Source: Acidimicrobiales bacterium | Lineage (GTDB): Bacteria; Actinomycetota; Acidimicrobiia; Acidimicrobiales; Aldehydirespiratoraceae | Assembly (NCBI GenBank): GCA_029263175.1 | Contig: JAJCXZ010000061.1 | Coordinates: 19,678 to 83,677 of the forward strand | Direction: 5' to 3' | Length of the DNA: 64,000 nt | In this document: piece by piece, positions 1 through 64,000 of the stretch | Numbering within the stretch: the first letter of the stretch is position 1 | How the letters are laid out: every line of letters begins with the position of its first letter | Translations under genes and position numbers: made by a program | The notes under the pieces: model-generated | The model's database searches: none | Seen by the model: only the letters and a program-made list of their open reading frames with translations | Told to the model about the DNA's origin: nothing

Positions 1-59
1 GCCGCGGCACCACACATCGATTCGGGGCTACTGGAAAGTGCCTCGTTAGTCGGCCGCCA

Positions 60-1265
60 TCAGGCCGAGGCGGACTCCAGGATGTGGACGCCGCAGGCCG
101 AACCCAAGCCGATCACGTGGGCGAGACCCATTCGTGCACCGTCGATCTGACGATCGCCGGCTTCCCCGCGGAGGTGATGGCAGACCTCCCAGACGTTGGC
201 GATGCCAGTGGCGGCAATCGGGTGACCCTTCGACTCCAGACCGCCCGACACGTTGACCGGCATGTTGCCGTTGCGGTTGGTGGCGCCCGACTCGAACAGG
301 TCGACCGCACCACCCGGCGCACAGAGCCCGAGGTTGTCGTAGTGGACGAGCTCGGCGGTGGCGAAGCAGTCATGTAACTCGACGAGGTCGAGATCTTCGG
401 GGCCGACGCCGGCAGCCTCGTAGGCCTGTTTGGCCGCGGCGCGGGTGAGTGTGTTCACGTCGGGCAGCACCTGGCATGCCTCCTGCCATGGATCACTGGT
501 GAGCACGGACGCGCGGATCTTGATGGCCCGCGCCTGTTGCCGGGCACTCAGTGTGCGCAGCTTCTGATCAGACACCAGCACCGCCGCGGCCGCACCGTCG
601 CAGTTCGCCGAGCACATCGATCGGGTGTTCGGGTAGGCGATCATCACGTCGCCCATGATCTGCTCCAGCGACATTTCCTTGGTGTACGCGGCCAAGGGGT
701 TGAGCGTCGAATGAGCGTGGTTCTTCTGGGAGATACGAGCGAACAGCTCGAACTCGGCCCCGGTGTAGTCGTGGTTGTAGAGGTACTCCATGCCGACCTG
801 GGCGAACACGCCCGGCATGGTGACCGTGCCGATTCGGCCATCGAGAGGGGCCACTTCACCCACACGCCCGCTCGGCTCATAGACATTGACGTCGGACTGA
901 GCGGCGTTGCCGGACAGGAGTCCGGCTCCGGCGAGCTTCTCCACACCGACCGCCAATCCCATCTCGCACTCGCCTGCCTTGATGGCCATGATCGCGGTGC
1001 GCAGGGCAGTGGCGCCCGTGGCGCACGCGTTGGCGACATTGAAGACCGGAATGCCGGTCTGGCCGATCTGCTTCTGCAGCATCTGGCCGGTCGACGGACC
1101 ACGCAGATTGCCGAATGCGAGGATGCCGATGTCGGCCATCGTGACGCCACCATCGGCGAGCGCGGCCATGCTCGCCTCGGCAGCCAGGTCGATCGTGTCG
1201 CGATCGGGATGCTTGCCGAACTTGGTCATGCGGATTCCGAGGATCCAGATGTCGTCCGCGGCCAT
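60..1265 (-). CDS. Thiolase-family protein (lipid-transfer/acetyl-CoA acetyltransferase type)
   Basis: This 401-aa thiolase-fold protein probably acts on a CoA thioester in lipid, steroid or side-chain degradation. It shows the nucleophile region NACATGA (Cys81), the late ESKGHP motif (His348) and GSACG (Cys391). It belongs to the lipid-transfer/SCP-x thiolase branch rather than the classic biosynthetic thiolases. The ATG at 1265 is chosen because AAGGAG lies just upstream and it sits one base after the stop of the DUF35 gene; a longer reading would run into that gene. Thiolase-DUF35 pairs are a known arrangement in which the DUF35 protein partners the thiolase. Substrate is not predictable from sequence. 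Confidence 0.85.
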   Translation of the reverse strand: MAADDIWILGIRMTKFGKHPDRDTIDLAAEASMAALADGGVTMADIGILAFGNLRGPSTGQMLQKQIGQTGIPVFNVANACATGATALRTAIMAIKAGECEMGLAVGVEKLAGAGLLSGNAAQSDVNVYEPSGRVGEVAPLDGRIGTVTMPGVFAQVGMEYLYNHDYTGAEFELFARISQKNHAHSTLNPLAAYTKEMSLEQIMGDVMIAYPNTRSMCSANCDGAAAAVLVSDQKLRTLSARQQARAIKIRASVLTSDPWQEACQVLPDVNTLTRAAAKQAYEAAGVGPEDLDLVELHDCFATAELVHYDNLGLCAPGGAVDLFESGATNRNGNMPVNVSGGLESKGHPIAATGIANVWEVCHHLRGEAGDRQIDGARMGLAHVIGLGSACGVHILESASA

Positions 1266-1266
1266 G

Positions 1267-1695
1267 TCAGTCTCCTTCAGCGGGTTCGAAACCGAACCCG
1301 ATCGCATCGGTTCCTGCATCGTCAGTGCCGACCACGAGCGTGGCCAGACGAACCTTCATCCCGAGGCGTACATGCTCAGGATCCGGTGGAATATTGATGA
1401 TGTTGCTCTTGACACTCGTGCCGTCGACATCGACGACGCCCGCCACGAACGGCGTGGCGACTCCGGGAGCGGCGTGAGCCACGATCGTGAACGATCGCAG
1501 CGTGCCTTCGGTGCCGACCGGGACGCTACGAAACTCCGTGCCGAAGCATCCCGCGCAGGCGTTGCGGCGGTCGAAGTAGCGGGCACCACACGCCGTGCAC
1601 TCTTGGGCGACGAGGTGTGGGGCGTCGCCCAGCTCGAGATAGTCGACCAATGGAATCTGTGTTGGCACGGTTGCTCCATTCACCTGATGGCCCAA
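1267..1695 (-). CDS. DUF35 OB-fold / zinc-ribbon protein (thiolase partner)
   Basis: This is a 142-aa protein of the DUF35 family. An N-terminal rubredoxin-like zinc ribbon has four cysteines (C33, C36, C47, C50), followed by an OB-fold. Family members bind acyl-CoA and form complexes with thiolase-like or hydratase-like partners. Here it is immediately upstream of the thiolase (1-bp gap), supporting a two-subunit enzyme. The first residues (GHQVNGATVP) are poorly conserved in such proteins, so the start could be a few codons later. Confidence 0.85.
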   Translation of the reverse strand: MGHQVNGATVPTQIPLVDYLELGDAPHLVAQECTACGARYFDRRNACAGCFGTEFRSVPVGTEGTLRSFTIVAHAAPGVATPFVAGVVDVDGTSVKSNIINIPPDPEHVRLGMKVRLATLVVGTDDAGTDAIGFGFEPAEGD

Positions 1696-1728
1696 GAGGC
1701 CCGAGCGGAGAGTACCAACCCGGTGGAC

Positions 1729-2720
1729 TCAGGACCGAAAAGAACGCAGCTCGTCTTCGAGGTGACGGGCGGTCGGCCACGCTCCACTCGAGGTGTTCGC
1801 CAGGATCGTGTAGCCCCGCCCGTCGGTCGGGTCGAACGACACGCAGGCGCTGACCCCGGCATCCATTCCTTCGAGAACAACGGCCGACCCCTCGAGCGCG
1901 AGCCAGAAACCGCGGCCGTATCTCATCTTCTGCTTGGGTGCATCGCTCACCGGTTCGATCATCAACGCCACGGTTTCCATGGAGACGAGTCGACCGTCGA
2001 AGAGTGCCAGCCAGAAGGCCGCCATGTCTGCCGCGGTGATGTAGGCGCCGCCGTCGCCGCCGCCGATCACAGGCAGATGAAACACATTGGTGCGGCCGTT
2101 CTCGAGGTAGCCGAGAGCAGCGTTGGCCGGGAGGTCATCAGATCGGAAGAACCCGGCCCCGGTCATGTTCGCCGGTTCGAGGACGTTCTCGCGTACGAGG
2201 TCGTGGAACCGGAGACCGGTCGCTCGCTCGATTGCGATCGACAACATGATGAAGCCACCGTTGTTGTACGCGAAACGTTGGCCGGGAGGACTGACCTGGG
2301 GATGCGGAGAGACCAGAGGTAGGTAATCGTCGGGCGTCTCGAGCGTGTGGGCCGACACATCGAACACGAAGTCGTCGATGTCGCCGAGTTGTTCCTCGTC
2401 GAGATAGTCGCCGACCCCCGATCGATGCGACAGCAGATGTTCGATTGTCGCGTCAGGGTGGACCAACGGCAGGTCATCACCGACAAGAGCGCGAAGTCGG
2501 GTGTCGAGGGCCAGGGCACCCGACTCGACCAACGCCATCACGGTCACGGCGGTGAACGCCTTGGTCATGCTGGCCGTGGCGAAGGCCGTGTTGAGCTCGT
2601 TCGGCCGCTTCTCGGCTCGGTTGGCGAAGCCTGCGGCGACGTCGGAGTCCGACCAGCCGGGGCCCGTCAGCGTGACAACCCCTGAGAACTCGCTGTCCTC
2701 GATGACCTCGGAGAGTCGGC

Positions 2721-2724
<4 letters not shown>
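1729..2724 (-). CDS. Serine hydrolase, beta-lactamase/penicillin-binding-protein fold
   Basis: This 331-aa protein has the class C beta-lactamase / D-aminopeptidase fold. The SxxK motif is SMTK (Ser52, Lys55), the YxN motif is YNN (Y153-N155), and the typical LLSHRSG turn follows at about 97-103. It has no clear signal peptide, so it is probably a cytoplasmic esterase/peptidase rather than an antibiotic-resistance enzyme. Its ATG overlaps the stop of the upstream acyl-CoA synthetase (ATGA), indicating translational coupling, so it may hydrolyse an ester or amide linked to that CoA pathway. Confidence 0.8.
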
Positions 2725-4361
<1,637 letters not shown>

Positions 4362-4394
4362 GGGTGCGATGGTAGACCTCGGCTGGTCGCAGGA

Positions 4395-5174
4395 CTAGCG
4401 GGGCGCCTGCCCGTCGTCGATGCGGATGACGGTGCCGGTGACGGCGTCGGATGCCGGCGAGCATAGGTAGAGCAACGTCGAGTCCATTTGGGCAGGATCG
4501 CCGAGCCGCTTGCGCGGCGTCCCCGCCGCAATGTCGCCCATGCGGGAAACCATCCCGTCCATCATCTCCGAGTGGAACGCGCCGGGGGCGATGGCGTTCA
4601 CGTTGATGCCGTAGCGAACCCACTCCACCGCCAGCACCTCACTCATTCGTGCAATCGCTGCCTTCGTCACCGAATAGAGCGCCGCGCCACCGCCTGAGTA
4701 GTTGAAGGCCGCGCTGCTGCTGATGTTGACCATGCGCCCCGGGAGCTCAGCCGCGATGAGGCGACGCGCCACCTCGCAGCTGAGGATGTAAGGACCACGC
4801 AGGTTGATGCCGAGCACCGAGTCGATCAGCTCGGTCGACATCTTGTGGGCCCGCTGCGCGTCCGGCACGCCTGCGTTGTTGATCAGAATCGTGACCGTCT
4901 TGCCGGTTGCGGCTTCGGCGGCGTCAACCACGGCCACGATGCTGTCGTCGTCCGTCATGTCGAGATGGATCGGGTACGCGCGACCCCCGTTGGCGACGAT
5001 CTGAGCCGCGAGATCCTCCAGCCGATCCACCCGACGGGCCGCGATCACCACCTCTGCGCCACATGCGGCCAACACCTGCGCGAACCGATGGCCCAGGCCC
5101 GAGCTCGCGCCGGTCACAAGGGCCACTTGGCCGGTCAGGTCGGTGGATGCGTTCGGAAGCGGGTAGTCAGTCAT
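4395..5174 (-). CDS. SDR-family NAD(P)-dependent oxidoreductase
   Basis: This 259-aa classical short-chain dehydrogenase has the TGASSGLG nucleotide-binding motif near residues 20-27, NNAG near 98-101, catalytic YSVTK, and a C-terminal DDGQAP tail. It lies on the same strand 33 bp upstream of the acyl-CoA synthetase, so it is probably in the same transcription unit and may oxidise a hydroxyacyl or steroid-like intermediate. Family membership is certain; substrate is not. Confidence 0.85.
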   Translation of the reverse strand: MTDYPLPNASTDLTGQVALVTGASSGLGHRFAQVLAACGAEVVIAARRVDRLEDLAAQIVANGGRAYPIHLDMTDDDSIVAVVDAAEAATGKTVTILINNAGVPDAQRAHKMSTELIDSVLGINLRGPYILSCEVARRLIAAELPGRMVNISSSAAFNYSGGGAALYSVTKAAIARMSEVLAVEWVRYGINVNAIAPGAFHSEMMDGMVSRMGDIAAGTPRKRLGDPAQMDSTLLYLCSPASDAVTGTVIRIDDGQAPR

Positions 5175-5216
5175 GACCGGATCGTAGATCCGGCCATGCC
5201 TCCATCGCGATTCGAA

Positions 5217-5636
5217 CTACGCCCGAACGAGGCGAAATACGGGGATCACACGTCCGGCTTCGCCGGCGCTCTTCTCGTAGTCCTTGAACTGCGGCATTCC
5301 GGCAGCCTGGGCCTCAAAGAGGCGTGTGCGCTCGTCTTCTTCGGTCAGCACCGCGGATGCGTCCCACTTGTCGGTACCGATCTCCACGGTGACCGACGGG
5401 TTGGCCACGAGATTGTGGTACCAGTTCGGGTGCTCCGGGGCACCACCCTTCGAAGCAATGACGACGACGTCGTCACCGTCGCGGGTGTAGACCAACGGCG
5501 AGGTGAGTTCGCGACCGCTCTTCGCACCGGTCATGGTGACAAGAACCACAGGGGCGCCTTCGAGCCAACCGAAACACTTTCCGTCGTTCGCACGGAACTC
5601 GTCGATCGCAATGCGGTTCATTTCAAGGATGTCCAT
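5217..5636 (-). CDS. Deazaflavin (F420)-dependent nitroreductase-family protein (Ddn-like)
   Basis: This 139-aa single-domain split beta-barrel protein resembles mycobacterial Ddn/FDOR enzymes. Visible family features are the MTGAKSGRELTSPL segment near 34-47 and the PNWYHNLVANPSV segment near 70-82. Family members use coenzyme F420, consistent with an actinobacterial host. The gene stands alone on the minus strand and diverges from the dienelactone-hydrolase-like gene across 24 bp. The substrate is not predictable. Confidence 0.82.
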   Translation of the reverse strand: MDILEMNRIAIDEFRANDGKCFGWLEGAPVVLVTMTGAKSGRELTSPLVYTRDGDDVVVIASKGGAPEHPNWYHNLVANPSVTVEIGTDKWDASAVLTEEDERTRLFEAQAAGMPQFKDYEKSAGEAGRVIPVFRLVRA

Positions 5637-5660
5637 CGGTTGAGCCTAAGGTCGACGTCC

Positions 5661-6395
5661 ATGATCGAGCGCAACATCCACATCGATACCGGCGAAGGCT
5701 CCATGGCGACGTTCATCGTCCACCCCGGATCTGACACTCCGCTTCCCGTCGTGATCTTCCTCATGGATGCGCCCGGCAAACGCCCGCTGCTCCACGACAT
5801 GGCCCGCCGGATTGCCGAGAACGGCTACTACGTCATGTTGCCGCAGCTCTTCTACCGAGCCATCGACGGGTTCGCCCTCGACTTCGACAGCGATGAATCG
5901 CGCAAACAGATGTTCGAGCTGATGAGCAATGTCAGCAACGCAATGGTCGGCCGCGACGTGGCCGCGCTCTTCGCCCGCGCCGAAGACGACCCAGCGGCAG
6001 ATCCTTCGCACGTGGGCACTGTCGGGTACTGCATGAGCGGGCCGTTCGCCCTGTGGGTTGCGGCCGAGCACAGTGATCGGATTCGTGCGGCGGCTTCGTG
6101 GTACGGCGTGAGGCTGCATGTCGACGCCCCCGATTCGCCCCACCTCCGGCTCGGTGAGATCATCGGGGAGATCTATGTGGGCGCCGCCGAACACGACGAC
6201 TACGTGCCCCTCGACATGGTCGATCGCTTCGAGACGGCCATGACCGAGTCCGGCGTCAACGGCATGCTCGAGCGCTACTGGGGCAACCACCACGGCTTCG
6301 CCTTCAACGACCGGCCGGCCTACGACGCCGACGCGGATGCTCGTCACTGGGACATCACACTCGCCCTCTTCGAACGCAACCTGAGATCGAGCTAG
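5661..6395 (+). CDS. Dienelactone hydrolase family protein
   Basis: This 244-aa alpha/beta hydrolase belongs to the dienelactone hydrolase family. The nucleophile elbow is GYCMSG with cysteine (C124) in place of serine, the acidic residue is in AAEHDD (D179/D180), and the histidine is in NHHGF (H210/H211). The frame is open far upstream, but the conserved protein begins at the ATG at 5661, and the upstream part lies antisense to the SDR and Ddn-like genes. Its stop overlaps the convergent MFS gene by 4 bp. It may open a lactone or hydrolyse an ester. Confidence 0.85.
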   Translation: MIERNIHIDTGEGSMATFIVHPGSDTPLPVVIFLMDAPGKRPLLHDMARRIAENGYYVMLPQLFYRAIDGFALDFDSDESRKQMFELMSNVSNAMVGRDVAALFARAEDDPAADPSHVGTVGYCMSGPFALWVAAEHSDRIRAAASWYGVRLHVDAPDSPHLRLGEIIGEIYVGAAEHDDYVPLDMVDRFETAMTESGVNGMLERYWGNHHGFAFNDRPAYDADADARHWDITLALFERNLRSS

Positions 6396-7921
6396 TCGTC
6401 TTCGGCGGCAGCCCCTTCGAGGGCGGTGGTCGTCCGCAGCTCCAGCTCGGGCAGGAACCATGTCGCCACGACCATCAACGCAAGGATCGGTACCGCCGCA
6501 ACGAAGATTGCGTTCGTGCCGATGGCGACCGCAGTCTCGACTGCAGTCCGGAGGGCGGGCTCGAGTTCCTTGATGTCCTCGGGTGTCGATAGAAGATCGG
6601 CGGTGTCGATCGATGCGTCGAGCCCTGCGAGTTCACGGCTGATCCGTCCGGTGAGAATCGCTCCGAACGCGCCGACGCCCACCGTCTGGCCCAAGGTCCG
6701 AAAGAAGTTGAGCGCCGCCGTTCCTGCGCCGAGGTCGGGTAGGGCCAAGCTGTTTTGTGTCGCCGTCGTCATCGTTGGGAACACAGATCCCATCGAGAAA
6801 CCGAGAATGGCAAGCCACGGCACCGCAGCCATCGGACTCGAATCGCTGTCCAGGAACGTGAACGCGACCATCGAGACGAGCGACAGCAGCGGGGCGACCT
6901 GCACGATGCGGCGGTAGCGGCCGGTGCCGGTGGTGATTTTGCCCGCCAGCCATGCACCCACCACCACAGCGATGCTCATCGAGGACAGGATCAGCCCGGC
7001 ACGAGTCGGCGACTCTCCGAGAGACACCTGGAAGAACAACGGGAAGAAGGCGAGAGCGCCCATGCCGGCCATCCCGTAGACGGCGTTGCCGAAGATCAGA
7101 ATTCGAAATGTCGGATTCTTGAACAGCCGCATCGGAAGGATCGGCTCGGGGCTTCGGAGCTCCCACAGCACGAACGCAACCGACCCGAGCGCTGCTGCGG
7201 CCAGGAGTCCGATGACGATGCCTGACGACCAGGGTTGAGCGTCGCCACCGAGCGCCAAGCCGACCACGAGCGCGGTCACTCCTGCGATGAGGATCGCGGC
7301 GCCGGGGATGTCGAGATGGTGATCTCGGGGAGGGAGCCGGAAGTTGAGGTTTCTGTGGATGGCCACCGCGGCGACCGCGCCGAGTGGGATGTTGATGAGG
7401 AAGATCCATCGCCACGACGCGATGTCGAGGAAGACGCCACCGATCACCGGTCCCACGATTGCCGAGAACGTGAAGTTCATCGTGTAGTACGCCATGTAGC
7501 GACCACGCTCGCGGGGCGAGAAGATGTCGCCGATCACGATGAATCCCATCGCCATCAGCCCGCCCGCGCCCACCCCTTGAATGCCTCGGGAAATGACGAG
7601 CTGGCCCATTGTCTGGGAGACAGCGGCGCCGAGCGACGCGGCCACGAAGATCACGAGCGCGGCCTGAGTGAGGGCTCGCCGCCCGTAGAGGTCGCTTAGC
7701 TTTCCGTAGAGCGGGGTGGCGGCCACCGAGCCGAGAAGGAAGGCGGTCAGGACCCATGGCAGCTGATCGAGCCCGCCGAGATCGCCGGCGATCGTGGGCA
7801 GGGCGGTGGACACCGCAGTGCCATCGAGAGCGGCCAAGAACGTCGACAACAACATGCCACCGAAGATCAGATGGGTCTGGCGACGGGTCAGCCCTGTCCC
7901 CGGCGCGGTCTCAGTGGTCAT
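6392..7921 (-). CDS. MFS drug exporter, DHA2 (14-TM) family
   Basis: This 509-aa major-facilitator transporter is of the EmrB/QacA drug:H+ antiporter type. It shows the TM1 motif TFLAALDGTAV, motif A (GKLSDLYGRR, loop 2-3) and motif C (GPVIGG) in TM5, the signature of exporters. Hydrophobic segments fit 14 helices. It diverges from the M20 peptidase gene. Its role is probably efflux of a hydrophobic compound. It is unlikely to be the uptake system for the aromatic pathway 6 kb away. Confidence 0.88.
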   Translation of the reverse strand: MTTETAPGTGLTRRQTHLIFGGMLLSTFLAALDGTAVSTALPTIAGDLGGLDQLPWVLTAFLLGSVAATPLYGKLSDLYGRRALTQAALVIFVAASLGAAVSQTMGQLVISRGIQGVGAGGLMAMGFIVIGDIFSPRERGRYMAYYTMNFTFSAIVGPVIGGVFLDIASWRWIFLINIPLGAVAAVAIHRNLNFRLPPRDHHLDIPGAAILIAGVTALVVGLALGGDAQPWSSGIVIGLLAAAALGSVAFVLWELRSPEPILPMRLFKNPTFRILIFGNAVYGMAGMGALAFFPLFFQVSLGESPTRAGLILSSMSIAVVVGAWLAGKITTGTGRYRRIVQVAPLLSLVSMVAFTFLDSDSSPMAAVPWLAILGFSMGSVFPTMTTATQNSLALPDLGAGTAALNFFRTLGQTVGVGAFGAILTGRISRELAGLDASIDTADLLSTPEDIKELEPALRTAVETAVAIGTNAIFVAAVPILALMVVATWFLPELELRTTTALEGAAAEDD

Positions 7922-7991
7922 CGTGCTTCAAGCTAGAGGTCGCGCAGCCTCGGGACTGAACTCGGACGCTGCGCCTGTGCCATGCTCGGGC

Positions 7992-9359
7992 ATGGCATCG
8001 ACTGACACGCTGACCGGAGAAACCGTCGAACTGCTCCAGCAGATGATCCGGAATCAATGCGTCAATGAAGGAACCCCCGAGTCCGGGCACGAGGAGCGCA
8101 GCGCTCGATTGATCCGGGACGAGCTCGACGGTCTCGGGCTCGACATCGAGACGATCGAAACAGAACCGGGTCGCACATCGCTGATCGCTCGCTACGAGGG
8201 CACCGACCCGGACGCTCCCGATCTGTGTCTCATGGGGCACACCGATGTCGTTCCCGTGAGTCCCGAAGGCTGGGTCAACGACCCGTTCGGCGGTGAGCTG
8301 ATCACCTCCGGCGACGGCATTCAAGAGGTCTGGGGTCGGGGCGCGGTCGACATGCTCAATCTCACGTCGTCGATGCTGGTCGCGTTCCGTGACGTGGTGA
8401 AGCGCGGCGTTCGCTATCCCGGTGACATCGTCTACTTCGCGGTCGCCGACGAAGAGGGTGGCGGCATTCTCGGTGCCGATCCGTTGATCGAGAAGCACTG
8501 GGACAAGCTCCACTGCGACTACGTCCTCACCGAGTACGGCGGCACACCGTCGATGACCTCGGAAGGCACCACCGTTCTGCTGACAGCGGGCGAGAAGACG
8601 GGCGCCGCCCGTCGCATCATCGTGCACGGCACGCCCGGCCACGGATCCATGCCCTATGCCACCGACAACGCGATGGTGAAAGCGGCCGAGATCGTGCGGC
8701 GGCTCTACGAGGGCGACGTGGCACCACGGATCGACGAGATGTTCACCGACCGGGTCAAAGCGCTCGGACTCTCGGCCGACATCGAATCCCGGCTCCTCGA
8801 CCCGGTCCAGGTGAAGGATGCGCTCGCCGAACTCCCCGAGGGCTTGGCCCGCAACACGCATTCGTGCTGTCACATGACCTTCAGCCCCAACATCATGAGC
8901 TCGGGCAACAAACTCAACACCGTGCCCGATCGTGCCGTGATCGAGGTCGACATTCGAGCCCTGCCGGGCGACACACTTGCCGACGTCGATCGCACACTGC
9001 GCGAGGTGATCGGCGAAGACATGCTTCCTCACGTCGACATCGAGCCGTGGCGCGAGGGCATGCCCGAGGGGGCGCCGATCTCGTCGACCGACACACCGTT
9101 GTGGGACGCGTTGGCGGACTCGATCCGCATCGCCTACCCCGATGCTCGCGTGATCCCCAGCATCGTCACCGGTGGGACCGACGCCCGCTTCTTCCGCCGA
9201 CGCGGCGTACCCGGCTACGGAGCCGGTTTGCTCAGCAACAAGGTGCCTTTGGCCGAATTCCTGAACCGGTTCCACGGGCACAACGAACGCATCGACATCG
9301 AATCCCTCGAACTCACCACCCAGCTGTGGGGCAACGTCCTCGACAGGATGTGGGCCTAG
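7992..9359 (+). CDS. M20-family metallopeptidase / deacylase
   Basis: This 455-aa M20 (ArgE/DapE/CPG2-like) hydrolase has the first metal motif GHTDVVPV near residue 80, the metal-bridging aspartate in GRGAVDM, and the catalytic DEEGGG near 155. A dimerisation insert and a C-terminal GGTDARFF motif follow. Such enzymes cleave peptides or N-acyl amino acids with two zinc ions. The ATG at 7992 precedes the first conserved residues. The end overlaps the next, convergent gene by 4 bp. Confidence 0.88.
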   Translation: MASTDTLTGETVELLQQMIRNQCVNEGTPESGHEERSARLIRDELDGLGLDIETIETEPGRTSLIARYEGTDPDAPDLCLMGHTDVVPVSPEGWVNDPFGGELITSGDGIQEVWGRGAVDMLNLTSSMLVAFRDVVKRGVRYPGDIVYFAVADEEGGGILGADPLIEKHWDKLHCDYVLTEYGGTPSMTSEGTTVLLTAGEKTGAARRIIVHGTPGHGSMPYATDNAMVKAAEIVRRLYEGDVAPRIDEMFTDRVKALGLSADIESRLLDPVQVKDALAELPEGLARNTHSCCHMTFSPNIMSSGNKLNTVPDRAVIEVDIRALPGDTLADVDRTLREVIGEDMLPHVDIEPWREGMPEGAPISSTDTPLWDALADSIRIAYPDARVIPSIVTGGTDARFFRRRGVPGYGAGLLSNKVPLAEFLNRFHGHNERIDIESLELTTQLWGNVLDRMWA

Positions 9360-11110
9360 GGAAGCGAAATGATGGTGACGGCGCCGGTGCCGCCGTCGAC
9401 TTCGATGATCGCACCATCGGGGATTCGGCGAGTGGCGTCGAGCACTGAGACGGCGCACGGGATCCCGAGCTCGCGGCTCACGATGATGGCGTGGCTGAGC
9501 GCCGCGCCGACGTCGACCACAACGGCACCCGCGGGCACGAAGAGCGGCGTCCACGCCGGGTCGGTATAGGGCGCTACCAGGATCTCGCCCGGGCCGAGCA
9601 CGGTCGGGTCGGATGGATCGAGAACGACACGAGCGATCCCTCGAGCGATACCCGGGCACCCGGGCATGCCTTGGAGGCTGTCGTCGACGGCAACGGCCTC
9701 CACCGCCCGCGATCCGGTCTTGGCCCATGTGTCCAGAGGCGGCACAACCTCGTTGATGATGAACGGGGGCTCGGTGGCGTTGATCGCATCGAGCGTGGCC
9801 TGACGAGCGAGGGCGACCTCCCGCCATCCGGTCGGATCATCAAGTGCCGCTTCGACCTCATCGGCGAAGAGCAGGCAGATGTCGCGTGGAGTCGGCACGA
9901 TCCCCCGTGACACGAAGCGCTGCCCCAACTCCCAGACCGCCATGCGGGACTCGTTGATGACCCGGATGACATTCGTCTTGGTGCGCTCGCGACTCGGCAC
10001 CATCACTTTGGCCGACTGGGCCGCGGCGAGGAATGTGCCCTGAGCCTCCGGATCACCCGCGAGCATCGGGCTGATTTCCGCGACGAGGGCTTCGCGCTGA
10101 GCAGCACGGCCGGCCTGGCTCATCTCCGGCGCCGAAGCGTCGTCGGCCAGCCGCATCCGATCCACAGCAGCCCATACAAGATCGGGGTCGAGTTCCCATG
10201 TCGGTGCATGGATGTCCCATTCGTTGGGGCCGCGCGAGCCGAACTCATGGAGGAACCCGTCCAGAGCACCGAGCAGCTCGGACGCACCCGGGGATGTCGA
10301 CGACCGCAGCCGAGCTGTAAGCCCGACCGGACCGCTGTCGAACAGCGCATTCATCTCGTCAGAATCCCGTACGGCCCTCGATATCGTCCACATCGCGAAG
10401 GAGGGCGCCGCTGAGTCGACACCTCCGAGACCAGCGATCAGGTCCATGGCCGCTTCGGGCCGACCGACCGCGGCACAGATCTGGCCGAGAGCACCCGGAC
10501 CGATGGATGCCGCGGCGGACATGTAGATGTGCCAGTCGAAAAACAGTCGGATGGTGGGAAGCAGCGAACGGGAGTAGGCAAGGAGTTCGGTGTCGCTGAG
10601 CGCTCGGAGGTCTGGTCGATTGTTACGGAGGCTGCGCCCGTAGGCCGCGTGCTCCAGTAACTCCGGGACCTCGGTCGCGGTCATCACCCAACCCAGCCAA
10701 CTGGTCAGGGTCTCGGTGGTCTCGGCCCGTTCGTGCCACGGCTCGGGCACGAACGGCGGCACGTCGGGGTGGTCACCGAAGTACGCCAGGTCCATCGCCG
10801 CCGCGGACATGCCCGGCGTTCGCTCACCGAAGATACGGATGAAGTCCGCCCCGAGGAACGCATAGCCGCCGAACACACCGAGAACCTCAGGTCGGTGTTC
10901 GCTCAGTTCGTCCTCCCCGAACCCCAACCGGTTCACTGCACAGTCGCGCCACCCCAGCATCGTTCCCAGCTCCCACACCAGATCCCAGGCCAGCGGCGAC
11001 GGTGGTTCGGGGAGCACTTCGCCGACGTTCGCTCGGGTCCAGAATTTTGCCCGATCTGTGATGACGCTGTCCTCGATCCACGTCGGTGCGGTCGGTGGCG
11101 TGACGCTCAT
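9356..11110 (-). CDS. PEP-utiliser swivelling-domain protein without an ATP-grasp domain
   Basis: This 584-aa protein ends in the mobile phosphohistidine domain of PEP-utilising enzymes. GAALSHAIIVSRELGIP matches the family motif, with His540 as the expected phosphohistidine. The N-terminal 450 residues are helical and resemble the central part of PEP synthase/rifampin-phosphotransferase-like proteins; no ATP-grasp signature is visible. The ATG at 11110 is preceded by an ideal AGGAGG. It may be a partner subunit or a degenerate phosphotransferase. It diverges from the CoA ligase gene. Confidence 0.7.
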   Translation of the reverse strand: MSVTPPTAPTWIEDSVITDRAKFWTRANVGEVLPEPPSPLAWDLVWELGTMLGWRDCAVNRLGFGEDELSEHRPEVLGVFGGYAFLGADFIRIFGERTPGMSAAAMDLAYFGDHPDVPPFVPEPWHERAETTETLTSWLGWVMTATEVPELLEHAAYGRSLRNNRPDLRALSDTELLAYSRSLLPTIRLFFDWHIYMSAAASIGPGALGQICAAVGRPEAAMDLIAGLGGVDSAAPSFAMWTISRAVRDSDEMNALFDSGPVGLTARLRSSTSPGASELLGALDGFLHEFGSRGPNEWDIHAPTWELDPDLVWAAVDRMRLADDASAPEMSQAGRAAQREALVAEISPMLAGDPEAQGTFLAAAQSAKVMVPSRERTKTNVIRVINESRMAVWELGQRFVSRGIVPTPRDICLLFADEVEAALDDPTGWREVALARQATLDAINATEPPFIINEVVPPLDTWAKTGSRAVEAVAVDDSLQGMPGCPGIARGIARVVLDPSDPTVLGPGEILVAPYTDPAWTPLFVPAGAVVVDVGAALSHAIIVSRELGIPCAVSVLDATRRIPDGAIIEVDGGTGAVTIISLP

Positions 11111-11240
11111 AGCAGCCCTCCTGGCGGGTGTGGTGGCCAGACATTGGTAGCAGTTCGCGTGGCGGCACGCCGGTCGAAGTGTGACGGTAGGCACATCGGC
11201 GCTAGCTTCCCGACTGTCCACCACGACGGGAGCAACCACG

Positions 11241-12800
11241 ATGTACCCCGGCAAGTACGCCACCCAGCATCCGGATCGAGCCGCGTTCATCATGGCGAGC
11301 AACGGGGAGACGGTGACGTATCGCGAGCTCGAGGAGCGGGCAAACCGCTGCGCCCACCTTCTGCGTAACGCTGGCGTCGGAGTCGCGGGCCACTACTCGA
11401 TCTTCATGGAGAACAACTCCCGCTACATAGAGATGTGCAGTGCCGGCGATCGCACCGGCACGTACTACACGTGCGTGAACTCGTATCTGACCGCCTCAGA
11501 GCTGGCCTACATCATCAACAACTCCGAGTCGACGGTCTTGTTCACCTCGAAGGCACGGGAGGCCGTGGCGAGGGAAGCGGCGCGAGAGTGCCGCAACCTG
11601 GTCCAGATCTATGTCGTCGACGGTGACATCGGGGGCTGGGACGATGCCCGCGCCGTGGACTACCTCACTGCGGTGGCGGCCTGCCCGTCCACACCGATCG
11701 CCGACGAAGAATCCGGTATGGCGATGCTCTACTCGTCAGGCACCACCGGTCGCCCCAAGGGAATCATCCGTCCGCTGCTTCACACCGCGCCCGATGAACT
11801 CCATCCGCTGTTCGCCTTCCTGAGCGACCTCTGGCAGTACCGCGAGGACATGATCTATCTGTCGCCGGCGCCGCTCTATCACTCGGCTCCCCAGGCCGCG
11901 GTCAACCTGACCATCCGCAAGGGCGGCACCGTGATCATCATGGAGCGGTTCGACCCCGTCGAGTACCTGAGGCTCATCGAGAAGTACTCCGTCTCGCATA
12001 CCCAGCTCGTTCCGACCATGTTCAGCCGGATGCTGAAGATGCCCGAGGAGGAACGCGAGCGCTACGACCGATCATCGCTCGAGATTGCCGTCCATGCCGC
12101 CGCGCCCTGTCCGGTGCAGGTCAAGAAGGACATGATCGAGTGGTGGGGTCCGATCATCCACGAGTACTACGGCGCCACTGAGGGTTTGGGCTTCTCGGCG
12201 TGCAACTCCGAGGAGTGGCTCGCTCACCCCGGCACCGTCGGCAAGATCATCTTGGGCGACCTCCATGTGCTTGATGACGACATGAAACCGCTGCCGATGG
12301 GTGAGCCCGGGACGCTGTGGTTCGGCGGCGGAGCGGAGTCGGAGTACCACAACGATCCGGACAAGACCGCCGAGTCCAAGTCGCCCGACGGCACGCTCAC
12401 GACGGTCGGCGACGTCGGCTATGTCGATGAGGACGGCTTCCTCTATCTGACCGATCGCAAGACGTTCATGATCATCTCCGGCGGCGTCAACATCTATCCG
12501 CAGGAGACCGAGGATCTCCTCATCACCCACCCGAAAGTCGCCGATGCCGCAGTGATCGGTGTGCCCAACGTCGATCTCGGAGAAGAGGTCAAAGCGGTCG
12601 TCCAGGTGATGCCCGGGGTTCACGCCGACGAAAATCTCACGGCCGAACTCATCGCCTTCTGTAGCGAGCAGCTCTCCCGCCAGAAGGTCCCGCGTTCCAT
12701 CGATTACGAAGCCGAACTCCCTCGCCTCCCCACCGGCAAGCTCTACAAGAAAGGCCTGCGCGACCGCTACTGGGCCGACGGCGTCAACAAGATCGTCTGA
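11241..12800 (+). CDS. AMP-dependent acyl/aryl-CoA synthetase
   Basis: This 519-aa ANL ligase has the AMP signature LYSSGTTGRPKGI near 162-174, YYGATEG near 310, a GDVGYVDEDGF segment near 392, and the C-terminal catalytic lysine in LPTGKLYKK. The ATG at 11241 (after GGGAG) is preferred because the conserved sequence starts with MYPGKYA. It is close to FadD-type ligases that act on ring or side-chain acids. It ends in a hairpin shared with the convergent ligC, so it sits beside the aromatic pathway, but no role in that pathway is proven. Confidence 0.85.
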   Translation: MYPGKYATQHPDRAAFIMASNGETVTYRELEERANRCAHLLRNAGVGVAGHYSIFMENNSRYIEMCSAGDRTGTYYTCVNSYLTASELAYIINNSESTVLFTSKAREAVAREAARECRNLVQIYVVDGDIGGWDDARAVDYLTAVAACPSTPIADEESGMAMLYSSGTTGRPKGIIRPLLHTAPDELHPLFAFLSDLWQYREDMIYLSPAPLYHSAPQAAVNLTIRKGGTVIIMERFDPVEYLRLIEKYSVSHTQLVPTMFSRMLKMPEEERERYDRSSLEIAVHAAAPCPVQVKKDMIEWWGPIIHEYYGATEGLGFSACNSEEWLAHPGTVGKIILGDLHVLDDDMKPLPMGEPGTLWFGGGAESEYHNDPDKTAESKSPDGTLTTVGDVGYVDEDGFLYLTDRKTFMIISGGVNIYPQETEDLLITHPKVADAAVIGVPNVDLGEEVKAVVQVMPGVHADENLTAELIAFCSEQLSRQKVPRSIDYEAELPRLPTGKLYKKGLRDRYWADGVNKIV

Positions 12801-12834
12801 GTTGAAACAGGGGTCTGACCCCCGTTTCAACTCA
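12798..12834. terminator. Bidirectional hairpin bridging two stop codons
   Basis: An 11-bp perfect stem, TGAGTTGAAAC pairing with GTTTCAACTCA, is capped by GGGG-TCTGA-CCCC. Its outer bases are the TGA of the CoA ligase and the complementary TCA (stop) of ligC. No T-tract follows on either strand. It probably terminates both convergent transcripts. Confidence 0.7.
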
Positions 12835-13776
12835 GCCCTGGAGCTGCTGTTCGAGGTCGTGGAGCGTTTGGTAACAGCCGAGCACCTGGTGCACCGAGCT
12901 GTTGGGTTCACGACCGTCACGGATGGCGCCGATGAACTCACGGTCCTGCAGCTCGATGCCGTTCATGGAGACGTCGACCTGGGAGACGTCGATGACCTCG
13001 TCACGGCCGGTGATCAGGTCGTCGTAGCGAGCGATATAGGTACCGGTGTCGCCGATGTAGCGAAAGAACGTGCCGAGCGGGCCGTCGTTGTTGAACGACA
13101 GCGACAGGGTCAGGATCGCTCCACGGGAGGTCTTCAGCTGGATCGACATGTCCATGGCGATCCCGAGATCGCGATGATGCGGTCCCTCGAGCACGTTGGC
13201 GGCCACGACTGATTCGCCGGTCTGGTAGGCGAAGAGATCCACCGTGTGGGCGGCGTGGTGCCACAGCAGATGATCGGTCCAGGAGCGGGGCTCGCCGAGG
13301 GCATTTGTGTTGGTGCGACGAAAGAAATAGGTCTGCACGTCCATCTGTTGGATGTTGAACTCGCCGGCCGTGATCTGGTTGTGTACCCACTGATGGGAGG
13401 GGTTGAAGCGGCGGGTGTGACCGACCATCGCCACCAACCCGCTGCGCTCCTGAGCGGCGACCACGGCTTGGGCATCGGCCAGATTGTCGGCCAGCGGTAT
13501 CTCGACCTCGACGTGCTTGCCGGCGTTGAGGCAGGCGATCGACTGGCCGGCGTGCATCTGGGTGGGGGTGGCGAGGATGACGGCGTCGACCTCGTCGATC
13601 GCCAGCGCCTCGTCGAGGTCTGTGCCCCAGTGGTGGATCCCGTAGTCCTCGGCGACCTTCCGGGTTGCGTCTGGTGTCCGGCCAATCACCGAAATGACTT
13701 CGGCGCCGTCGATCAGTGCGATGGCGTCGAGGTGCTTGCGCCCGAAAGCACCGGCGCCAGCGAGGGCGAGCTTCAT
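12832..13776 (-). CDS. ligC: 4-carboxy-2-hydroxymuconate-6-semialdehyde dehydrogenase (LigC)
   Basis: This 314-aa Gfo/Idh/MocA-fold dehydrogenase oxidises the hemiacetal of 4-carboxy-2-hydroxymuconate-6-semialdehyde to 2-pyrone-4,6-dicarboxylate with NADP. It begins with AGAGAFGRKHLD (Rossmann motif) and has HVEVEIPLAD in place of the usual EKP of sugar dehydrogenases. The blocks GHTRRFNPSHQWVH, SWTDHLLWHHAAHTVDL and DVSQVDVSMNGIELQDRE are typical of LigC. GGAAGGA precedes the ATG. It diverges from the tautomerase gene across an operator-like dyad. Identification rests on recalled family sequence and the complete pathway context. Confidence 0.92.
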   Translation of the reverse strand: MKLALAGAGAFGRKHLDAIALIDGAEVISVIGRTPDATRKVAEDYGIHHWGTDLDEALAIDEVDAVILATPTQMHAGQSIACLNAGKHVEVEIPLADNLADAQAVVAAQERSGLVAMVGHTRRFNPSHQWVHNQITAGEFNIQQMDVQTYFFRRTNTNALGEPRSWTDHLLWHHAAHTVDLFAYQTGESVVAANVLEGPHHRDLGIAMDMSIQLKTSRGAILTLSLSFNNDGPLGTFFRYIGDTGTYIARYDDLITGRDEVIDVSQVDVSMNGIELQDREFIGAIRDGREPNSSVHQVLGCYQTLHDLEQQLQG

Positions 13777-13800
13777 GATGAGTCCTTCCCGACCCGGCAG

Positions 13801-13822
13801 ATGTCGACAATCTTGTCAACAT
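13801..13822. promoter_or_regulatory. Paired GntR/FadR-type operator sites in the ligC-tautomerase gap
   Basis: ATGTCGACAA (13801-13810) and TTGTCAACAT (13813-13822) form an inverted pair differing at one position. Each matches the FadR-subfamily half-site pattern TNGTNNACNA except at one end. The same core occurs as a perfect palindrome in the ligJ-pobA gap. The sites lie between ligC and the tautomerase and just upstream of the preferred tautomerase start. A GntR/FCD gene is in the same cluster, so autoregulation is likely. Confidence 0.6.
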
Positions 13823-13839
13823 TTGAGAGACTTCGCTTC

Positions 13840-14916
13840 GTGGGCACCGGTATACCTTGCATGATTCTTCGCGGCGGTTCGTCGAAGGGGGCCTATTTCC
13901 TTCTCGGCGATCTCCCCGCCGACGTTGCCGAGCGAGATTCTCTCCTTCGGCGGATCATGGGGTCGCCCGACGCTCGCCAGATTGACGGCATCGGTGGCGC
14001 TCACCCTCTGACGTCGAAGGTGGCGGTCGTTTCCACAGCCGACGATGCCGATGCCGACATCGACTACCTCTTTCTCCAGATCGGGGTCGGTGACGAGGTG
14101 GTTTCTGACCGCCAGAACTGCGGCAACCTCCTTGCCGGGGTCGGTCCCTTTGCACTCGAGCGTGAGCTCTTGTCGAACCCCGGCGATGGCGAGATCGCCG
14201 TTCGGGTTCGCATGATCAACACTGACTCGATTGCCACCGCCACGTTCGCGGTGCGAGACGGGGAGCCCGTCTACGACGGCTCCACTGCGATCTCCGGTGT
14301 TCCCGCAACCGCGGCCCCGATCGCGCTGGCGTTCGAAGACATCGCCGGCGGATCAGCGGGAGCCTTGCTCCCCACTGGCAATGTGGTCGATGCCGTTCAC
14401 GGCACCCCGTGCACGCTGATCGACAATGGCATGCCGGTTGTGGTCATGGCTGCGACCGACCTCGGCGTGACCGGCTACGAGTCGTGCGCCGAACTCGAAG
14501 CCAACGAGGCGCTCCGAGAGCGGCTCGAAGCGATCCGAATCGATGCCGGCCAACTGATGGGGCTCGGCGATGTCAGCGATACGACGGTGCCGAAGCTCAC
14601 CTTCGTTGCGCCGCCCCAGGACGGCGGCCACCTCTGCACCCGCACCTTCATCCCCCACCGTTGTCATGAGGCAATCGGCGTGCTCGGCGCCGTATCCGTC
14701 GCCACGGCCGCCCTGCTTCCGGGGTCCGCGGCGACCTCGGCCCTCGCTGCCCCTGCGGGTGCTGTTGTGCGGCTCGAACATCCCACTGGCTTCTTCGACG
14801 CCGTGATCGATATCGAGCACCTCGACGATGGATCGATCGAGGTCCCGCGGGCCGGCATCATCCGCACGGCGCGCAAGCTCATGGATGGCATCGTCTTCCC
14901 CCGACCCGCCGAATAG
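13840..14916 (+). CDS. 4-oxalomesaconate tautomerase (PrpF family, LigU/GalD type)
   Basis: This PrpF-fold isomerase (358 aa from the GTG at 13840) shows GIPCMILRGGSSKGAYF at its N-terminus and DGIGGAHPLTSKVAVV near 45-60, as in GalD/LigU proteins that isomerise 4-oxalomesaconate. An in-frame ATG at 13801 would add 13 residues, but it lies inside the operator dyad and family proteins start close to the IPC motif. GAGAGA lies about 10 nt before the GTG. Its place before ligI and opposite ligC supports assignment to the 4,5-cleavage pathway rather than methylaconitate metabolism. Confidence 0.85.
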   Translation: MGTGIPCMILRGGSSKGAYFLLGDLPADVAERDSLLRRIMGSPDARQIDGIGGAHPLTSKVAVVSTADDADADIDYLFLQIGVGDEVVSDRQNCGNLLAGVGPFALERELLSNPGDGEIAVRVRMINTDSIATATFAVRDGEPVYDGSTAISGVPATAAPIALAFEDIAGGSAGALLPTGNVVDAVHGTPCTLIDNGMPVVVMAATDLGVTGYESCAELEANEALRERLEAIRIDAGQLMGLGDVSDTTVPKLTFVAPPQDGGHLCTRTFIPHRCHEAIGVLGAVSVATAALLPGSAATSALAAPAGAVVRLEHPTGFFDAVIDIEHLDDGSIEVPRAGIIRTARKLMDGIVFPRPAE

Positions 14917-14929
14917 ATCTGCTCCGCGA

Positions 14930-15838
14930 ATGGCCACCAGGAACCCCGCTCACGACTTCCCGCTCGAACGCACCGTGCCCGGTCCGCGCCCAAGCGCGAC
15001 CACTCCCCTCGTCACCAAGGCCCCACCCCTCGCCTGTGACGCCCACTGTCATCTCTTCGGGCCGGCCAAGCACTTCCCGTTCTCGCCTGGTCGCAGCTAT
15101 ACCCCTCCCGACTCGGGGCTCGAAGAGTTCTACGCCCTGCAATCGCAGCTGGGCCTCGAGCGTGCGGTGTTCGTGCAGGCGAGCTGCCACGGCGTGGACA
15201 ACTCGGCCATGGTCGACGGAATCCAGCGCGGTGGTGGCCGCTTCGCCGGGGTGGCCATGATCGACAGCTCGTTCACGGATGCCGATCTCGCCGAACTCGA
15301 CGACAACCAGGTGCGCGGCATACGGTTCAACTTCGTGGCCCATCTCGGCGGCGCACCGGACCTCGACGAGTTCTGGCCCCTCGTGCACCGGGCGGCGGCG
15401 CTCGACTGGCACATCGTTTTGCACTTCGACGCCAAGGACTTCGCCACCTACTCGCCTGTCCTCGATGCCATGCCGGTCGCCTACATCATCGATCACATGG
15501 CCCGAGTCGCCGCGGCTGACGGGACCGAGCAGGAGCCATTCCAGCGACTCCTCGAGCGCTATGCCGCCGATGAGCGCTGCTGGGTGAAGATCTCCTGCGC
15601 CGAGCGGCTCACCGAGGGCAAGACCTACCCGTTCAACGATGTCGTACCGTTCGCTCAGGCCCTGATCGCCGCGTCGCCCGATCGCCTGCTTTGGGGGACG
15701 GACTGGCCGCACCCAAACCTGGCAGACATGCCCGACGAAGGCGAGCTCCTCGACCTGCTGACCGACTTCGCGCCCGACGAAACGACCCGCAACAAGATCC
15801 TCGTCGACAACCCACAGGTGTTGTATGACTTCTCCTGA
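14930..15838 (+). CDS. ligI: 2-pyrone-4,6-dicarboxylate hydrolase (LigI)
   Basis: This 302-aa amidohydrolase-superfamily enzyme opens the lactone 2-pyrone-4,6-dicarboxylate to 4-oxalomesaconate. The metal/substrate motif is DAHCHLFGP near 41-49, followed by FPFSPGRSY, VQASCHGVDN, GIRFNF, YIIDHMAR and the diagnostic WGTDWPHPN near 265-273. These blocks match the well-studied sphingomonad LigI, which is metal-independent. It starts 13 bp after the tautomerase stop, so the two are co-transcribed and catalyse consecutive steps. Confidence 0.92.
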   Translation: MATRNPAHDFPLERTVPGPRPSATTPLVTKAPPLACDAHCHLFGPAKHFPFSPGRSYTPPDSGLEEFYALQSQLGLERAVFVQASCHGVDNSAMVDGIQRGGGRFAGVAMIDSSFTDADLAELDDNQVRGIRFNFVAHLGGAPDLDEFWPLVHRAAALDWHIVLHFDAKDFATYSPVLDAMPVAYIIDHMARVAAADGTEQEPFQRLLERYAADERCWVKISCAERLTEGKTYPFNDVVPFAQALIAASPDRLLWGTDWPHPNLADMPDEGELLDLLTDFAPDETTRNKILVDNPQVLYDFS

Positions 15839-15861
15839 ACCGAGCTGCGACGAGAGCCCGT

Positions 15862-16494
15862 ATGTCACGAACTGAAGTCGTCACCGACGAGCTGCGCCAG
15901 GACATCCTCAAGGGACGTTTTGAACCCGGCGATCGCCTACTGGAGATCCAGTTGGCCGAGGACTATTCCTGCGGCCGCGCCGCCATTCGCTCAGCGCTGG
16001 TCGAACTGACCGCCGAAGGCTTGGTCGAGCGAGAAGCCAACCGGGGGGCCACGGTGCGCCGGATCACGATCACCGAAGCGATCCAGATCACCGAAGCCCG
16101 CTCCGCCCTCGAGAGCCTGATCGCCGCGCAGGCCGCCCTCCACGCGACCAGCGATGACCACGCCGAACTCCTTGCCATCATCGCAGACATGCACGATGCC
16201 GCCGATGAGTCGCTAGGTCGCGCCTACTCGGAGCTCAATGCGCTCCTACACCGGCGCCTGCGCGAGATGAGTGGTCACACGATTGCCGCCCAGCTCGTGG
16301 CCAACCTGCGCGACCGGGCCGCTCATCACCAGTACCGACTCGCCCTCATGCCAGGGCGATCGCTTGAGTCACTCGGGCAGCACAAGGCCATCGTGGAGGC
16401 CGTCGTGGCCGGCGACGAGGATGCCGCAGCCCAGGCGATGACCGACCATCTGCACTCGGTGATCGACGTGCTCAATCGCTGGGGCGACGCCTAG
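15862..16494 (+). CDS. GntR-family (FCD) transcriptional regulator of the lig cluster
   Basis: This 210-aa regulator has an N-terminal winged helix (about residues 5-70, with LAEDYSCGRAAIRSALVELTAEGL as the HTH) and an all-helical FCD ligand domain (about 75-205). FCD regulators usually sense organic acids. It lies 23 bp downstream of ligI in the same operon. Two gaps in the cluster contain TTGTCGACAA-like sites, the pattern bound by FadR-subfamily GntR proteins. I infer that it controls the pathway in response to protocatechuate or a ring-cleavage acid. Confidence 0.85.
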   Translation: MSRTEVVTDELRQDILKGRFEPGDRLLEIQLAEDYSCGRAAIRSALVELTAEGLVEREANRGATVRRITITEAIQITEARSALESLIAAQAALHATSDDHAELLAIIADMHDAADESLGRAYSELNALLHRRLREMSGHTIAAQLVANLRDRAAHHQYRLALMPGRSLESLGQHKAIVEAVVAGDEDAAAQAMTDHLHSVIDVLNRWGDA

Positions 16495-17327
16495 ACCAAA
16501 GCCTCGGCCAGCGGCGCCAATCGGGACACCTCGACCGGTCCGCGAAATGACCACACGACGATGTCGACGCCGGCCTCGAAGAACTCCGCGGCCTGATCTG
16601 CGCAGGCGGCCGGCGATGAATCGACGTCGTAGCCCAGGTGGACCGATCGGGCGATCTCGTTGCTGCTGCGGCCCACCTTCTCGCAGTGGTCCCGCAGGAC
16701 TTCGTCGAGCTCTGCCCACGCGGCCGGATTCTCGGGGAACGTCATGTCCCACTGGTCGGCGAAGCGGGCCACGGTGCGCAAGGTGCGGGTGCGCCCCTTG
16801 CCCCCGATAACGATCGGAACGTGGTCCTGTACCGGCTTGGGCTCGCACCAGGCGTCGGTCAGCTCGAAGAACCGACCCTTGTGATTGGTAGTGGTGTTTC
16901 TCAGCAACGAAACGATGACCTCCATCCCCTCTTCGAGTCGGTCGGAGCGATCCCGGAGTTCGCCGAGCGGGATGCCGTAGGCCTCGGACTCCATGAAGTT
17001 CCAGCCTGCGCCCATCCCGAGTTCGAAGCGACCGTTGGAGATGTGGTCCAGCGTGGCCGCCATGTTGGCGGTGACCGCCGGGTGGCGATGATGCATGCCG
17101 TTGACCATCGCGCCGATGCGGATTCGGGTGGTTGCCTGGGCCAGCGCGCCGAGCATCGTCCACCCCTCGAGGTTGGGGCCGTCGTAAGGCGGGGCCAGCG
17201 GATAGAAGTGGTCCCAGTTCCAAGCCGACTCGAAGACATCGATCTGGTCGGCCTCGCGCCACACGTCGAGGAACTCACCCCAGGTGGCGTGATGCGGCGG
17301 GGTCTTGATGGCGTGGCGGCCGTTCAT
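16491..17327 (-). CDS. LLM-class (probably F420-dependent) oxidoreductase in the lig cluster
   Basis: This 278-aa luciferase-like TIM-barrel protein has the conserved blocks LAQATTRIRIGAMVNG, RFELGMGAGWNFMESEAYGIPLGEL and VPIVIGGKGRTRTLRTVARFAD typical of actinobacterial F420-dependent LLM oxidoreductases. It lies 15 bp downstream of ligK and ends overlapping the convergent gntR gene by 4 bp, so it should be co-transcribed with ligJ-ligK. No known step of the protocatechuate 4,5-pathway needs it, so its role is open. Confidence 0.82.
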   Translation of the reverse strand: MNGRHAIKTPPHHATWGEFLDVWREADQIDVFESAWNWDHFYPLAPPYDGPNLEGWTMLGALAQATTRIRIGAMVNGMHHRHPAVTANMAATLDHISNGRFELGMGAGWNFMESEAYGIPLGELRDRSDRLEEGMEVIVSLLRNTTTNHKGRFFELTDAWCEPKPVQDHVPIVIGGKGRTRTLRTVARFADQWDMTFPENPAAWAELDEVLRDHCEKVGRSSNEIARSVHLGYDVDSSPAACADQAAEFFEAGVDIVVWSFRGPVEVSRLAPLAEALV

Positions 17328-17342
17328 GGTCGTACTCCTGGA

Positions 17343-18053
17343 TCAGGGCTGGTCGAGAGATTCGACCCATTCGACACCCATGCCCGCGAGCTTGTCACGG
17401 AGACCGTAGAAGTCGAGGCCAAGCTCCCCGGCTTCGAGTCGCGCCCGAGTAGCAGTCTCCTTGTCGAGTCGGGCATTGGACTGCTGGAGCGCCCAGGCTG
17501 CTTCCGAGCGGGCGACGACGACGACACCGTCGTCGTCGGCGCAGATCACGTCGCCGGGATTGACGATCTGGCCACCGATGCGGATCATCACGTTCACCGA
17601 GCCGGGCGTGTTCTTCACGGTGCCCTGGCACGACACATGCTGCGCCCAGACCGGGAACCGCATCTCGCGGAGATCGGCGGTGTCGCGCACTGCTGCGTCG
17701 ATCACGAGGCCCCGCACCCCCCGTTGCATCAGGGAGGTGGCAAGCAGGTCACCGAACATGCCATGGGTGGACGGCGCGGTGTTGGCCACGACCAGGATGT
17801 CACCGGGTCGGCACTGCTCGACGGCAGCATGGATCATGCCGTTGTCGCCAGGGTGACTGAGCACGGTCACGGCGTTGCCCGCGACCTTCCTGCCCTGCTG
17901 GATGGGACGGATCTCGGGGCCGACGTAGCCCCTGCGTCCGATCGCCTCATGGACGGTGGCGGTGCCGATCGGTGCCAACTGGTCGACGAGGTCGAGCTCA
18001 GTGCGGTCGATCGACGTGACCACGACGTGGCGGGGTCCGTGGTTGGTGGTCAT
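17343..18053 (-). CDS. ligK: 4-carboxy-4-hydroxy-2-oxoadipate aldolase (LigK, RraA-like fold)
   Basis: This 236-aa class II aldolase cleaves 4-carboxy-4-hydroxy-2-oxoadipate to pyruvate and oxaloacetate. It has the RraA/HMG-CHA aldolase fold: GTATVHEAIGRRGYV near 29-43, PGDNGMIHAA near 69-78, and GVRGLVIDAAVRDT near 113-126, where the R-x-x-D type residues bind pyruvate and the metal. The GDVICADDDGVVVV block follows. The ATG at 18053 overlaps the ligJ stop (ATGA). Order ligJ-ligK matches the last two pathway steps. Confidence 0.9.
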   Translation of the reverse strand: MTTNHGPRHVVVTSIDRTELDLVDQLAPIGTATVHEAIGRRGYVGPEIRPIQQGRKVAGNAVTVLSHPGDNGMIHAAVEQCRPGDILVVANTAPSTHGMFGDLLATSLMQRGVRGLVIDAAVRDTADLREMRFPVWAQHVSCQGTVKNTPGSVNVMIRIGGQIVNPGDVICADDDGVVVVARSEAAWALQQSNARLDKETATRARLEAGELGLDFYGLRDKLAGMGVEWVESLDQP

Positions 18054-19057
18054 ACCGGTGCTCCCAAGCGCGGGAAGACCCGCCTGATGTTGTGCTCGTA
18101 GATCTCGGCACGGTCGTCGGCGGAGATGGATGCCCCGTCGAGATAGATCTTCGTGTCGTCGTAGTAGTTGCCAGTGTCGGGGTCGATACCGCGCACGGCG
18201 CCGACCATCTCCGAAGCAAACAGGACATTGTCGACAGGCACGACGTCGACGAGAAGGTCGATGCCCGGCTGGTGGTACACGCAGGTGTCGAACCAGATGT
18301 GGTCGAGCAAACCGTCGAAGTCCCACCCCTTGTCCTGGGCCATGCCCTTGAACCGCCCCCAGTGATACGGAACCGCTCCCCCGCCGTGCGGAATGATCCA
18401 ACGCAGACCCGGGAAGTCCTTCATGAATCCTGACGTGAGCGCCTGCACGAAGGCGGTCGTGTCGGCGCCGAGGTAGTGCGATCCCGTGGTGAAGAAGTGG
18501 TCGTTGCAGGAGGTGGAGACGTGGATCATCCCTGGCACGTCGAGTTCCTGCATCTTCTCCCAGAGCGGCCACCAGTACTGGTCCCAGAGCGGCGGGCCGG
18601 TCCAGAACCCGCCGGACGGATCGGGGTTGACGTTGCACCCGATGAACCCCATTTCCTCGACACAGCGTTCGAGTTCGCGAACCGATGAGTCGATCGCCAC
18701 TCCCGGTGACTGGGGAAGCTGGCAAACCGGGGTGAAATTAGCGGGGTAGAGATCACAGACCCGGCGAACGAGTTCATTCTGATGCTCGGTCCAGAACCGG
18801 GAGGTGTGCTCGTTGCCCACGTGGTGACCCATCCAACTGGCCCGGGGCGAGAAGATCGTGAGATCGGTTCCGCGTTCGCGTTGGAGTCTCAGCTGGGCGC
18901 CTTCGAGGCTCTCGCGGATGGCGTCATCACCGACATCCATGATCCCCTTCTCCCCGACGTGCGAGGGATCGGATTCCACTGCTGCCCGTTGTGCGTCGCG
19001 CCACTCGCCGACCGGTGGCGGGGTTGTGGTGTAGTGGCCATGGCAATCGATGATCAT
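18050..19057 (-). CDS. ligJ: 4-oxalomesaconate hydratase (LigJ)
   Basis: This 335-aa amidohydrolase-fold hydratase adds water to the tautomerised 4-oxalomesaconate to give 4-carboxy-4-hydroxy-2-oxoadipate. The N-terminal metal motif CHGHYTT gives His6 and His8. Downstream are FIGCNVNPDPSGG, MIHVSTSCNDH, IIPHGGGAVPYHWGR and LFASEMVGAVRG, all typical of LigJ. GGGAG lies before the ATG at 19057. It diverges from pobA across a gap containing a perfect operator-like palindrome. Confidence 0.9.
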   Translation of the reverse strand: MIIDCHGHYTTTPPPVGEWRDAQRAAVESDPSHVGEKGIMDVGDDAIRESLEGAQLRLQRERGTDLTIFSPRASWMGHHVGNEHTSRFWTEHQNELVRRVCDLYPANFTPVCQLPQSPGVAIDSSVRELERCVEEMGFIGCNVNPDPSGGFWTGPPLWDQYWWPLWEKMQELDVPGMIHVSTSCNDHFFTTGSHYLGADTTAFVQALTSGFMKDFPGLRWIIPHGGGAVPYHWGRFKGMAQDKGWDFDGLLDHIWFDTCVYHQPGIDLLVDVVPVDNVLFASEMVGAVRGIDPDTGNYYDDTKIYLDGASISADDRAEIYEHNIRRVFPRLGAPV

Positions 19058-19070
19058 CGAGTGCTCCCAG

Positions 19071-19082
19071 ATTGTCGACAAT
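19071..19082. promoter_or_regulatory. Perfect 12-bp palindrome ATTGTCGACAAT between ligJ and pobA
   Basis: ATTGTCGACAAT is a perfect palindrome containing TTGTCGACAA, an exact match to the FadR-subfamily GntR pattern TNGTNNACNA. It lies 14 bp from the ligJ start and 62 bp upstream of pobA, in position to control both transcripts. Related sites occur at 13801-13822. Confidence 0.65.
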
Positions 19083-19143
19083 CGTGTGGACAGTCTGACA
19101 TACTCGGGCGGGACACTGCACACAAGAACGTCTCAGGGGAGAG

Positions 19144-20334
19144 ATGCGCACGAAGGTCGTGATCGTAGGAGGCGGCCCGGCAGGAATGTTGCTGTCCCAG
19201 ATCCTGCACCGCGCCGAGATCGACCACGTCGTTCTCGAGCGGCAGACTCGCAATTATGTGCTCGGGCGCATCCGCGCGGGCATTCTGGAGTGGAGCTCGG
19301 TCGAGGTCATCCGCGCCGCCGGTGTCAGCACTCGCATGGATGCCGAAGGCGAAGCCCACGACCTCGTCAACCTGGCCTGGGGCGGTGAGCATGTGCTTCC
19401 GATCCGGGTGAAGGAGCTCACCGGTCGTCAGATGATGGCTTACGGCCAAACAGAGTTGCAGCAGGATCTCTACAACGCGGCCGACGACAATGGCACCTCG
19501 CTGCTCTTCTCCGCCGACGATGTCGCCGTAAACGACGTCACAACCGAGTCGCCCCACGTGACCTTCCGCCACAACGGCGCCGACGAGCGGATCGACTGCG
19601 ACTACGTCGCCGGCTGCGACGGTTTCCATGGCGTCAGCCGAGCAGCAATCCCCGAGGCAGAACGCACCGAGTATGAACGCACGTACCCGTTTGGCTGGCT
19701 CGGCATTCTCTCGGAGACTCCACCACTCCCCCATCTCGTCTACACCAATCATGAGCGGGGCTTCGGTCTGTGCAGCACCCGTAACCCGATGCTCAGCCGG
19801 TATTACGTGCAGTGCCCGATCGAGGACCATGTCGACGACTGGAGCGACGATCGCTTCTGGTCCGAGCTCAGTGCTCGTCTCCCCGGCGAGGTGGCCGACC
19901 GGGTCGTCACCGGTCCGAGCATCGAGAAGTCGATCGCGCCGCTGCGGAGCTTCGTTGCCGAGCCCATGCGCTACGGCAACCTCTTCCTGGCCGGCGATTC
20001 CGCCCACATCGTTCCGCCCACGGGCGCCAAGGGCCTCAACCTCGCGGTCTCCGATGTGCACCTTCTGTCTCGAGCGCTCATCGCCCACTACCGAGACGGC
20101 GACACGGCACACCTCGACGGTTATTCCGGCGAGGCGCTCGAGCGGGTGTGGGGTTCGGTGCGGTTCAGTTGGTGGATGACCACGCTGTTGCACCGCTTCC
20201 CCGACATGACCGACTTCGATCAACGTCTGCAGGAACGGGAGCTGAGCTATCTCGCCTCATCCACCGCTGCCCAGGCGTCGATGGCCGAGCAATACGTCGG
20301 CATCCCGTTCGCCAACCCACCGGAAGAGGAGTAG
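19144..20334 (+). CDS. pobA: 4-hydroxybenzoate 3-monooxygenase (PobA)
   Basis: This 396-aa class A flavoprotein monooxygenase converts 4-hydroxybenzoate to protocatechuate with FAD, NAD(P)H and O2. It shows the N-terminal FAD motif GGGPAG (9-14), the PobA-type RIRAGILE segment near 41-48, the GCDGFHG motif near 159-165 and the second FAD motif GDSAHIVPPTGAKGLNLA near 285-302. Length equals that of known PobA enzymes. It is followed 3 bp later by ligA, so it feeds its product directly to the ring-cleavage dioxygenase of the same operon. Confidence 0.93.
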   Translation: MRTKVVIVGGGPAGMLLSQILHRAEIDHVVLERQTRNYVLGRIRAGILEWSSVEVIRAAGVSTRMDAEGEAHDLVNLAWGGEHVLPIRVKELTGRQMMAYGQTELQQDLYNAADDNGTSLLFSADDVAVNDVTTESPHVTFRHNGADERIDCDYVAGCDGFHGVSRAAIPEAERTEYERTYPFGWLGILSETPPLPHLVYTNHERGFGLCSTRNPMLSRYYVQCPIEDHVDDWSDDRFWSELSARLPGEVADRVVTGPSIEKSIAPLRSFVAEPMRYGNLFLAGDSAHIVPPTGAKGLNLAVSDVHLLSRALIAHYRDGDTAHLDGYSGEALERVWGSVRFSWWMTTLLHRFPDMTDFDQRLQERELSYLASSTAAQASMAEQYVGIPFANPPEEE

Positions 20335-20337
20335 GCC

Positions 20338-21619
<1,282 letters not shown>

Positions 21620-21623
<4 letters not shown>

Positions 21624-22468
21624 AGATCGACTGAATCCAGGTCCTTGCAGACGAGGACGTTTCCGCGGTAGCCGCCTTCGCGGACTTCGTCGATGAAGGC
21701 CTGCTCGTCTTGTTGGGTGACAGGAATCGGAATCAGGTGGGTCAGCATGACGGTCGGGATGGCCAGCTCTTGCGCCAGCGCGCCGATCAACCTGGTGTCG
21801 GAGTGGTAGTCGGCGATGAACCGGAGGTGCGGCGGCCGCTCGTTGATCACATCCATCCGCATCGCCTCCTGAACGATCACATCAGCGCCTTCGTAGAGCG
21901 GCCGCAGTTCATCACACACGAGTGTGTCGCCGGAGATCGCCACGATCCCATCGGGCGTCTCGATGCGAAACCCGACCGCGCCCTCCACCGGTTCATGACG
22001 GACTTGCCCGGCGATCACCCGCACGTCGCCACTCCGCCAAACTTCAATCGGCTCAGGCGGCGTGTCGAAGCCGATGATCTCCAGCCTCGGCTCAGGGGCT
22101 CGCTGGTTGTGGGCGGAGCGCACGGCGAGGTCGTCCTGCCAGTGGTCGAGCATGTGTTCGCAGAATCGAACGGTCGGTCCGTTGGGGGCGATGACCGGTA
22201 GCTGCTTTGCCGAGTCCTCACTATCGAGAACCCAACGCGTCAGGATCAGCTCCTCCAGACCCAGCACATGATCTGAGTGGTAGTGCGTGAGGAAGACCGC
22301 ACTGAGGTGTGCGGGTTCCACACCCGCGGCGGCGAGACGCATGACCGTCCCGCGGCCAACATCGAACTGCAGGCGGACATCGCCGCATTCGACGAGGGCA
22401 CCAGGGCCGGCGCGATCGGGGGTCAGCTGCGGGGTGCCGGTTCCGGTGATCGTGACGGTTGTTGCCAT
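21620..22468 (-). CDS. MBL-fold metallo-hydrolase (RNase Z/arylsulfatase-like)
   Basis: This 282-aa metallo-beta-lactamase-fold hydrolase has the zinc motif HYHSDH near 62-67 preceded by FLTHYHSDHVLGLEEL, an SGDT motif near 180, and a C-terminal LTHLIPIP region. The N-terminal GTGTPQLTPDRAGP resembles RNase Z and related phosphodiesterases or arylsulfatases. The ATG at 22468 is preferred because upstream sequence is not family-like. It diverges from the alpha/beta hydrolase gene. No link to the lig pathway is evident. Confidence 0.8.
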
Positions 22469-22546
22469 CCGCCCAGTCAAGCACCGTCTGGCCTCGGGCG
22501 AGGCGCACATCTATCGTCACCGACGAAGGAGAGAGGTGACAGTCAG

Positions 22547-23257
22547 ATGACACGACCGATCGTGATGGTGCATGGCGCGTGGGGTGGCTCCTACGGGTTC
22601 CGCAAGGTCCGACCAATCCTGAGCCGAGCTGGATTCGAGGTATTCACGCCGAGCCTCACCGGCATCGGTGAACGTTCGCATCTCGCCCACCCCGGCATCG
22701 ATCTGCGCACCCATGTGACCGACGTCGTCAATGCTGTGCTGTACGAGGACCTCGATGACATTGTGCTGCTCGGGTTCTCCTACGGCGGCATGGTGGCGAC
22801 GGGGGCGCTCGACCACATCGGAGACCGTGTGCACGACCTCGTGTTCCTCGATGCATTCGTCCCTGTCGACGGCGACAGCGCCAATAGTCTTGTCGGCACT
22901 CCCACCACCGCCGCGATCGAACTCGGGCAAGGGTCGTTCGTCCCTCCACGGCCGAGAGTGCTCGATGATCCGGACGAGACTGCATGGTCCGATGCTCGCC
23001 GGTCACCGCAACCCGTGAAGACGCTCACGGACACGGTTGCGCTCTCGAAACCACTGGAGGCGTGGGACTTCTCGCTGACCTACGTGAAGGCCACTGCCGA
23101 CCCGAACGAGAGCGTCGATTCGGCCTTCTGGCGCGCCGCTCGGGCCGCCGAGGCGTCGCCGGCGTGGACCTATCACGAGATCGCCACCAACCACCTCATC
23201 CCCTTCACCCATCCCGCGGCCCTGGCAACGATCCTTGTCGACCTTGCGTCTTCGTAG
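22547..23257 (+). CDS. Alpha/beta hydrolase
   Basis: This 236-aa alpha/beta hydrolase of the salicylate-esterase/EstC-like group has the oxyanion-hole region HGAWGG near 8-13, nucleophile elbow GFSYGG near 79-84 (Ser in GxSxG) and a late histidine in TNHLIPFTHP. GGAG lies about 16 nt upstream of the ATG at 22547. It ends before a perfect 18-bp hairpin. Substrate unknown. Confidence 0.83.
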   Translation: MTRPIVMVHGAWGGSYGFRKVRPILSRAGFEVFTPSLTGIGERSHLAHPGIDLRTHVTDVVNAVLYEDLDDIVLLGFSYGGMVATGALDHIGDRVHDLVFLDAFVPVDGDSANSLVGTPTTAAIELGQGSFVPPRPRVLDDPDETAWSDARRSPQPVKTLTDTVALSKPLEAWDFSLTYVKATADPNESVDSAFWRAARAAEASPAWTYHEIATNHLIPFTHPAALATILVDLASS

Positions 23258-23266
23258 AAGACGTGG

Positions 23267-23307
23267 CCCTAACGCACACTGGGGTCTGTCCCCAGTGTGC
23301 GTTAGGG
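23267..23307. terminator. Perfect 18-bp hairpin with GGGGTCTGTCCCC core
   Basis: CCCTAACGCACACTGGGG pairs perfectly with CCCCAGTGTGCGTTAGGG around a TCTGT loop. A further partial copy (GTGCGTTAG) follows at 23310-23318 and contains the stop codon of the convergent gene. The element is nearly identical to that at 21587-21623. Confidence 0.7.
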
Positions 23308-23314
23308 CTGTGCG

Positions 23315-23872
23315 TTAGAAGGGCGATGTCTCGCCTTCGGGGACGTCGATCTGGTGGGTGTTGAGGAGCATCGAGATCATCGTGTAGTACCCCGATGTGG
23401 CGATGAGTTCGACGACCCCGACCTCGTCGAAGTGGGCGACCGCCGCTGCATACGTGGCGTCGTCGACCTGATGGTCCACGTGAAGGGCGCGGCAGAGCCG
23501 GTAGCAGGCTTCGTCGCGAGCATCAGCGAAAACCGGCTCGGAGCCGATCTTGATGGCCGCGATCACATCGTCGGGCACACCAGCTTCTCTCGCCATCGGC
23601 TCGTGGGCCCACCACTCGAACGGAGCCTGCCAGAACTGCCCGGCGACCAGGATGGCGAGTTCGACGAATCGACGGTCCACGACTGTCTTGCTTCGCACCG
23701 ACATCCCGACCCGGGCGAGGTTTCGCCCCAGTCCCCCGGCGAGGACCATGGCGTCGAACGGCCCGCCGAGGCGACCGTCATCTCCCAGCCCACGGAGACC
23801 GACGACATTGTCGAAATGGCGCCGCTGGCCCTCATCGAGCGATTCGTGGTCGAGCGGGTTCAGCCGGCTCAC
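23315..23872 (-). CDS. Carboxymuconolactone decarboxylase / AhpD-like protein
   Basis: This 185-aa helical protein is of the CMD family. The conserved core VVDRRFVELAILVAGQFWQAPFEWWAHEPMA has the usual arginine and EWWAH histidine segment but no CxxC, so it is the non-redox decarboxylase-like type rather than an AhpD peroxidase reductant. The GTG at 23872 overlaps the stop of the MerB-like gene (GTGA), so translation is coupled. It is the last gene of the minus-strand operon that includes aconitase X. Substrate unknown. Confidence 0.78.
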   Translation of the reverse strand: MSRLNPLDHESLDEGQRRHFDNVVGLRGLGDDGRLGGPFDAMVLAGGLGRNLARVGMSVRSKTVVDRRFVELAILVAGQFWQAPFEWWAHEPMAREAGVPDDVIAAIKIGSEPVFADARDEACYRLCRALHVDHQVDDATYAAAVAHFDEVGVVELIATSGYYTMISMLLNTHQIDVPEGETSPF

Positions 23873-24567
23873 GAATCGGTCTCGACTGGTCGAGGCAAAC
23901 GGGAACGCAGCTCCTTGAAGGCCGCGCCACCTTCCTCCGAACGGGTCCACGAGATGTAGTCGGATCGACCCCGTTGACGAAAGAAGGGATTGGAGAAGAT
24001 GTCAGCCCATTCGGCGACAGGCTTGAGGGCGGCCGACATGGAGTCGTCGTAGCCAACCCAGTTGCGAGCGTGTTCTTCCGACCGGAAGAGGTTCATGTTC
24101 GCTCATCTGAAGGGTCGGCTATCGGCCGAACCTCCGATTTCGGCACTCGTATAGCCAACCATCGGCTCCGGCTCGACCGTCACGATTTCCTCGTCACACA
24201 TCTCCAGGACCATGGCTTCGCCGCAACACAAACACGGCGCCTCGATCGTCACTGTCTTGCCCGGCACGAGCCAGCGAATGGCCGTGGCCTCCAGACCACA
24301 CTGCGCGTACCAGCCGCCCTGACCGTCGATTGTGACCTGGTACTGGGTGGGCTGCATGTTGAGAGGGGGAAACGATGCGAGAAGATCCGTGCCCGGATGC
24401 ACCCACCCTGGCGTCATGCCCACGAGCTCGTGCACGAGCTCTCGTGCCGCTTCGATCTCGATCTCGAGCTCAGCCGCAAGCTCGGTGAAGTGCGGGGCCC
24501 GCCCGGAGTCGATCACCGCGGACATGATCGCCGAGTAGCCACGGTCGAGTAGTTCAAGCTCTGCCAT
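23869..24567 (-). CDS. MerB-like (alkylmercury lyase family) protein with in-frame TGA: probable selenoprotein
   Basis: Read through the TGA at 24103-24105, this is a continuous 232-aa MerB-family protein: an N-terminal winged-helix-like region (about 1-55), then WYAQCGLEA (Cys90, Glu93), matching MerB Cys96 and Asp99, a CLCCGE zinc-like cluster (112-117), then DSRPFR-U155-ANMNLFRSEEHARNW. Position 155 aligns with catalytic Cys159 in MerB (FCCHVHFFAS). Taken as two ORFs, a 154-aa and a 75-aa piece would split the domain at its active site in the same frame. A GGTC-loop hairpin lies just downstream. Asp99 to Glu is a further difference. Start may be GTG at 24570. It is operonic with aconitase X; substrate may be an organometal or an unrelated C-metal/C-S bond. 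Confidence 0.82.
24074..24105 (-). promoter_or_regulatory. Candidate bacterial SECIS element following the in-frame TGA
   Basis: On the minus strand the TGA (24105-24103) is followed after 19 nt by the loop GGTC (24083-24080), closed by a perfect 6-bp stem TCTTCC (24089-24084) with GGAAGA (24079-24074). Known bacterial SECIS elements place a G-rich apical loop roughly 16-37 nt after UGA, and the E. coli fdhF element also has GGUC in its loop. Spacing, loop and position all fit. Confidence 0.7.
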
Positions 24568-24576
24568 CACACAGTT

Positions 24577-24996
24577 CTAGTCGTCGGCCGTCGGCCCATC
24601 ATCATGCGCGGCGTCGACCTCACAGAGATCAGTGGTGCCGGGCGACGGCATCTCATCGGCACCGACCTGCACGATCGGGCAGGTCACGCCATACAGCGCC
24701 TCCGCCACGATGACGCCGGCAATGAGGTTGACGTCCGCTTTGGTGACGACGAGCGCGGCGGGTCCGACACCAAGCCGAAGCGCCTCACCCAGGACGCCGG
24801 GAGTTCCCGAAGAGCCTCGCGAGCCGGGCATGGCGACGATCCGGCCGGTCATTGTCTGACCGACCTCGGGGTGGCTTCGATCGATGATCAGACCAGTCTT
24901 CGGGTCGAGACCGCCCCAGAAGCTGAGTGGCTCGCTCAGGACAAGCAACCGGCCGGTCGCCTGACCGGCGTGCAATGTGCGACCATCGATCTTCAC
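24577..24996 (-). CDS. Aconitase X small subunit (DUF126 swivelling domain)
   Basis: This 139-aa protein is the swivelling small subunit of bacterial aconitase X. Conserved blocks are GRLLVLSEPLSFWGGLDP, GLIIDRSHPEVGQTMTGRIVAMPGSRGS and GVLGEALRLGVGPAALVV. The serine in PGSRGSSGT is in the substrate-binding segment. It starts with GTG overlapping the stop of the large-subunit gene (GTGA). Aconitase X enzymes dehydrate hydroxyacids such as cis-3-hydroxyproline or mevalonate 5-phosphate; which applies here is unclear. Confidence 0.88.
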   Translation of the reverse strand: MKIDGRTLHAGQATGRLLVLSEPLSFWGGLDPKTGLIIDRSHPEVGQTMTGRIVAMPGSRGSSGTPGVLGEALRLGVGPAALVVTKADVNLIAGVIVAEALYGVTCPIVQVGADEMPSPGTTDLCEVDAAHDDGPTADD

Positions 24997-26252
24997 GCGC
25001 CCGCTCTTCGGCCCAGCCGGACTTCGCCGGCGATCGCTGAGGCCACACAGTCGGTAAGACTGGAGAAGACGACGTCGACTTCGAGGATCCCCGGGGCGTA
25101 GTACGCCCACTTGGCCGAGTTGGTCATCACCGTGCCGGTCACACCCGTCGCACGGGGCAGGTAGTAGGTGCAGGTGTCGAGCACCACGGCAAATCCCGCG
25201 GCCTCGAGAGTCGAGTCCCATCCGCGCAACTGAACCTCGGCCCACACCGATCGACTGGTGGTGACAATGGCGGTCACACTCGGATGCACCGTTGCCTCGC
25301 CCAGCACCGCGATCACCTCACCGAACTCGGCAACCGAGAAGTGCGGCGTGCCGAGGCACACGGCATTGACCGGCCCCGTAGTGACAGTCGATAGCCCCCC
25401 GAGCGTCGAACGAACCAGCGCCGCATCGACCACGGTCGTTCGCCGCGGTGCCCGGCCACCGGTTGCGTCCGACAGTGTCGGCGCTTCCGGAGTGACCCCG
25501 ACGACATGAAACATCTCGACGGCGCCGGCGGTGGCTGCAGCGGCGGCGATGGCCTTGAGATCGTCCTCGCCGGCCTCCCGAAGTCCGACGATCGCGGGAA
25601 CGGCAGCACCCGCCTGCCGACCGAGGATCAGGCCGAGAACGTGCGGCAGCCTCGGATCTTTCAGCTCCTCGTCGGAGAGGCGAAGCTCCAAAAGATGTGT
25701 GGCCAATCGGCCCTCGTCAGTGTGAAGGCCCACCAACGGCACCCGTCCGACGATGGCGGCGCTGATGTCGAGCAGGTCGCCGTACTTGTTGGTACGAGCA
25801 CCGAGGACCGAGTTGAAGAACCCGACCGCGTTCGACTCCGATCCGACGATCTGCTGGCCCAGACCGGGACGCCCTTCGGCCTGCTGGTACGGAGCACAGC
25901 TCCACATGGGCGTGCATCCGAGCTGTCGGTAGATCTCCATCAGCCGTTCTGCGCCGGAGACCTCCTCCGGAAAGGACGCCGCCGGGCGCAGTGCCGGCGA
26001 CGAGCGAGCGATCAGGCTGGCATTCGTGTGAGTTGGCACCGACAGCTGCGCCCCCTCGGCCAGCAGGAACTCGGCGAAGTCGAGCGACAACTTCCCCGAG
26101 TAGTGGCACGAGTTGATGTGAGCGAACTCGATCGGAACCAACGCGGTGGCACCGCTCGCCTCGGCCGCGGCGACGATGAGCTGCATGGCGAGCTGCTGTG
26201 CCCTGCCATCGTCGCCGGCCAGCCAGTGCTCCTCGGCGCCGGTGAGCTTCAT
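24993..26252 (-). CDS. Aconitase X large (catalytic) subunit, DUF521
   Basis: This 419-aa catalytic subunit is of the aconitase X family. Visible family motifs are HINSCHYSGK near 44-53, GSESNAVGFFNSVLGARTNKYGD, VPLVGLHTD, CLGTPHFS, LDTCTYYLPR and NSAKWAYYAPG. The cysteines in SCHYSG, CLGTPHFS and LDTCTY are the usual Fe-S ligands or active-site residues. The ATG at 26252 starts at the conserved MKLTGAEE. It is separated from the SDR gene by 13 bp and overlaps its small subunit. It is a dehydratase of a small hydroxyacid, substrate unknown. Confidence 0.88.
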   Translation of the reverse strand: MKLTGAEEHWLAGDDGRAQQLAMQLIVAAAEASGATALVPIEFAHINSCHYSGKLSLDFAEFLLAEGAQLSVPTHTNASLIARSSPALRPAASFPEEVSGAERLMEIYRQLGCTPMWSCAPYQQAEGRPGLGQQIVGSESNAVGFFNSVLGARTNKYGDLLDISAAIVGRVPLVGLHTDEGRLATHLLELRLSDEELKDPRLPHVLGLILGRQAGAAVPAIVGLREAGEDDLKAIAAAAATAGAVEMFHVVGVTPEAPTLSDATGGRAPRRTTVVDAALVRSTLGGLSTVTTGPVNAVCLGTPHFSVAEFGEVIAVLGEATVHPSVTAIVTTSRSVWAEVQLRGWDSTLEAAGFAVVLDTCTYYLPRATGVTGTVMTNSAKWAYYAPGILEVDVVFSSLTDCVASAIAGEVRLGRRAGA

Positions 26253-26265
26253 CACGACGAGTGCG

Positions 26266-27036
26266 CTAGGACCGCGGGTAGAGCGTCTCGGTGTTGCCGT
26301 CGACACCGATGATCTGCCCGGAGATGTGCCGTGCGTAGTCGCTGCACAGGTACACGATCAGATCCGCGATCTCTTCGGGATCGACGTAGCACTGCATCGA
26401 TGTGCCGATTGCATACATGCGTCGCACGACATCGGGATCGAGGTCCTCGTTGGCGGCGTGGTCCCTGATTACACCCTCCATGCGGTCGCCGTTGACGTTG
26501 CCGGGCACGATTCCGTTGACCCGGATGTTGTCGGGGCCGAGCTCCATGGCCAGCGACTCGGTGAACCCGCTGACCGCCCACTTCGCCGCGACATACGGCG
26601 AGCGGTTCGGGAAGCCGAGGATTCCGGCGGCCGACACCATGTTGATGATGGTGCCGTGCCGCTGGGCCTTGAATACCGGGGCGACCCGCCGGGCGCAATA
26701 GAACTGGGCATCGATACACACGGCCATCGTGAGCCGCCACTCTTCGTCGGTGACGTCTTCGACCGGCTTTGTCGGGCCACCGATGCCGGCGTTGTTCACC
26801 ATGATGTCGAGCCCGCCCGGAAGGATCTCGTCGAAGATCGTGTCGAGCTCCGCTGACTTGGTGACGTCGCACTGCCAAGTCGCGATGGAGTCGGGAAGCG
26901 TCGCCAGACCGTTCGGGTCGATATCGCAGGTGAAGACTTCCGCGCCGAGCCGGTCCATCGCCAGCGCCGTCGCACGCCCCATGCCGGCACCACCGGCGGT
27001 GATGAAGGCTCGCTTGCCTTCGAGTGAGATCTGCAC
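26266..27036 (-). CDS. SDR-family oxidoreductase
   Basis: This 256-aa classical SDR has an atypical glycine motif AGGAGMG near 13-19, NNAG near 83-86, the catalytic serine in NMVSAAG, YVAAK near 146-150 and a C-terminal GQIIGVDGN block. It lies 3 bp from the sulfotransferase-like gene and 13 bp from aconitase X, so it very likely acts in the same pathway, oxidising or reducing a hydroxyacid intermediate. Confidence 0.85.
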   Translation of the reverse strand: MQISLEGKRAFITAGGAGMGRATALAMDRLGAEVFTCDIDPNGLATLPDSIATWQCDVTKSAELDTIFDEILPGGLDIMVNNAGIGGPTKPVEDVTDEEWRLTMAVCIDAQFYCARRVAPVFKAQRHGTIINMVSAAGILGFPNRSPYVAAKWAVSGFTESLAMELGPDNIRVNGIVPGNVNGDRMEGVIRDHAANEDLDPDVVRRMYAIGTSMQCYVDPEEIADLIVYLCSDYARHISGQIIGVDGNTETLYPRS

Positions 27037-27039
27037 TGG

Positions 27040-27801
27040 CTACTCCTGTGGGGTCGGGTTTGGGGTCGGCGTGAACCGGTGGCGATACAGCTCTTCGAAA
27101 AGCGGGAGGCTGCGTTCATAGAACTCGAACAAGCGCTGGTTGTCCTCGAGCGGCGCGTACTCGGTGGTCGACTTCTGGATCCCGGTGCTCGCCCTGAGAT
27201 TGTCGTGCCATGGCCCGGTGCCCTCGCCGTACCAGCTGACTTCGTTGCGGTCGCCCGCCTCCCACTCGAGCGCCTCGGGCTTGTGGACGATTCCGACAGC
27301 GTCGCAGTAGGCGCTCGCGGTGCCCGCGGGATCATCCAGCAGGTCACCGGAGTACATCACCGGGGGTGGCGTGCCATCGCGGTCGGCGAGGCGAACGAAC
27401 AGCCGGTGCAAAGACTCGAACCCGACCTCCTCAAATGTGCAATCGGGCCAGTGCTTGGCGAGACCCTGCACGACCCGCTTCGGGTCACGGATGAGGAAGC
27501 TGTGGGTCATGTTCGCAAGTCGCTCCTCGGTGAAGGAGTGCTCGGCCGAATAGGCGAAGTCCTTGACGAAGACGTTCGCGCCGTCGGCACCGTGGGCAGC
27601 GTTCAGCGCTGCCCAGGTCGACGCGAAGTTGTGGCCGGGCTTGGCTTCCACGTCGGCGTCACGATCGCTCTGGCGATCCTCGCCGTAGTAGTAGGTCTCG
27701 TTCCACGGCTCGTGGAAGCACGTGAAATCGCCGCGCTGGCGCATCATCCATTCGAACGCGGTCGATGTCGATCGTGGCGTTGCCCAGAGTGTGAGGAACA
27801 T
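27040..27801 (-). CDS. P-loop sulfotransferase-like protein
   Basis: This 253-aa P-loop protein resembles a group of soluble sulfotransferase-family proteins. The N-terminal WATPRSTSTAFEWM motif near 7-20 looks like a 5'-phosphosulfate-binding loop, and FLIRDPKRVV near 106-115 resembles the 3'-phosphate segment. HEPWNETYYYG follows the P-loop. It abuts the racemase-like gene. It might transfer a sulfuryl or phosphate group or bind a nucleotide; activity is not established. Confidence 0.7.
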   Translation of the reverse strand: MFLTLWATPRSTSTAFEWMMRQRGDFTCFHEPWNETYYYGEDRQSDRDADVEAKPGHNFASTWAALNAAHGADGANVFVKDFAYSAEHSFTEERLANMTHSFLIRDPKRVVQGLAKHWPDCTFEEVGFESLHRLFVRLADRDGTPPPVMYSGDLLDDPAGTASAYCDAVGIVHKPEALEWEAGDRNEVSWYGEGTGPWHDNLRASTGIQKSTTEYAPLEDNQRLFEFYERSLPLFEELYRHRFTPTPNPTPQE

Positions 27802-28632
27802 CTACATCGATCCTTGAAGTGAGGTCAGCAACGAGCCGTGTCGGCCAAGCGGCGCTACGCCGAGCGTGCGGAAGATCTGCCAATAGAGCGTGATGTCGGC
27901 AGCCAGCACCGGCTTCTCGATGTCGGCCTCGATGTCGGCGGCCAGGGAGACGAGACGTTGCGGCAGGCCGACGGCGTCGCGGTAGTTCGACATGCCGTTG
28001 ACCAGCACCGCATCGACATCCGGCGCCTGTTCGATTGTGTGGCGCATCGAATCCAGCGCGAGTTCGGCGGGGAAGATCCAGGTGTGGTCGTTCACCTCTT
28101 GCTGGGTCTCGTACCAGCCCTGGTCAACGAAGTTGCCATACCAGACCACATCGATGTCGGCGCTGCGCAGGAACCGTACGACGCCATCTCGCCAGTCCGG
28201 CCAGAAGTAGACGGAGTTCAGCGCCACCCGTTCGTAACCGTGCGCTTCACATGCTTCGACCAGGGTGAGGCCGGCCATGTGGAACGGGGTCTCGTACCGC
28301 TCGCTGACCTCTGCCACAAACGCACGAATGTCGTGCACGTCGGTGCCGTTGGCGTGAACCCAGTTGGTGCCGACCTGCCCGACCACATCGGCCCCGCTGT
28401 TGCTCATCGTGTGGACGACTTCTTCCAGGAGATGGAAGTTGTCGGCCCGTTGCCCGAGCTCATGGGCGTATCCAGGGACATGAAGGAGGCGCCCGTGCAC
28501 GCCGACCGTCTCGGGAGCGATCCGCAGAAAGTCGCTCGGCGCCCCATCGAAATCCATCGGCGGCGCCGTGAACCCAACCTGATGGGGGAAGAGCTTGTGG
28601 GCCGGATCCGACCACTTCTCAGGCTTGGTCAT
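27802..28632 (-). CDS. Asp/Glu racemase / maleate isomerase-like protein lacking both catalytic cysteines
   Basis: This 276-aa protein has the two-domain layout of the Asp/Glu/hydantoin racemase-arylmalonate decarboxylase-maleate isomerase superfamily (GADVV strand near 80, YERVALNSVYFWPDWRDGVV near 145-165, VDAVLVNGMSNY near 215). At the two places where the superfamily has catalytic cysteines there are glycines (GQVGTNW and VNGMSN). The ATG at 28632 is chosen because AAGGA lies 6 nt before it; an ATG at 28644 is possible. It is the first gene of the operon. Confidence 0.65.
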   Translation of the reverse strand: MTKPEKWSDPAHKLFPHQVGFTAPPMDFDGAPSDFLRIAPETVGVHGRLLHVPGYAHELGQRADNFHLLEEVVHTMSNSGADVVGQVGTNWVHANGTDVHDIRAFVAEVSERYETPFHMAGLTLVEACEAHGYERVALNSVYFWPDWRDGVVRFLRSADIDVVWYGNFVDQGWYETQQEVNDHTWIFPAELALDSMRHTIEQAPDVDAVLVNGMSNYRDAVGLPQRLVSLAADIEADIEKPVLAADITLYWQIFRTLGVAPLGRHGSLLTSLQGSM

Positions 28633-28700
28633 CGGGTCCTTCATCGAGAACTGGACGCTTGTCCAGTGCGCAAACCTAGATGGAAGCCAGGATGCTGTCC

Positions 28701-28765
28701 ACGTTCTTGAACTCGTGTACTCACGTATCTCTATGGACAACGTCCGTACACGAGTTCAAGAACGT
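28701..28765. terminator. Perfect 20-bp inverted repeat
   Basis: ACGTTCTTGAACTCGTGTAC (28701-28720) is the exact reverse complement of 28746-28765, with a 25-nt loop holding a small GGAC/GTCC hairpin. It sits between the start of the racemase-like operon and the 3' end of the upstream minus-strand gene, whose stop begins at 28765. Its core GAACTCGTGYA recurs at 59565 and 63528. Confidence 0.65.
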
Positions 28766-29154
28766 CAGAGTCCCAGGAACGCCGAGACCTGCTCCATCCG
28801 CAGCTCGACGCCGGATTCTTCGCCGGCTTCGGTCATCGCCGGGCGGGTCGACGTGTCGAGTTCCCACACCCACGCTTCGATCTCGTCGAGCCACTCCCCG
28901 TAGGCCAGTGCCTCGTTGATCCGCTTCAAGACGAATCGAGCTGCATCGACCGTCGCCATCGGAATATCGATGACACGCTCACTGGAGATGCGGTTGGGTG
29001 AATCGGCGACTTCAGGTGCGAGCTCCAACGCACGCTCGACGGCAACGTCGGCGAGAGCGTTGAGTTGCAGTGCCCCAGCTTCTTCCGCCGCCTTCTTCTT
29101 GCGGCGGCGCGCCTTCTTCCGTTCGGATTTAGAAAGCGCCTGGGGCTCGTCCAT
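28765..29154 (-). CDS. Hypothetical protein with basic N-terminus
   Basis: I do not recognise this 129-aa protein. It starts with a very basic stretch (SKSERKKARRRKKK, about 8-21) followed by predicted helices rich in Ala, Glu and Leu and an acidic C-terminal half (EWLDEIEAWVWELD). No cysteines or signal peptide are visible. It diverges from the purine nucleoside phosphorylase gene. The basic head could bind nucleic acid; this is only a guess. Confidence 0.6.
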   Translation of the reverse strand: MDEPQALSKSERKKARRRKKKAAEEAGALQLNALADVAVERALELAPEVADSPNRISSERVIDIPMATVDAARFVLKRINEALAYGEWLDEIEAWVWELDTSTRPAMTEAGEESGVELRMEQVSAFLGL

Positions 29155-29247
29155 GGACGAACGCTACCGGCCTCGACCACGGACCTTGGGCCCTTCTCGC
29201 CCTACGGTGCACTGAGAGACAGTGTCGATGACGCAAGGAGAAGCCGC

Positions 29248-30081
29248 ATGACCATCGAAGACCCCTACGAGCTTGCCGCACAAGCTGCCGCCGCGATCCG
29301 TTCGGCAACAGGCATCGACCGGCACGATGTCGCGCTCGTCCTCGGCTCGGGCTGGGCCGGCGCCGCTGATCGCCTCGGCGACGTGGCCGCCGACGTCGAG
29401 CTGTCCTCGATTCCCGGATTCCCGCCTCCGGCCGTGGCCGGCCACCGCAACCTGCTTCGCTCGATCGACGCCGGTGGCCAGAAGCTCCTGGTGTTCGGCG
29501 GCAGATCACATCTCTACGAGGGCCACGACGCGGCGACGGTCGTGCACGGTGTGCGAACCGCAGCTGCGGCCGGCTGCGGCGCCGTGATCCTGACGAACGC
29601 TGCCGGTGGACTCAACCCCGCATGGCCGGTGGGTCAGCTGGTCTTGATTCAGGATCAGATCAACCTGTCCGGTCACTCCCCGATGGTCGGACCGCCGCCG
29701 CCCGAGGACCAACCCGGACGCTTCTGTGATCTGACCGAGGCGTACAGCAGCCGTTTGCGCCGGCTCGCCCACTCGGTGGATAGCCGCCTCGCCGACGGTG
29801 TCTATGCCGGCCTGATCGGCGGGAACTACGAGACGCCGGCCGAGATTCGGATGCTGGCGACCATGGGCGCCGACCTCGTCGGAATGTCCACGGTTCTGGA
29901 AGCAGTCGCTGCCCGTCATCTCGGCCTTGAGGTGCTGGGCATCTCGCTTGTCACCAATCTCGCGGCGGGGCTCTCCCCGGCACCACTCGCTCACACCGAG
30001 GTCCTGGAAGCGGCGAAGGAAGCCGAGACCCGGGTCGTCGACCTCATCCGCGGTGTGCTCGCCGGTTTGGCGCCCGAGTGA
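29248..30081 (+). CDS. punA: Purine-nucleoside phosphorylase (trimeric type)
   Basis: This 277-aa enzyme splits purine (deoxy)ribonucleosides with phosphate into base and (deoxy)ribose 1-phosphate. Key segments are LVLGSGWAG near 28-36 (phosphate loop), GRSHLYEG near 84-91, LTNAAGGLNP near 115-124, the purine-site GGNYETPAEIRML near 190-202 and MSTVLEAVAARHLG. AAGGAG lies before the ATG at 29248. Its stop overlaps the GTG of the mutase-aldolase gene (GTGA), so the next two enzymes of deoxynucleoside breakdown are translationally coupled to it. Confidence 0.92.
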   Translation: MTIEDPYELAAQAAAAIRSATGIDRHDVALVLGSGWAGAADRLGDVAADVELSSIPGFPPPAVAGHRNLLRSIDAGGQKLLVFGGRSHLYEGHDAATVVHGVRTAAAAGCGAVILTNAAGGLNPAWPVGQLVLIQDQINLSGHSPMVGPPPPEDQPGRFCDLTEAYSSRLRRLAHSVDSRLADGVYAGLIGGNYETPAEIRMLATMGADLVGMSTVLEAVAARHLGLEVLGISLVTNLAAGLSPAPLAHTEVLEAAKEAETRVVDLIRGVLAGLAPE

Positions 30082-32597
30082 CCACGCTCGACTACTCCGA
30101 TCCGAGGGCCATCGCCGAAGCATGGCTCGACGCCGATCCGGATCCACGCACACGCGCCGAGATCGCCGAGATGCTCGACGGCGACGCCCAGGTGCTCTCC
30201 GACCGGTTCGCGCGCCATCTCGACTTCGGCACCGCGGGGCTCCGCGGCCGCCTTGGTGCCGGCCCCAACCGAATGAACCGTGTCCTTGTCCGTCTTGTCG
30301 CTTCGGCCATCGCCGAGGAGCTCTCGGGCGAGACCGACCCGCACGTGGTCATCGGCTACGACGCCCGCCACGGCAGCCACCTGTTTGCGGTCGACACTGC
30401 GCGAGTCCTTCTTGCGCGCGGTGTCCGTTGCACGACACTCCCCTACGCCTTGCCGACGCCAGTGCTGTCGTTTGCCGTTCGCTCTCTCGACGCGTCGGCC
30501 GGGGTGATGGTCACCGCGAGCCACAACCCCCGCGACGACAACGGCTACAAGGTCTATTGGCGTGGCGGTGCCCTCCTCACCTCCCCGCTCGATCAGTCGA
30601 TCGCGGCCGCCATTCGGCGAACACCGTTCCTCCACGACTCGGATCTCGCCCCCGAGTCTGATCCGCGCCTCACTCCTGTCCCCGAGCAACTCGTCGCCGA
30701 CTACCTCGCCGCGATTGGGCGGGGACTCGACCCTTCCGGCAGCCGATCAGCCCGTGCCGTTCACACCGCCCTGCACGGTGTCGGCACCGAGATGGCCACG
30801 CGAGCATTCGCCGATGCCGGATTCCCCGCGCTGATCACAGTCGAGGACCAGGCCGAGCCCGATCCCGACTTCCCGACGACACCGTTCCCCAACCCTGAGG
30901 AGCCGGGCACCCTCGACCTGTTGCTCGCCCTCGGCGACTCCGTCGGCGCGGACGTCGCCCTCGCCAACGACCCCGATGCCGACCGGCTTGCTGTGGCAAT
31001 CCCCACGGCGATGGGTTGGCAGAACCTCACCGGCGACGACGTCGGCTGCCTGCTCGCTGATCATCTTCTGCGCCGACCCGCTGAGGATGACCGGACTCCG
31101 CTGGTGATCTCGACCACCGTGTCGTCTCGTCTCCTCGCGCGGATCGCCGCGTCGTATGGCGCCGACCACGCCGAAACCCTGACGGGCTTCAAGTGGATCA
31201 TGGCTGCCCGCGCCGCACACCCCGAGCACCGGTTTGTCTGCGGCTACGAGGAAGCGCTGGGCTACGCCGTCAACGATGTCGTGCCCGACAAGGACGGAGT
31301 CAGCGCCGCCTTGGTGATCGGCGAACTGGTCAGCGGTCTCAAAGACCAGGGTCTCACGCTTCTCGACCGACTCGATGAACTCCACGGCACGCACGGCGTT
31401 CACGCGACCGGACAGCGGGCGATTCGATTCGAGACGTCGACGGTGAGGGCCTCATCGCAGCGCCAAACCATGGATTGGCTGCGGGCGCATCCGCCGATCA
31501 CACTGGCCGGCGCCGACGTCCAGGCGGTGCGTGATCTCGCTGCCGGCGAGACCGGGCTTCCGCCGACCAATGGCCTGGTGCTCGAACTGGCCGATGCCAG
31601 GCTCGTGATCCGTCCGAGCGGGACCGAACCCAAGATGAAGATCTACGGCGAGGTGATCAGCGCCCCGACGACCGACGTTGCGACCGTGCGTGCTGAGGCC
31701 CGCGCAACACTTCGCCGGCTCCTGGATGCGGCAGTGAAACTCGTGACGTCCTTCGATCTCCCACCGACCGATCTCGACGAGGGGCCCGACCCTCGCCTCG
31801 GGGAAGTGTTCGCCCGACGATCGACGGGACGAGCGCGAGTCGATGATCTCTCCCTCATCGTTCGCTGTATCGACCTCACCACACTCGAAGGCAACGACAC
31901 GGCGGCGAAGGTACGGGCGTTGTGTGCCCAGGCCCGCCGACCCGACGTCTCCAACCCCACCGTCGGCCCTGTCGCTGCCGTGTGCGTCTACCCGGAGCTC
32001 ATCTCACTCGTGGCCGAGCTGACCAGCGGCACCACGATCGCCGCGGCCAGCGTGGCCGGCGCCTTCCCCACCGGGCTCTCCGCGTTGGACGTGCGACTCG
32101 CCGATATCGAGAGTGCAGTCCTCAGCGGCGCCGACGAGGTCGACATCGTGCTGAACCGGTCGGCCATGTTGCAGGGCCACGTCGAGCAGGTCGCTCACGA
32201 GCTCGAAGCGTCGCGGGCTGCGGCGGGCGACGCTCATCTCAAGGTGATCCTCGAGGTCGGCGAGCTCGACGGTGCGCAGATCAGCGCGGCGGCTCGGCTC
32301 GCCATGGATGCCGGCGCCGATTTCATCAAGACGTCGACCGGCAAGTCAGCGGTGAGTGCAACTCCGGACGCTGTGTGGCTGATGGCCGAGGCCATCAGGA
32401 GCTACGCCGACGAGACGGGCCGCAAGGTCGGACTCAAGATCGCCGGCGGAGTTCGTAGCGCCGACGATGCACTTGCGTACCTCAGCATCGTTCGCGAGAT
32501 CCTCGGCGACGCATGGTTGACGCCGGACCTCTTCCGCTTCGGTGCATCCAGCCTGCTCGACGCGGTTGTTGCCGAGCTCGACACCGCGCGGACCTGA
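30078..32597 (+). CDS. Bifunctional phosphopentomutase-type phosphohexomutase / deoxyribose-phosphate aldolase fusion
   Basis: This 839-aa fusion has residues 1 to about 560 as an alpha-D-phosphohexomutase of the PGM2/phosphopentomutase type: catalytic TASHN (Ser148), metal loop DPDADR, sugar loop GYEEALGY and phosphate loop RPSGTEPKMK. Residues from about 575 to 835 are DeoC: GADEVDIVLN (Asp689), FIKTSTGK with Schiff-base Lys751, GLKIAGG with Lys787, and RFGASSLL, all matching E. coli DERA. Both halves appear intact. Downstream of PNP it would turn deoxyribose 1-phosphate into deoxyribose 5-phosphate and then acetaldehyde plus glyceraldehyde 3-phosphate. The start GTG overlaps the PNP stop. 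Confidence 0.92.
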   Translation: MTTLDYSDPRAIAEAWLDADPDPRTRAEIAEMLDGDAQVLSDRFARHLDFGTAGLRGRLGAGPNRMNRVLVRLVASAIAEELSGETDPHVVIGYDARHGSHLFAVDTARVLLARGVRCTTLPYALPTPVLSFAVRSLDASAGVMVTASHNPRDDNGYKVYWRGGALLTSPLDQSIAAAIRRTPFLHDSDLAPESDPRLTPVPEQLVADYLAAIGRGLDPSGSRSARAVHTALHGVGTEMATRAFADAGFPALITVEDQAEPDPDFPTTPFPNPEEPGTLDLLLALGDSVGADVALANDPDADRLAVAIPTAMGWQNLTGDDVGCLLADHLLRRPAEDDRTPLVISTTVSSRLLARIAASYGADHAETLTGFKWIMAARAAHPEHRFVCGYEEALGYAVNDVVPDKDGVSAALVIGELVSGLKDQGLTLLDRLDELHGTHGVHATGQRAIRFETSTVRASSQRQTMDWLRAHPPITLAGADVQAVRDLAAGETGLPPTNGLVLELADARLVIRPSGTEPKMKIYGEVISAPTTDVATVRAEARATLRRLLDAAVKLVTSFDLPPTDLDEGPDPRLGEVFARRSTGRARVDDLSLIVRCIDLTTLEGNDTAAKVRALCAQARRPDVSNPTVGPVAAVCVYPELISLVAELTSGTTIAAASVAGAFPTGLSALDVRLADIESAVLSGADEVDIVLNRSAMLQGHVEQVAHELEASRAAAGDAHLKVILEVGELDGAQISAAARLAMDAGADFIKTSTGKSAVSATPDAVWLMAEAIRSYADETGRKVGLKIAGGVRSADDALAYLSIVREILGDAWLTPDLFRFGASSLLDAVVAELDTART

Positions 32598-32615
32598 CCG
32601 CCCGGCACCGTCCGC

Positions 32616-33101
32616 TCAGGCCTTCAGCCGGGCGACCTCGCCGAGAACGTGTTTACGGTGGTGCTCGAACACCATCATCGTCTGCTCGTCGACCACCCCG
32701 TCGAACCCCGCGATGTGATCGAGTACGAGCGTCCGCAACTCAGCAATCCCCGGCACGCTCACGTGGACGAGCAGGTCGTAGGGGCCGGTGAGCAACGTGA
32801 CGGCTACGACCGGTTCGAGCTCCCACAAGCTCTCGACGAAGTTCCCCACGAGGTCTCCCGTCTTTGGCGACAGGCGCACCGAAATCAACGCCTCGATGTC
32901 TCGACCGAGCGCCGCTGGGTCCACTTCGGCGTGATAGCCGCGGATCGCGCCACTCGCCTCGAGTTCGCGAACCCGGGCCAAGGTGGTGGACGGCGCGAGA
33001 CCGACGGCCGCAGCCAACGCCTTGTTCGAACGCCGCGCATCTGACTGAAGTTCAGCCAACAAACGTCGATCAACCTCGTCGATATTCGTCATCTCGCTCA
33101 T
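32616..33101 (-). CDS. Lrp/AsnC-family transcriptional regulator
   Basis: This 161-aa regulator has an N-terminal HTH (DRRLLAELQSDARRSNKALAAAVGLAPSTTLARVRELE) and a RAM/ligand domain at about 65-150 (ALISVRLSP, LLTGPYDLLVHV). It probably senses an amino acid or 2-oxo acid. It diverges across 60 bp from the indolepyruvate ferredoxin oxidoreductase gene and is a good candidate to regulate it. The start is ATG 33101 (MSEM) or 33092 (MTNI). Confidence 0.88.
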   Translation of the reverse strand: MSEMTNIDEVDRRLLAELQSDARRSNKALAAAVGLAPSTTLARVRELEASGAIRGYHAEVDPAALGRDIEALISVRLSPKTGDLVGNFVESLWELEPVVAVTLLTGPYDLLVHVSVPGIAELRTLVLDHIAGFDGVVDEQTMMVFEHHRKHVLGEVARLKA

Positions 33102-33110
33102 TTCCGCATC

Positions 33111-33148
33111 ATATCTTCGGAGTGGTTGCTGATCGAACGTATCTTCAG
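33111..33148. promoter_or_regulatory. Direct repeats in the Lrp-IOR divergent promoter
   Basis: ATATCTTCGG (33111-33120) and GTATCTTCAG (33139-33148) are 8/10 identical and spaced 28 bp apart within the 60-bp gap between the Lrp gene and the oxidoreductase gene. They are candidate Lrp sites; the evidence is weak. Confidence 0.3.
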
Positions 33149-33161
33149 CCAATATCGATGA

Positions 33162-36100
33162 ATGACCGACATCACCGACTACCGCCTCGAGGATCGCTAC
33201 GACGCTGACACCGGGCGTGTCCTTCTCACCGGAATCCAAGCGCTGACTCGCATTCCCGTCGATCAGCTTCGAAACGACCGTCGCCACGGGCTCAACACCG
33301 CGGCCCTCCTCTCCGGCTATCCCGGCTCACCGCTCGGCGGACTCGACCTCGAGATCGCCCGAGCGGTACGACAGGTCAAGGACCTTCCGATCGTTCACCA
33401 GCCCGCCGTCAACGAAGAACTCGCCGCGAGCGCGGTGATGGGATCGCAGCTCGCCTCCACCCGACCCGACGCACGCTACGACGGCGTCGTCGGCATCTGG
33501 TACGGCAAAGCCCCGGGACTCGACCGCGCCACCGATGCCCTCCGCCATGGCGTGTTCGCCGGTTCCTCCCCGAAGGGCGGCGCCCTCGCCGTGGTGGGCG
33601 ACGACCCGATGGCGAAGTCATCGACCATGCCGTCATCGTCGGATGCGGCACTCGTCGACCTCCACATGCCGATCCTCTATCCCGGCACCTCCGCTGAGTG
33701 CCTCGAGCTCGGACTTCACGGTGTCGCCATGAGCCGAGCATCTGGCCTGTGGTCGTCACTCAAGGTCGTCACTCCGGTGGCTGACGGTTCGGGCACCGTC
33801 GACCTTCCCGTCTTGGAGCGGCAGCCCGTGATGCCCACGATTGAGATCAACGGCACCCAGTGGGCGAGTCGACCCAACGCCGTCTTCCTGGGCCCTCGCA
33901 TGGTGGAGGTCGAGCGAGAGTTCCGCGAGGTCCGGCTCGAACTTGCGCATCAGTACGGCGTGCAGAACAACCTGAATCGTGTGACCGTCGACTCGCCGGA
34001 CGCGTGGATTGGCCTGGTCGCCACCGGCTTCACATACCACCAGCTCCTGGAGGCACTGCGGCGGCTCGGCCTGCCGGATGAGGCGTCCATCGGGGAAGCC
34101 GGCATTCGTCTTCTCCATCTTCGGATGCCCGTCCCGTTCGACCGAGACCGCATCCGAGACTTCGCTCGTGGTCTCGATCAGGTGCTGGTGATCGAGGAGA
34201 AGAACCCGACCCTGGAATGGCTCATCAAGGATGCGCTCTATGCGATGTCAGAGCGCCCCGTGGTCCTCGGCAAGACCAACGAGGACGACTCGGCGTTGAT
34301 GCCGAGCTTCGGTCGACTCGACGCCGACACGATTGTGACCCCTCTGCGATCTCGCCTCTCGACCCGGCTCGAAACCCGCCTCAAGCCGCTGGAGCAGGCT
34401 GCACCGAAGGCCCCACGCGAACGGATTCCGCTCACCGTGAATCGCACTCCGTTCTTCTGTTCCGGGTGCCCTCACAACTGGGGGACGAAGGTTCCCGAGG
34501 GCATGCTGGTCGGTGCCGGCACGGGCTGTCATGGCATGTCCCTGCTGATGGACGCGGAGCGAGTGGGCGAAACCATCGGCATCACCGCGATGGGCAACGA
34601 AGGCGCGCACTGGATCGGGATGAGTCCTTTTGTCGACACACCCCACATCGTGCAGAACTTCGGCGACGGCACGTACTTCCACTCCGGCCAGCTTGCGGTG
34701 CAGGCGGCGATCGGAGCCGGGGCGAACATCACGTTCAAGATTCTCTACAACGACACGGTTGCCATGACGGGCGGGCAGGAGGCCTCCTTCCGAGTCGGCG
34801 TTCCCGAACTCGTGCGCATCCTCGACGCCCAGGGCGTCGCTCGAGTGCTGATCACCACCGACGAGCTCGACGGCTACGAGCGCAACGGGCTGCCCCCGGG
34901 CTGCGAAGTCTGGGATCGGACTCGCATCCTGGAGGCCCAGGAGGTGCTCAGCACCGTTCCTGGAGTCACCGTACTCATCAACCACCAGCCCTGTGCCGCG
35001 GAGCTGCGGCGAGACCGCAAGCGGGGCCGAATCGAACGACCCCGCACCCGAATCGTGATCAACCATCGCATCTGTGAGGGGTGCGGTGACTGCGGAGACA
35101 AGAGCAACTGCCTGTCGGTCCAGCCGACCCAGACCGCACTCGGCCGCAAGACACAAATCGATCAGGCGACATGCAACTTCGACTACTCGTGTGTGGAGGG
35201 TGACTGCCCCGCGTTCATGAAGGTGGTCGTCAGCGACACGCACGCCGGGAGCGCAGAGCCGCCGCCGCTCGACGAGCTACCTCAGCCGACGCCGCGCACG
35301 GATCTCGGCGATCGCGTGGCCATTCGACTGGCCGGGATCGGAGGTACCGGCGTGGTCACCGTGGCCCAGGTGCTGTCGACCGCCGCCATGTTCGATGGTT
35401 GGGATGTGAACGGGCTCGACCAGACAGGTCTCTCCCAGAAGGCGGGGCCGGTCGTCTCCGATGTCGTCCTGACTCGCGCCGGCATCCCCACTTCCAATCT
35501 CGTGGGCGCCGGTGAAGCGGACACTGTTCTCGCCTTCGATGCCCTGGTCGCTGCCGGCGACGGAGCTGTCGCCGCGGTGGGCGAACGAACCCGGCTGATC
35601 GGCTCGTCGGCTGAGGTTCCCACCGGAGCGATGATCAGCTCCCCCGAGATCGGCTACCCCGAACTCGATCAGGTGCTCGGGCGGATGCCCTCGTCCGAAC
35701 CAGGGCTCTGGATGGATGCCGTCGGTCTCACCGAGGCTCTCCTCGGCGACGCAGCCCCGGCAAACATCTTGATGCTCGGCGTCGCCGTGCAATCCGGTGC
35801 CATCCCCGTCTCTCCAGCAGCAATCGAGCGAGCCATCGATCTGAACGGCGTGGCCGTCGCCGCAAACCTTGCCGCGTTTGGCTGGGGACGCCGCTGGGCA
35901 GTCGATCCGGACGGAGTCTCCGCCGCGCTCGTCGAACGCAACGATGCCGGCCTACGCGTTGTGGTTCCGGCATTGCCTGAGGCGCTGGCCCGACGCGTCG
36001 AGGCATTGGGCGACGACGACCTTCGAGCCGACGTCGCGCTACGGGCTGCGGATCTCGTCGGCTACCAAGGCTCCGCCTACGCGGAGCGCTACCTCGACGT

Positions 36101-36620
36101 GGTCGAACCAGTCGCTCGAACGAAGGGCGCCGACGGCCTTGCTGCCGCGGTTGCTCGATCCCTCCACAAGCTGATGGCGTACAAGGACGAATATGAAGTG
36201 GCCCGGTTGATCGTCGGACCCGAGGCGAAGGAGGCGGCCGAGTCCGTCGGCGGTTCTGGCGCCAAGCCAGTCGCCATGTTGCACCCCCCTGCGCTTCGCC
36301 GATTCCGAAGCAAGAAGATGGCGTTCGGTCCCGCAACACGACCAGTCCTTCGAGCTCTCGCCGCGAGTCGGGGCCTGCGCGGTACGAGGTTCGACCCGTT
36401 CGGCCGGTCGACGCTTCGTCGGCTCGAGCGCGAGCTGATCACCGAATACATCTCCACAGTCGAGACATTGCTGTCGAATCTCCGGCCGCACAATCTGGAC
36501 GACGCGGTGGCGATCGCCGAGCTACCGGATCAGATCCGGGGCTACGAAGACCTCAAACTGCGCCGGATCGACGACTACCGGGCAAGTTTGGCCAGCGCGA
36601 TGGCGAATCGCTCGACCTGA
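33162..36620 (+). CDS. Indolepyruvate ferredoxin oxidoreductase family protein (fused large enzyme)
   Basis: This 1152-aa thiamine-diphosphate, Fe-S enzyme oxidatively decarboxylates aryl- or branched-chain 2-oxo acids to acyl-CoA. The N-terminal part carries SGYPGSPLGGLD, a PNAVFLGP middle region and a TPP domain with FFCSGCPHNWGTK and GNEGAHWIG. A ferredoxin-like region near 625-690 has ICEGCGDCGDKSNC and CNFDYSCVEGDCPAF. The gamma-like domain begins around 710 with RLAGIGGTGVVTVAQVL, and a C-terminal extension follows. This alpha-gamma fusion is common in aerobes. It overlaps the convergent aldolase-like gene by 46 bp. Confidence 0.9.
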   Translation: MTDITDYRLEDRYDADTGRVLLTGIQALTRIPVDQLRNDRRHGLNTAALLSGYPGSPLGGLDLEIARAVRQVKDLPIVHQPAVNEELAASAVMGSQLASTRPDARYDGVVGIWYGKAPGLDRATDALRHGVFAGSSPKGGALAVVGDDPMAKSSTMPSSSDAALVDLHMPILYPGTSAECLELGLHGVAMSRASGLWSSLKVVTPVADGSGTVDLPVLERQPVMPTIEINGTQWASRPNAVFLGPRMVEVEREFREVRLELAHQYGVQNNLNRVTVDSPDAWIGLVATGFTYHQLLEALRRLGLPDEASIGEAGIRLLHLRMPVPFDRDRIRDFARGLDQVLVIEEKNPTLEWLIKDALYAMSERPVVLGKTNEDDSALMPSFGRLDADTIVTPLRSRLSTRLETRLKPLEQAAPKAPRERIPLTVNRTPFFCSGCPHNWGTKVPEGMLVGAGTGCHGMSLLMDAERVGETIGITAMGNEGAHWIGMSPFVDTPHIVQNFGDGTYFHSGQLAVQAAIGAGANITFKILYNDTVAMTGGQEASFRVGVPELVRILDAQGVARVLITTDELDGYERNGLPPGCEVWDRTRILEAQEVLSTVPGVTVLINHQPCAAELRRDRKRGRIERPRTRIVINHRICEGCGDCGDKSNCLSVQPTQTALGRKTQIDQATCNFDYSCVEGDCPAFMKVVVSDTHAGSAEPPPLDELPQPTPRTDLGDRVAIRLAGIGGTGVVTVAQVLSTAAMFDGWDVNGLDQTGLSQKAGPVVSDVVLTRAGIPTSNLVGAGEADTVLAFDALVAAGDGAVAAVGERTRLIGSSAEVPTGAMISSPEIGYPELDQVLGRMPSSEPGLWMDAVGLTEALLGDAAPANILMLGVAVQSGAIPVSPAAIERAIDLNGVAVAANLAAFGWGRRWAVDPDGVSAALVERNDAGLRVVVPALPEALARRVEALGDDDLRADVALRAADLVGYQGSAYAERYLDVVEPVARTKGADGLAAAVARSLHKLMAYKDEYEVARLIVGPEAKEAAESVGGSGAKPVAMLHPPALRRFRSKKMAFGPATRPVLRALAASRGLRGTRFDPFGRSTLRRLERELITEYISTVETLLSNLRPHNLDDAVAIAELPDQIRGYEDLKLRRIDDYRASLASAMANRST

Positions 36621-37615
36621 CCCGGGTCCGTTGCCCATGAGGTGACCAGCCGGATGACGGACTGGTCACCGGGCCGTGGCTCCCACACATAGAAGGCGAA
36701 CTGCTCCTGCAATGCTTCGATGACCGGGTTGGGTAGCAACGCGAAGACCTGGTTGCTCTCGGTCTTGGCGGCCAGCTCGAAACCGGCGGCGGTAACTCCG
36801 GCGGCAAGGGCGCCCGCCGCCCCGTTGGCCTCGTTCGAAGCCCGCTCGAATAGCCCGTCGGTGAACAGCGTTTTGAACTGCAAACCGAGTGCTCGACCCT
36901 TCGCGAGTAGCGCTCCCCGCTGCTTGATGTGGAAGTCGAAGTCGTCAGCGAGGCTCTCGTTCGGCAGCACGATCGCTTCGCCAAAGAGGGTCCCGGCCTT
37001 TGTGCCGCCGATCCAGAACACATCGGCCAGAGCGCTCAGGTCGGCAAGAGTCAGCCCGCCGGCGCGATCTGACGCAAGGGCCACGCCGAGCCGGGCACCA
37101 TCGACCAGCAACAACAGGTCGTGGGTTCGACACACATCCCGTAGAGCCACCATCTCGTCGCGGGTGTAGACGGTGCCGAACTCGGTCGCGTTCGAGACAT
37201 AGACGAGGCGGGGTCGGGCCATGTGCGGGAACTGTCCGTTGGCCGCGACAGCGGCATCGACGTCGGCAGGAGTCAGCTTCCCATCGGCCGACGGCATGGT
37301 GATGATCTTGTGCCCCGTGGCTTCGATGGCTCCGGTCTCTCGCATGACCATGTGGCCGGAGGCGGCCGAGATGACCGCTTCGTGCGAACGCAGGACAGCT
37401 GAGCAGATGATGAGGTTCGCCAGGGTTCCCCCACCGACGAAGTAGACCGGCACCTCCGGGCGACCGCATTCGTGGGCGATGAGCCTGCGAGCCTCCATCG
37501 AGTACTCGTCGTTGCCGTATGCCGTCTGCTGAGACAGGTTGGTCTCGCTGAGTGCGGCCAGGATCTCCGGGTGACAGCCTTCGCTGTAGTCGTCGAGGAA
37601 GCTGTAGATCGTCAT
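36575..37615 (-). CDS. Threonine aldolase / beta-eliminating lyase family protein
   Basis: This 346-aa fold-type I PLP enzyme resembles low-specificity L-threonine aldolase. YFVGGGTLANLI near 58-69 binds the cofactor phosphate, LLLLVDGARLG near 165-175 has the PLP aspartate, and WIGGTKAGTLFGEA near 196-209 carries the Schiff-base lysine. It would cleave threonine or allo-threonine to glycine and acetaldehyde. Its 3' end overlaps the convergent oxidoreductase gene by 46 bp, a long overlap but both C-termini look natural. Confidence 0.85.
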   Translation of the reverse strand: MTIYSFLDDYSEGCHPEILAALSETNLSQQTAYGNDEYSMEARRLIAHECGRPEVPVYFVGGGTLANLIICSAVLRSHEAVISAASGHMVMRETGAIEATGHKIITMPSADGKLTPADVDAAVAANGQFPHMARPRLVYVSNATEFGTVYTRDEMVALRDVCRTHDLLLLVDGARLGVALASDRAGGLTLADLSALADVFWIGGTKAGTLFGEAIVLPNESLADDFDFHIKQRGALLAKGRALGLQFKTLFTDGLFERASNEANGAAGALAAGVTAAGFELAAKTESNQVFALLPNPVIEALQEQFAFYVWEPRPGDQSVIRLVTSWATDPGQVERFAIALAKLAR

Positions 37616-37672
37616 GATTCGAGAAACCTACGTGCTCGACTACGAGCGCTCAATGTGGCCTTGATTTCGCCC

Positions 37673-40216
37673 CTACTTGATCTCCCAGATGTGTTGGCCG
37701 TTCGAGCCGGCGTTGGTCGCAGTGGCCGAAAGGGAATGCGACCCGCCATTGACCAGTGCGCGGCTGGTCAGCGATCCGGGGAGTTGAAACGAGCCTTCGG
37801 CGCTACCCGTGCCGTTCGACCAGCCGGCGACGGCCGGTGTTCCCCCGAACCCACCCTCGCCGTCGCTGGCGTCGCCTGTCTCCCACTCGATGAAGTCGTA
37901 GAGGAACACGATGTCGAAGGCGCCCGGTCGTACATCGTCACGTTCGATGAGATACAGCGAGAACGAGTTGAGCAGCTCGGTGTGCTCGTCGTAGTAGCCG
38001 ACGGAGTCCCACGAGACGCAGAAGGCATCGGCGTCGCCGACCTTCGCCGGGCCGTACCGCACTGTTCCTGCGCCACGCGTGTCGACGTCGGCGAAGAAGG
38101 GCGCAATGATCGCCTGCTCACTTCCGGCGAGCGCAAATGGCGTGAAGGTCGAGAGGCCCTCGTCGAATGTGACGTTGCCATTGTTGTTGACCCACATCGT
38201 CGAGAACTTCTGTCCATAGAAGTCGAGCTCGAAGGGAAGCTCCACCTCGGGGCTGAACCCGTCATCGTTGGGCGCAACCTGCCCAGCGGAGCAGTCAAGG
38301 GCCTGCGGGGCCGGTTCCTCCACTTCCGGGTCGCAGACATCGCCGAGCTTGTCGTTGTCGACATCCTCCTGGTCGGCATTCGCAACTCCCGGACAGTTGT
38401 CGAGCGGGACTGTCGCGTCGGGCCACGGCGCGTAGTCGGGCCATCCGTCTTCGTCGGGGTCATTGGCGTAGACCACCGTCACGTCGCGAATGATCCGGTC
38501 GAGATCGGTGTCGGCCTCGAACAAAATCCTTGTGGCCCAGTGGAGACGATCGACCCCCGCCACATCGGCCAGCCCACCCGAAGGACGAGCAAAGGGCGTC
38601 ACTTCGAGCCGACTCAACGCGAGGGTGGCGAGCTGTTCGTCGATCAACTTGTCGGGGTTGTCCTCCCCGGGGTTGCCGTAGCCCTTGGGGCAGAAATCGA
38701 TGGCATCAGTAACTCTCAGGTGGAGGTCTGCGACCATCGAGACCTTTGTGATGACGCCGCGCTCGTTCGCCTCGGGCACGATCTCCACGGTGCCGGTGAA
38801 TAGGCGTTCGTCGGGGACATCTCGGCCCAGGATGAATGCCTTTCCCGGGCCGCCGGCCAGATTCCCGGGTGTGCTGTAGATCTCGCCGAAGTTGATTGCT
38901 CGGAATCCACGCTCGGGATCCTGGTCCTGCACCCTGAATGTCGCCGGCGACGCCGGAGCTTGCAGCTCGGGGAGGCCGACTTCGAGCAGGCTATCCAGCA
39001 AGACATTTGCGAAGGCGAGAGTCTCAGGGGCCTTTCGGAACTCGTCGGCGGCCGAGTTGGCCGACTTTCGTTCGTCGCTCTCCGGCGCAGCGGTCAAATA
39101 GGTTGCGTACATCAAGCTCGAGGTACCGCTGATCTTCACCGCAAGGAATGGGATCAGGAAGTTCTTGAGGAACTGGTCGGCCCCAAACGCCGTGACTTGG
39201 TTGAATTCGGTGCACAAGGCCGCCTGCCCGCCCCACTTGTTCCAAGGACCGTCAGGCAGAAGGCGGAGTTCGAGCCCATGAAGGGTGGTGATCTCGGTGG
39301 ACACCAGTTCGCCGTCGACTCGTTCGTCGAGGTCGTGCAGCTCAAGGGTGTCAGGGTCGAGCCCAACGAGGTCGATGTCGGCCGGCTCGAGGCCGTAGCC
39401 GGCCGGGTCGTAGGAGACCGAGATCGGTCGCTCGAACGTCAACCCGGTCGGCGACAGATCGACGATCGGGAATCCGATCGTGTCCTTCATACCGGTGGGC
39501 CGCAGCGTCGTGGCATGGATGAGCGTGGGTTCGATGACAGCACCGGCAGGGATTTCAACGCGCCAACCGTCGCCCTCGATCGTCTCACCCTCGGGTCCGA
39601 CCTCGACTGGCTCGGCCAATCGTGTCAACGGAGTGACCCCTGCATCGCCGAGTCCCTCCCGAACGTGTGCCTCGCCGATCCCGGCGAGATGACCGTCGGC
39701 AAAGACCTGGAACAACAGCCAGCCGTCAGGCACGTCGCGGAGCCGGAACGATCCGTCGCTTCGGCTGGTAGCGGTGATGGACCCGTAGGAGATTCGGGCT
39801 CCCGCGATCGGTTCGCCGTCATCGCTCGATCTGACCGTCCCGACGACGACGCCCCTTGCCTGATCGATCTGTTGGTCGACGACAGCGGTAGCGCTCAGGT
39901 CGCTCGAGCCATGCATCCGGACCTCGAGAGTGTTGCTGGTATCCGGTCGGAGGCCGACCTCCATCTCGAACGTGCCGTCGAGGCCGATGGCCGTGGACAG
40001 CGGCATCATCCCCCCGGTGACCATGATCAATTCATCGGGAGGGCCGGTGCCGGTCACCGTCACGCTCGCCGACACCGATTCTTCCGGTACGTCGATGACG
40101 ACGTCGGTTCCGGACCCGCGCCACCAGAGCACCGTGATGGCCGTCGCCACCAGCACAACGCCGGTGGCAACCACCACCTTCCATCGAACGGGCCCACTGA
40201 CTGACCGCTGCGTCAC
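37673..40216 (-). CDS. Large membrane-anchored surface protein with TSP3-like and NIDO regions
   Basis: This 847-aa protein is predicted to lie outside the cell, held by an N-terminal TM helix (about 12-31) ending in WWRG. In order: an Ig-like segment; a carboxypeptidase-regulatory-like beta domain (about 119-167, VVVGTVRSSDDGEPIAGARI); a ZU5-like region with EIPAGAVIEPT; a helical middle; Asp-rich thrombospondin type-3-like repeats (about 582-628, DPDEDGWPDY, DNCPGVANADQEDVDNDKLGD) that should bind Ca2+; and a C-terminal nidogen/NIDO-like domain (about 649-847; MWVNNNGNVTFDEGL, APFFADVDTRGAG, FSLYLIERDD). The GTG at 40216 is chosen because it directly precedes the TM; the frame is open further but lies antisense to the peroxiredoxin gene. 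Role: probably adhesion or cell-surface binding. Confidence 0.8.
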   Translation of the reverse strand: MTQRSVSGPVRWKVVVATGVVLVATAITVLWWRGSGTDVVIDVPEESVSASVTVTGTGPPDELIMVTGGMMPLSTAIGLDGTFEMEVGLRPDTSNTLEVRMHGSSDLSATAVVDQQIDQARGVVVGTVRSSDDGEPIAGARISYGSITATSRSDGSFRLRDVPDGWLLFQVFADGHLAGIGEAHVREGLGDAGVTPLTRLAEPVEVGPEGETIEGDGWRVEIPAGAVIEPTLIHATTLRPTGMKDTIGFPIVDLSPTGLTFERPISVSYDPAGYGLEPADIDLVGLDPDTLELHDLDERVDGELVSTEITTLHGLELRLLPDGPWNKWGGQAALCTEFNQVTAFGADQFLKNFLIPFLAVKISGTSSLMYATYLTAAPESDERKSANSAADEFRKAPETLAFANVLLDSLLEVGLPELQAPASPATFRVQDQDPERGFRAINFGEIYSTPGNLAGGPGKAFILGRDVPDERLFTGTVEIVPEANERGVITKVSMVADLHLRVTDAIDFCPKGYGNPGEDNPDKLIDEQLATLALSRLEVTPFARPSGGLADVAGVDRLHWATRILFEADTDLDRIIRDVTVVYANDPDEDGWPDYAPWPDATVPLDNCPGVANADQEDVDNDKLGDVCDPEVEEPAPQALDCSAGQVAPNDDGFSPEVELPFELDFYGQKFSTMWVNNNGNVTFDEGLSTFTPFALAGSEQAIIAPFFADVDTRGAGTVRYGPAKVGDADAFCVSWDSVGYYDEHTELLNSFSLYLIERDDVRPGAFDIVFLYDFIEWETGDASDGEGGFGGTPAVAGWSNGTGSAEGSFQLPGSLTSRALVNGGSHSLSATATNAGSNGQHIWEIK

Positions 40217-40293
40217 ACCACGAAACCTAGTGCGTCCACTTGTGCGATGGCCGAGAGGTCGTATTGGGTGACGCCCCGTTGGCGTCGCGCTGG

Positions 40294-40959
40294 TCAGGCG
40301 TGCACGGGTTCGGCGACGTATCGCAGGTAGGGCAGCGGCGCGTCCCAGCCGTCGGGGTAGCGGTCTGCGGCGGCGTCGTCGGTGACCGAGGGCACGATGA
40401 TCACGGCGTCGCCGTGCTGCCAGTTGGCCGGGGTGGCGACCTGCTGTTGAGAAGTGAGTTGGCAGGAGTCGAGCAATCGGAGGATCTCGAGGAAGTTGCG
40501 TCCTGTCGTCATCGGGTAGGTCAGCGTGGCCTTGATCCTCTTGTCGGGTCCGATGATGAACACTGAACGGGCGGTGGCGTTGTCCATCGCAGTCCGGCCC
40601 TGGGCGGAGTTCCCGGTGTCGCCGGGCAGCATGTCGTACAACTTCACGACCTCGAGGTCGGGGTCGCCGATCAGCGGATAGTTCACCGCACATCCGGTCG
40701 CGAGTTCGATGTCGGCTGACCAAGCGACGTGGTCGGAGACACCGTCGACGCTGATACCGATGATCTTGCAGTTCCGGGCATCGAATTCCTCCTTGAGGCG
40801 GGCGACGGCACCCAGTTCGGTGGTGCACACCGGTGTGAAATCCTTGGGATGCGAGAAGAGCAGTGCCCAGCTGTCGCCGAGCCAGTCGTGGAACTGGATC
40901 TTGCCGTCGGTTGTGTCGGCCAGGAAGTCGGGGGCCTCGTCGTTGATTCGAAGAGTCAT
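40294..40959 (-). CDS. 1-Cys peroxiredoxin (Prx6 type)
   Basis: This 221-aa peroxiredoxin of the 1-Cys Prx6 subfamily reduces hydrogen peroxide and organic hydroperoxides. The peroxidatic cysteine lies in HPKDFTPVCTTELG near 37-50, followed by WSADIE and the long C-terminal extension (NWQHGDAVIIVPS) of the subfamily. No second redox cysteine is in the resolving position. It diverges from a giant BTAD regulator across a repeat-containing gap, so the regulator may control it. Confidence 0.92.
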   Translation of the reverse strand: MTLRINDEAPDFLADTTDGKIQFHDWLGDSWALLFSHPKDFTPVCTTELGAVARLKEEFDARNCKIIGISVDGVSDHVAWSADIELATGCAVNYPLIGDPDLEVVKLYDMLPGDTGNSAQGRTAMDNATARSVFIIGPDKRIKATLTYPMTTGRNFLEILRLLDSCQLTSQQQVATPANWQHGDAVIIVPSVTDDAAADRYPDGWDAPLPYLRYVAEPVHA

Positions 40960-41076
40960 GATTTCGGTTCTTTCTCGTGTTGTGCGATATCGCTCGACGC
41001 GGTGCCGAACGAATGGAGACCACGAGGTTCGGTTCGCGATCACCGAGTACAGGTATCGCACCAACAGGTTCCGATT

Positions 41077-41095
41077 CGGTAGACAACCGGTAGAC
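41077..41095 (+). promoter_or_regulatory. SARP-box-like direct repeats (CGGTAGAC, 11-bp period)
   Basis: CGGTAGAC occurs at 41077-41084 and 41088-41095, exactly 11 bp apart, and again at 41254-41261. GAGTACAGG occurs at 41045 and 41100, spaced 55 bp (five times 11). Actinobacterial SARPs bind heptameric direct repeats with 11-bp periodicity. The gap separates the peroxiredoxin gene from a BTAD/SARP regulator, so autoregulation is plausible. Confidence 0.5.
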
Positions 41096-41218
41096 GAGTG
41101 AGTACAGGCGGTCGAGGCGCCGTCCACTGCAGATTGGCCCTCCGGCTGGCGCTCCGTGTCCCCAGCCACCCCGCCGCGGCCTCGGCCATCTGTCGGGCGG
41201 CCATATCACTTCGAGCCG

Positions 41219-44200
41219 ATGTCGCATACGGTGGTTCCGGCACCGTGGGGAGCCGGTAGACACGTGGTTGACGGCCTGAGTAGCGAATCTGTTTTGGACA
41301 CCTCTCATCCGATCGAGGTGTCGATCCTTGGACCTCTCGAGGTTCGTCGTGCTGGCGCGGCCATTGAATTGCCCGGCCGTCGCCACCTTCAGCTGCTGGT
41401 GAGCCTCGTCCTCGACCGAGGTCGGCCGGTTGCCACCGAAACGCTCGTCGACCGTCTTTGGGGCGAGTCACCGCCGTCGTCGGCAACCAAGACCGTGCAG
41501 AAGTACGTATGGGAACTGCGACGGGTACTCGGCTCGGAGGTGGGTGGATTCCTGGCCACCGAAGGTCGGGGCTACGTGCTCCGCCTCGATTCCGAAGCGG
41601 TCGACGCGCAGCGGTTCGAGTCGCTGGTCGCCGCGGCGCGGCAACTTCCCGCCGCCGAGGCCGTGGAGGTCCTCCAGGAAGCGGAGGACCTCTGGAGGGG
41701 TTCAGCGCTCGAAGGCTTCGCTCACCTCGATGAGGCGAGGCCAACCGCGATGGGGCTGGAGGAACTCCGCCTCTCTGCGACACAGCGGCGCTTGGGTCTT
41801 CTCCTCGAACTGGAGCGCCATCTCGACGCTCTCGCCGAGTTGGAGCAGTTGACGATCGAACATCCACTCCGCGAAGAGCTGTGGGCTCACTTGATGGTGG
41901 CACGTGCTCGCAGTGGGCGACGGAACGACGCTCTTGCGGCGTTCCAGCAGATCCGTCACCAGCTCGCCCACGAGCTGGGCATGGAACCGTCATCGCGGCT
42001 TCGCGAGCTCGAGGCCAAGATCCTCGACGGCAGCCTGGCGCTCTCCGAACCAGATTCGGGAGGCGGAGTCGGCCGAGCGGCCAGGCTCCCCTACGCAGTC
42101 AGCACATTCGTCGGCCGAGCCCAGCTTCTCGCCCAGCTCGAAGATGAACTCGCGGTCGCCCGACTCGTCACCCTGACTGGGCCGGGGGGCTCGGGAAAGA
42201 CCCGTCTCGCGATCGAACTCGCACGCTCCCTTCTGCCTGCTTACGGCGAGCGGTGGTTCGTCGATCTGTCCGCCATCGAGACGCCTGACCACGTCCTGAC
42301 CGCGACCGCCGATGCTCTGCGTCTCCCCAAGCAGCCGGGAACCGATGTCGCCGTTCTCGTGGAGGAGGCCATCGGCGATCGGAAGGTGGTCTTGATCCTC
42401 GACAACTGCGAGCACGTGCTCGACGCGACCGCTGCGGTCGTCGGGAACCTGTTGGCGAGTTGCTCCAATCTCCGCGTGCTGGCCACCAGCCGGGAATCCC
42501 TGGGGCTTGCCGGCGAGCACAGCTGGCCTGTCCCTCCGCTCGACGTGCCGTCGGGGCCTGACGCGGCCGCCGATGTCCGACACTTCGAAGCAGTCGAGCT
42601 CTTCGTGGCCCGGGCCCGGGAAGCCGACCCGTCCTTCGAGCTCGACGACCGGAACAAGACGGCGGTCATCGACATCTGCACACGGCTCGATGGCCTGCCA
42701 CTCGCGCTCGAATTGGCAGCCGCTCAGTTGCGGGCCATGAGCGCGATGGACATGGCCGATCGGATCGACGACCGCATGCGCGTCCTTGGTTCGAGTACCC
42801 GCCGCCCAACACGCCATGCGACACTGCAGGCGGCAATCGACTGGAGCCACGCGCTGTTGACCTCCGCTGAGCAGCGGGTGTTCGAAGGCATCTCGGTCTT
42901 CCCCGGTTCCTTCGATCTCGCCGCCGCTACCGCGGTCGTCGCCGACGAAGACATCGGGCATGCGGCGGTTGTCGGCCTTCTGGGTCGCCTGGTGCAGCAG
43001 TCGATGGTGGTCAAAGCCGACGACATCACGGGCCGCGGGAGGTATCGCGTCCTCGAGACGCTGCGAACGTACGGACGGGAAATTCTTGCCGACGGCGAAG
43101 AAGTCGGCCACCGCCGGGCCGCCCATGCCCGCCACTTCGCGCAGATCGCGGAGCGCATCGCCAATCCAAAGCCGAGCGACGGTGACTCCTGGCACGCCGG
43201 CCTACTCGCCGACTACCACAACCTGATGGCGGCACTGGAGTTTGCCGTCGAGCACGATATCGAGCTCGGGGCCCAGCTCGTGTACGCGCTCTCCAACCTC
43301 TGGAGTCGCACGGATCAGGTCGTCGATGGTCTTCGGTACGTGGACCCGCTACTGAACCGGCCGGACCTCTCACCTCCGATGCGGGCCCGCGTCCAGTGCT
43401 GTGCCGCCGAGCTCCGCTCCGAACACGGTGAGGCCGTCATCGCAGAGAGGGAGGCGACCGAGGCGCTCGCCACCTTCGAGAGCATCCGGGACGAAGAAGG
43501 CAAAACGCGGGCGCAGTTTGCGCTGGGCCGGGCCCTCGCGAACAGTGGCCACTACGAGCAGGGCGAGGCCCTGATGAAGCGGGCACAGGGCTCCTTCGCC
43601 GCAACGGGAAGCACCCGTTGGGCGAGCAGCACCCACGCACTCGGCTCCATCAGGCTTAGCCAGGGTGAGTATGAGGAGGCGGAGCGAGAATTCAAGGAGG
43701 TGCTGATCTGGGCCCGGCGCCATGGTCTCGCGTACACGAGAGCGAAGGCCGAGTGGCTGCTCGGCGTGGTGGCGCTGCGCCGGGGTCGATTCACCGAGGC
43801 ACGCAGTCTCTGCGACCGCGCTCATGCGGCCTTCGTTGACCTCGACGACCGCTCGGCGGTGGCGCACGTGGGGGTGACACTCGGCGACATCGCCCGGCTC
43901 GCCGGTGATCGAGAGGCCGCTCGCAAATTCTACGACGCCGCGTATCCGGCCCTCACCGATATCGGCGACCGGCGGTGCACGGCATCAGCCATGAAGAACC
44001 TGGCCGACCTGGAGCGTCACCGCGACGCCCGCCGCGCCGCGGAGCTCTACATGGAGTGTCTCGAACGTCGTCATCTTCTGGGTGACCGCGCCGGCGCTGC
44101 TGAAGCTCTCGAGGGGCTCGCCTGTGCGTTCTGCGACGCCGCCGACCTCACTGGGGCGGCCACCATGCTCGGGCAGGCCGAGACGATTCGTCGAGCGACG

Positions 44201-44374
44201 GGCTCCATCGTGCCCGACGCGGAGCAGGCGGTGATTGCGCAGGTCCGCGTCGAGGTTGCCGCCGGACTATCGCCGGCCGAAATGGCCGCGGCCGGGTCCG
44301 CCGGCGCTGGATTGCCGCTCGATGAGGCCGTTGTTGTCGCCCGAGCCCTCGTGGACGGCGCTTCGGCTGTCTGA
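41219..44374 (+). CDS. AfsR-like regulator: SARP (winged helix-BTAD), STAND ATPase and TPR region
   Basis: This large cytoplasmic regulator (1051 aa from ATG 41219) begins with an OmpR-like winged helix (ILGPLEVRRAG, LVDRLWGESPPSSATKTVQKYVWELRRVLG) and a BTAD domain (to about residue 275). An NB-ARC/STAND ATPase follows with Walker A LTGPGGSGKTR near 320, DNCEHVLDA near 395 and GLPLALELAAAQLR near 495. The C-terminal half is TPR-like helices. This is the AfsR architecture, which activates secondary metabolism or stress genes on ATP/phospho signals. The true start may be GTG 41264, since a CGGTAGAC copy lies at 41254. Confidence 0.85.
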   Translation: MSHTVVPAPWGAGRHVVDGLSSESVLDTSHPIEVSILGPLEVRRAGAAIELPGRRHLQLLVSLVLDRGRPVATETLVDRLWGESPPSSATKTVQKYVWELRRVLGSEVGGFLATEGRGYVLRLDSEAVDAQRFESLVAAARQLPAAEAVEVLQEAEDLWRGSALEGFAHLDEARPTAMGLEELRLSATQRRLGLLLELERHLDALAELEQLTIEHPLREELWAHLMVARARSGRRNDALAAFQQIRHQLAHELGMEPSSRLRELEAKILDGSLALSEPDSGGGVGRAARLPYAVSTFVGRAQLLAQLEDELAVARLVTLTGPGGSGKTRLAIELARSLLPAYGERWFVDLSAIETPDHVLTATADALRLPKQPGTDVAVLVEEAIGDRKVVLILDNCEHVLDATAAVVGNLLASCSNLRVLATSRESLGLAGEHSWPVPPLDVPSGPDAAADVRHFEAVELFVARAREADPSFELDDRNKTAVIDICTRLDGLPLALELAAAQLRAMSAMDMADRIDDRMRVLGSSTRRPTRHATLQAAIDWSHALLTSAEQRVFEGISVFPGSFDLAAATAVVADEDIGHAAVVGLLGRLVQQSMVVKADDITGRGRYRVLETLRTYGREILADGEEVGHRRAAHARHFAQIAERIANPKPSDGDSWHAGLLADYHNLMAALEFAVEHDIELGAQLVYALSNLWSRTDQVVDGLRYVDPLLNRPDLSPPMRARVQCCAAELRSEHGEAVIAEREATEALATFESIRDEEGKTRAQFALGRALANSGHYEQGEALMKRAQGSFAATGSTRWASSTHALGSIRLSQGEYEEAEREFKEVLIWARRHGLAYTRAKAEWLLGVVALRRGRFTEARSLCDRAHAAFVDLDDRSAVAHVGVTLGDIARLAGDREAARKFYDAAYPALTDIGDRRCTASAMKNLADLERHRDARRAAELYMECLERRHLLGDRAGAAEALEGLACAFCDAADLTGAATMLGQAETIRRATGSIVPDAEQAVIAQVRVEVAAGLSPAEMAAAGSAGAGLPLDEAVVVARALVDGASAV

Positions 44375-44451
44375 CCTCACCTCTCTACCGGTCGTCACAT
44401 CTAGGCCTCTCTTGCCGGGGTCCATTCCAGCGGAGGTTGTGCAGACCAGCG

Positions 44452-44600
44452 ATGGAACCGTTGCAGACCCTGCCGTTGCCCGAGGATCCAGTCCTGGCTC
44501 AGTGCGCGTCCGCATTGAACGATGCCGGCCACTGGGCCTTGGTTCTCGACTCGAGCCGGCGGTTGGTGTTCGCAACCGACGAGGTGCGCCTCGGCCATGG
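44452..44600 (+). pseudogene. Truncated N-terminus of an adenylate/guanylate-cyclase-type protein
   Basis: From the ATG at 44452 the encoded sequence MEPLQTLPLPEDP, followed by LAQCASALNDAGHWALVLD and LVFATDEVRLGHG, resembles the N-terminus of large class III cyclase-domain proteins common in Acidimicrobiia (from memory). After about 50 residues family-like sequence ends. The frame stays open but is low-complexity and then antisense to the minus-strand gene. I read it as a decayed remnant in the 389-bp gap; nothing else is visible in that gap. Confidence 0.45.
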
Positions 44601-44763
44601 GGATGCCGGGGCATCAGCATCGGTGCCATTGAGACTCGACAGGTGGCGTGGTTCCCAGCATTCGCCACCGCGACTGACAAAGCTCGCCGTGACGCTCCCT
44701 CCATCGCCGGGTGCGAGCTATGACCACCGAGTCGATGCCGCACTCCGCGCTGACATAGGCCGC

Positions 44764-46314
44764 CTAGCTCAGGGTCACGTTCTCGGACATAGAGACCGGC
44801 TCCGCGGGTCGTTCGTGGAACGTGCGCATGCGTACGACGCCTGTCTTTGTGTTGGCTTCGAGGCGGCGATCGTCACCGAGATCGGCGGGGCGTGGGAGCG
44901 AGACTCCTGCCAGCCGACCGGCGATGGCATGCACGATTACATCGTCGTCCCACTTGCCCAACGCTGGCTCTCTGTGAACGACTGTGGAGTCCAGGTCGTT
45001 GGGGACCCTCGTGTGTGACACATCATCGGCGAAGAAATCGTGGGTGCTGACATCGACCCAGTCGCCCACCTTGTCTGCGCCGCGATCGAGGGCGTTGCGG
45101 GTGACGCGGTCGACATAGTCGCGCGCGGCGTCGGGGTCGCTGGTGGTGGCAGGGTCGAATATCGTCCGTGTCGTCGATGAGGGTTCAGGGTTGGTTTCCG
45201 AGTCACGCTTTCGCACCCACATGAAGTAGAAGAACGTGATTCCGCCAACGGTTGCCGTCGCGATGATCACCGGAACCCATGCGAACCCGTCGCCCGGGTC
45301 GCCTTCGGGGTCGTTCACATCGATGGCGATCTCCGCTGGGCCGGTATCGGCCGCCGCGGTTTCGTCGGTCTGCGACGTATCGGCGACGTCGTCGCTTGTC
45401 TCGGTTGTTGTTTGGTCGTTGTCTTCTGTTCCTGGGGTCGTCGCGGTCTCGTTGTCGGCTTGGAGCGGATCGTCGGTGTCTTCCTGGTCTGGAGTTTCTC
45501 CGGATTCGCCCGTTTGCAGGAAGGTGGCAAGCGTGGCGATCTCAGGGTTGTCGGCGATCTCTTGGGCGACGGTGTCTCTTGGGGTTTGTGCGAGCGCCGG
45601 CTGCATCAGTGGGGTAGCGGCGCCGGCCAGACTTTCCAGGAATCCAGGATCAGCGGGAGAGGTCGTAGTGCCGGAAAAGTAGGCTTTCCATTCCGGCGAG
45701 AAGGGCCCGGCAAAGATCACCAGCCATTCGCCGGTTGGCAGAACCGAAGCCCCGACGAAGAAGGGGTTGGTGAACAGGTCAGGTTGCAGTGAAGCGTTGG
45801 TGACGGCGTAGACCGTGCCGTTCTGGGGCCCGAACACTACGGCCACCTGTCGACTCGTCCCGGTCGTTGCTGCGGTGGCGAGCGTGTTGTGGCTCAGCTG
45901 AGGTGCGCCCTGGTCGACGAACGCGATGCCGAGTTCGCCGACCGCTGTTTCGGGGAGAGGTAGCGCGAATCTGAGACCCCAGAAGTGGGTTTGGCCGACC
46001 GTGTTGTCGAACGTCTCGTCGCCTTCGGACAAAACCTCGACTCCGAGTGCTCGCCGCAGGAGTGGGTAAACCTCAGAGGGTGGCGCATCCCAGAGCCCGT
46101 GGATGACGCCGTTCAGTTTCGCAAAACCGCTCTCGAGAGGCGTGCCGTCAGTCTGGGAGACCTCTTCGTAGGGGTCGACGCCGGCACCGAAGAGTGAGTG
46201 GGCGACCACAGCGAACGCTTCCTCGTCGGTGAGCGGTTCTTGGGCCGATAGCTGTGGAGCCACCGCGATCAGAGCCAGGGTCGCGGCCGCAAGAAGACAT
46301 ATGAATTTGCGCAT
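44764..46314 (-). CDS. Exported, single-pass membrane protein of unknown function
   Basis: This 516-aa protein has a Sec signal peptide (residues 1-24, cleavage after QLSA), an extracytoplasmic domain of about 270 residues with no recognised fold, a Thr/Asp/Glu-rich stalk (about 275-335), a TM helix (about 347-367, VPVIIATATVGGITFFYF) followed by basic VRKRDSE, and a 150-residue cytoplasmic tail. It diverges from a giant STAND-BTAD regulator across a 65-nt nested palindrome. It might be an envelope sensor or adhesin that works with that regulator. I do not recognise the family. Confidence 0.75.
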   Translation of the reverse strand: MRKFICLLAAATLALIAVAPQLSAQEPLTDEEAFAVVAHSLFGAGVDPYEEVSQTDGTPLESGFAKLNGVIHGLWDAPPSEVYPLLRRALGVEVLSEGDETFDNTVGQTHFWGLRFALPLPETAVGELGIAFVDQGAPQLSHNTLATAATTGTSRQVAVVFGPQNGTVYAVTNASLQPDLFTNPFFVGASVLPTGEWLVIFAGPFSPEWKAYFSGTTTSPADPGFLESLAGAATPLMQPALAQTPRDTVAQEIADNPEIATLATFLQTGESGETPDQEDTDDPLQADNETATTPGTEDNDQTTTETSDDVADTSQTDETAAADTGPAEIAIDVNDPEGDPGDGFAWVPVIIATATVGGITFFYFMWVRKRDSETNPEPSSTTRTIFDPATTSDPDAARDYVDRVTRNALDRGADKVGDWVDVSTHDFFADDVSHTRVPNDLDSTVVHREPALGKWDDDVIVHAIAGRLAGVSLPRPADLGDDRRLEANTKTGVVRMRTFHERPAEPVSMSENVTLS

Positions 46315-46331
46315 GGCCGCACTCTTGCCAT

Positions 46332-46396
46332 GGGTCGCCAGCGAGATGACAGCGAACACTGGCTCCTCAGTGTTCGGAACATCTCGCTGGCGATCC
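46332..46396. promoter_or_regulatory. Nested palindrome in a divergent promoter
   Basis: TCGCCAGCGAGATG (46335-46348) pairs perfectly with CATCTCGCTGGCGA (46380-46393); inside it CGAACACTG (46353-46361) pairs perfectly with CAGTGTTCG (46368-46376). Together they form a 65-nt double hairpin between the exported-protein gene and the STAND-BTAD gene. It is a candidate operator or structured leader. Confidence 0.6.
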
Positions 46397-46425
46397 GCTG
46401 GCGCTGTGCTGGCTACAGTCGAGCC

Positions 46426-49383
46426 ATGGTGGAGGCAGTCGGCGTGTCGGACAAGAGGCGATCCCTTGTCGACCGGCCGCGCCTCGTGTCGCGCCTTGTT
46501 CGACGCTTCGAGCAGCGCCTCACGATCGTCGTGGGCGGTGGAGGGGCGGGGAAGACGACTCTGCTCCACCAGGCCGTGCAACAAGAACGCATCAACCTCG
46601 ATGTTGTCTACACGTGTACCCGAGTCGACCGAGATCCAGAGCGACTTTTGTTCCACCTCCACGAAGTCATCAGCTCGGCGCTCGGCATTGAGGCGGCCAC
46701 TGGGGACCCGTGCGACGCGATCGCAGAGTTGGTGCTGGCTCAGTCGCCGCAGCACGTCTGCCTGATCATCGATGACGCTCATCGCCTTGATCGCTCCCGC
46801 GCCATCGACGAACTGCTGGAGCGGCTACCGAGCAACGGCCATGTCCTCCTGGCCGGGCGTCGACGTCCCTCGGTCGACACTGCCAGACTCGACGCTTCGG
46901 GGAATCTCACCGAGATCACCCAGGCCGACCTTCTCATGACCAGCAACGAACAGGTCCAGTTCGCGAACCTCCGCGGCGTCGATGTTGCGCTGCTCGAGGG
47001 GGCCGAGGGGTGGCCGGCGTTTGTCGAACTTGCGTCTGCGGGCTCCCAAGTGCGGTCCCGTCGCTATCTTCAAGAGGAGGCGCTTCGCGATGTCGACGCG
47101 GCAACCCGCGCCGACCTCGCCGCATTTGCATTCGTTGGCGGTGGCGACGACGCGATCGCTCGTGCCGTCGCCAACGTTTCCCTCGAATCGCTTGTTGGTG
47201 GACGGCCGCTGGTGCGGTGGGTCGACGACGGGGCCCGGCTGCACGACCTGTGGGGAGAACTTCTCGACAGCGACCTGACCGAGCAACGTCGTCGGTCGGC
47301 CGCCCTGGCTGCCGCAGTGGTGCACCGCGATGCGGGACGGTTCGACCAGGCGATCGATCTCGCGACAAGCGTCGGCGCGTGGGAAGAGGTCACGGAGATC
47401 CTCGGCGCGGCCGTTCGCGATGGAGTCGACGGCGGGTTGCAGGCCGCCCAGTTGCGTCGATGGAGAGCAGCGATCCCCGCGAGCATCGAAAACAACCCGG
47501 TGGTCGTGTTGATCGATGGCCTGATCGCCCGCGAAGTCGACCCGACATCAGACGCGGCATGGGAGTTGCTGGACCGCGCCGCTTCCGTCTTCGAAGCCGA
47601 GAACCGATGCGAGTTGGCACTCGTCGCGCTCATGCAGCTTGCCTACGCCGGTCGGATCCGCGGTGACTTGGATCGCCTGAAACCGGTGATGGACCGGGCC
47701 CGGGAACTGGCGACAGTCTTCCCGACCGCCGCTTCCTTCCTGGCGTTCGGCGATGCCTGGACGGCGATGTCACACGGCCGTCCGGACCTCCAACTCGCAG
47801 CGATGGAGTCAGTGAGCGACGCTGACCTGCCGTTGGTGTGGCGCGTGACGCGAGACCACCTCATCGCCCATGCGCTCTTCAATCTGGGCCGGCCGGGCGA
47901 AGCGCTCGCAGTCGTACCCCGAGACATCGAGACGCTTCCAATGCCGATCCCTGGAGCCTTGGTCACCGAGTCGCAGTGCCTCTGGAACGCGGGTCACCCC
48001 GATCAGGCCTTGCGGCGCCGCCCGGGTGATACTTCGCCTTCATACGGCGCTCGCGACCGATACATCGCGGGCGGGTGGAACGCCGTGATGCACTGCTACG
48101 CCGGCGACCTGCGAGAAGCTCGCCGGGCCTTGGACGTCGCCACTGCGAACCTGGGCGAGAACCCCAGCGTCATCTCGATAGGCCAGGCGGAGGGGCTACG
48201 TGTCCTGATGATGCTGGTCAACGGCGATGAGTCCGAGGCCGCTGACAAGCTTGAGGGTCTCCTGGAGCTGATGCCGCTCGGAGACGGGAGAAGCGCACAG
48301 TTTCTGCGCAACTCGCTCCCCATCCCCTACGTCTTGGTACCCGCGTCACGCTCCTACTGGCACGAGACCCAACTCGGTACGAGCCTGAAGCTGAGTGTCG
48401 ACGTGTCGGAGGCCTTCGTCGAAGCACGAGCCGGGCGACCCGCGGCCTTGGTCTCGCTTCGATGGCCAGAGCCTGGGGTGGTGGCATCGATGCTGCCCTG
48501 CCCGTGGGCCATCGAGTTCGCCTTGCTCGGTCTGGCGGCCGGCCGCCAGGACGGCCGACGTCTGGGGGCATGGCTCTGCGAGCACTGGGGCGAACCAGCG
48601 CGAGCGTCCCTGCGAAGGTGGGTCAACGACGACCACCTGGGTTCGGCCGCACGCGATATTCTCAGCACCACGCCAACGCCCCCCGATCAACCTGCGGCGG
48701 TTCGAATTCTCGGTCAGGTGGAGGTGTTGAACGACGGAGTCGTCACCGGGAACCCTGACCTTCGTCGAGAACGAGTGCGAGCGTTGCTCGCTGCGTTGGT
48801 CGTGCGTCCCGACAACTCCCGAGAACGTCTCGCGGGCCAACTCTGGCCTGACCAGCCGGCGGCCAAGGCGGCGAAGAACCTCAGAACCACGCTCGGCTAC
48901 CTCCATGGCCTGCTCGAGCCTCGCCGAGCAGCGGGCGACGCCACCTGGTACGTCCGAGTCGAGGGTCATCGCGTCAGGCTGCACCCCGAGCTCGACGTCG
49001 ATATCTGGCGATTCGTAGCGCTTCTCGATGAAGCTGATCGAGCCGAGCAGGCAGGCAAGCCCCACACGGCACTGCCGCTGTTGATCGAAGCCGTTGAGCT
49101 ATGGAGTGGGGACCTCGCCGCCGACCTCGATCTCGAATGGCTTGAACTAGAACGGATTCATCTGCGTAGCCGATTCGTGCGAGCGTCGTGTCGAGCAGCC
49201 GAACTGCTTGTAGCCACACGGACCCCCAAAGCGGCCATCGACATTGTTCGGCGCGCCATTGATATCGACCCCTGGCACCAGGCAAGCTACCGCGCCCTCG
49301 CCGCCGCCTATACAGCCATCGGCGACTCCACCTCGGCGCGTGCCGTTCTCAACCGCGGCGGGGCCGCCGACCCAGCTCGATGA
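46426..49383 (+). CDS. STAND ATPase regulator with C-terminal winged helix-BTAD domain
   Basis: This 985-aa protein has an order opposite to classic SARPs. The N-terminal MalT-like STAND ATPase has Walker A VGGGGAGKTT (36-45) and Walker B LIIDDAH near 113. A long helical TPR-like region (about 290-740) is followed by a winged helix (about 757-850, VRILGQVEVLNDG, AGQLWPDQPAAKAAKNLRTTLGYLHGLL) and a BTAD domain (about 860-985). It is probably a cytoplasmic ATP-dependent transcription factor. It diverges from the exported-protein gene across a nested palindrome, its likely target. Confidence 0.82.
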   Translation: MVEAVGVSDKRRSLVDRPRLVSRLVRRFEQRLTIVVGGGGAGKTTLLHQAVQQERINLDVVYTCTRVDRDPERLLFHLHEVISSALGIEAATGDPCDAIAELVLAQSPQHVCLIIDDAHRLDRSRAIDELLERLPSNGHVLLAGRRRPSVDTARLDASGNLTEITQADLLMTSNEQVQFANLRGVDVALLEGAEGWPAFVELASAGSQVRSRRYLQEEALRDVDAATRADLAAFAFVGGGDDAIARAVANVSLESLVGGRPLVRWVDDGARLHDLWGELLDSDLTEQRRRSAALAAAVVHRDAGRFDQAIDLATSVGAWEEVTEILGAAVRDGVDGGLQAAQLRRWRAAIPASIENNPVVVLIDGLIAREVDPTSDAAWELLDRAASVFEAENRCELALVALMQLAYAGRIRGDLDRLKPVMDRARELATVFPTAASFLAFGDAWTAMSHGRPDLQLAAMESVSDADLPLVWRVTRDHLIAHALFNLGRPGEALAVVPRDIETLPMPIPGALVTESQCLWNAGHPDQALRRRPGDTSPSYGARDRYIAGGWNAVMHCYAGDLREARRALDVATANLGENPSVISIGQAEGLRVLMMLVNGDESEAADKLEGLLELMPLGDGRSAQFLRNSLPIPYVLVPASRSYWHETQLGTSLKLSVDVSEAFVEARAGRPAALVSLRWPEPGVVASMLPCPWAIEFALLGLAAGRQDGRRLGAWLCEHWGEPARASLRRWVNDDHLGSAARDILSTTPTPPDQPAAVRILGQVEVLNDGVVTGNPDLRRERVRALLAALVVRPDNSRERLAGQLWPDQPAAKAAKNLRTTLGYLHGLLEPRRAAGDATWYVRVEGHRVRLHPELDVDIWRFVALLDEADRAEQAGKPHTALPLLIEAVELWSGDLAADLDLEWLELERIHLRSRFVRASCRAAELLVATRTPKAAIDIVRRAIDIDPWHQASYRALAAAYTAIGDSTSARAVLNRGGAADPAR

Positions 49384-49489
49384 ATGCCACGAAAAGGCTG
49401 TTCGAGCATCGAAATCTCCCCACCTCTTCGTTGTGTAGATGTCGTTCGAGATAGTCGGGCCGGTCCATCACTGCAGTCTCGGCGCGTGG

Positions 49490-49966
49490 TCAGTCGGTGA
49501 CGTTGTCGATTCGGTCGCCGAGCCACTCGAACAGCGTGACCTGCGCAATGAACTGGAAGATGAACCACGCAATCACGAGAATCGCAGCGAGAACAATCGC
49601 AGTCTTGACCCAGCGAAGGAACGGGGCCGCGTACTCGGCAACCACTGACCGGCTCTGGGCAAGGGTGTCCTGAACTCGACGCGTGAACAGGTTTGTGGCC
49701 CGGGTCACTTCCTCGCGGGTCGCCTCGCGAATCTGCGAGACGATCCTGTCGGTGTCGCGGGCGCTCCTGCGCAGATCGCCAACGCCGGGTACCGTCGGAT
49801 CGAGGTGCGCCGCATCGCTCGCGGCGCGAAGCGCGGTGTCTCGCTCCGTGGCCGTCGAGGGTGAGCGATACTCATCGGTCCAATCCGTGCCCTCCCACCA
49901 TCGCAATCGACCGCCGCCGAGCGGGTCGGGATACCAACCGGCAGGAGGGGCGTCTTCGAGCTTCAA
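49490..49966 (-). CDS. DUF2510-domain membrane protein
   Basis: This 158-aa protein has an N-terminal DUF2510 motif (PAGWYPDPLGGGRLRWWEGTDWTDEY, 9-34), an actinobacterial signature, then a coiled helical region and one TM helix near 120-142 (AIVLAAILVIAWFIFQFI). Its ATG overlaps the stop of the SPFH gene (ATGA). It is the last gene of the NfeD-SPFH operon and probably acts at the membrane with those proteins. Confidence 0.8.
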   Translation of the reverse strand: MKLEDAPPAGWYPDPLGGGRLRWWEGTDWTDEYRSPSTATERDTALRAASDAAHLDPTVPGVGDLRRSARDTDRIVSQIREATREEVTRATNLFTRRVQDTLAQSRSVVAEYAAPFLRWVKTAIVLAAILVIAWFIFQFIAQVTLFEWLGDRIDNVTD

Positions 49967-51000
49967 CGCTTGTCCTTGACCGACGTCGGCGGTGGCAAAT
50001 CGACGAGTTCACTCGCGTCCGGCACAGCCAGGCCGCCTTTCGGTCGCACCTCGTCGCTGTCGTTGTCAGGCCGGGCGGTCTCGGTGAGCGCGGCCACCGT
50101 GCCGAGCAGACCGGAGAACTCCGCCGGGATCACGAGCTTGGTGGCCCGGCCGTCGGCGATTCGTGTGAGGGCCGCCAGGTACTCCACCGTGAGCACATTG
50201 GCATCGGCGCCCGCCTCCTTGATGGCGATCAGTCGGGCGCGGGAGCCGGCACCTTCACCCATACCGATCTTCTCGAGCCGCAGCTGATCGGCGACGGCTC
50301 GCAGTTCGATGGCTCCAGCATCACCCTCGGCGTCGAGCACGGCCGCGGTCTTGCGACCCTCGGCGGCGAGGATCGCAGCCTTTTTCTCACCGTCGGCCCG
50401 AGCAATGGCGGCCTCTTGATAACCGGCGGCCTCGGTGACGGTCGCCCGCCTGTCCCGCTCAGCGCGCATCTGCGCGTGCATGGCCGACACGATGTCTGGT
50501 GGCGGGTCGATCCGCTGAATCTCGACCCTGACCACACGGACACCCCATTTGTCGGTGGCATTGTCGAGCACCTCGCGGAGTTGGGTGTTGATCGTGTCGC
50601 GTGAGGTCAGCGCCTTGTCGAGCTCGAGATCACCGATGAGGTTACGAAGGTTGGTTTGGGCCAGTTTCGTGATGCCGAGGAAGAAGTCGACCACGTTGTA
50701 GACGAGCCGTTGCGGGTCGGTCGCTTCATAGAAGACGACCGCGTCGACCGACACGACGACGTTGTCCTTCGTAATGACCTCCTGGGGTGGCACATCGACC
50801 ACCTGTTCGCGCATGTCGATGAGTTGGATCCGGTCGATGAAGGGCAGGATCAGGTTGAAGCCTGGCTGTTTCGTCGTCTTGTAGCGCCCGAGGCGCTCCA
50901 CGAGTCCCTGCTGAAATGGTCGAACGATCTTCACCGCTCGGATGAGCACGGCGATCAGCACGACGGTGAGCGCGGCGATGAAGATTGCGGCCGGGTTCAT
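49963..51000 (-). CDS. SPFH/band-7 (stomatin-like, QmcA-type) membrane protein
   Basis: This 345-aa protein has an N-terminal TM helix (about 4-24), then the band-7 domain (VRPFQQGLVERLGRYKTTKQPGFNLILPFIDRI), and an Ala/Glu-rich coiled coil (about 185-235). Stomatin-like proteins form large ring oligomers at membrane microdomains. It is flanked by an NfeD gene, its usual partner, with 4-bp overlaps on both sides, forming a three-gene operon. Confidence 0.9.
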   Translation of the reverse strand: MNPAAIFIAALTVVLIAVLIRAVKIVRPFQQGLVERLGRYKTTKQPGFNLILPFIDRIQLIDMREQVVDVPPQEVITKDNVVVSVDAVVFYEATDPQRLVYNVVDFFLGITKLAQTNLRNLIGDLELDKALTSRDTINTQLREVLDNATDKWGVRVVRVEIQRIDPPPDIVSAMHAQMRAERDRRATVTEAAGYQEAAIARADGEKKAAILAAEGRKTAAVLDAEGDAGAIELRAVADQLRLEKIGMGEGAGSRARLIAIKEAGADANVLTVEYLAALTRIADGRATKLVIPAEFSGLLGTVAALTETARPDNDSDEVRPKGGLAVPDASELVDLPPPTSVKDKR

Positions 51001-51503
51001 GGGCCATCGTCTCCGGTGTGGGCGTCATCGGTCTGGATCGGCTCGACCACGAGTCGCGCTCCCTGCATCGACAAGATACGAACCTTAGTGCCCTCGGACA
51101 GCGACATCTCGTGGCTCGTGACCACGCCCCACGTCTCCCCCTCGACCGAGATCCGGCCTCGCCGTTCGCTGTCGTCGGGCGTGACGGCGACGGTGACGGT
51201 GCCGGTCATTCCGACGAGGCGATCGGCGCCGACCCCTGGAGGGAGGACGTGGTCGCGAAGGAACGTCTTGGCCCACCGGTAGAAGCCGATCCACAGCACT
51301 GCGCCTCCGAGGACGAACACGACCCATTGCACCTCGACCGACACGTCGTAGAACCCAAGGAGCGACGCAACAAATGCCGAGACGGCAAACGGCAGGAGTA
51401 TGAAGGATCCCCCGAGGAGCGTGACCTCGAGCAGAGCGAAGGTGACTGCAATGAACAGCCAAACCCACGGCCAGACATCGAGATCGATGCCGAGATCCAA
51501 CAT
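50997..51503 (-). CDS. NfeD-family membrane protein
   Basis: This 168-aa short NfeD protein has two or three TM segments in residues 10-80 and a C-terminal OB-fold near 90-155 (LVGMTGTVTVAV, GRISVEGETWGVV). NfeD proteins pair with SPFH proteins, and this gene overlaps the SPFH gene start by 4 bp (ATGA). It is the first gene of the operon. Confidence 0.88.
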   Translation of the reverse strand: MLDLGIDLDVWPWVWLFIAVTFALLEVTLLGGSFILLPFAVSAFVASLLGFYDVSVEVQWVVFVLGGAVLWIGFYRWAKTFLRDHVLPPGVGADRLVGMTGTVTVAVTPDDSERRGRISVEGETWGVVTSHEMSLSEGTKVRILSMQGARLVVEPIQTDDAHTGDDGP

Positions 51504-51615
51504 CTATCCAGTGTAGGTGACGCCCATCGATCAGTGCCGGGCGTCCCACGAGGTAGCTCGGCCTCTGTGACCTGGGTCCTTCTCAATGATCGGGATATGT
51601 GTGGCATAGTGCCCC

Positions 51616-52152
51616 ATGCACATTCTCGTCGCCTCAGACGGGCAACTCGACGCTGACAAGGCCGTTGGCCTGATCGCTCGGCTCTATGAGCCCGACGACA
51701 CGGTCACGCTGTTGACAGCGCTCGATCATCCACGTGAGTTTCTCGACAGCTATTCCGCGCTCACCGGTGTCGAGGAGGTTGCGAAGATAGCTCACGAGGC
51801 TGGGCCAGGAGTGTTCGGTATCGCCAGCGGGGCCAAGACGGCGGAGCGACTCGCGCCGGCTCATCCCACGTCATCGACCGAGCACCCGTTGAATGTGTAC
51901 TTCACCACGACAGCACATCGACGACTGGGCAATTTGCTCGAGCGCCTACAGAAGCACGGCATCGAGGCCACCGCCGCGTGGAGCCCGACAGAGAACCAGA
52001 CATCAAGAACGATCCTCGACTACGCCGAGAGCCAGAAAGTCGATCTCCTGGTGATCGGCAGCCACGGCACGGGCCGTTTCGAGGGTGCCCTCGGGTCGAC
52101 CGTCACCAAGCTCATGCGCCGGGCACCGATACCGGTTCTTGTCATCAAGTAG
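51616..52152 (+). CDS. Universal stress protein (UspA family)
   Basis: This 178-aa single USP domain begins with MHILVASDG and ends with the ATP-binding signature GSHGTGRFEGALGSTVTKLM followed by IPVLVI. The middle is longer than in minimal Usp proteins. It probably binds ATP. The gene is a monocistronic unit diverging from nfeD. Confidence 0.85.
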   Translation: MHILVASDGQLDADKAVGLIARLYEPDDTVTLLTALDHPREFLDSYSALTGVEEVAKIAHEAGPGVFGIASGAKTAERLAPAHPTSSTEHPLNVYFTTTAHRRLGNLLERLQKHGIEATAAWSPTENQTSRTILDYAESQKVDLLVIGSHGTGRFEGALGSTVTKLMRRAPIPVLVIK

Positions 52153-52239
52153 CGGAACTCCAACGCTCGAGCCAAGAACAGCTACACGCGTACTTCCCAG
52201 ACGCCGCGCCCCGTTGACGAACTGATCCCTGCCGTTCGG

Positions 52240-52265
52240 TGGGCGATGAGGGATTCGAACCCTCT
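52240..52265 (-). pseudogene. tRNA 3'-end remnant (T-arm and 3' acceptor strand only)
   Basis: On the minus strand GAGGGTTCGAATCCCTC forms a complete T-arm, followed by ATCGCCCA as a 3' acceptor strand identical to that of the tRNA-Val at 53191. No matching 5' acceptor strand, D-arm or anticodon arm is found in the next 100 bases. Differences in the T-arm show it is not a recent exact copy. It could be a scar of tRNA-targeted integration or a decayed gene. Confidence 0.5.
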
Positions 52266-52319
52266 CGCTGTCACTGAGAGCTGGTTACTGTGACGCCACA
52301 AGATGTACGGAGGTATGCG

Positions 52320-53087
52320 GTGAGCTCGAGCGTGATGGATGAAGGAAACGAAAGCTGGTCAAGCTGGGTGGCAGCGATGGCTCACCACGTGGAAGGCGGC
52401 GAATCGCAGCAGTTCGGTTCGGTCACGGCGGCATCCGTTGGTGCGCCAATCGAGTTGTTCAACCAGGCGTTCGTCTTCAGTGAGCCGGTTGTCGCCGACG
52501 TGGAAGCCGCCACGGCATGGTTGCGGGATCGCGGTGTGCCGTTCTGGGTGACGGCGCCCGGGCACCTCAGTGACCCGCTCGCCGATCTCGCCCCGCGGTT
52601 GGGCTTGGCCATCGATGAAGCCTCGACACCAGGCATGGTGCTGTCGTCGCTGGAGGACCTGCACCCGGAGATGCCGCCCCATCTGGAGTTGGCTCCGTTG
52701 ACGCACCCTGACCAACTAGAGACGGTCGCCGTGGCGACAGCTGATGGCTTTGGTGCCCCGGTCGAATTCACTCGGCACATGGCTCCCGCATCGATGATCG
52801 ACGACGGCTCGATGGAGTGGTTCGTCGGTCATGTCAACGGTGAACCCGCGGCTTGTGGGCAGCTCTTGCTCACCGGTGACGTCGCCGGTGTCTACACCAT
52901 CGCAGTCTGTACGCCTTTCCGCCGGCGTGGACTCGGGGAGGCCATGACCCGGGCGGTATTACTCGCCGGCCGGGACCGGGGAGCCAAGTATGGAATGCTG
53001 CAATCCAGCGACATGGGCAGGTCCGTCTACGAACGAATGGGCTTCGAGACGTTCACGCAATACACCCATCTCGCGGGTGGCCGATAG
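52320..53087 (+). CDS. GNAT-family N-acetyltransferase
   Basis: This 255-aa protein has a C-terminal GNAT domain (about 130-255), with acetyl-CoA loop CTPFRRRGLGEAMT near 205-218 and the late segment SVYERMGFETF. The N-terminal 120 residues are a second, degenerate GNAT-like region. The GTG at 52320 is preferred because GGAGG lies 7 nt upstream. The gene is bounded by a tRNA 3'-end remnant on one side and tRNA-Val on the other. Acceptor substrate unknown. Confidence 0.8.
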   Translation: MSSSVMDEGNESWSSWVAAMAHHVEGGESQQFGSVTAASVGAPIELFNQAFVFSEPVVADVEAATAWLRDRGVPFWVTAPGHLSDPLADLAPRLGLAIDEASTPGMVLSSLEDLHPEMPPHLELAPLTHPDQLETVAVATADGFGAPVEFTRHMAPASMIDDGSMEWFVGHVNGEPAACGQLLLTGDVAGVYTIAVCTPFRRRGLGEAMTRAVLLAGRDRGAKYGMLQSSDMGRSVYERMGFETFTQYTHLAGGR

Positions 53088-53190
53088 GTAGAGGGCGCGC
53101 TCGGGTCCCAGACCGGAACGGCGCAGTACGAAGCCACCACCAGCGCCTCAGCCCGAGGGCCTCGCGGAGCTCCTGTCAAACAGGTGTTCG

Positions 53191-53267
53191 TGGTGGGCGA
53201 TGGGGGACTTGAACCCTCGACCTCTGCCGTGTGAAGGCAGCGCTCTAGCCAGCTGAGCTAATCGCCC
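53191..53267 (-). tRNA. tRNA-Val (anticodon CAC)
   Basis: The minus strand reads GGGCGATTAGCTCAGCTGGC onward as a full cloverleaf: acceptor GGGCGAT/ATCGCCC, anticodon stem CTGCC/GGCAG with loop TTCACAC (anticodon CAC, valine), T-arm CGAGGGTTCAAGTCCCCC-like, discriminator A and encoded CCA (53193-53191). Confidence 0.95.
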
Positions 53268-53309
53268 GGGACCGAAGACGATATCGGATCCTCGAGCCGA
53301 TACAGACCG

Positions 53310-53690
53310 TCAACCGTAGTGCTTGAGTTCGATGGTGTTGCCGTCTGGGTCGCGGACGTAGAGGCCGAGGCCGTGTCCTTGGGCTCCCCAGATGGTGAAC
53401 GGGCCGCGTACGACATCAAAGTCGCCGGAGGCGGCGACCGCCTCGAGATCGGTGTCGGGCGAGACCACCATGGAAATGTGGTCGACGTTGGTGCCGGTCC
53501 GCTCCCCTACCTGGAGGTCGATCAGGGTCGCGTCGTCGATGCGCAGCGACACGAACGGCACTTCGCCCGCTCGCCACTCCTGCTCGCGCTCGGGTGCGAG
53601 GCCCAACCGGTCGCGGTACCAGGCAAGGGAACGCTCGGCGTCTGTCACCACGAAGACGACGTGGTCATGGCCAATGATTCTGATGCTCAT
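53310..53690 (-). CDS. VOC-superfamily (glyoxalase/bleomycin resistance-like) protein
   Basis: This 126-aa single vicinal-oxygen-chelate domain has metal-ligand positions at the starts and ends of its beta-alpha-beta repeats: IGHDHVVF (His8/His10), ATLIDLQ, VDHISMVV (His70) and NTIELKHYG (Glu). The ATG at 53690 overlaps the amidase stop (ATGA). It may be an isomerase, lyase or extradiol-like enzyme acting after the amidase; function unassigned. Confidence 0.85.
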   Translation of the reverse strand: MSIRIIGHDHVVFVVTDAERSLAWYRDRLGLAPEREQEWRAGEVPFVSLRIDDATLIDLQVGERTGTNVDHISMVVSPDTDLEAVAASGDFDVVRGPFTIWGAQGHGLGLYVRDPDGNTIELKHYG

Positions 53691-55099
53691 GTCGGGAACG
53701 GAGCGATCGGATCGAGACCGAAGAGATCCTCGGCCCATGCGGTGAGCTCGACCGTGCGGACGTCGTCGAGATGATGGCCGACGAGTTGGAGCGCCAGGGG
53801 CATTCCGTCTGACGCAAAACCCATACAGGTCGTGCCGGCGGGGCGCTTGGTGACGTTGAATGGAGCGGTGTTGCCGACCCAGGCGTTCGTGAGCTCACCA
53901 TTCACGACGCCCTGACCCTCCGAGACCGGCGTGTGGCCCACCGTCAGCGGTGTGATCAATGCGTCGAAGCCGTCCATCGCCGTAGCAAGCCTCATCGAGA
54001 GACTCTGCGCGGACTTGCGCGCCTGCTCGATCGAGTCCGCTGACAACCGTTTCTCGGCGCCGCTGATGAGCGCCTGGAGACCAGGTGTGATCTGGTCAAA
54101 CGCCGGCGTGTCGAGTAGATCGCGATAGCCCGGCACCATGTTTCCGTAGAACAAGAGCAGGAACGGCTTCATCACATCGGGCATGATCGGCTCGGTCTCG
54201 ACCACCTCAACGCCGGACCCACGGATGCGTTCGACCGCGGTCATGGAGATCTCCAGAACCTCGTCGTCGACGGGTGACCCGTCGACGTTCGAGCACCACA
54301 GCAGCCGGGTCGGGGCGGCCGGAGTGCCGCACGCGGCGCGGAACGATTCGGCGAGCGCGGGCTGGGACCGAAGATCGTTGGCGTCGGGTCCGACGACCAC
54401 ATCGAGCGCGATCGCCACGTCGCGGATGCGGCGCGACATCGGCCCGACCGTCGACAGGTCGGCGGCCCCCATCGGCGCCGGGCCCGCGGGGATTCGACCC
54501 TGGGTCGGCTTGAAACTCGACATGCCACAGACGCCGGACGGGATGCGAATCGAGCCGCCACCGTCCGAACCGGTGGCGAGGGGGACCATGCCTGCCGAGA
54601 CGGCGGCCGAGGTGCCACCAGATGATCCACCGGGTGACCGTTCCAGGTTCCACGGATTCTTGGTGGCGCCGAACAGAGGGTTGAACGTGTCGCCAATCCA
54701 GCCGGCCTCAGGCGTATTGGTCTTGCCGATGACGACGCATCCGGCCGCTCGTAGACGCGCAACCTCAGTGGAGTCGGTTTCGAGCACAGGCGAGTCGGCC
54801 AAGTGCATCGCTCCTCTCGTCGTGCGAAAGCCGGCCGCGTCCTCCAGATCCTTGACTCCGATCGGAACACCGGCAAGCGGACCCACATCCTCTCCGGCGG
54901 CAATGCGAGCATCGAGCGCCGCGGCCTGAGCGCGGGCCATATCGGCGTCGACCGCAACGAAGGCGTTGAGTACCCCGTTGCCGGCCTCGATTCGCGTCAG
55001 CGCAGCGTCGGTGACCGCGGCCGCAGAGAGCTCCCCGCCACGGATCATTCCGACAAGCGCTTCGACGGTCGTCGTTCGAAAGTCTGGGACATCAACCAT
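53687..55099 (-). CDS. Amidase-signature family hydrolase
   Basis: This 470-aa amidase-signature enzyme has the Ser-cisSer-Lys triad from GVPIGVKDLEDA near 78-90 (Lys) and the Gly/Ser-rich SPGGSSGGTSAAVSAG near 148-163, with nucleophile SDGGGSIRIP near 172-181. It hydrolyses amides of carboxylic acids. The ATG at 55099 (MVDVPDF) fits the family N-terminus; an ATG four codons upstream is possible. It is coupled to the VOC gene and diverges from the lipoprotein gene. Confidence 0.88.
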   Translation of the reverse strand: MVDVPDFRTTTVEALVGMIRGGELSAAAVTDAALTRIEAGNGVLNAFVAVDADMARAQAAALDARIAAGEDVGPLAGVPIGVKDLEDAAGFRTTRGAMHLADSPVLETDSTEVARLRAAGCVVIGKTNTPEAGWIGDTFNPLFGATKNPWNLERSPGGSSGGTSAAVSAGMVPLATGSDGGGSIRIPSGVCGMSSFKPTQGRIPAGPAPMGAADLSTVGPMSRRIRDVAIALDVVVGPDANDLRSQPALAESFRAACGTPAAPTRLLWCSNVDGSPVDDEVLEISMTAVERIRGSGVEVVETEPIMPDVMKPFLLLFYGNMVPGYRDLLDTPAFDQITPGLQALISGAEKRLSADSIEQARKSAQSLSMRLATAMDGFDALITPLTVGHTPVSEGQGVVNGELTNAWVGNTAPFNVTKRPAGTTCMGFASDGMPLALQLVGHHLDDVRTVELTAWAEDLFGLDPIAPFPT

Positions 55100-55198
55100 G
55101 GCCGCGAACACTACGCGAATCGCTCAGGTCGACCCGAAGTGGTGCCGAAGACCCATCGGCGTGGGCCGTTTGACCCAGAAGGATTTCAGGTGGAGCAG

Positions 55199-56617
55199 AT
55201 GAAGAGGATCCTGCGAATCGCATCCGTTGGTGCTGCGTTGCTGCTGCTGGCCACGGCCTGCGAGGTCGACCAGTTCAGCGCGCCTCCACCGAGGGACTCG
55301 GCATGGACCACGACGACGATGTCGGCCGATCACTCAGTGAGCACCGGCGTCGAGCGCTTCGTGGGTCCAGACACCGAGGACGTCGAGGCCGGAAACAGCA
55401 TCAACAGCGACGCTCCTGCGAAGGTGGCCGTGGCCGGGGCGGAAGTTGGCGAAGTAAGCGAGGCCGAGACAGTTGACGAGGAGTCGTCGTTCGAACTGCT
55501 CCACCGCCGCACCCGCAAGCACCGGCGCCGCTGGTTCGTCCCGATCCGGCCATGGCGGAACGACCACGGGAACTCGAACGTGACTGCCCCATCGGTCACG
55601 ACTGTGCCGCCGACCACAACCGCTCCGCCCAGCAGCACGACGCCCCCCACCACTTCCACGCCGCCCCGTACCACGACGCCGCCGACCACAACCGGTCCGC
55701 CCAGCAGCACGACGGTTCCCTCCACGAGCGGCGGCTCGTACATCAACAACCTGGCTACATTCGCCGACTTCACCGATCGGATCGACTTCGGCGTCCAGTA
55801 CCGCGATCCCTACGTGGTGACCGAAACCAGCTGGGAAGGCGATCATGCGCTCCTCGGGCACGCCGCCGACGGGTCACCGATCTGTGGTGGACCGACGACC
55901 GGCCGTGCACTCACCCGGGACGGCATGGCTGAACATGTCTATTGGTGTGACGTGGGCACTGGCCACATGATGACTTCTCAGGGTGACACGACCGGCTACG
56001 GCTGGGTGTGGTTCAAGCCGTCCGAAACGTTCACCGATGTCACCGAGGTTCGCTGGGACGTCAACGTCACCAACCTCGGCAACCGGCAATTCACCGAGAT
56101 GATGATCATCCCCAGCGAGAACTGGCTCGTCGACTCGGCACCCGACTCACTCTTCGACGGTGGCGCTACCCCCTCACTGCCATGCCTGCAGGACGTCTTT
56201 GCCTTCCCATGCCTCGACTTCACCGACGGGCTCGCGCACGGTTCGAAGGCTGCCTCGTTCGGCGCTGTCTCGACCTCGACCGCTTTCACCGACATGATCT
56301 TCACTGACCTCGACGGAAACGAGGTCAGCCGTAGTGGCCTGCCGAGTTCCGATCCGGGCCGCTCGTCGGTGATGATCCGTCGCACCCACGTCCTCACCGA
56401 CAACCGGGACGGGACAGTCACGTTCGGCATCGAGCGCGAGGACGGTACGTTTCTCGAGCACACCTACGCCGGCGAGTTCCCATCCGGCGAGGTGATGATC
56501 GTCTTCAAGGACCACAACTACACCCCGGACAAGTCTGAATGGCCCTTCAACGGCGTCGATCACACCTGGCACTGGGATTCGATCGCTGTCGAGTACGCGG
56601 GCGAACCGAACGGCTGA
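55199..56617 (+). CDS. Lipoprotein with Thr/Pro-rich stalk
   Basis: This 472-aa protein starts with a lipoprotein signal (MKRILRIASVGAALLLLATAC, lipobox LATAC with Cys21), then an acidic segment, a basic patch (RRTRKHRRR) and a Thr/Pro/Ser stalk (about 130-175, repeated TTTPP-like units). The C-terminal 290 residues form an unrecognised extracellular, beta-rich domain (VTETSWEGDHALLGH, YGWVWFKPSETF, NDNRDGTVTFGIERED-like blocks) that may be a polysaccharide- or ligand-binding jelly roll. The basic patch before the stalk is unusual. Function unknown. Confidence 0.75.
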   Translation: MKRILRIASVGAALLLLATACEVDQFSAPPPRDSAWTTTTMSADHSVSTGVERFVGPDTEDVEAGNSINSDAPAKVAVAGAEVGEVSEAETVDEESSFELLHRRTRKHRRRWFVPIRPWRNDHGNSNVTAPSVTTVPPTTTAPPSSTTPPTTSTPPRTTTPPTTTGPPSSTTVPSTSGGSYINNLATFADFTDRIDFGVQYRDPYVVTETSWEGDHALLGHAADGSPICGGPTTGRALTRDGMAEHVYWCDVGTGHMMTSQGDTTGYGWVWFKPSETFTDVTEVRWDVNVTNLGNRQFTEMMIIPSENWLVDSAPDSLFDGGATPSLPCLQDVFAFPCLDFTDGLAHGSKAASFGAVSTSTAFTDMIFTDLDGNEVSRSGLPSSDPGRSSVMIRRTHVLTDNRDGTVTFGIEREDGTFLEHTYAGEFPSGEVMIVFKDHNYTPDKSEWPFNGVDHTWHWDSIAVEYAGEPNG

Positions 56618-56651
56618 GATGCAGCGTGTGCTCCGAGGAGTGCTGCATCTC
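56616..56651. terminator. Hairpin GAGATGCAGC / GCTGCATCTC
   Basis: A perfect 10-bp stem with a 16-nt loop starts within the TGA stop of the lipoprotein gene. A nearly identical stem occurs 370 bp downstream (56986-57025). No T-tract follows. Confidence 0.6.
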
Positions 56652-56665
56652 GGTACTCTCGCGCC

Positions 56666-56989
56666 ATGCCGTTGGTGACCTGCCCGCACTGCGAAGAGGA
56701 CGAGAACCTCGAAGGCAACACTGTCGACGGGGTGATCACGATCACGTGTGGCGAGTGCGGCGCCATGTGGGATCGGGACTTCACGCCGAAGTGTCCGACC
56801 TGCGGGAGCACCGAGGTGCGCGACGCGCTACAAGCCATCCTCGACAAGAGTCGCGGCACCCAACTGTCGATCCAGTCGCTGCGGGTGGTCTGGCTCTGCC
56901 CTGAGTGCGATACCGACAGACTTCGCAGCTACCTCGACTCCAACGTGCCACTCTCGCCCGACGAACTGCCGGTCAACACCGACGACTGA
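56666..56989 (+). CDS. Small multi-zinc-ribbon protein
   Basis: This 107-aa protein has four CxxC motifs: CPHC (6-9), CGEC (28-31), CPTC (43-46) and CPEC (78-81), suggesting two zinc ribbons. The C-terminus is acidic. It lies between two related hairpins, as a single-gene transcript. It may bind nucleic acid or a protein partner; I do not recognise a family. Confidence 0.75.
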   Translation: MPLVTCPHCEEDENLEGNTVDGVITITCGECGAMWDRDFTPKCPTCGSTEVRDALQAILDKSRGTQLSIQSLRVVWLCPECDTDRLRSYLDSNVPLSPDELPVNTDD

Positions 56990-57025
56990 GATGCAGCGCG
57001 TGCTCGGAGGTGTACTGCATCTCAG
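56986..57025. terminator. Hairpin CTGAGATGCAG / CTGCATCTCAG bridging two stop codons
   Basis: A perfect 11-bp stem has its outer bases contain the TGA of the zinc-ribbon gene (56987-56989) and the TCA (stop) of the convergent murF (57022-57024). It is a second copy of the stem found at 56616. Confidence 0.7.
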
Positions 57026-58341
57026 AGCAGGTCGACGAGCCGCTCCAGACCGGCTACCCGCGAGCCCTTCGCGAGAACCACGTCATCGTCGTTGAGTTCG
57101 CCGAGTGCATCGATGGCTTGCTCGATGGTGGCCACATGGGCGACGCCACCGCCGTACTCCGGAGCATCGAACGCGACGACTCGAATCCCGAGCTCCGCGG
57201 CGAGTCCGGCTATACGCAGGTGTTCTGCCGACGACTCGTCACCGAGCTCCGCCATCACGCCGAGCACTGCAACCCGGCGAGCGGATGGCACGTGGGCGAG
57301 CGATCGCAGCGCTGCCACCATCGACATCGGATTCGCGTTGTAGGTGTCGTCCAGAACGCGGGCACCAGTCGTTGTTCGAATCAGCGACATTCGCATCGGT
57401 GAGAGCACCGGCGCGGCCAGCCCGAGGGCGGCGTCCTCGAGCGACACTCCCAGGGGGAGCGCAGCACCGAGCGCGGCGAGCGCGTTGTCGACGAGGTGCA
57501 GACCGCGTGCGCCAAGCCGTAGCTCGGCGCTGCCCCACGGCGACTGCACCCGAAAACTCGGGATCAACTCGTGATCGAGCGCAACGTTCTCGGCGCGCAC
57601 GTCACCAGAGGCACCGAACGTCACAATGCTCGCCGACGTTCGCTGGGCCATTGCCGCAACGAGCGGGACGTCGGCGTTGAGGACGGCCACCCCGCCATCG
57701 ACCCCACTCGGCAAAGCCTCGATCAGCTCGCTTTTCCCCAAAGCAACGGCTTCGATGCTGCCGAACTCACTCGTGTGCGCGGAGCCAACCGTCGTGACAA
57801 TCCCCACCGTCGGCTGCGCGATCACACACAGCTCAGCGATGTGGCCCACTCCGCGTGCGCCCATCTCCAGCACCACGGCTTGTGAGTCTTCAGGTGCCCG
57901 GGCCAGGGTGAGCGGCACGCCGATCTCGTTGTTGAACGAGCGCTCGTTGGCATGCGTTCGACGGCTCGTCCTGAGTATCGCCGCGACAAGATCCTTGGTC
58001 GTGGTCTTCCCCACCGACCCCGTGATGCCGACGATGTCGGCGCGGTCGAGGCGGTTGCGAGCGTCGCTCCCCATCGCGCTGAGCGCCGCGCCCGTATCTG
58101 CCACACGGATCACCAGGCCGTCAGCGGCGACCTCTCGATCGGCGAACGAGGCCACGGCTCCTGCCGCGAACGCGGCATCGATGAAGTCGTGACCATCGCG
58201 GTCGGCAAGGAGAGGGACGAAGAGCGAACCAACGTGCTCCGCCACCTCGCGGGAGTCTTGTGTGACCCACTCGATGACGACGTCGGGACCCTCGGCGGCG
58301 CCGTTCACGGCGGCAACAAGCTCGTCTCGGGTCCAACGCAT
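57022..58341 (-). CDS. murF: UDP-N-acetylmuramoyl-tripeptide--D-alanyl-D-alanine ligase (MurF)
   Basis: This 439-aa Mur ligase adds D-Ala-D-Ala to the UDP-MurNAc-tripeptide in peptidoglycan synthesis. The ATP loop is GITGSVGKTTTKD near 105-117, followed by SFNNEIGVPLTL, EMGARGVGHIAEL and the C-terminal DDTYNANPMSM motif. It diverges from ddl, which makes its D-Ala-D-Ala substrate, across a 28-bp gap that must hold both promoters or leaderless starts. Confidence 0.93.
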   Translation of the reverse strand: MRWTRDELVAAVNGAAEGPDVVIEWVTQDSREVAEHVGSLFVPLLADRDGHDFIDAAFAAGAVASFADREVAADGLVIRVADTGAALSAMGSDARNRLDRADIVGITGSVGKTTTKDLVAAILRTSRRTHANERSFNNEIGVPLTLARAPEDSQAVVLEMGARGVGHIAELCVIAQPTVGIVTTVGSAHTSEFGSIEAVALGKSELIEALPSGVDGGVAVLNADVPLVAAMAQRTSASIVTFGASGDVRAENVALDHELIPSFRVQSPWGSAELRLGARGLHLVDNALAALGAALPLGVSLEDAALGLAAPVLSPMRMSLIRTTTGARVLDDTYNANPMSMVAALRSLAHVPSARRVAVLGVMAELGDESSAEHLRIAGLAAELGIRVVAFDAPEYGGGVAHVATIEQAIDALGELNDDDVVLAKGSRVAGLERLVDLL

Positions 58342-58369
58342 CTGTGGAGTGTGACACGACTACGGTCGA

Positions 58370-59560
58370 GTGGTGGACGATCTCGCCGATACTCGCTCGC
58401 ACCAGGCTGACCCGCCCGGGGTTGATGCGCCGCCAACCAAGATCCGTCTCGTCGTGCTGTTCGGCGGCCGCTCAGCCGAGCACGATGTCTCGTGTGTCTC
58501 CGCACGGCACGTGCTCGCGGCCGCTGATCCCGATCGCTACGACATCGAGCCGGTCGGCATCACCCGGTCTGGGGACTGGGTTCTGGCCGAAGGTGCCAGG
58601 CTTGCCCTGGAGGACGGTATCGACAGCATGCCCGACCATCTCTCCGCCGCGGGCCGACCGGTGGAGGCCCTCCCGGCGCTGACCGGCACCGGCGACGGGG
58701 ACGCCGCGGTCACGGTTGTGCTCCCGGTCCTTCACGGCCCAATGGGCGAGGACGGCACGATCCAAGGCCTACTCGAGCTCGCCGACGTCCCCTATGCGGG
58801 TGCCGGCGTGCTCGCTTCCGCGTTGTGCATGGACAAGGTCGCGTGCAAGGACCATCTCGCCTCGCACGGCATCCCGCAGTGCCGCTACCGCTGGTTCACC
58901 ATCGATGAGGGACTCCTTCGCCGCCCCGATGGGTCGATCGTCGCGTTGGCGGACGAGGTCGACTCAGCGATCGCCGAACTCGGCCTCCCGATGTTCGTCA
59001 AGCCGGCCAACATGGGATCGTCGGTCGGTGTCTCCCGTGCCACCGACCAAGACAGCATGGTCGCTGCGATCGAGTTGGCGGCCACATACGACCGTGAGGT
59101 GATCCTCGAAGAAGAGATGGTCGGCCGCGAGATCGAGATCTCGGTGCTCGGGAACGAAGACCCCGAGGCGAGCGTCGCCGGGGAGGTCGTGCCCGGCGCC
59201 GACTTCTACGATTACGAGGACAAGTACGACGACGGCGCAGACCTGATGATCCCCGCGCCACTCGACGACGCCGAACTCGCGGAGATGCAACGCCTCGCCA
59301 TCGGTGCCTACCGCGCCTGCAAGGTCGAGGGTCTGGCTCGCGTCGACTTCTTCTACGAAGACGGGGGTCGAGATCCTGACCACACCCGCGGCTGGATGGT
59401 GAACGAGATCAACACGATGCCTGGCTTCACCCCGATCTCGATGTATCCGAAAATGTGGCAAGCAGCCGGTTTGGACTACGGCGAGCTGATCGACCGCCTC
59501 GTCGAGCTGGCGATCGACCGCCACGCCCGCAAACACCGCCACACCCGCACAGACCACTGA
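58370..59560 (+). CDS. ddl: D-alanine--D-alanine ligase (Ddl)
   Basis: This 396-aa ATP-grasp enzyme joins two D-alanines. It shows VVLFGGRSAEHDVS near 28-41, HGPMGEDGTIQGLLEL near 125-140, FVKPANMGSSVGVSRA near 205-220, EEEMVGREIE and VNEINTMPGFTPISMYPKMW. It starts with GTG (58370 or 58373). The first 25 residues are an extra, variable tail. It diverges from murF and is followed by a two-part hairpin. Confidence 0.93.
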   Translation: MVDDLADTRSHQADPPGVDAPPTKIRLVVLFGGRSAEHDVSCVSARHVLAAADPDRYDIEPVGITRSGDWVLAEGARLALEDGIDSMPDHLSAAGRPVEALPALTGTGDGDAAVTVVLPVLHGPMGEDGTIQGLLELADVPYAGAGVLASALCMDKVACKDHLASHGIPQCRYRWFTIDEGLLRRPDGSIVALADEVDSAIAELGLPMFVKPANMGSSVGVSRATDQDSMVAAIELAATYDREVILEEEMVGREIEISVLGNEDPEASVAGEVVPGADFYDYEDKYDDGADLMIPAPLDDAELAEMQRLAIGAYRACKVEGLARVDFFYEDGGRDPDHTRGWMVNEINTMPGFTPISMYPKMWQAAGLDYGELIDRLVELAIDRHARKHRHTRTDH

Positions 59561-59564
59561 GGCG

Positions 59565-59617
59565 CTGAACTCGTGCACGCTCGTCCCAGATCTCGGGACG
59601 AGGTTGCACGAGTTCAG
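59565..59617. terminator. Two-part hairpin with GAACTCGTGCA stem
   Basis: CTGAACTCGTGCA (59565-59577) pairs with 59605-59617 (13 bp), and inside it TCGTCCC pairs with GGGACGA (59581-59587 / 59595-59601). It separates convergent ddl and the small repeat-protein gene. Its outer stem matches those at 28701 and 63528. Confidence 0.7.
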
Positions 59618-59626
59618 AAACATTGG

Positions 59627-59944
59627 TCACTCTGCCGGTGCGAGGCTGGCAGGTGAGAGGCCACTCAGTCCGTTGACGGTTGCATAGTCGCGGATGCTTG
59701 GCTGTGACATGCGGTTGGCGACGCTTGCCGGTGAGAGACCGGAAAGGCCGTTCTCGATGGCCCAATCGGCCAGCGATGCCTGATCGATGCTGACGCCGGC
59801 CGGTGCGACCTCGCTCGTCGGCGTGCTGGAGGGCCATGCTGTCACCGCGAGAGCTGAGAGAGCGATTGCACCGGCAGCGATCGCTGCCTGGAGCTTGGTG
59901 ACTGTCAGCTTGGGAGCCTGGTTGGGGATGTATGTCGTCGTCAT
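59627..59944 (-). CDS. Small exported protein with two 20-residue NGLSGLSPAS repeats
   Basis: This 105-aa protein has a hydrophobic segment at about 17-37 (uncleaved signal or anchor), then two imperfect repeats: residues 57-76 and 83-102, each of pattern S-[LI]-x-D-[WY]-A-x-x-NGLSGLSPAS-[VL]-A. AGGAG precedes the ATG at 59944. It is transcribed divergently from the membrane-spanning BTAD/BMP sensor. It could be an export-processed peptide or surface protein; I do not recognise a family. Confidence 0.65.
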   Translation of the reverse strand: MTTTYIPNQAPKLTVTKLQAAIAAGAIALSALAVTAWPSSTPTSEVAPAGVSIDQASLADWAIENGLSGLSPASVANRMSQPSIRDYATVNGLSGLSPASLAPAE

Positions 59945-60005
59945 GATGATTCTCCTTGCCCGCAACTGGCGAGCTGTCGTTGTTGATGGACTCACCGTCG
60001 ACGAC

Positions 60006-60065
60006 TGCACTTGATGGAACCTTGGTGATGACTTGCAGGAGCCATGAAAGTCATCGTTAAGTGCA
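60006..60065. promoter_or_regulatory. Nested inverted repeats in the sensor/small-protein divergent promoter
   Basis: TGCACTT (60006-60012) pairs with AAGTGCA (60059-60065), and inside it GATGACTT (60027-60034) pairs with AAGTCATC (60048-60055), all perfect. The 60-bp dyad lies between the small repeat-protein gene and the BTAD-STAND-BMP sensor gene. Confidence 0.5.
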
Positions 60066-60114
60066 CCCTGATTGGATCTCGGCAAGGATGAGCGGCCAAC
60101 GAGAAGCGGACTTC

Positions 60115-63100
60115 ATGCACTTTCAGGCTTTGGGCACCCTCCGAGTCGTGAACGACGGCGAAACCGTCGATCTCGGGCCTCGCAAGCAGCAATCACTGCT
60201 TGCGCTGTTGCTCGTCCACGCCAATGAGGTTGTCTCAACGGAACGAATCCTCGAACACCTTTGGGGAGATGACACCGACGGCAAGGAGAACGCCCTGTGG
60301 GTGTACATCTCTCGGCTTCGTACCGCACTCGAACCCGATCGCGTCGAACGCGGCGAGAGCACGGTCCTGCTCCGCGAGGCGCCGGGCTATGTACTGGTCG
60401 TCGACCCGGCCAGCTTCGATGTGCGCGAGTTCGAACGGCTTTCGGAGGCCGGCCGTCGGGAGGTCGCGTCCGATCCGAACGCAGCGTCGACGAACCTCGC
60501 TCTTGGCCTCGACCTCTGGCGCGGACCAGCGTTTGCCGGGTTCGAGTCGGAGCTGCTCATCCAAGCCGAGGCAACCCGCCTGAACGAGCTCCGCGCCGAC
60601 GTGATCGAGGACCGGGTGGACGCGGATCTCGCTCGTGGTCTTGCCGGAGAGCTGGTCGCCGAGCTCGAGACGCAGCGCCAGACACACCCGCTGCGAGAGC
60701 GGCCCGTAAGCCAGCTCATGTTGGCGCTCTACCGGTCGGGTCGTCCCGCAGAGGCGCTTCGGGCCTATGGCCGGTTCCGGCGAACCGTCGGCGATGAACT
60801 GGGTATCGAGCCATCGCCGGATCTGGGCCGGCTCGAGCAACAGATCCTGCTGCATGACGAACGGCTGCAGAGTGGCCAGACCACGAGCGACCCTGACGTT
60901 GCCGTGCGAACGAGCGCTCCGAATCCGTTCAAGGGGCTCCTCCCTTTCCTGGAAGCCGATGCGGAGAACTTCTTCGGCCGAGATGCGCTGGTGGCCGAGA
61001 TGGTCCGTTCGATTGCTGGCGGGAAACGGCTGCTTGCGGTCGTTGGCGCCAGCGGCAGCGGGAAGTCGAGCGCTGTTCGTGCTGGTCTGGTACCGGCGCT
61101 CGCCAAGGGAGCGGTGCTGGGGTCCGAGGACTGGGCGTTGGCCTACATGGTTCCCGGTGGCCATCCGTTCGCAGAAGCAGAGGCAGCACTGCTCCGCAGC
61201 AGCATCAACGCTCCTGCCAGCCTCGACGAGCAGCTCCGAAGTGGCGACGATGGCCTCCTTCGAGCCGCGCTCCGAGTCCTCCCGAACGCGGATTCCCACC
61301 TCGTGCTCGTGATCGATCAATTCGAAGAGATCTTCACCCTTGTCGAGGACGATGCCATCCGCCGCCGCTTCCTCACGAACCTGGTCACCCTGCTCGATGA
61401 ACCCCACGGTCGTGTCTCTGTGGTGCTCACCCTTCGGGCCGACTTCTACGGCGCGCCGCTCACCCACCCCGAGTTCGGCGCGCGGATGAACGGCAGCGTC
61501 ATCAACGTGTCGCCGCTCACGTCCGAAGAGCTCGCCGCCGCCGCACTCGGCCCGGCCCAGCACGCCGGGGTCGAGCTCGAACCGAGCCTCCTGGGTGAGT
61601 TGACCTTCGACGTCGGCGCCCAGCCCGGTGCGCTCCCCCTCTTCCAGTACGCCCTGACCGAACTCTTCGAAGGACGCTCCGGCAACACGATGTCCGCGGC
61701 CAGCTATCGAGCGATGGGTGGACTGAGCGGCGCACTGGGTCGGCGAGCATCCGATCTCTACGAAGAACTCGACAGTGAAGAGAAGAAAGCCGCCCGCCAA
61801 CTCTTCCTCCGCCTGGTCGTCATTCACGACTCCGAGGCACCGAGCCGGCGGCGAGTCGACGGCGAAGAGATCATCTCGCTCGGGATCGATACCGTGGTCA
61901 TGCAACGGGTAATCTCCCTGTTCGGCGAGCACCGGCTCCTTTCGTTCGACGCTGACCGGCTCACGGGAGCTCCCACCGTCGAGGTTGCCCATGAGGCGAT
62001 CCTGACCGCGTGGCCTGTCTTGGACGAGTGGCTACAGGCCAGCGCCGATGACCTTCGACGCCATGCCTCGCTTGCTGTCGCACTACGAGAGTGGGAGCTC
62101 GCTGACCGTGACGCCGATTACCTGCTCTCGCCGGCGCGGCTGGGGTCATACGCCGAGTGGAGCGAGTCATCGACGATGTCGTTGACGGCCGTGGAGCGCA
62201 ACTATCTCGAAGCGTCCGACGACAAGCATCGAGAGCAAGCGGCGAAGCTGGCACAGCAACAACTTGACGACGATCGATCACGGCGGCGGCTGTGGGGACT
62301 CGTTGCGGCACTAATTGCAAGCCTCGGAGTCGCCTCGCTGCTTCTGCTCGGTGTATTCGCGGGCGACGACGGTCCAGGTCCGGATGTCGCGTTCTTCGGG
62401 GTTCGCGGCTTCGGCACGTGGAACGACAACCTTGCCACCGGGCTTGAGCTTGCCGCCCAAGACATGTCGTTCCAGCTCACCGATGTTTCGGCACTCGTCG
62501 ATCCCGAAGCCCAATTCCGCGAACTCGCGGAGACCGGGCCCGACATCATCATCAGCGATTCCCTCCCAACATTCGTTGCGCCAGATGTATTTGCGGACTT
62601 CCCCGATATCCGGTTCGGTGTCGTTGATGCCGAGGTCACCACCCCAAACACCACCTGGGTCGATTTCGCCAACCACGAAGGATCGTTCCTCGTCGGTGTT
62701 GCGGCCGCGCTCCAGTCCGAGACCGGCACGGTCGGTTTCATCGGCGCGACTCAACAGCCGGTGATCGAGGAGTTTCGTGCCGGCTTCGAAGCAGGTGCAG
62801 CTGCCGTCAACCCGGACATCAGAGTTCTCTCGGCTGTACTCACGAGCGACTACATCGCGGCCTCGAGTCTGGTCTGGGCGTTCGCTGCACCACACCTCGC
62901 GTACGAGAGTGCGACAGCGCTCTACGCAGAAGGAGCTGACGTCGTCTTCGCTGCGGCCGGCTTCTCCGGCGACGGAGTCTTCGACGCAGCGGTGGACTAC
63001 TCGACCGAATCCGGACGCCACGTCTGGTCGGTCGGTGTCGACAACGACCAGTGGTTCAACGTCAGTGAGGCTGAGCGGGACCATCTCTTGACGTCGATGA

Positions 63101-63513
63101 TAAAGCGTGGCGATATCGGCGCGTACCTACTGGTGGAGTACCTCATGAACTCCGAGGCGGGAGCACCGCCGTTGACCCTCGGGCTGGCAGAGGACGGGAT
63201 TACCTTGGCCACCTCCGGCGACAAGATGTCCGCCACCATGCTCGACAGGATCGAGGACTTTCGAACCGACATCGTCGAGGGGCGAATCACCGTTCCGACT
63301 CGGCCGACCGGCGAACTCTTCCAAACCGAAGGAGAGCTCTTGCTGGCGGCCGCCTACGCCGAGCTGACATCGCAAGAGATCGTCGAGTACACGGATTGGG
63401 TCGTTGCGACGTATCCAGCCGACTTCGAGTCCGACTGCGATATCGAGGACCCGAAGTTGGACTGCCCCCAGCTGTTCGCCAGGCACGTCGACGAGTGGGT
63501 CGAGCGAAGCTAG
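60115..63513 (+). CDS. Membrane-spanning one-component regulator: winged helix-BTAD-STAND ATPase-TM-extracellular BMP domain
   Basis: This 1132-aa protein joins a DNA-binding SARP head to an outside ligand-binding domain. Residues 1-95 are an OmpR-like winged helix (LGTLRVVNDGE, EHLWGDD, LWVYISRLRTAL); 100-250 are BTAD; 285-710 hold an nSTAND ATPase (FKGLLPFLEADAENFFGRD, Walker A GASGSGKSS 311-319, Walker B LVLVIDQFEE with Asp401). A TM helix lies at about 727-749. Residues 752-1132 are a BMP/PBP1-type domain (PDVAFFGVRGFGTWND, FGVVDAEV, EGSFLVGVAAALQSETGTVGFIG, GADVVFAAAGFSGDGVF, WSVGVDNDQWF). BMP proteins bind nucleosides. The ATG at 60115 is nearest to the domain; ATG 60088 and GTG 60061 are alternatives. 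Confidence 0.88.
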   Translation: MHFQALGTLRVVNDGETVDLGPRKQQSLLALLLVHANEVVSTERILEHLWGDDTDGKENALWVYISRLRTALEPDRVERGESTVLLREAPGYVLVVDPASFDVREFERLSEAGRREVASDPNAASTNLALGLDLWRGPAFAGFESELLIQAEATRLNELRADVIEDRVDADLARGLAGELVAELETQRQTHPLRERPVSQLMLALYRSGRPAEALRAYGRFRRTVGDELGIEPSPDLGRLEQQILLHDERLQSGQTTSDPDVAVRTSAPNPFKGLLPFLEADAENFFGRDALVAEMVRSIAGGKRLLAVVGASGSGKSSAVRAGLVPALAKGAVLGSEDWALAYMVPGGHPFAEAEAALLRSSINAPASLDEQLRSGDDGLLRAALRVLPNADSHLVLVIDQFEEIFTLVEDDAIRRRFLTNLVTLLDEPHGRVSVVLTLRADFYGAPLTHPEFGARMNGSVINVSPLTSEELAAAALGPAQHAGVELEPSLLGELTFDVGAQPGALPLFQYALTELFEGRSGNTMSAASYRAMGGLSGALGRRASDLYEELDSEEKKAARQLFLRLVVIHDSEAPSRRRVDGEEIISLGIDTVVMQRVISLFGEHRLLSFDADRLTGAPTVEVAHEAILTAWPVLDEWLQASADDLRRHASLAVALREWELADRDADYLLSPARLGSYAEWSESSTMSLTAVERNYLEASDDKHREQAAKLAQQQLDDDRSRRRLWGLVAALIASLGVASLLLLGVFAGDDGPGPDVAFFGVRGFGTWNDNLATGLELAAQDMSFQLTDVSALVDPEAQFRELAETGPDIIISDSLPTFVAPDVFADFPDIRFGVVDAEVTTPNTTWVDFANHEGSFLVGVAAALQSETGTVGFIGATQQPVIEEFRAGFEAGAAAVNPDIRVLSAVLTSDYIAASSLVWAFAAPHLAYESATALYAEGADVVFAAAGFSGDGVFDAAVDYSTESGRHVWSVGVDNDQWFNVSEAERDHLLTSMIKRGDIGAYLLVEYLMNSEAGAPPLTLGLAEDGITLATSGDKMSATMLDRIEDFRTDIVEGRITVPTRPTGELFQTEGELLLAAAYAELTSQEIVEYTDWVVATYPADFESDCDIEDPKLDCPQLFARHVDEWVERS

Positions 63514-63527
63514 AGGCGACCGACCGG

Positions 63528-63580
63528 TTGAACTCGTGCACGCTCATCACGAGAAGAGCAACGAGGTTGCACGAGTTCAA
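63528..63580. terminator. Hairpin TTGAACTCGTGCA / TGCACGAGTTCAA
   Basis: A perfect 13-bp stem with a 27-nt loop lies after the sensor gene; its right arm contains the TCA (stop, 63577-63579) of the convergent TetR gene. It is a third copy of the GAACTCGTG stem family. Confidence 0.7.
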
Positions 63581-64000
63581 GAACCTTGGGGCTCCAAGGC
63601 GGCGTGGAGGAAACGGATCAGTTCCTGGCGGCGGGCGAGGGTGCCGCGGAGGTTGGGGGCGAGGCCCATGGCTCGCTGGACTTCGAGTTCGGTGGCGACC
63701 CCGACCACTGTCGAGTAGATCGACAGCAGCAGCATCGACGGGTCGGAGCGACGCAGGTGGCCGGCGTCCATCTCCCGCTGGAGGAAGGCACGCGCCCGGT
63801 CGAACACCGGCGACACCTGGCTGGCCAGGTGGTCCGCAGACAGTGAGCCCGGTCGGGTCACTTCTCGGATCAATCCCAGTAACTCGGGCTGCGCAACAGC
63901 GAGGCGGAACACACGCCGAGCCAGCGCTTCGACCTGCGCCAAGCCTGTCAGCCCCCGAGAGGCTTCCTCCTCGAACACCTTTGCCAGATCCACTGCAGCG
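63577..64000 (-). CDS. TetR-family regulator, C-terminal part (gene continues past the window)
   Basis: The frame stays open to base 64000 (reading AAVDLAKVFEEE inward), so only about 141 C-terminal residues are seen. They form the helical TetR ligand/dimer domain (ELLGLIREVTRPGS, FLQREMDAGHLRRSDPSMLLLSIYSTVVGVATE). The GTG near 63993 is probably internal. The N-terminal HTH would lie beyond the window. Regulated genes are unknown. Confidence 0.7.
   Translation of the reverse strand, partial: AAVDLAKVFEEEASRGLTGLAQVEALARRVFRLAVAQPELLGLIREVTRPGSLSADHLASQVSPVFDRARAFLQREMDAGHLRRSDPSMLLLSIYSTVVGVATELEVQRAMGLAPNLRGTLARRQELIRFLHAALEPQGS

What the first reader, a model, noticed from the sequence alone, without database searches (positions are those of the whole stretch)
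23869..24570. MerB-like selenoprotein: in-frame TGA replaces the catalytic Cys159 codon and is followed by a SECIS-like hairpin
Two apparent ORFs lie in the same frame, separated only by TGA-GCG-AAC. Joined, they give one 232-aa MerB-like protein. The first half keeps the MerB catalytic region (YAQCGLE against MerB YAWCALD, Cys96), and the second half matches the MerB C-terminus (NMNLFRSEEHARNW against HVHFFASVPTAEDW). The TGA falls exactly at MerB catalytic Cys159. On the transcript a 6-bp stem with loop GGTC (the loop seen in E. coli fdhF SECIS) begins after a normal spacing. A chance nonsense mutation would rarely hit the one codon where selenocysteine is expected and also create this hairpin. 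MerB Asp99 is Glu here, so chemistry may differ from mercury-carbon cleavage. MerB-related selenoproteins have been reported in some anaerobes; an aerobic actinobacterial one inside a catabolic operon would be new to me.
Basis: partly seen in the sequence, partly recalled or inferred. Interest (0 to 1): 0.93.

Follow-up and report, generated by a model that had tools for sequence, protein, structure and literature searches.

The report
Selenium version of mercury-cleaving enzyme
An in-frame stop codon in this actinobacterial gene sits exactly where the mercury-detoxifying enzyme MerB has an active-site cysteine and is very likely read as the rare amino acid selenocysteine; hundreds of database entries for relatives end at the same point, and the enzyme is predicted to break carbon-metal bonds with selenium.

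Summary
The window gene (23869-24567, minus) has an in-frame TGA at 24103-24105 that aligns with MerB Cys159, followed by a 6-bp hairpin with loop GGTC. The genome carries selA, selB, tRNA-Sec and a selD that itself has an in-frame TGA at its catalytic position. Of 49 TGA loci inspected, 47 (the window included) keep the GGTC hairpin, and four stem pairs show changes on both sides; the two exceptions have disrupted frames. Cysteine homologues have TGC there and lack the hairpin's core sequence. The modelled full-length protein folds like MerB; Cys or Sec at 96 and Asp or Glu at 99 are kept in all 46 loci where both can be read. Two things go beyond the finding: 234 of 240 listed database homologues end exactly at this codon, so the family is large and probably mis-annotated; and 8 loci have a second TGA exactly at MerB Cys96, so both metal-binding residues would be Sec. 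The catabolic-operon setting is shared only by two same-genus relatives. The known MerB-like selenoprotein SaoL does not fit. Carbon-mercury cleavage is inferred; the window genome has no MerA above the curated cut-off.

The parts
23869..24567 (-). Sec-MerB-like CDS, 232 residues plus stop; start ATG 24567, final TGA 23869-23871
24103..24105 (-). in-frame TGA predicted to be read as selenocysteine (residue 155), aligned with MerB Cys159
   Evidence: HMMER alignment to PDB MerB; the 47 loci of alignment A5
24074..24089 (-). predicted SECIS hairpin TCTTCC-GGTC-GGAAGA; GGTC loop 24080-24083, 19 nt from the TGA
   Evidence: criteria from PMC13188914 section 5
24298..24300 (-). Cys90 codon TGT (MerB Cys96); TGA in 8 related loci
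24289..24291 (-). Glu93 codon GAG (MerB Asp99); acidic in the 46 loci read
23315..23872 (-). carboxymuconolactone-decarboxylase-like gene whose GTG start overlaps the final TGA (GTGA), suggesting translational coupling to the full-length frame; Pfam CMD 20.4 bits, below its cut-off of 23
24577..25245 (-). ORF holding the aconitase X swivel subunit (its 5' part overlaps the next gene)
24993..26306 (-). aconitase X large subunit (neighbour, not a conserved partner)

Best explanation
The gene encodes a protein predicted to have the MerB fold, whose in-frame TGA, followed by a conserved GGTC hairpin and found in a genome with selA, selB, selC and selD, is very likely translated as selenocysteine at the position of MerB's catalytic Cys159, and the enzyme is predicted to cleave carbon-mercury or similar carbon-metal bonds. 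Inferred mechanism: SelB would bind the hairpin 19 nt after the UGA and deliver Sec-tRNA-Sec, giving 232 residues instead of 154. Cys90 (MerB Cys96) and Sec155 (Cys159) would bind the metal, and Glu93 (Asp99) would first take the thiol/selenol proton and then pass it to the leaving carbon, as in MerB (mechanism recalled). Selenium, a better nucleophile and a tighter mercury ligand than sulphur (established chemistry), would raise affinity for scarce organomercury. Shown by sequence: TGA position, hairpin conservation with covariation, Sec machinery genes, constraint downstream, acid and Cys/Sec conservation. Predicted by model: MerB fold. Inferred: Sec insertion itself and the chemistry.
Against: No protein-level or activity data. 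Asp99 is Glu here. MerA over cut-off in only 5 of 43 TGA-MerB genomes tested and not in the window genome (best 330.6 bits against 454.45). NCBIfam MerB equivalog cut-off not reached (35.4 against 193 bits). The hairpin alone (-6.5 kcal/mol) reaches the published -7.5 limit only with flanking bases (-12.3 for 45 nt), and the 54-nt fold is unremarkable (z -0.29). In the covariation count the number of further pair types is not above shuffles (183 of 500) and the +1 slide has a slightly higher covariation score (0.111 against 0.101), though only 56.5% of its cells pair; relatedness is not controlled by the shuffles. Most of the 17 Cys control loci also differ in peptide under the hairpin. The outermost C-G pair is a C-A mismatch in the window. 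G068 and G112 have a TGA-MerB but no selA hit (they do have tRNA-Sec), and G003 lacks tRNA-Sec over cut-off. The window genome is a 111-contig assembly (3.01% contamination) with the sel genes on other contigs. Two loci (L165, L175) have the TGA but no GGTC hairpin; L165 also has a TAG and the L175 match breaks into two frames.
Confidence: 0.72

Rival explanations
1. It is a true Sec protein of MerB fold, but its job is not organomercury cleavage: a Sec/Cys metal trap or sensor, a redox enzyme, or a lyase for other organometal(loid)s.
For: Asp99 replaced by Glu in a whole clade after a long branch; MerA over cut-off in 5 of 43; no mer gene among the recurrent neighbours; in-frame cyclase-like or AAA extensions in some double-Sec relatives; MerB 99Ser variants bind other metals (PMC8261052 passages).
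Against: The acid at 99 and Cys/Sec at 96 and 159 are kept in 46 of 46 loci read, as expected if the protonolysis triad is used; Asp99 is retained in 22 of those 46; a MerA lies about 3 kb from the gene in G167.
Confidence: 0.25
2. The TGA is a real stop and the functional product is the 154-residue protein; what follows is relic.
For: Database gene calls end there in 234 of 240 listed entries.
Against: dN below dS downstream in 13 of 13 pairs; hairpin covariation; Cys full-length relatives; the next gene's GTG overlaps the downstream stop.
Confidence: 0.02
3. It belongs to the known MerB-like selenoprotein family SaoL of the Sec-assisted organometal system.
For: Weak SaoL HMM similarity: 31.2 bits here, 55.1 in relative L118; both are MerB-like with Sec.
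Against: Curated cut-off 140 not reached; the SaoL motif is CU (PMC13188914 table passage) whereas the residue before Sec is never Cys in 46 loci.
Confidence: 0.03
4. UGA is read by another route (near-cognate readthrough as Trp or Cys) and Sec is incidental.
For: Three JGI gene calls show W at the site, as a table-4 reading would (my inference).
Against: In every locus where I read this codon it is TGA or a Cys codon, none TGG; conserved hairpin and sel genes present; other ORFs in the window end in TGA under table 11.
Confidence: 0.02

Closest known systems
MerB organomercurial lyase (E. coli R831b MerB; PDB 1s6l, 3f0o; MerB2 5c17)
   Same: Predicted fold, N-terminal winged-helix-like domain, Cys96, an acid at 99, metal ligand at 159
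   Different: Ligand 159 encoded by TGA (Sec); Asp99 is Glu; no MerA over cut-off in the genome; 16-22% identity in the structural alignments; below the NCBIfam equivalog cut-off
SaoL, MerB-like organometallic lyase selenoprotein (NF040728)
   Same: MerB-like and Sec-containing
   Different: CU motif in SaoL, xU (x never Cys) here; score 31.2 against a cut-off of 140; whether its Sec sits at the same MerB position could not be tested
[quoted passage not shown] 2021, PMC8261052; passages seen)
   Same: MerB homologues with changed signature residues
   Different: That screen used Cys159 as a signature; the word selenocysteine does not occur in its main text
SelB-dependent bacterial selenoproteins such as formate dehydrogenase (E. 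coli fdhF)
   Same: UGA plus adjacent hairpin with a G-containing loop; loop GGUC as in fdhF (recalled)
   Different: Unrelated protein; one hairpin kept nearly letter for letter across many MerB-like subgroups

Membership tests
SelB-dependent bacterial selenoprotein | In-frame TGA with protein homology on both sides | tested here: met
SelB-dependent bacterial selenoprotein | bSECIS geometry: loop 3-9 nt, stem 4-16 bp, G in first two loop positions, spacing 16-37 nt | tested here: met
   4-nt GGTC loop, 6 bp, 19 nt; criteria
SelB-dependent bacterial selenoprotein | bSECIS energy at most -7.5 kcal/mol | tested here: inconclusive
   -6.5 for the bare hairpin, -12.3 for 45 nt; the stretch to be folded is not defined in the passage read
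SelB-dependent bacterial selenoprotein | selA, selB, selC, selD in the genome | tested here: met
SelB-dependent bacterial selenoprotein | Cys homologues at the Sec position | tested here: met
   17 loci plus L037, L040, L131, L132, L159, L160 and P0122-P0124
SelB-dependent bacterial selenoprotein | Selenium detected in the protein | not testable with these tools
   needs mass spectrometry
MerB (Pfam PF03243, organomercurial lyase) | HMM over gathering score | tested here: met
   60.1 bits against 27
MerB (Pfam PF03243, organomercurial lyase) | MerB fold | tested here: met
MerB (Pfam PF03243, organomercurial lyase) | Cys96 | tested here: met
   Cys90; TGA in 8 relatives
MerB (Pfam PF03243, organomercurial lyase) | Asp99 | tested here: not met
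   Glu93; Asp in 22 of 46 TGA loci
MerB (Pfam PF03243, organomercurial lyase) | Cys159 | tested here: not met
   TGA, predicted Sec
MerB (Pfam PF03243, organomercurial lyase) | NCBIfam MerB equivalog cut-off | tested here: not met
   35.4 against 193 bits
MerB (Pfam PF03243, organomercurial lyase) | Carbon-mercury cleavage | not testable with these tools
   needs an enzyme assay
SaoL (NF040728) | Curated HMM cut-off 140 bits | tested here: not met
   31.2 bits; relatives L118 55.1, L109 37.5, L124 19.3
SaoL (NF040728) | CU motif | tested here: not met
   Arg before Sec here; no Cys in 46 loci
SaoL (NF040728) | sao transporter and partner genes nearby | not tested
   sao HMMs were not run; none of the 10 window neighbours scanned with Pfam matched a transporter family

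The most novel reading that the evidence does not exclude
Actinomycetota harbour a large, database-truncated superfamily of selenocysteine organomercurial lyases, probably thousands of genes, in which MerB's Cys159 is Sec and, in one branch, Cys96 is Sec too: a two-selenium active site that breaks carbon-mercury bonds, decoded by a nearly invariant SECIS and, in the double form, by a second one. It would be a hidden aerobic sink for methylmercury and a direct natural comparison of S/S, S/Se and Se/Se chemistry in one fold.
Probability: 0.5. Interest if true: 0.92.

Novelty: new variant of a known kind. Interest (0 to 1): 0.83.

Why it matters
A large mer-gene survey (PMC8261052, passages seen) used Cys159 as a MerB signature and would miss these genes, and database gene calls end at the UGA while some are still named organomercurial lyase. 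If the enzymes are active, actinobacteria without a recognised mer operon would be an uncounted demethylation capacity. Chemically, the family offers natural Cys/Cys, Cys/Sec and Sec/Sec versions of one metal-binding active site, which makes the question of what selenium adds to an enzyme directly testable outside redox chemistry.

Tried and rejected
Pseudogene or sequencing error: rejected on downstream constraint, 47 hairpin-bearing TGA loci and hairpin covariation. Catabolic-operon role: rejected as a general feature. AcnX (both subunits), the sulfotransferase and the Amdase-like gene were found only in L045 and L046; L047 (same genus) shares the CMD/LigAB side instead; the SDR has weak (28-33%) matches in four other loci. 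Clustering of ORFs from 26 related loci plus the window stretch gave, at four or more loci, the gene itself, its antisense frame, and generic families only: SDR (7), cyclase-like (5), CoA ligase (4), ABC ATPase (4) (family names by eye except where Pfam-tested). SaoL membership: rejected on cut-off and motif. Hairpin stability as evidence: not usable. Co-occurrence with selA is suggestive only: 28 of 31 genomes with a TGA homologue against 12 of 20 with only stop-free homologues (one-sided Fisher p 0.014). In that count G251 and G302 were taken as TGA genomes from weak hits not inspected further; the site residue of G465 was not read; stop-free genomes with weak hits (G165, G192, G237, G253, G359, G403) and G186 (TGA only) were not tested for selA, nor were genomes new in the phylum sample; and selA is common anyway (104 of 149 genomes over cut-off). 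TGA matches not inspected: G259:C172, G251, G302, G721:C59, G614:C54, G663:C9 and those of G680. TGA at G000:C21 in a flavoprotein: only its normal stop. Literature: searches (listings) found no MerB-like selenoprotein other than the SaoL / alkylmercury-lyase-like table entries (passages of PMC9312934 and PMC13188914; section 5 of the latter read); most subscription papers are not held, and two relevant papers (PMC9879109, PMC12013261) could not be opened. PMC2398784, PMC5029168 and PMC12013277 were only word-searched (0 hits for MerB); supplements were not readable.

Full report
What is there. On the minus strand, ORFs 24103-24570 and 23869-24096 share a frame and are separated by TGA-GCG-AAC. 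Read through, they form a 232-residue protein starting at ATG 24567, with the TGA (24103-24105) as residue 155. Pfam MerB matches across the TGA with 52.5 bits on the raw frame and 60.1 bits with Cys at the site, against a cut-off of 27. In the phmmer alignment to solved MerB the TGA residue lies on Cys159, the Cys of YAQCGLE on Cys96, and its Glu on Asp99.

Is it decoded as Sec? The window's own genome (111 contigs, 97% complete) has selA (386 bits) directly followed by selB (278 bits; SelB wing domain found by Pfam), tRNA-Sec (64 bits, gathering score 47) and selD (355 bits) whose own catalytic site reads HGAGUGCK. The control genomes rang for selA over cut-off in 1 of 14.

The hairpin. TCTTCC-GGTC-GGAAGA begins 16 nt after the first base of TGA; 19 nt lie between TGA and loop. 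It meets the geometric bSECIS limits given in PMC13188914 (section 5 read). The energy limit (-7.5 kcal/mol) is met by the 45-nt stretch (-12.3) but not by the bare hairpin (-6.5), and the 54-nt fold is not unusual against shuffles (z -0.29). Conservation is: all 30 TGA loci given (duplicates left out) carry the identical 14-nt core CTCTTCCGGTCGGA, and 0 of 17 Cys loci do; most of those Cys loci also differ in peptide there, so the control is partial (L119, L159 and L160 are nearer controls and also lack it). With L135 and the 18 new TGA loci inspected, 47 of 49 have the GGTC hairpin; the exceptions are L165 (a TAG in the frame too) and L175 (match broken over two frames). The script looked for TGA and GGTC in a list of loci already picked, so its loop count adds nothing by itself; the stem was not part of that pattern. 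Over the 47 (alignment A5) 94.5% of pair cells are standard, four of seven pairs show changes on both sides (6 cells; 0 of 500 shuffles reach this) and no slid register exceeds 60.5% paired. Against this, further pair types are not above shuffles (183 of 500) and the +1 slide has a marginally higher covariation score (0.111 against 0.101). In L161, L162, L164 and L167 the peptide after the Sec differs, yet the hairpin is rebuilt with compensating bases. Within 14 close homologues the five residues under the hairpin use one codon each, whereas 0 of 53 other invariant, codon-degenerate columns do. Downstream of the TGA dN is below dS in 13 of 13 pairs with the window.

Homologues. Of 149 genomes searched (the own one included), 21 have a homologue; the nine best besides the window's are full-length, 52-87% identical, each with one TGA. 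In a class sample 40 of 395 genomes match; in a phylum sample searched with a different subfamily profile, 37 of 396. Two protein-database searches returned 265 and 3600 homologues (the second scored only the 7996 candidates sharing most words); of the 120 listed in each, 117 (the window's own entry among them) and 117 end exactly at the residue before the Sec site. The six others are three full-length calls with W at the site (P0003, P0006, P0010; probably table-4 gene calls, my inference) and three full-length proteins with Cys there (P0122-P0124). Some of the truncated entries are named organomercurial lyase (Acidimicrobiales, Gaiella). I did not see the DNA of these database entries, nor the unlisted ones.

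Cys/Sec exchange. A tree of 72 proteins places P0122-P0124 inside a clade with seven Sec forms (support 100/98). The Glu99 forms, single- and double-Sec, make one clade (100/100) on a long stem. The script found Cys or Sec at 96 and Asp or Glu at 99 in 46 of the 47 listed loci (16 Cys/Glu, 22 Cys/Asp, 8 Sec/Glu); the 47th, L117, is cut by the contig end just after site 96 and shows Glu. The residue before Sec is never Cys in the 46.

A second Sec. Eight loci (L109-L114, L135, L169) have another TGA exactly at Cys96 (WYGQUGLE and similar). A GCTRGC/GCTGGC hairpin follows it; it is complete in 8 of 8, against 3 of 38 loci with Cys at 96 (3 of 16 among the nearest, Glu99, kind). That hairpin was defined on these same eight loci, so it is a weaker case than the first. 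Both metal ligands of MerB would then be selenium. Some of these proteins continue in frame into a cyclase-like region (Pfam Guanylate_cyc confirmed in L134) or an AAA region (Pfam AAA in L140).

Machinery elsewhere. selA is over cut-off in 28 of 31 genomes with a TGA homologue and in 12 of 20 with only stop-free homologues. The three exceptions are G474 (56% complete) and G068 and G112, which do have tRNA-Sec at 67 bits. The caveats of this count are in Tried and rejected.

Function. The triad conservation argues for MerB-type protonolysis. Against a simple mer role: the window genome has no MerA over cut-off and only 5 of 43 TGA-MerB genomes do, and no specific neighbour recurs across the loci compared. 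In G167, a single-contig genome, a MerA and a MerR-family regulator lie within about 3 kb of the double-Sec gene, with other ORFs between. MerB without MerA is reported in 895 genomes in PMC8261052 (passages). I therefore hold Sec insertion at about 0.97, MerB-type organometal cleavage at about 0.7-0.75, and methylmercury as the natural substrate lower.

Novelty. The only MerB-like selenoprotein that I found in print is SaoL (CU motif; table passages in PMC9312934 and PMC13188914); searches. The window protein scores 31.2 bits against SaoL's cut-off of 140 and lacks the CU motif. This is a new selenoprotein variant of a known fold; the two-Sec form is the most unusual part.

Noticed in passing
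L109-L114, L135, L169 (G259 twice, G283, G332, G450, G357, G167, G689): MerB-like genes with a second in-frame TGA exactly at MerB Cys96, followed by a hairpin; G680:C75:935-1600 also has 2 TGA but was not inspected.
   Followed up: partly
L182 around 4347 (G149:C16:200235-201584): MerA/lipoamide-dehydrogenase-like flavoprotein whose match starts 38 nt after a MerA match ends, with TGA at the first Cys of the redox motif (GGTUINVGCIPTK) and a hairpin after it; a possible second selenoenzyme.
   Followed up: partly
L018:1399-2520 (minus), own genome: selD is itself predicted to be a selenoprotein gene (HGAGUGCK).
   Followed up: partly
L134, L136, L137, L140, L113: MerB-like proteins continuing in frame into a class III cyclase-like region or an AAA ATPase-like region (cyclase Pfam-tested in L134, AAA in L140 only).
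   Followed up: partly
L115 (G373): Two convergent Sec MerB-like genes with their Sec codons about 0.9 kb apart, one of the Glu99 kind and one reading NCGWD, both with a GGTC hairpin.
   Followed up: partly
L165 (G817:C379), L175 (G537:C3): TGA at the site but no GGTC hairpin, with a TAG (L165) or a frame break (L175); look like broken or misassembled copies.
   Followed up: no
window 19144-21590: Aromatic monooxygenase-like gene (by eye) and LigAB-like ring-cleavage genes (LigB Pfam-tested) near by; shared with L047 of the same genus.
   Followed up: no
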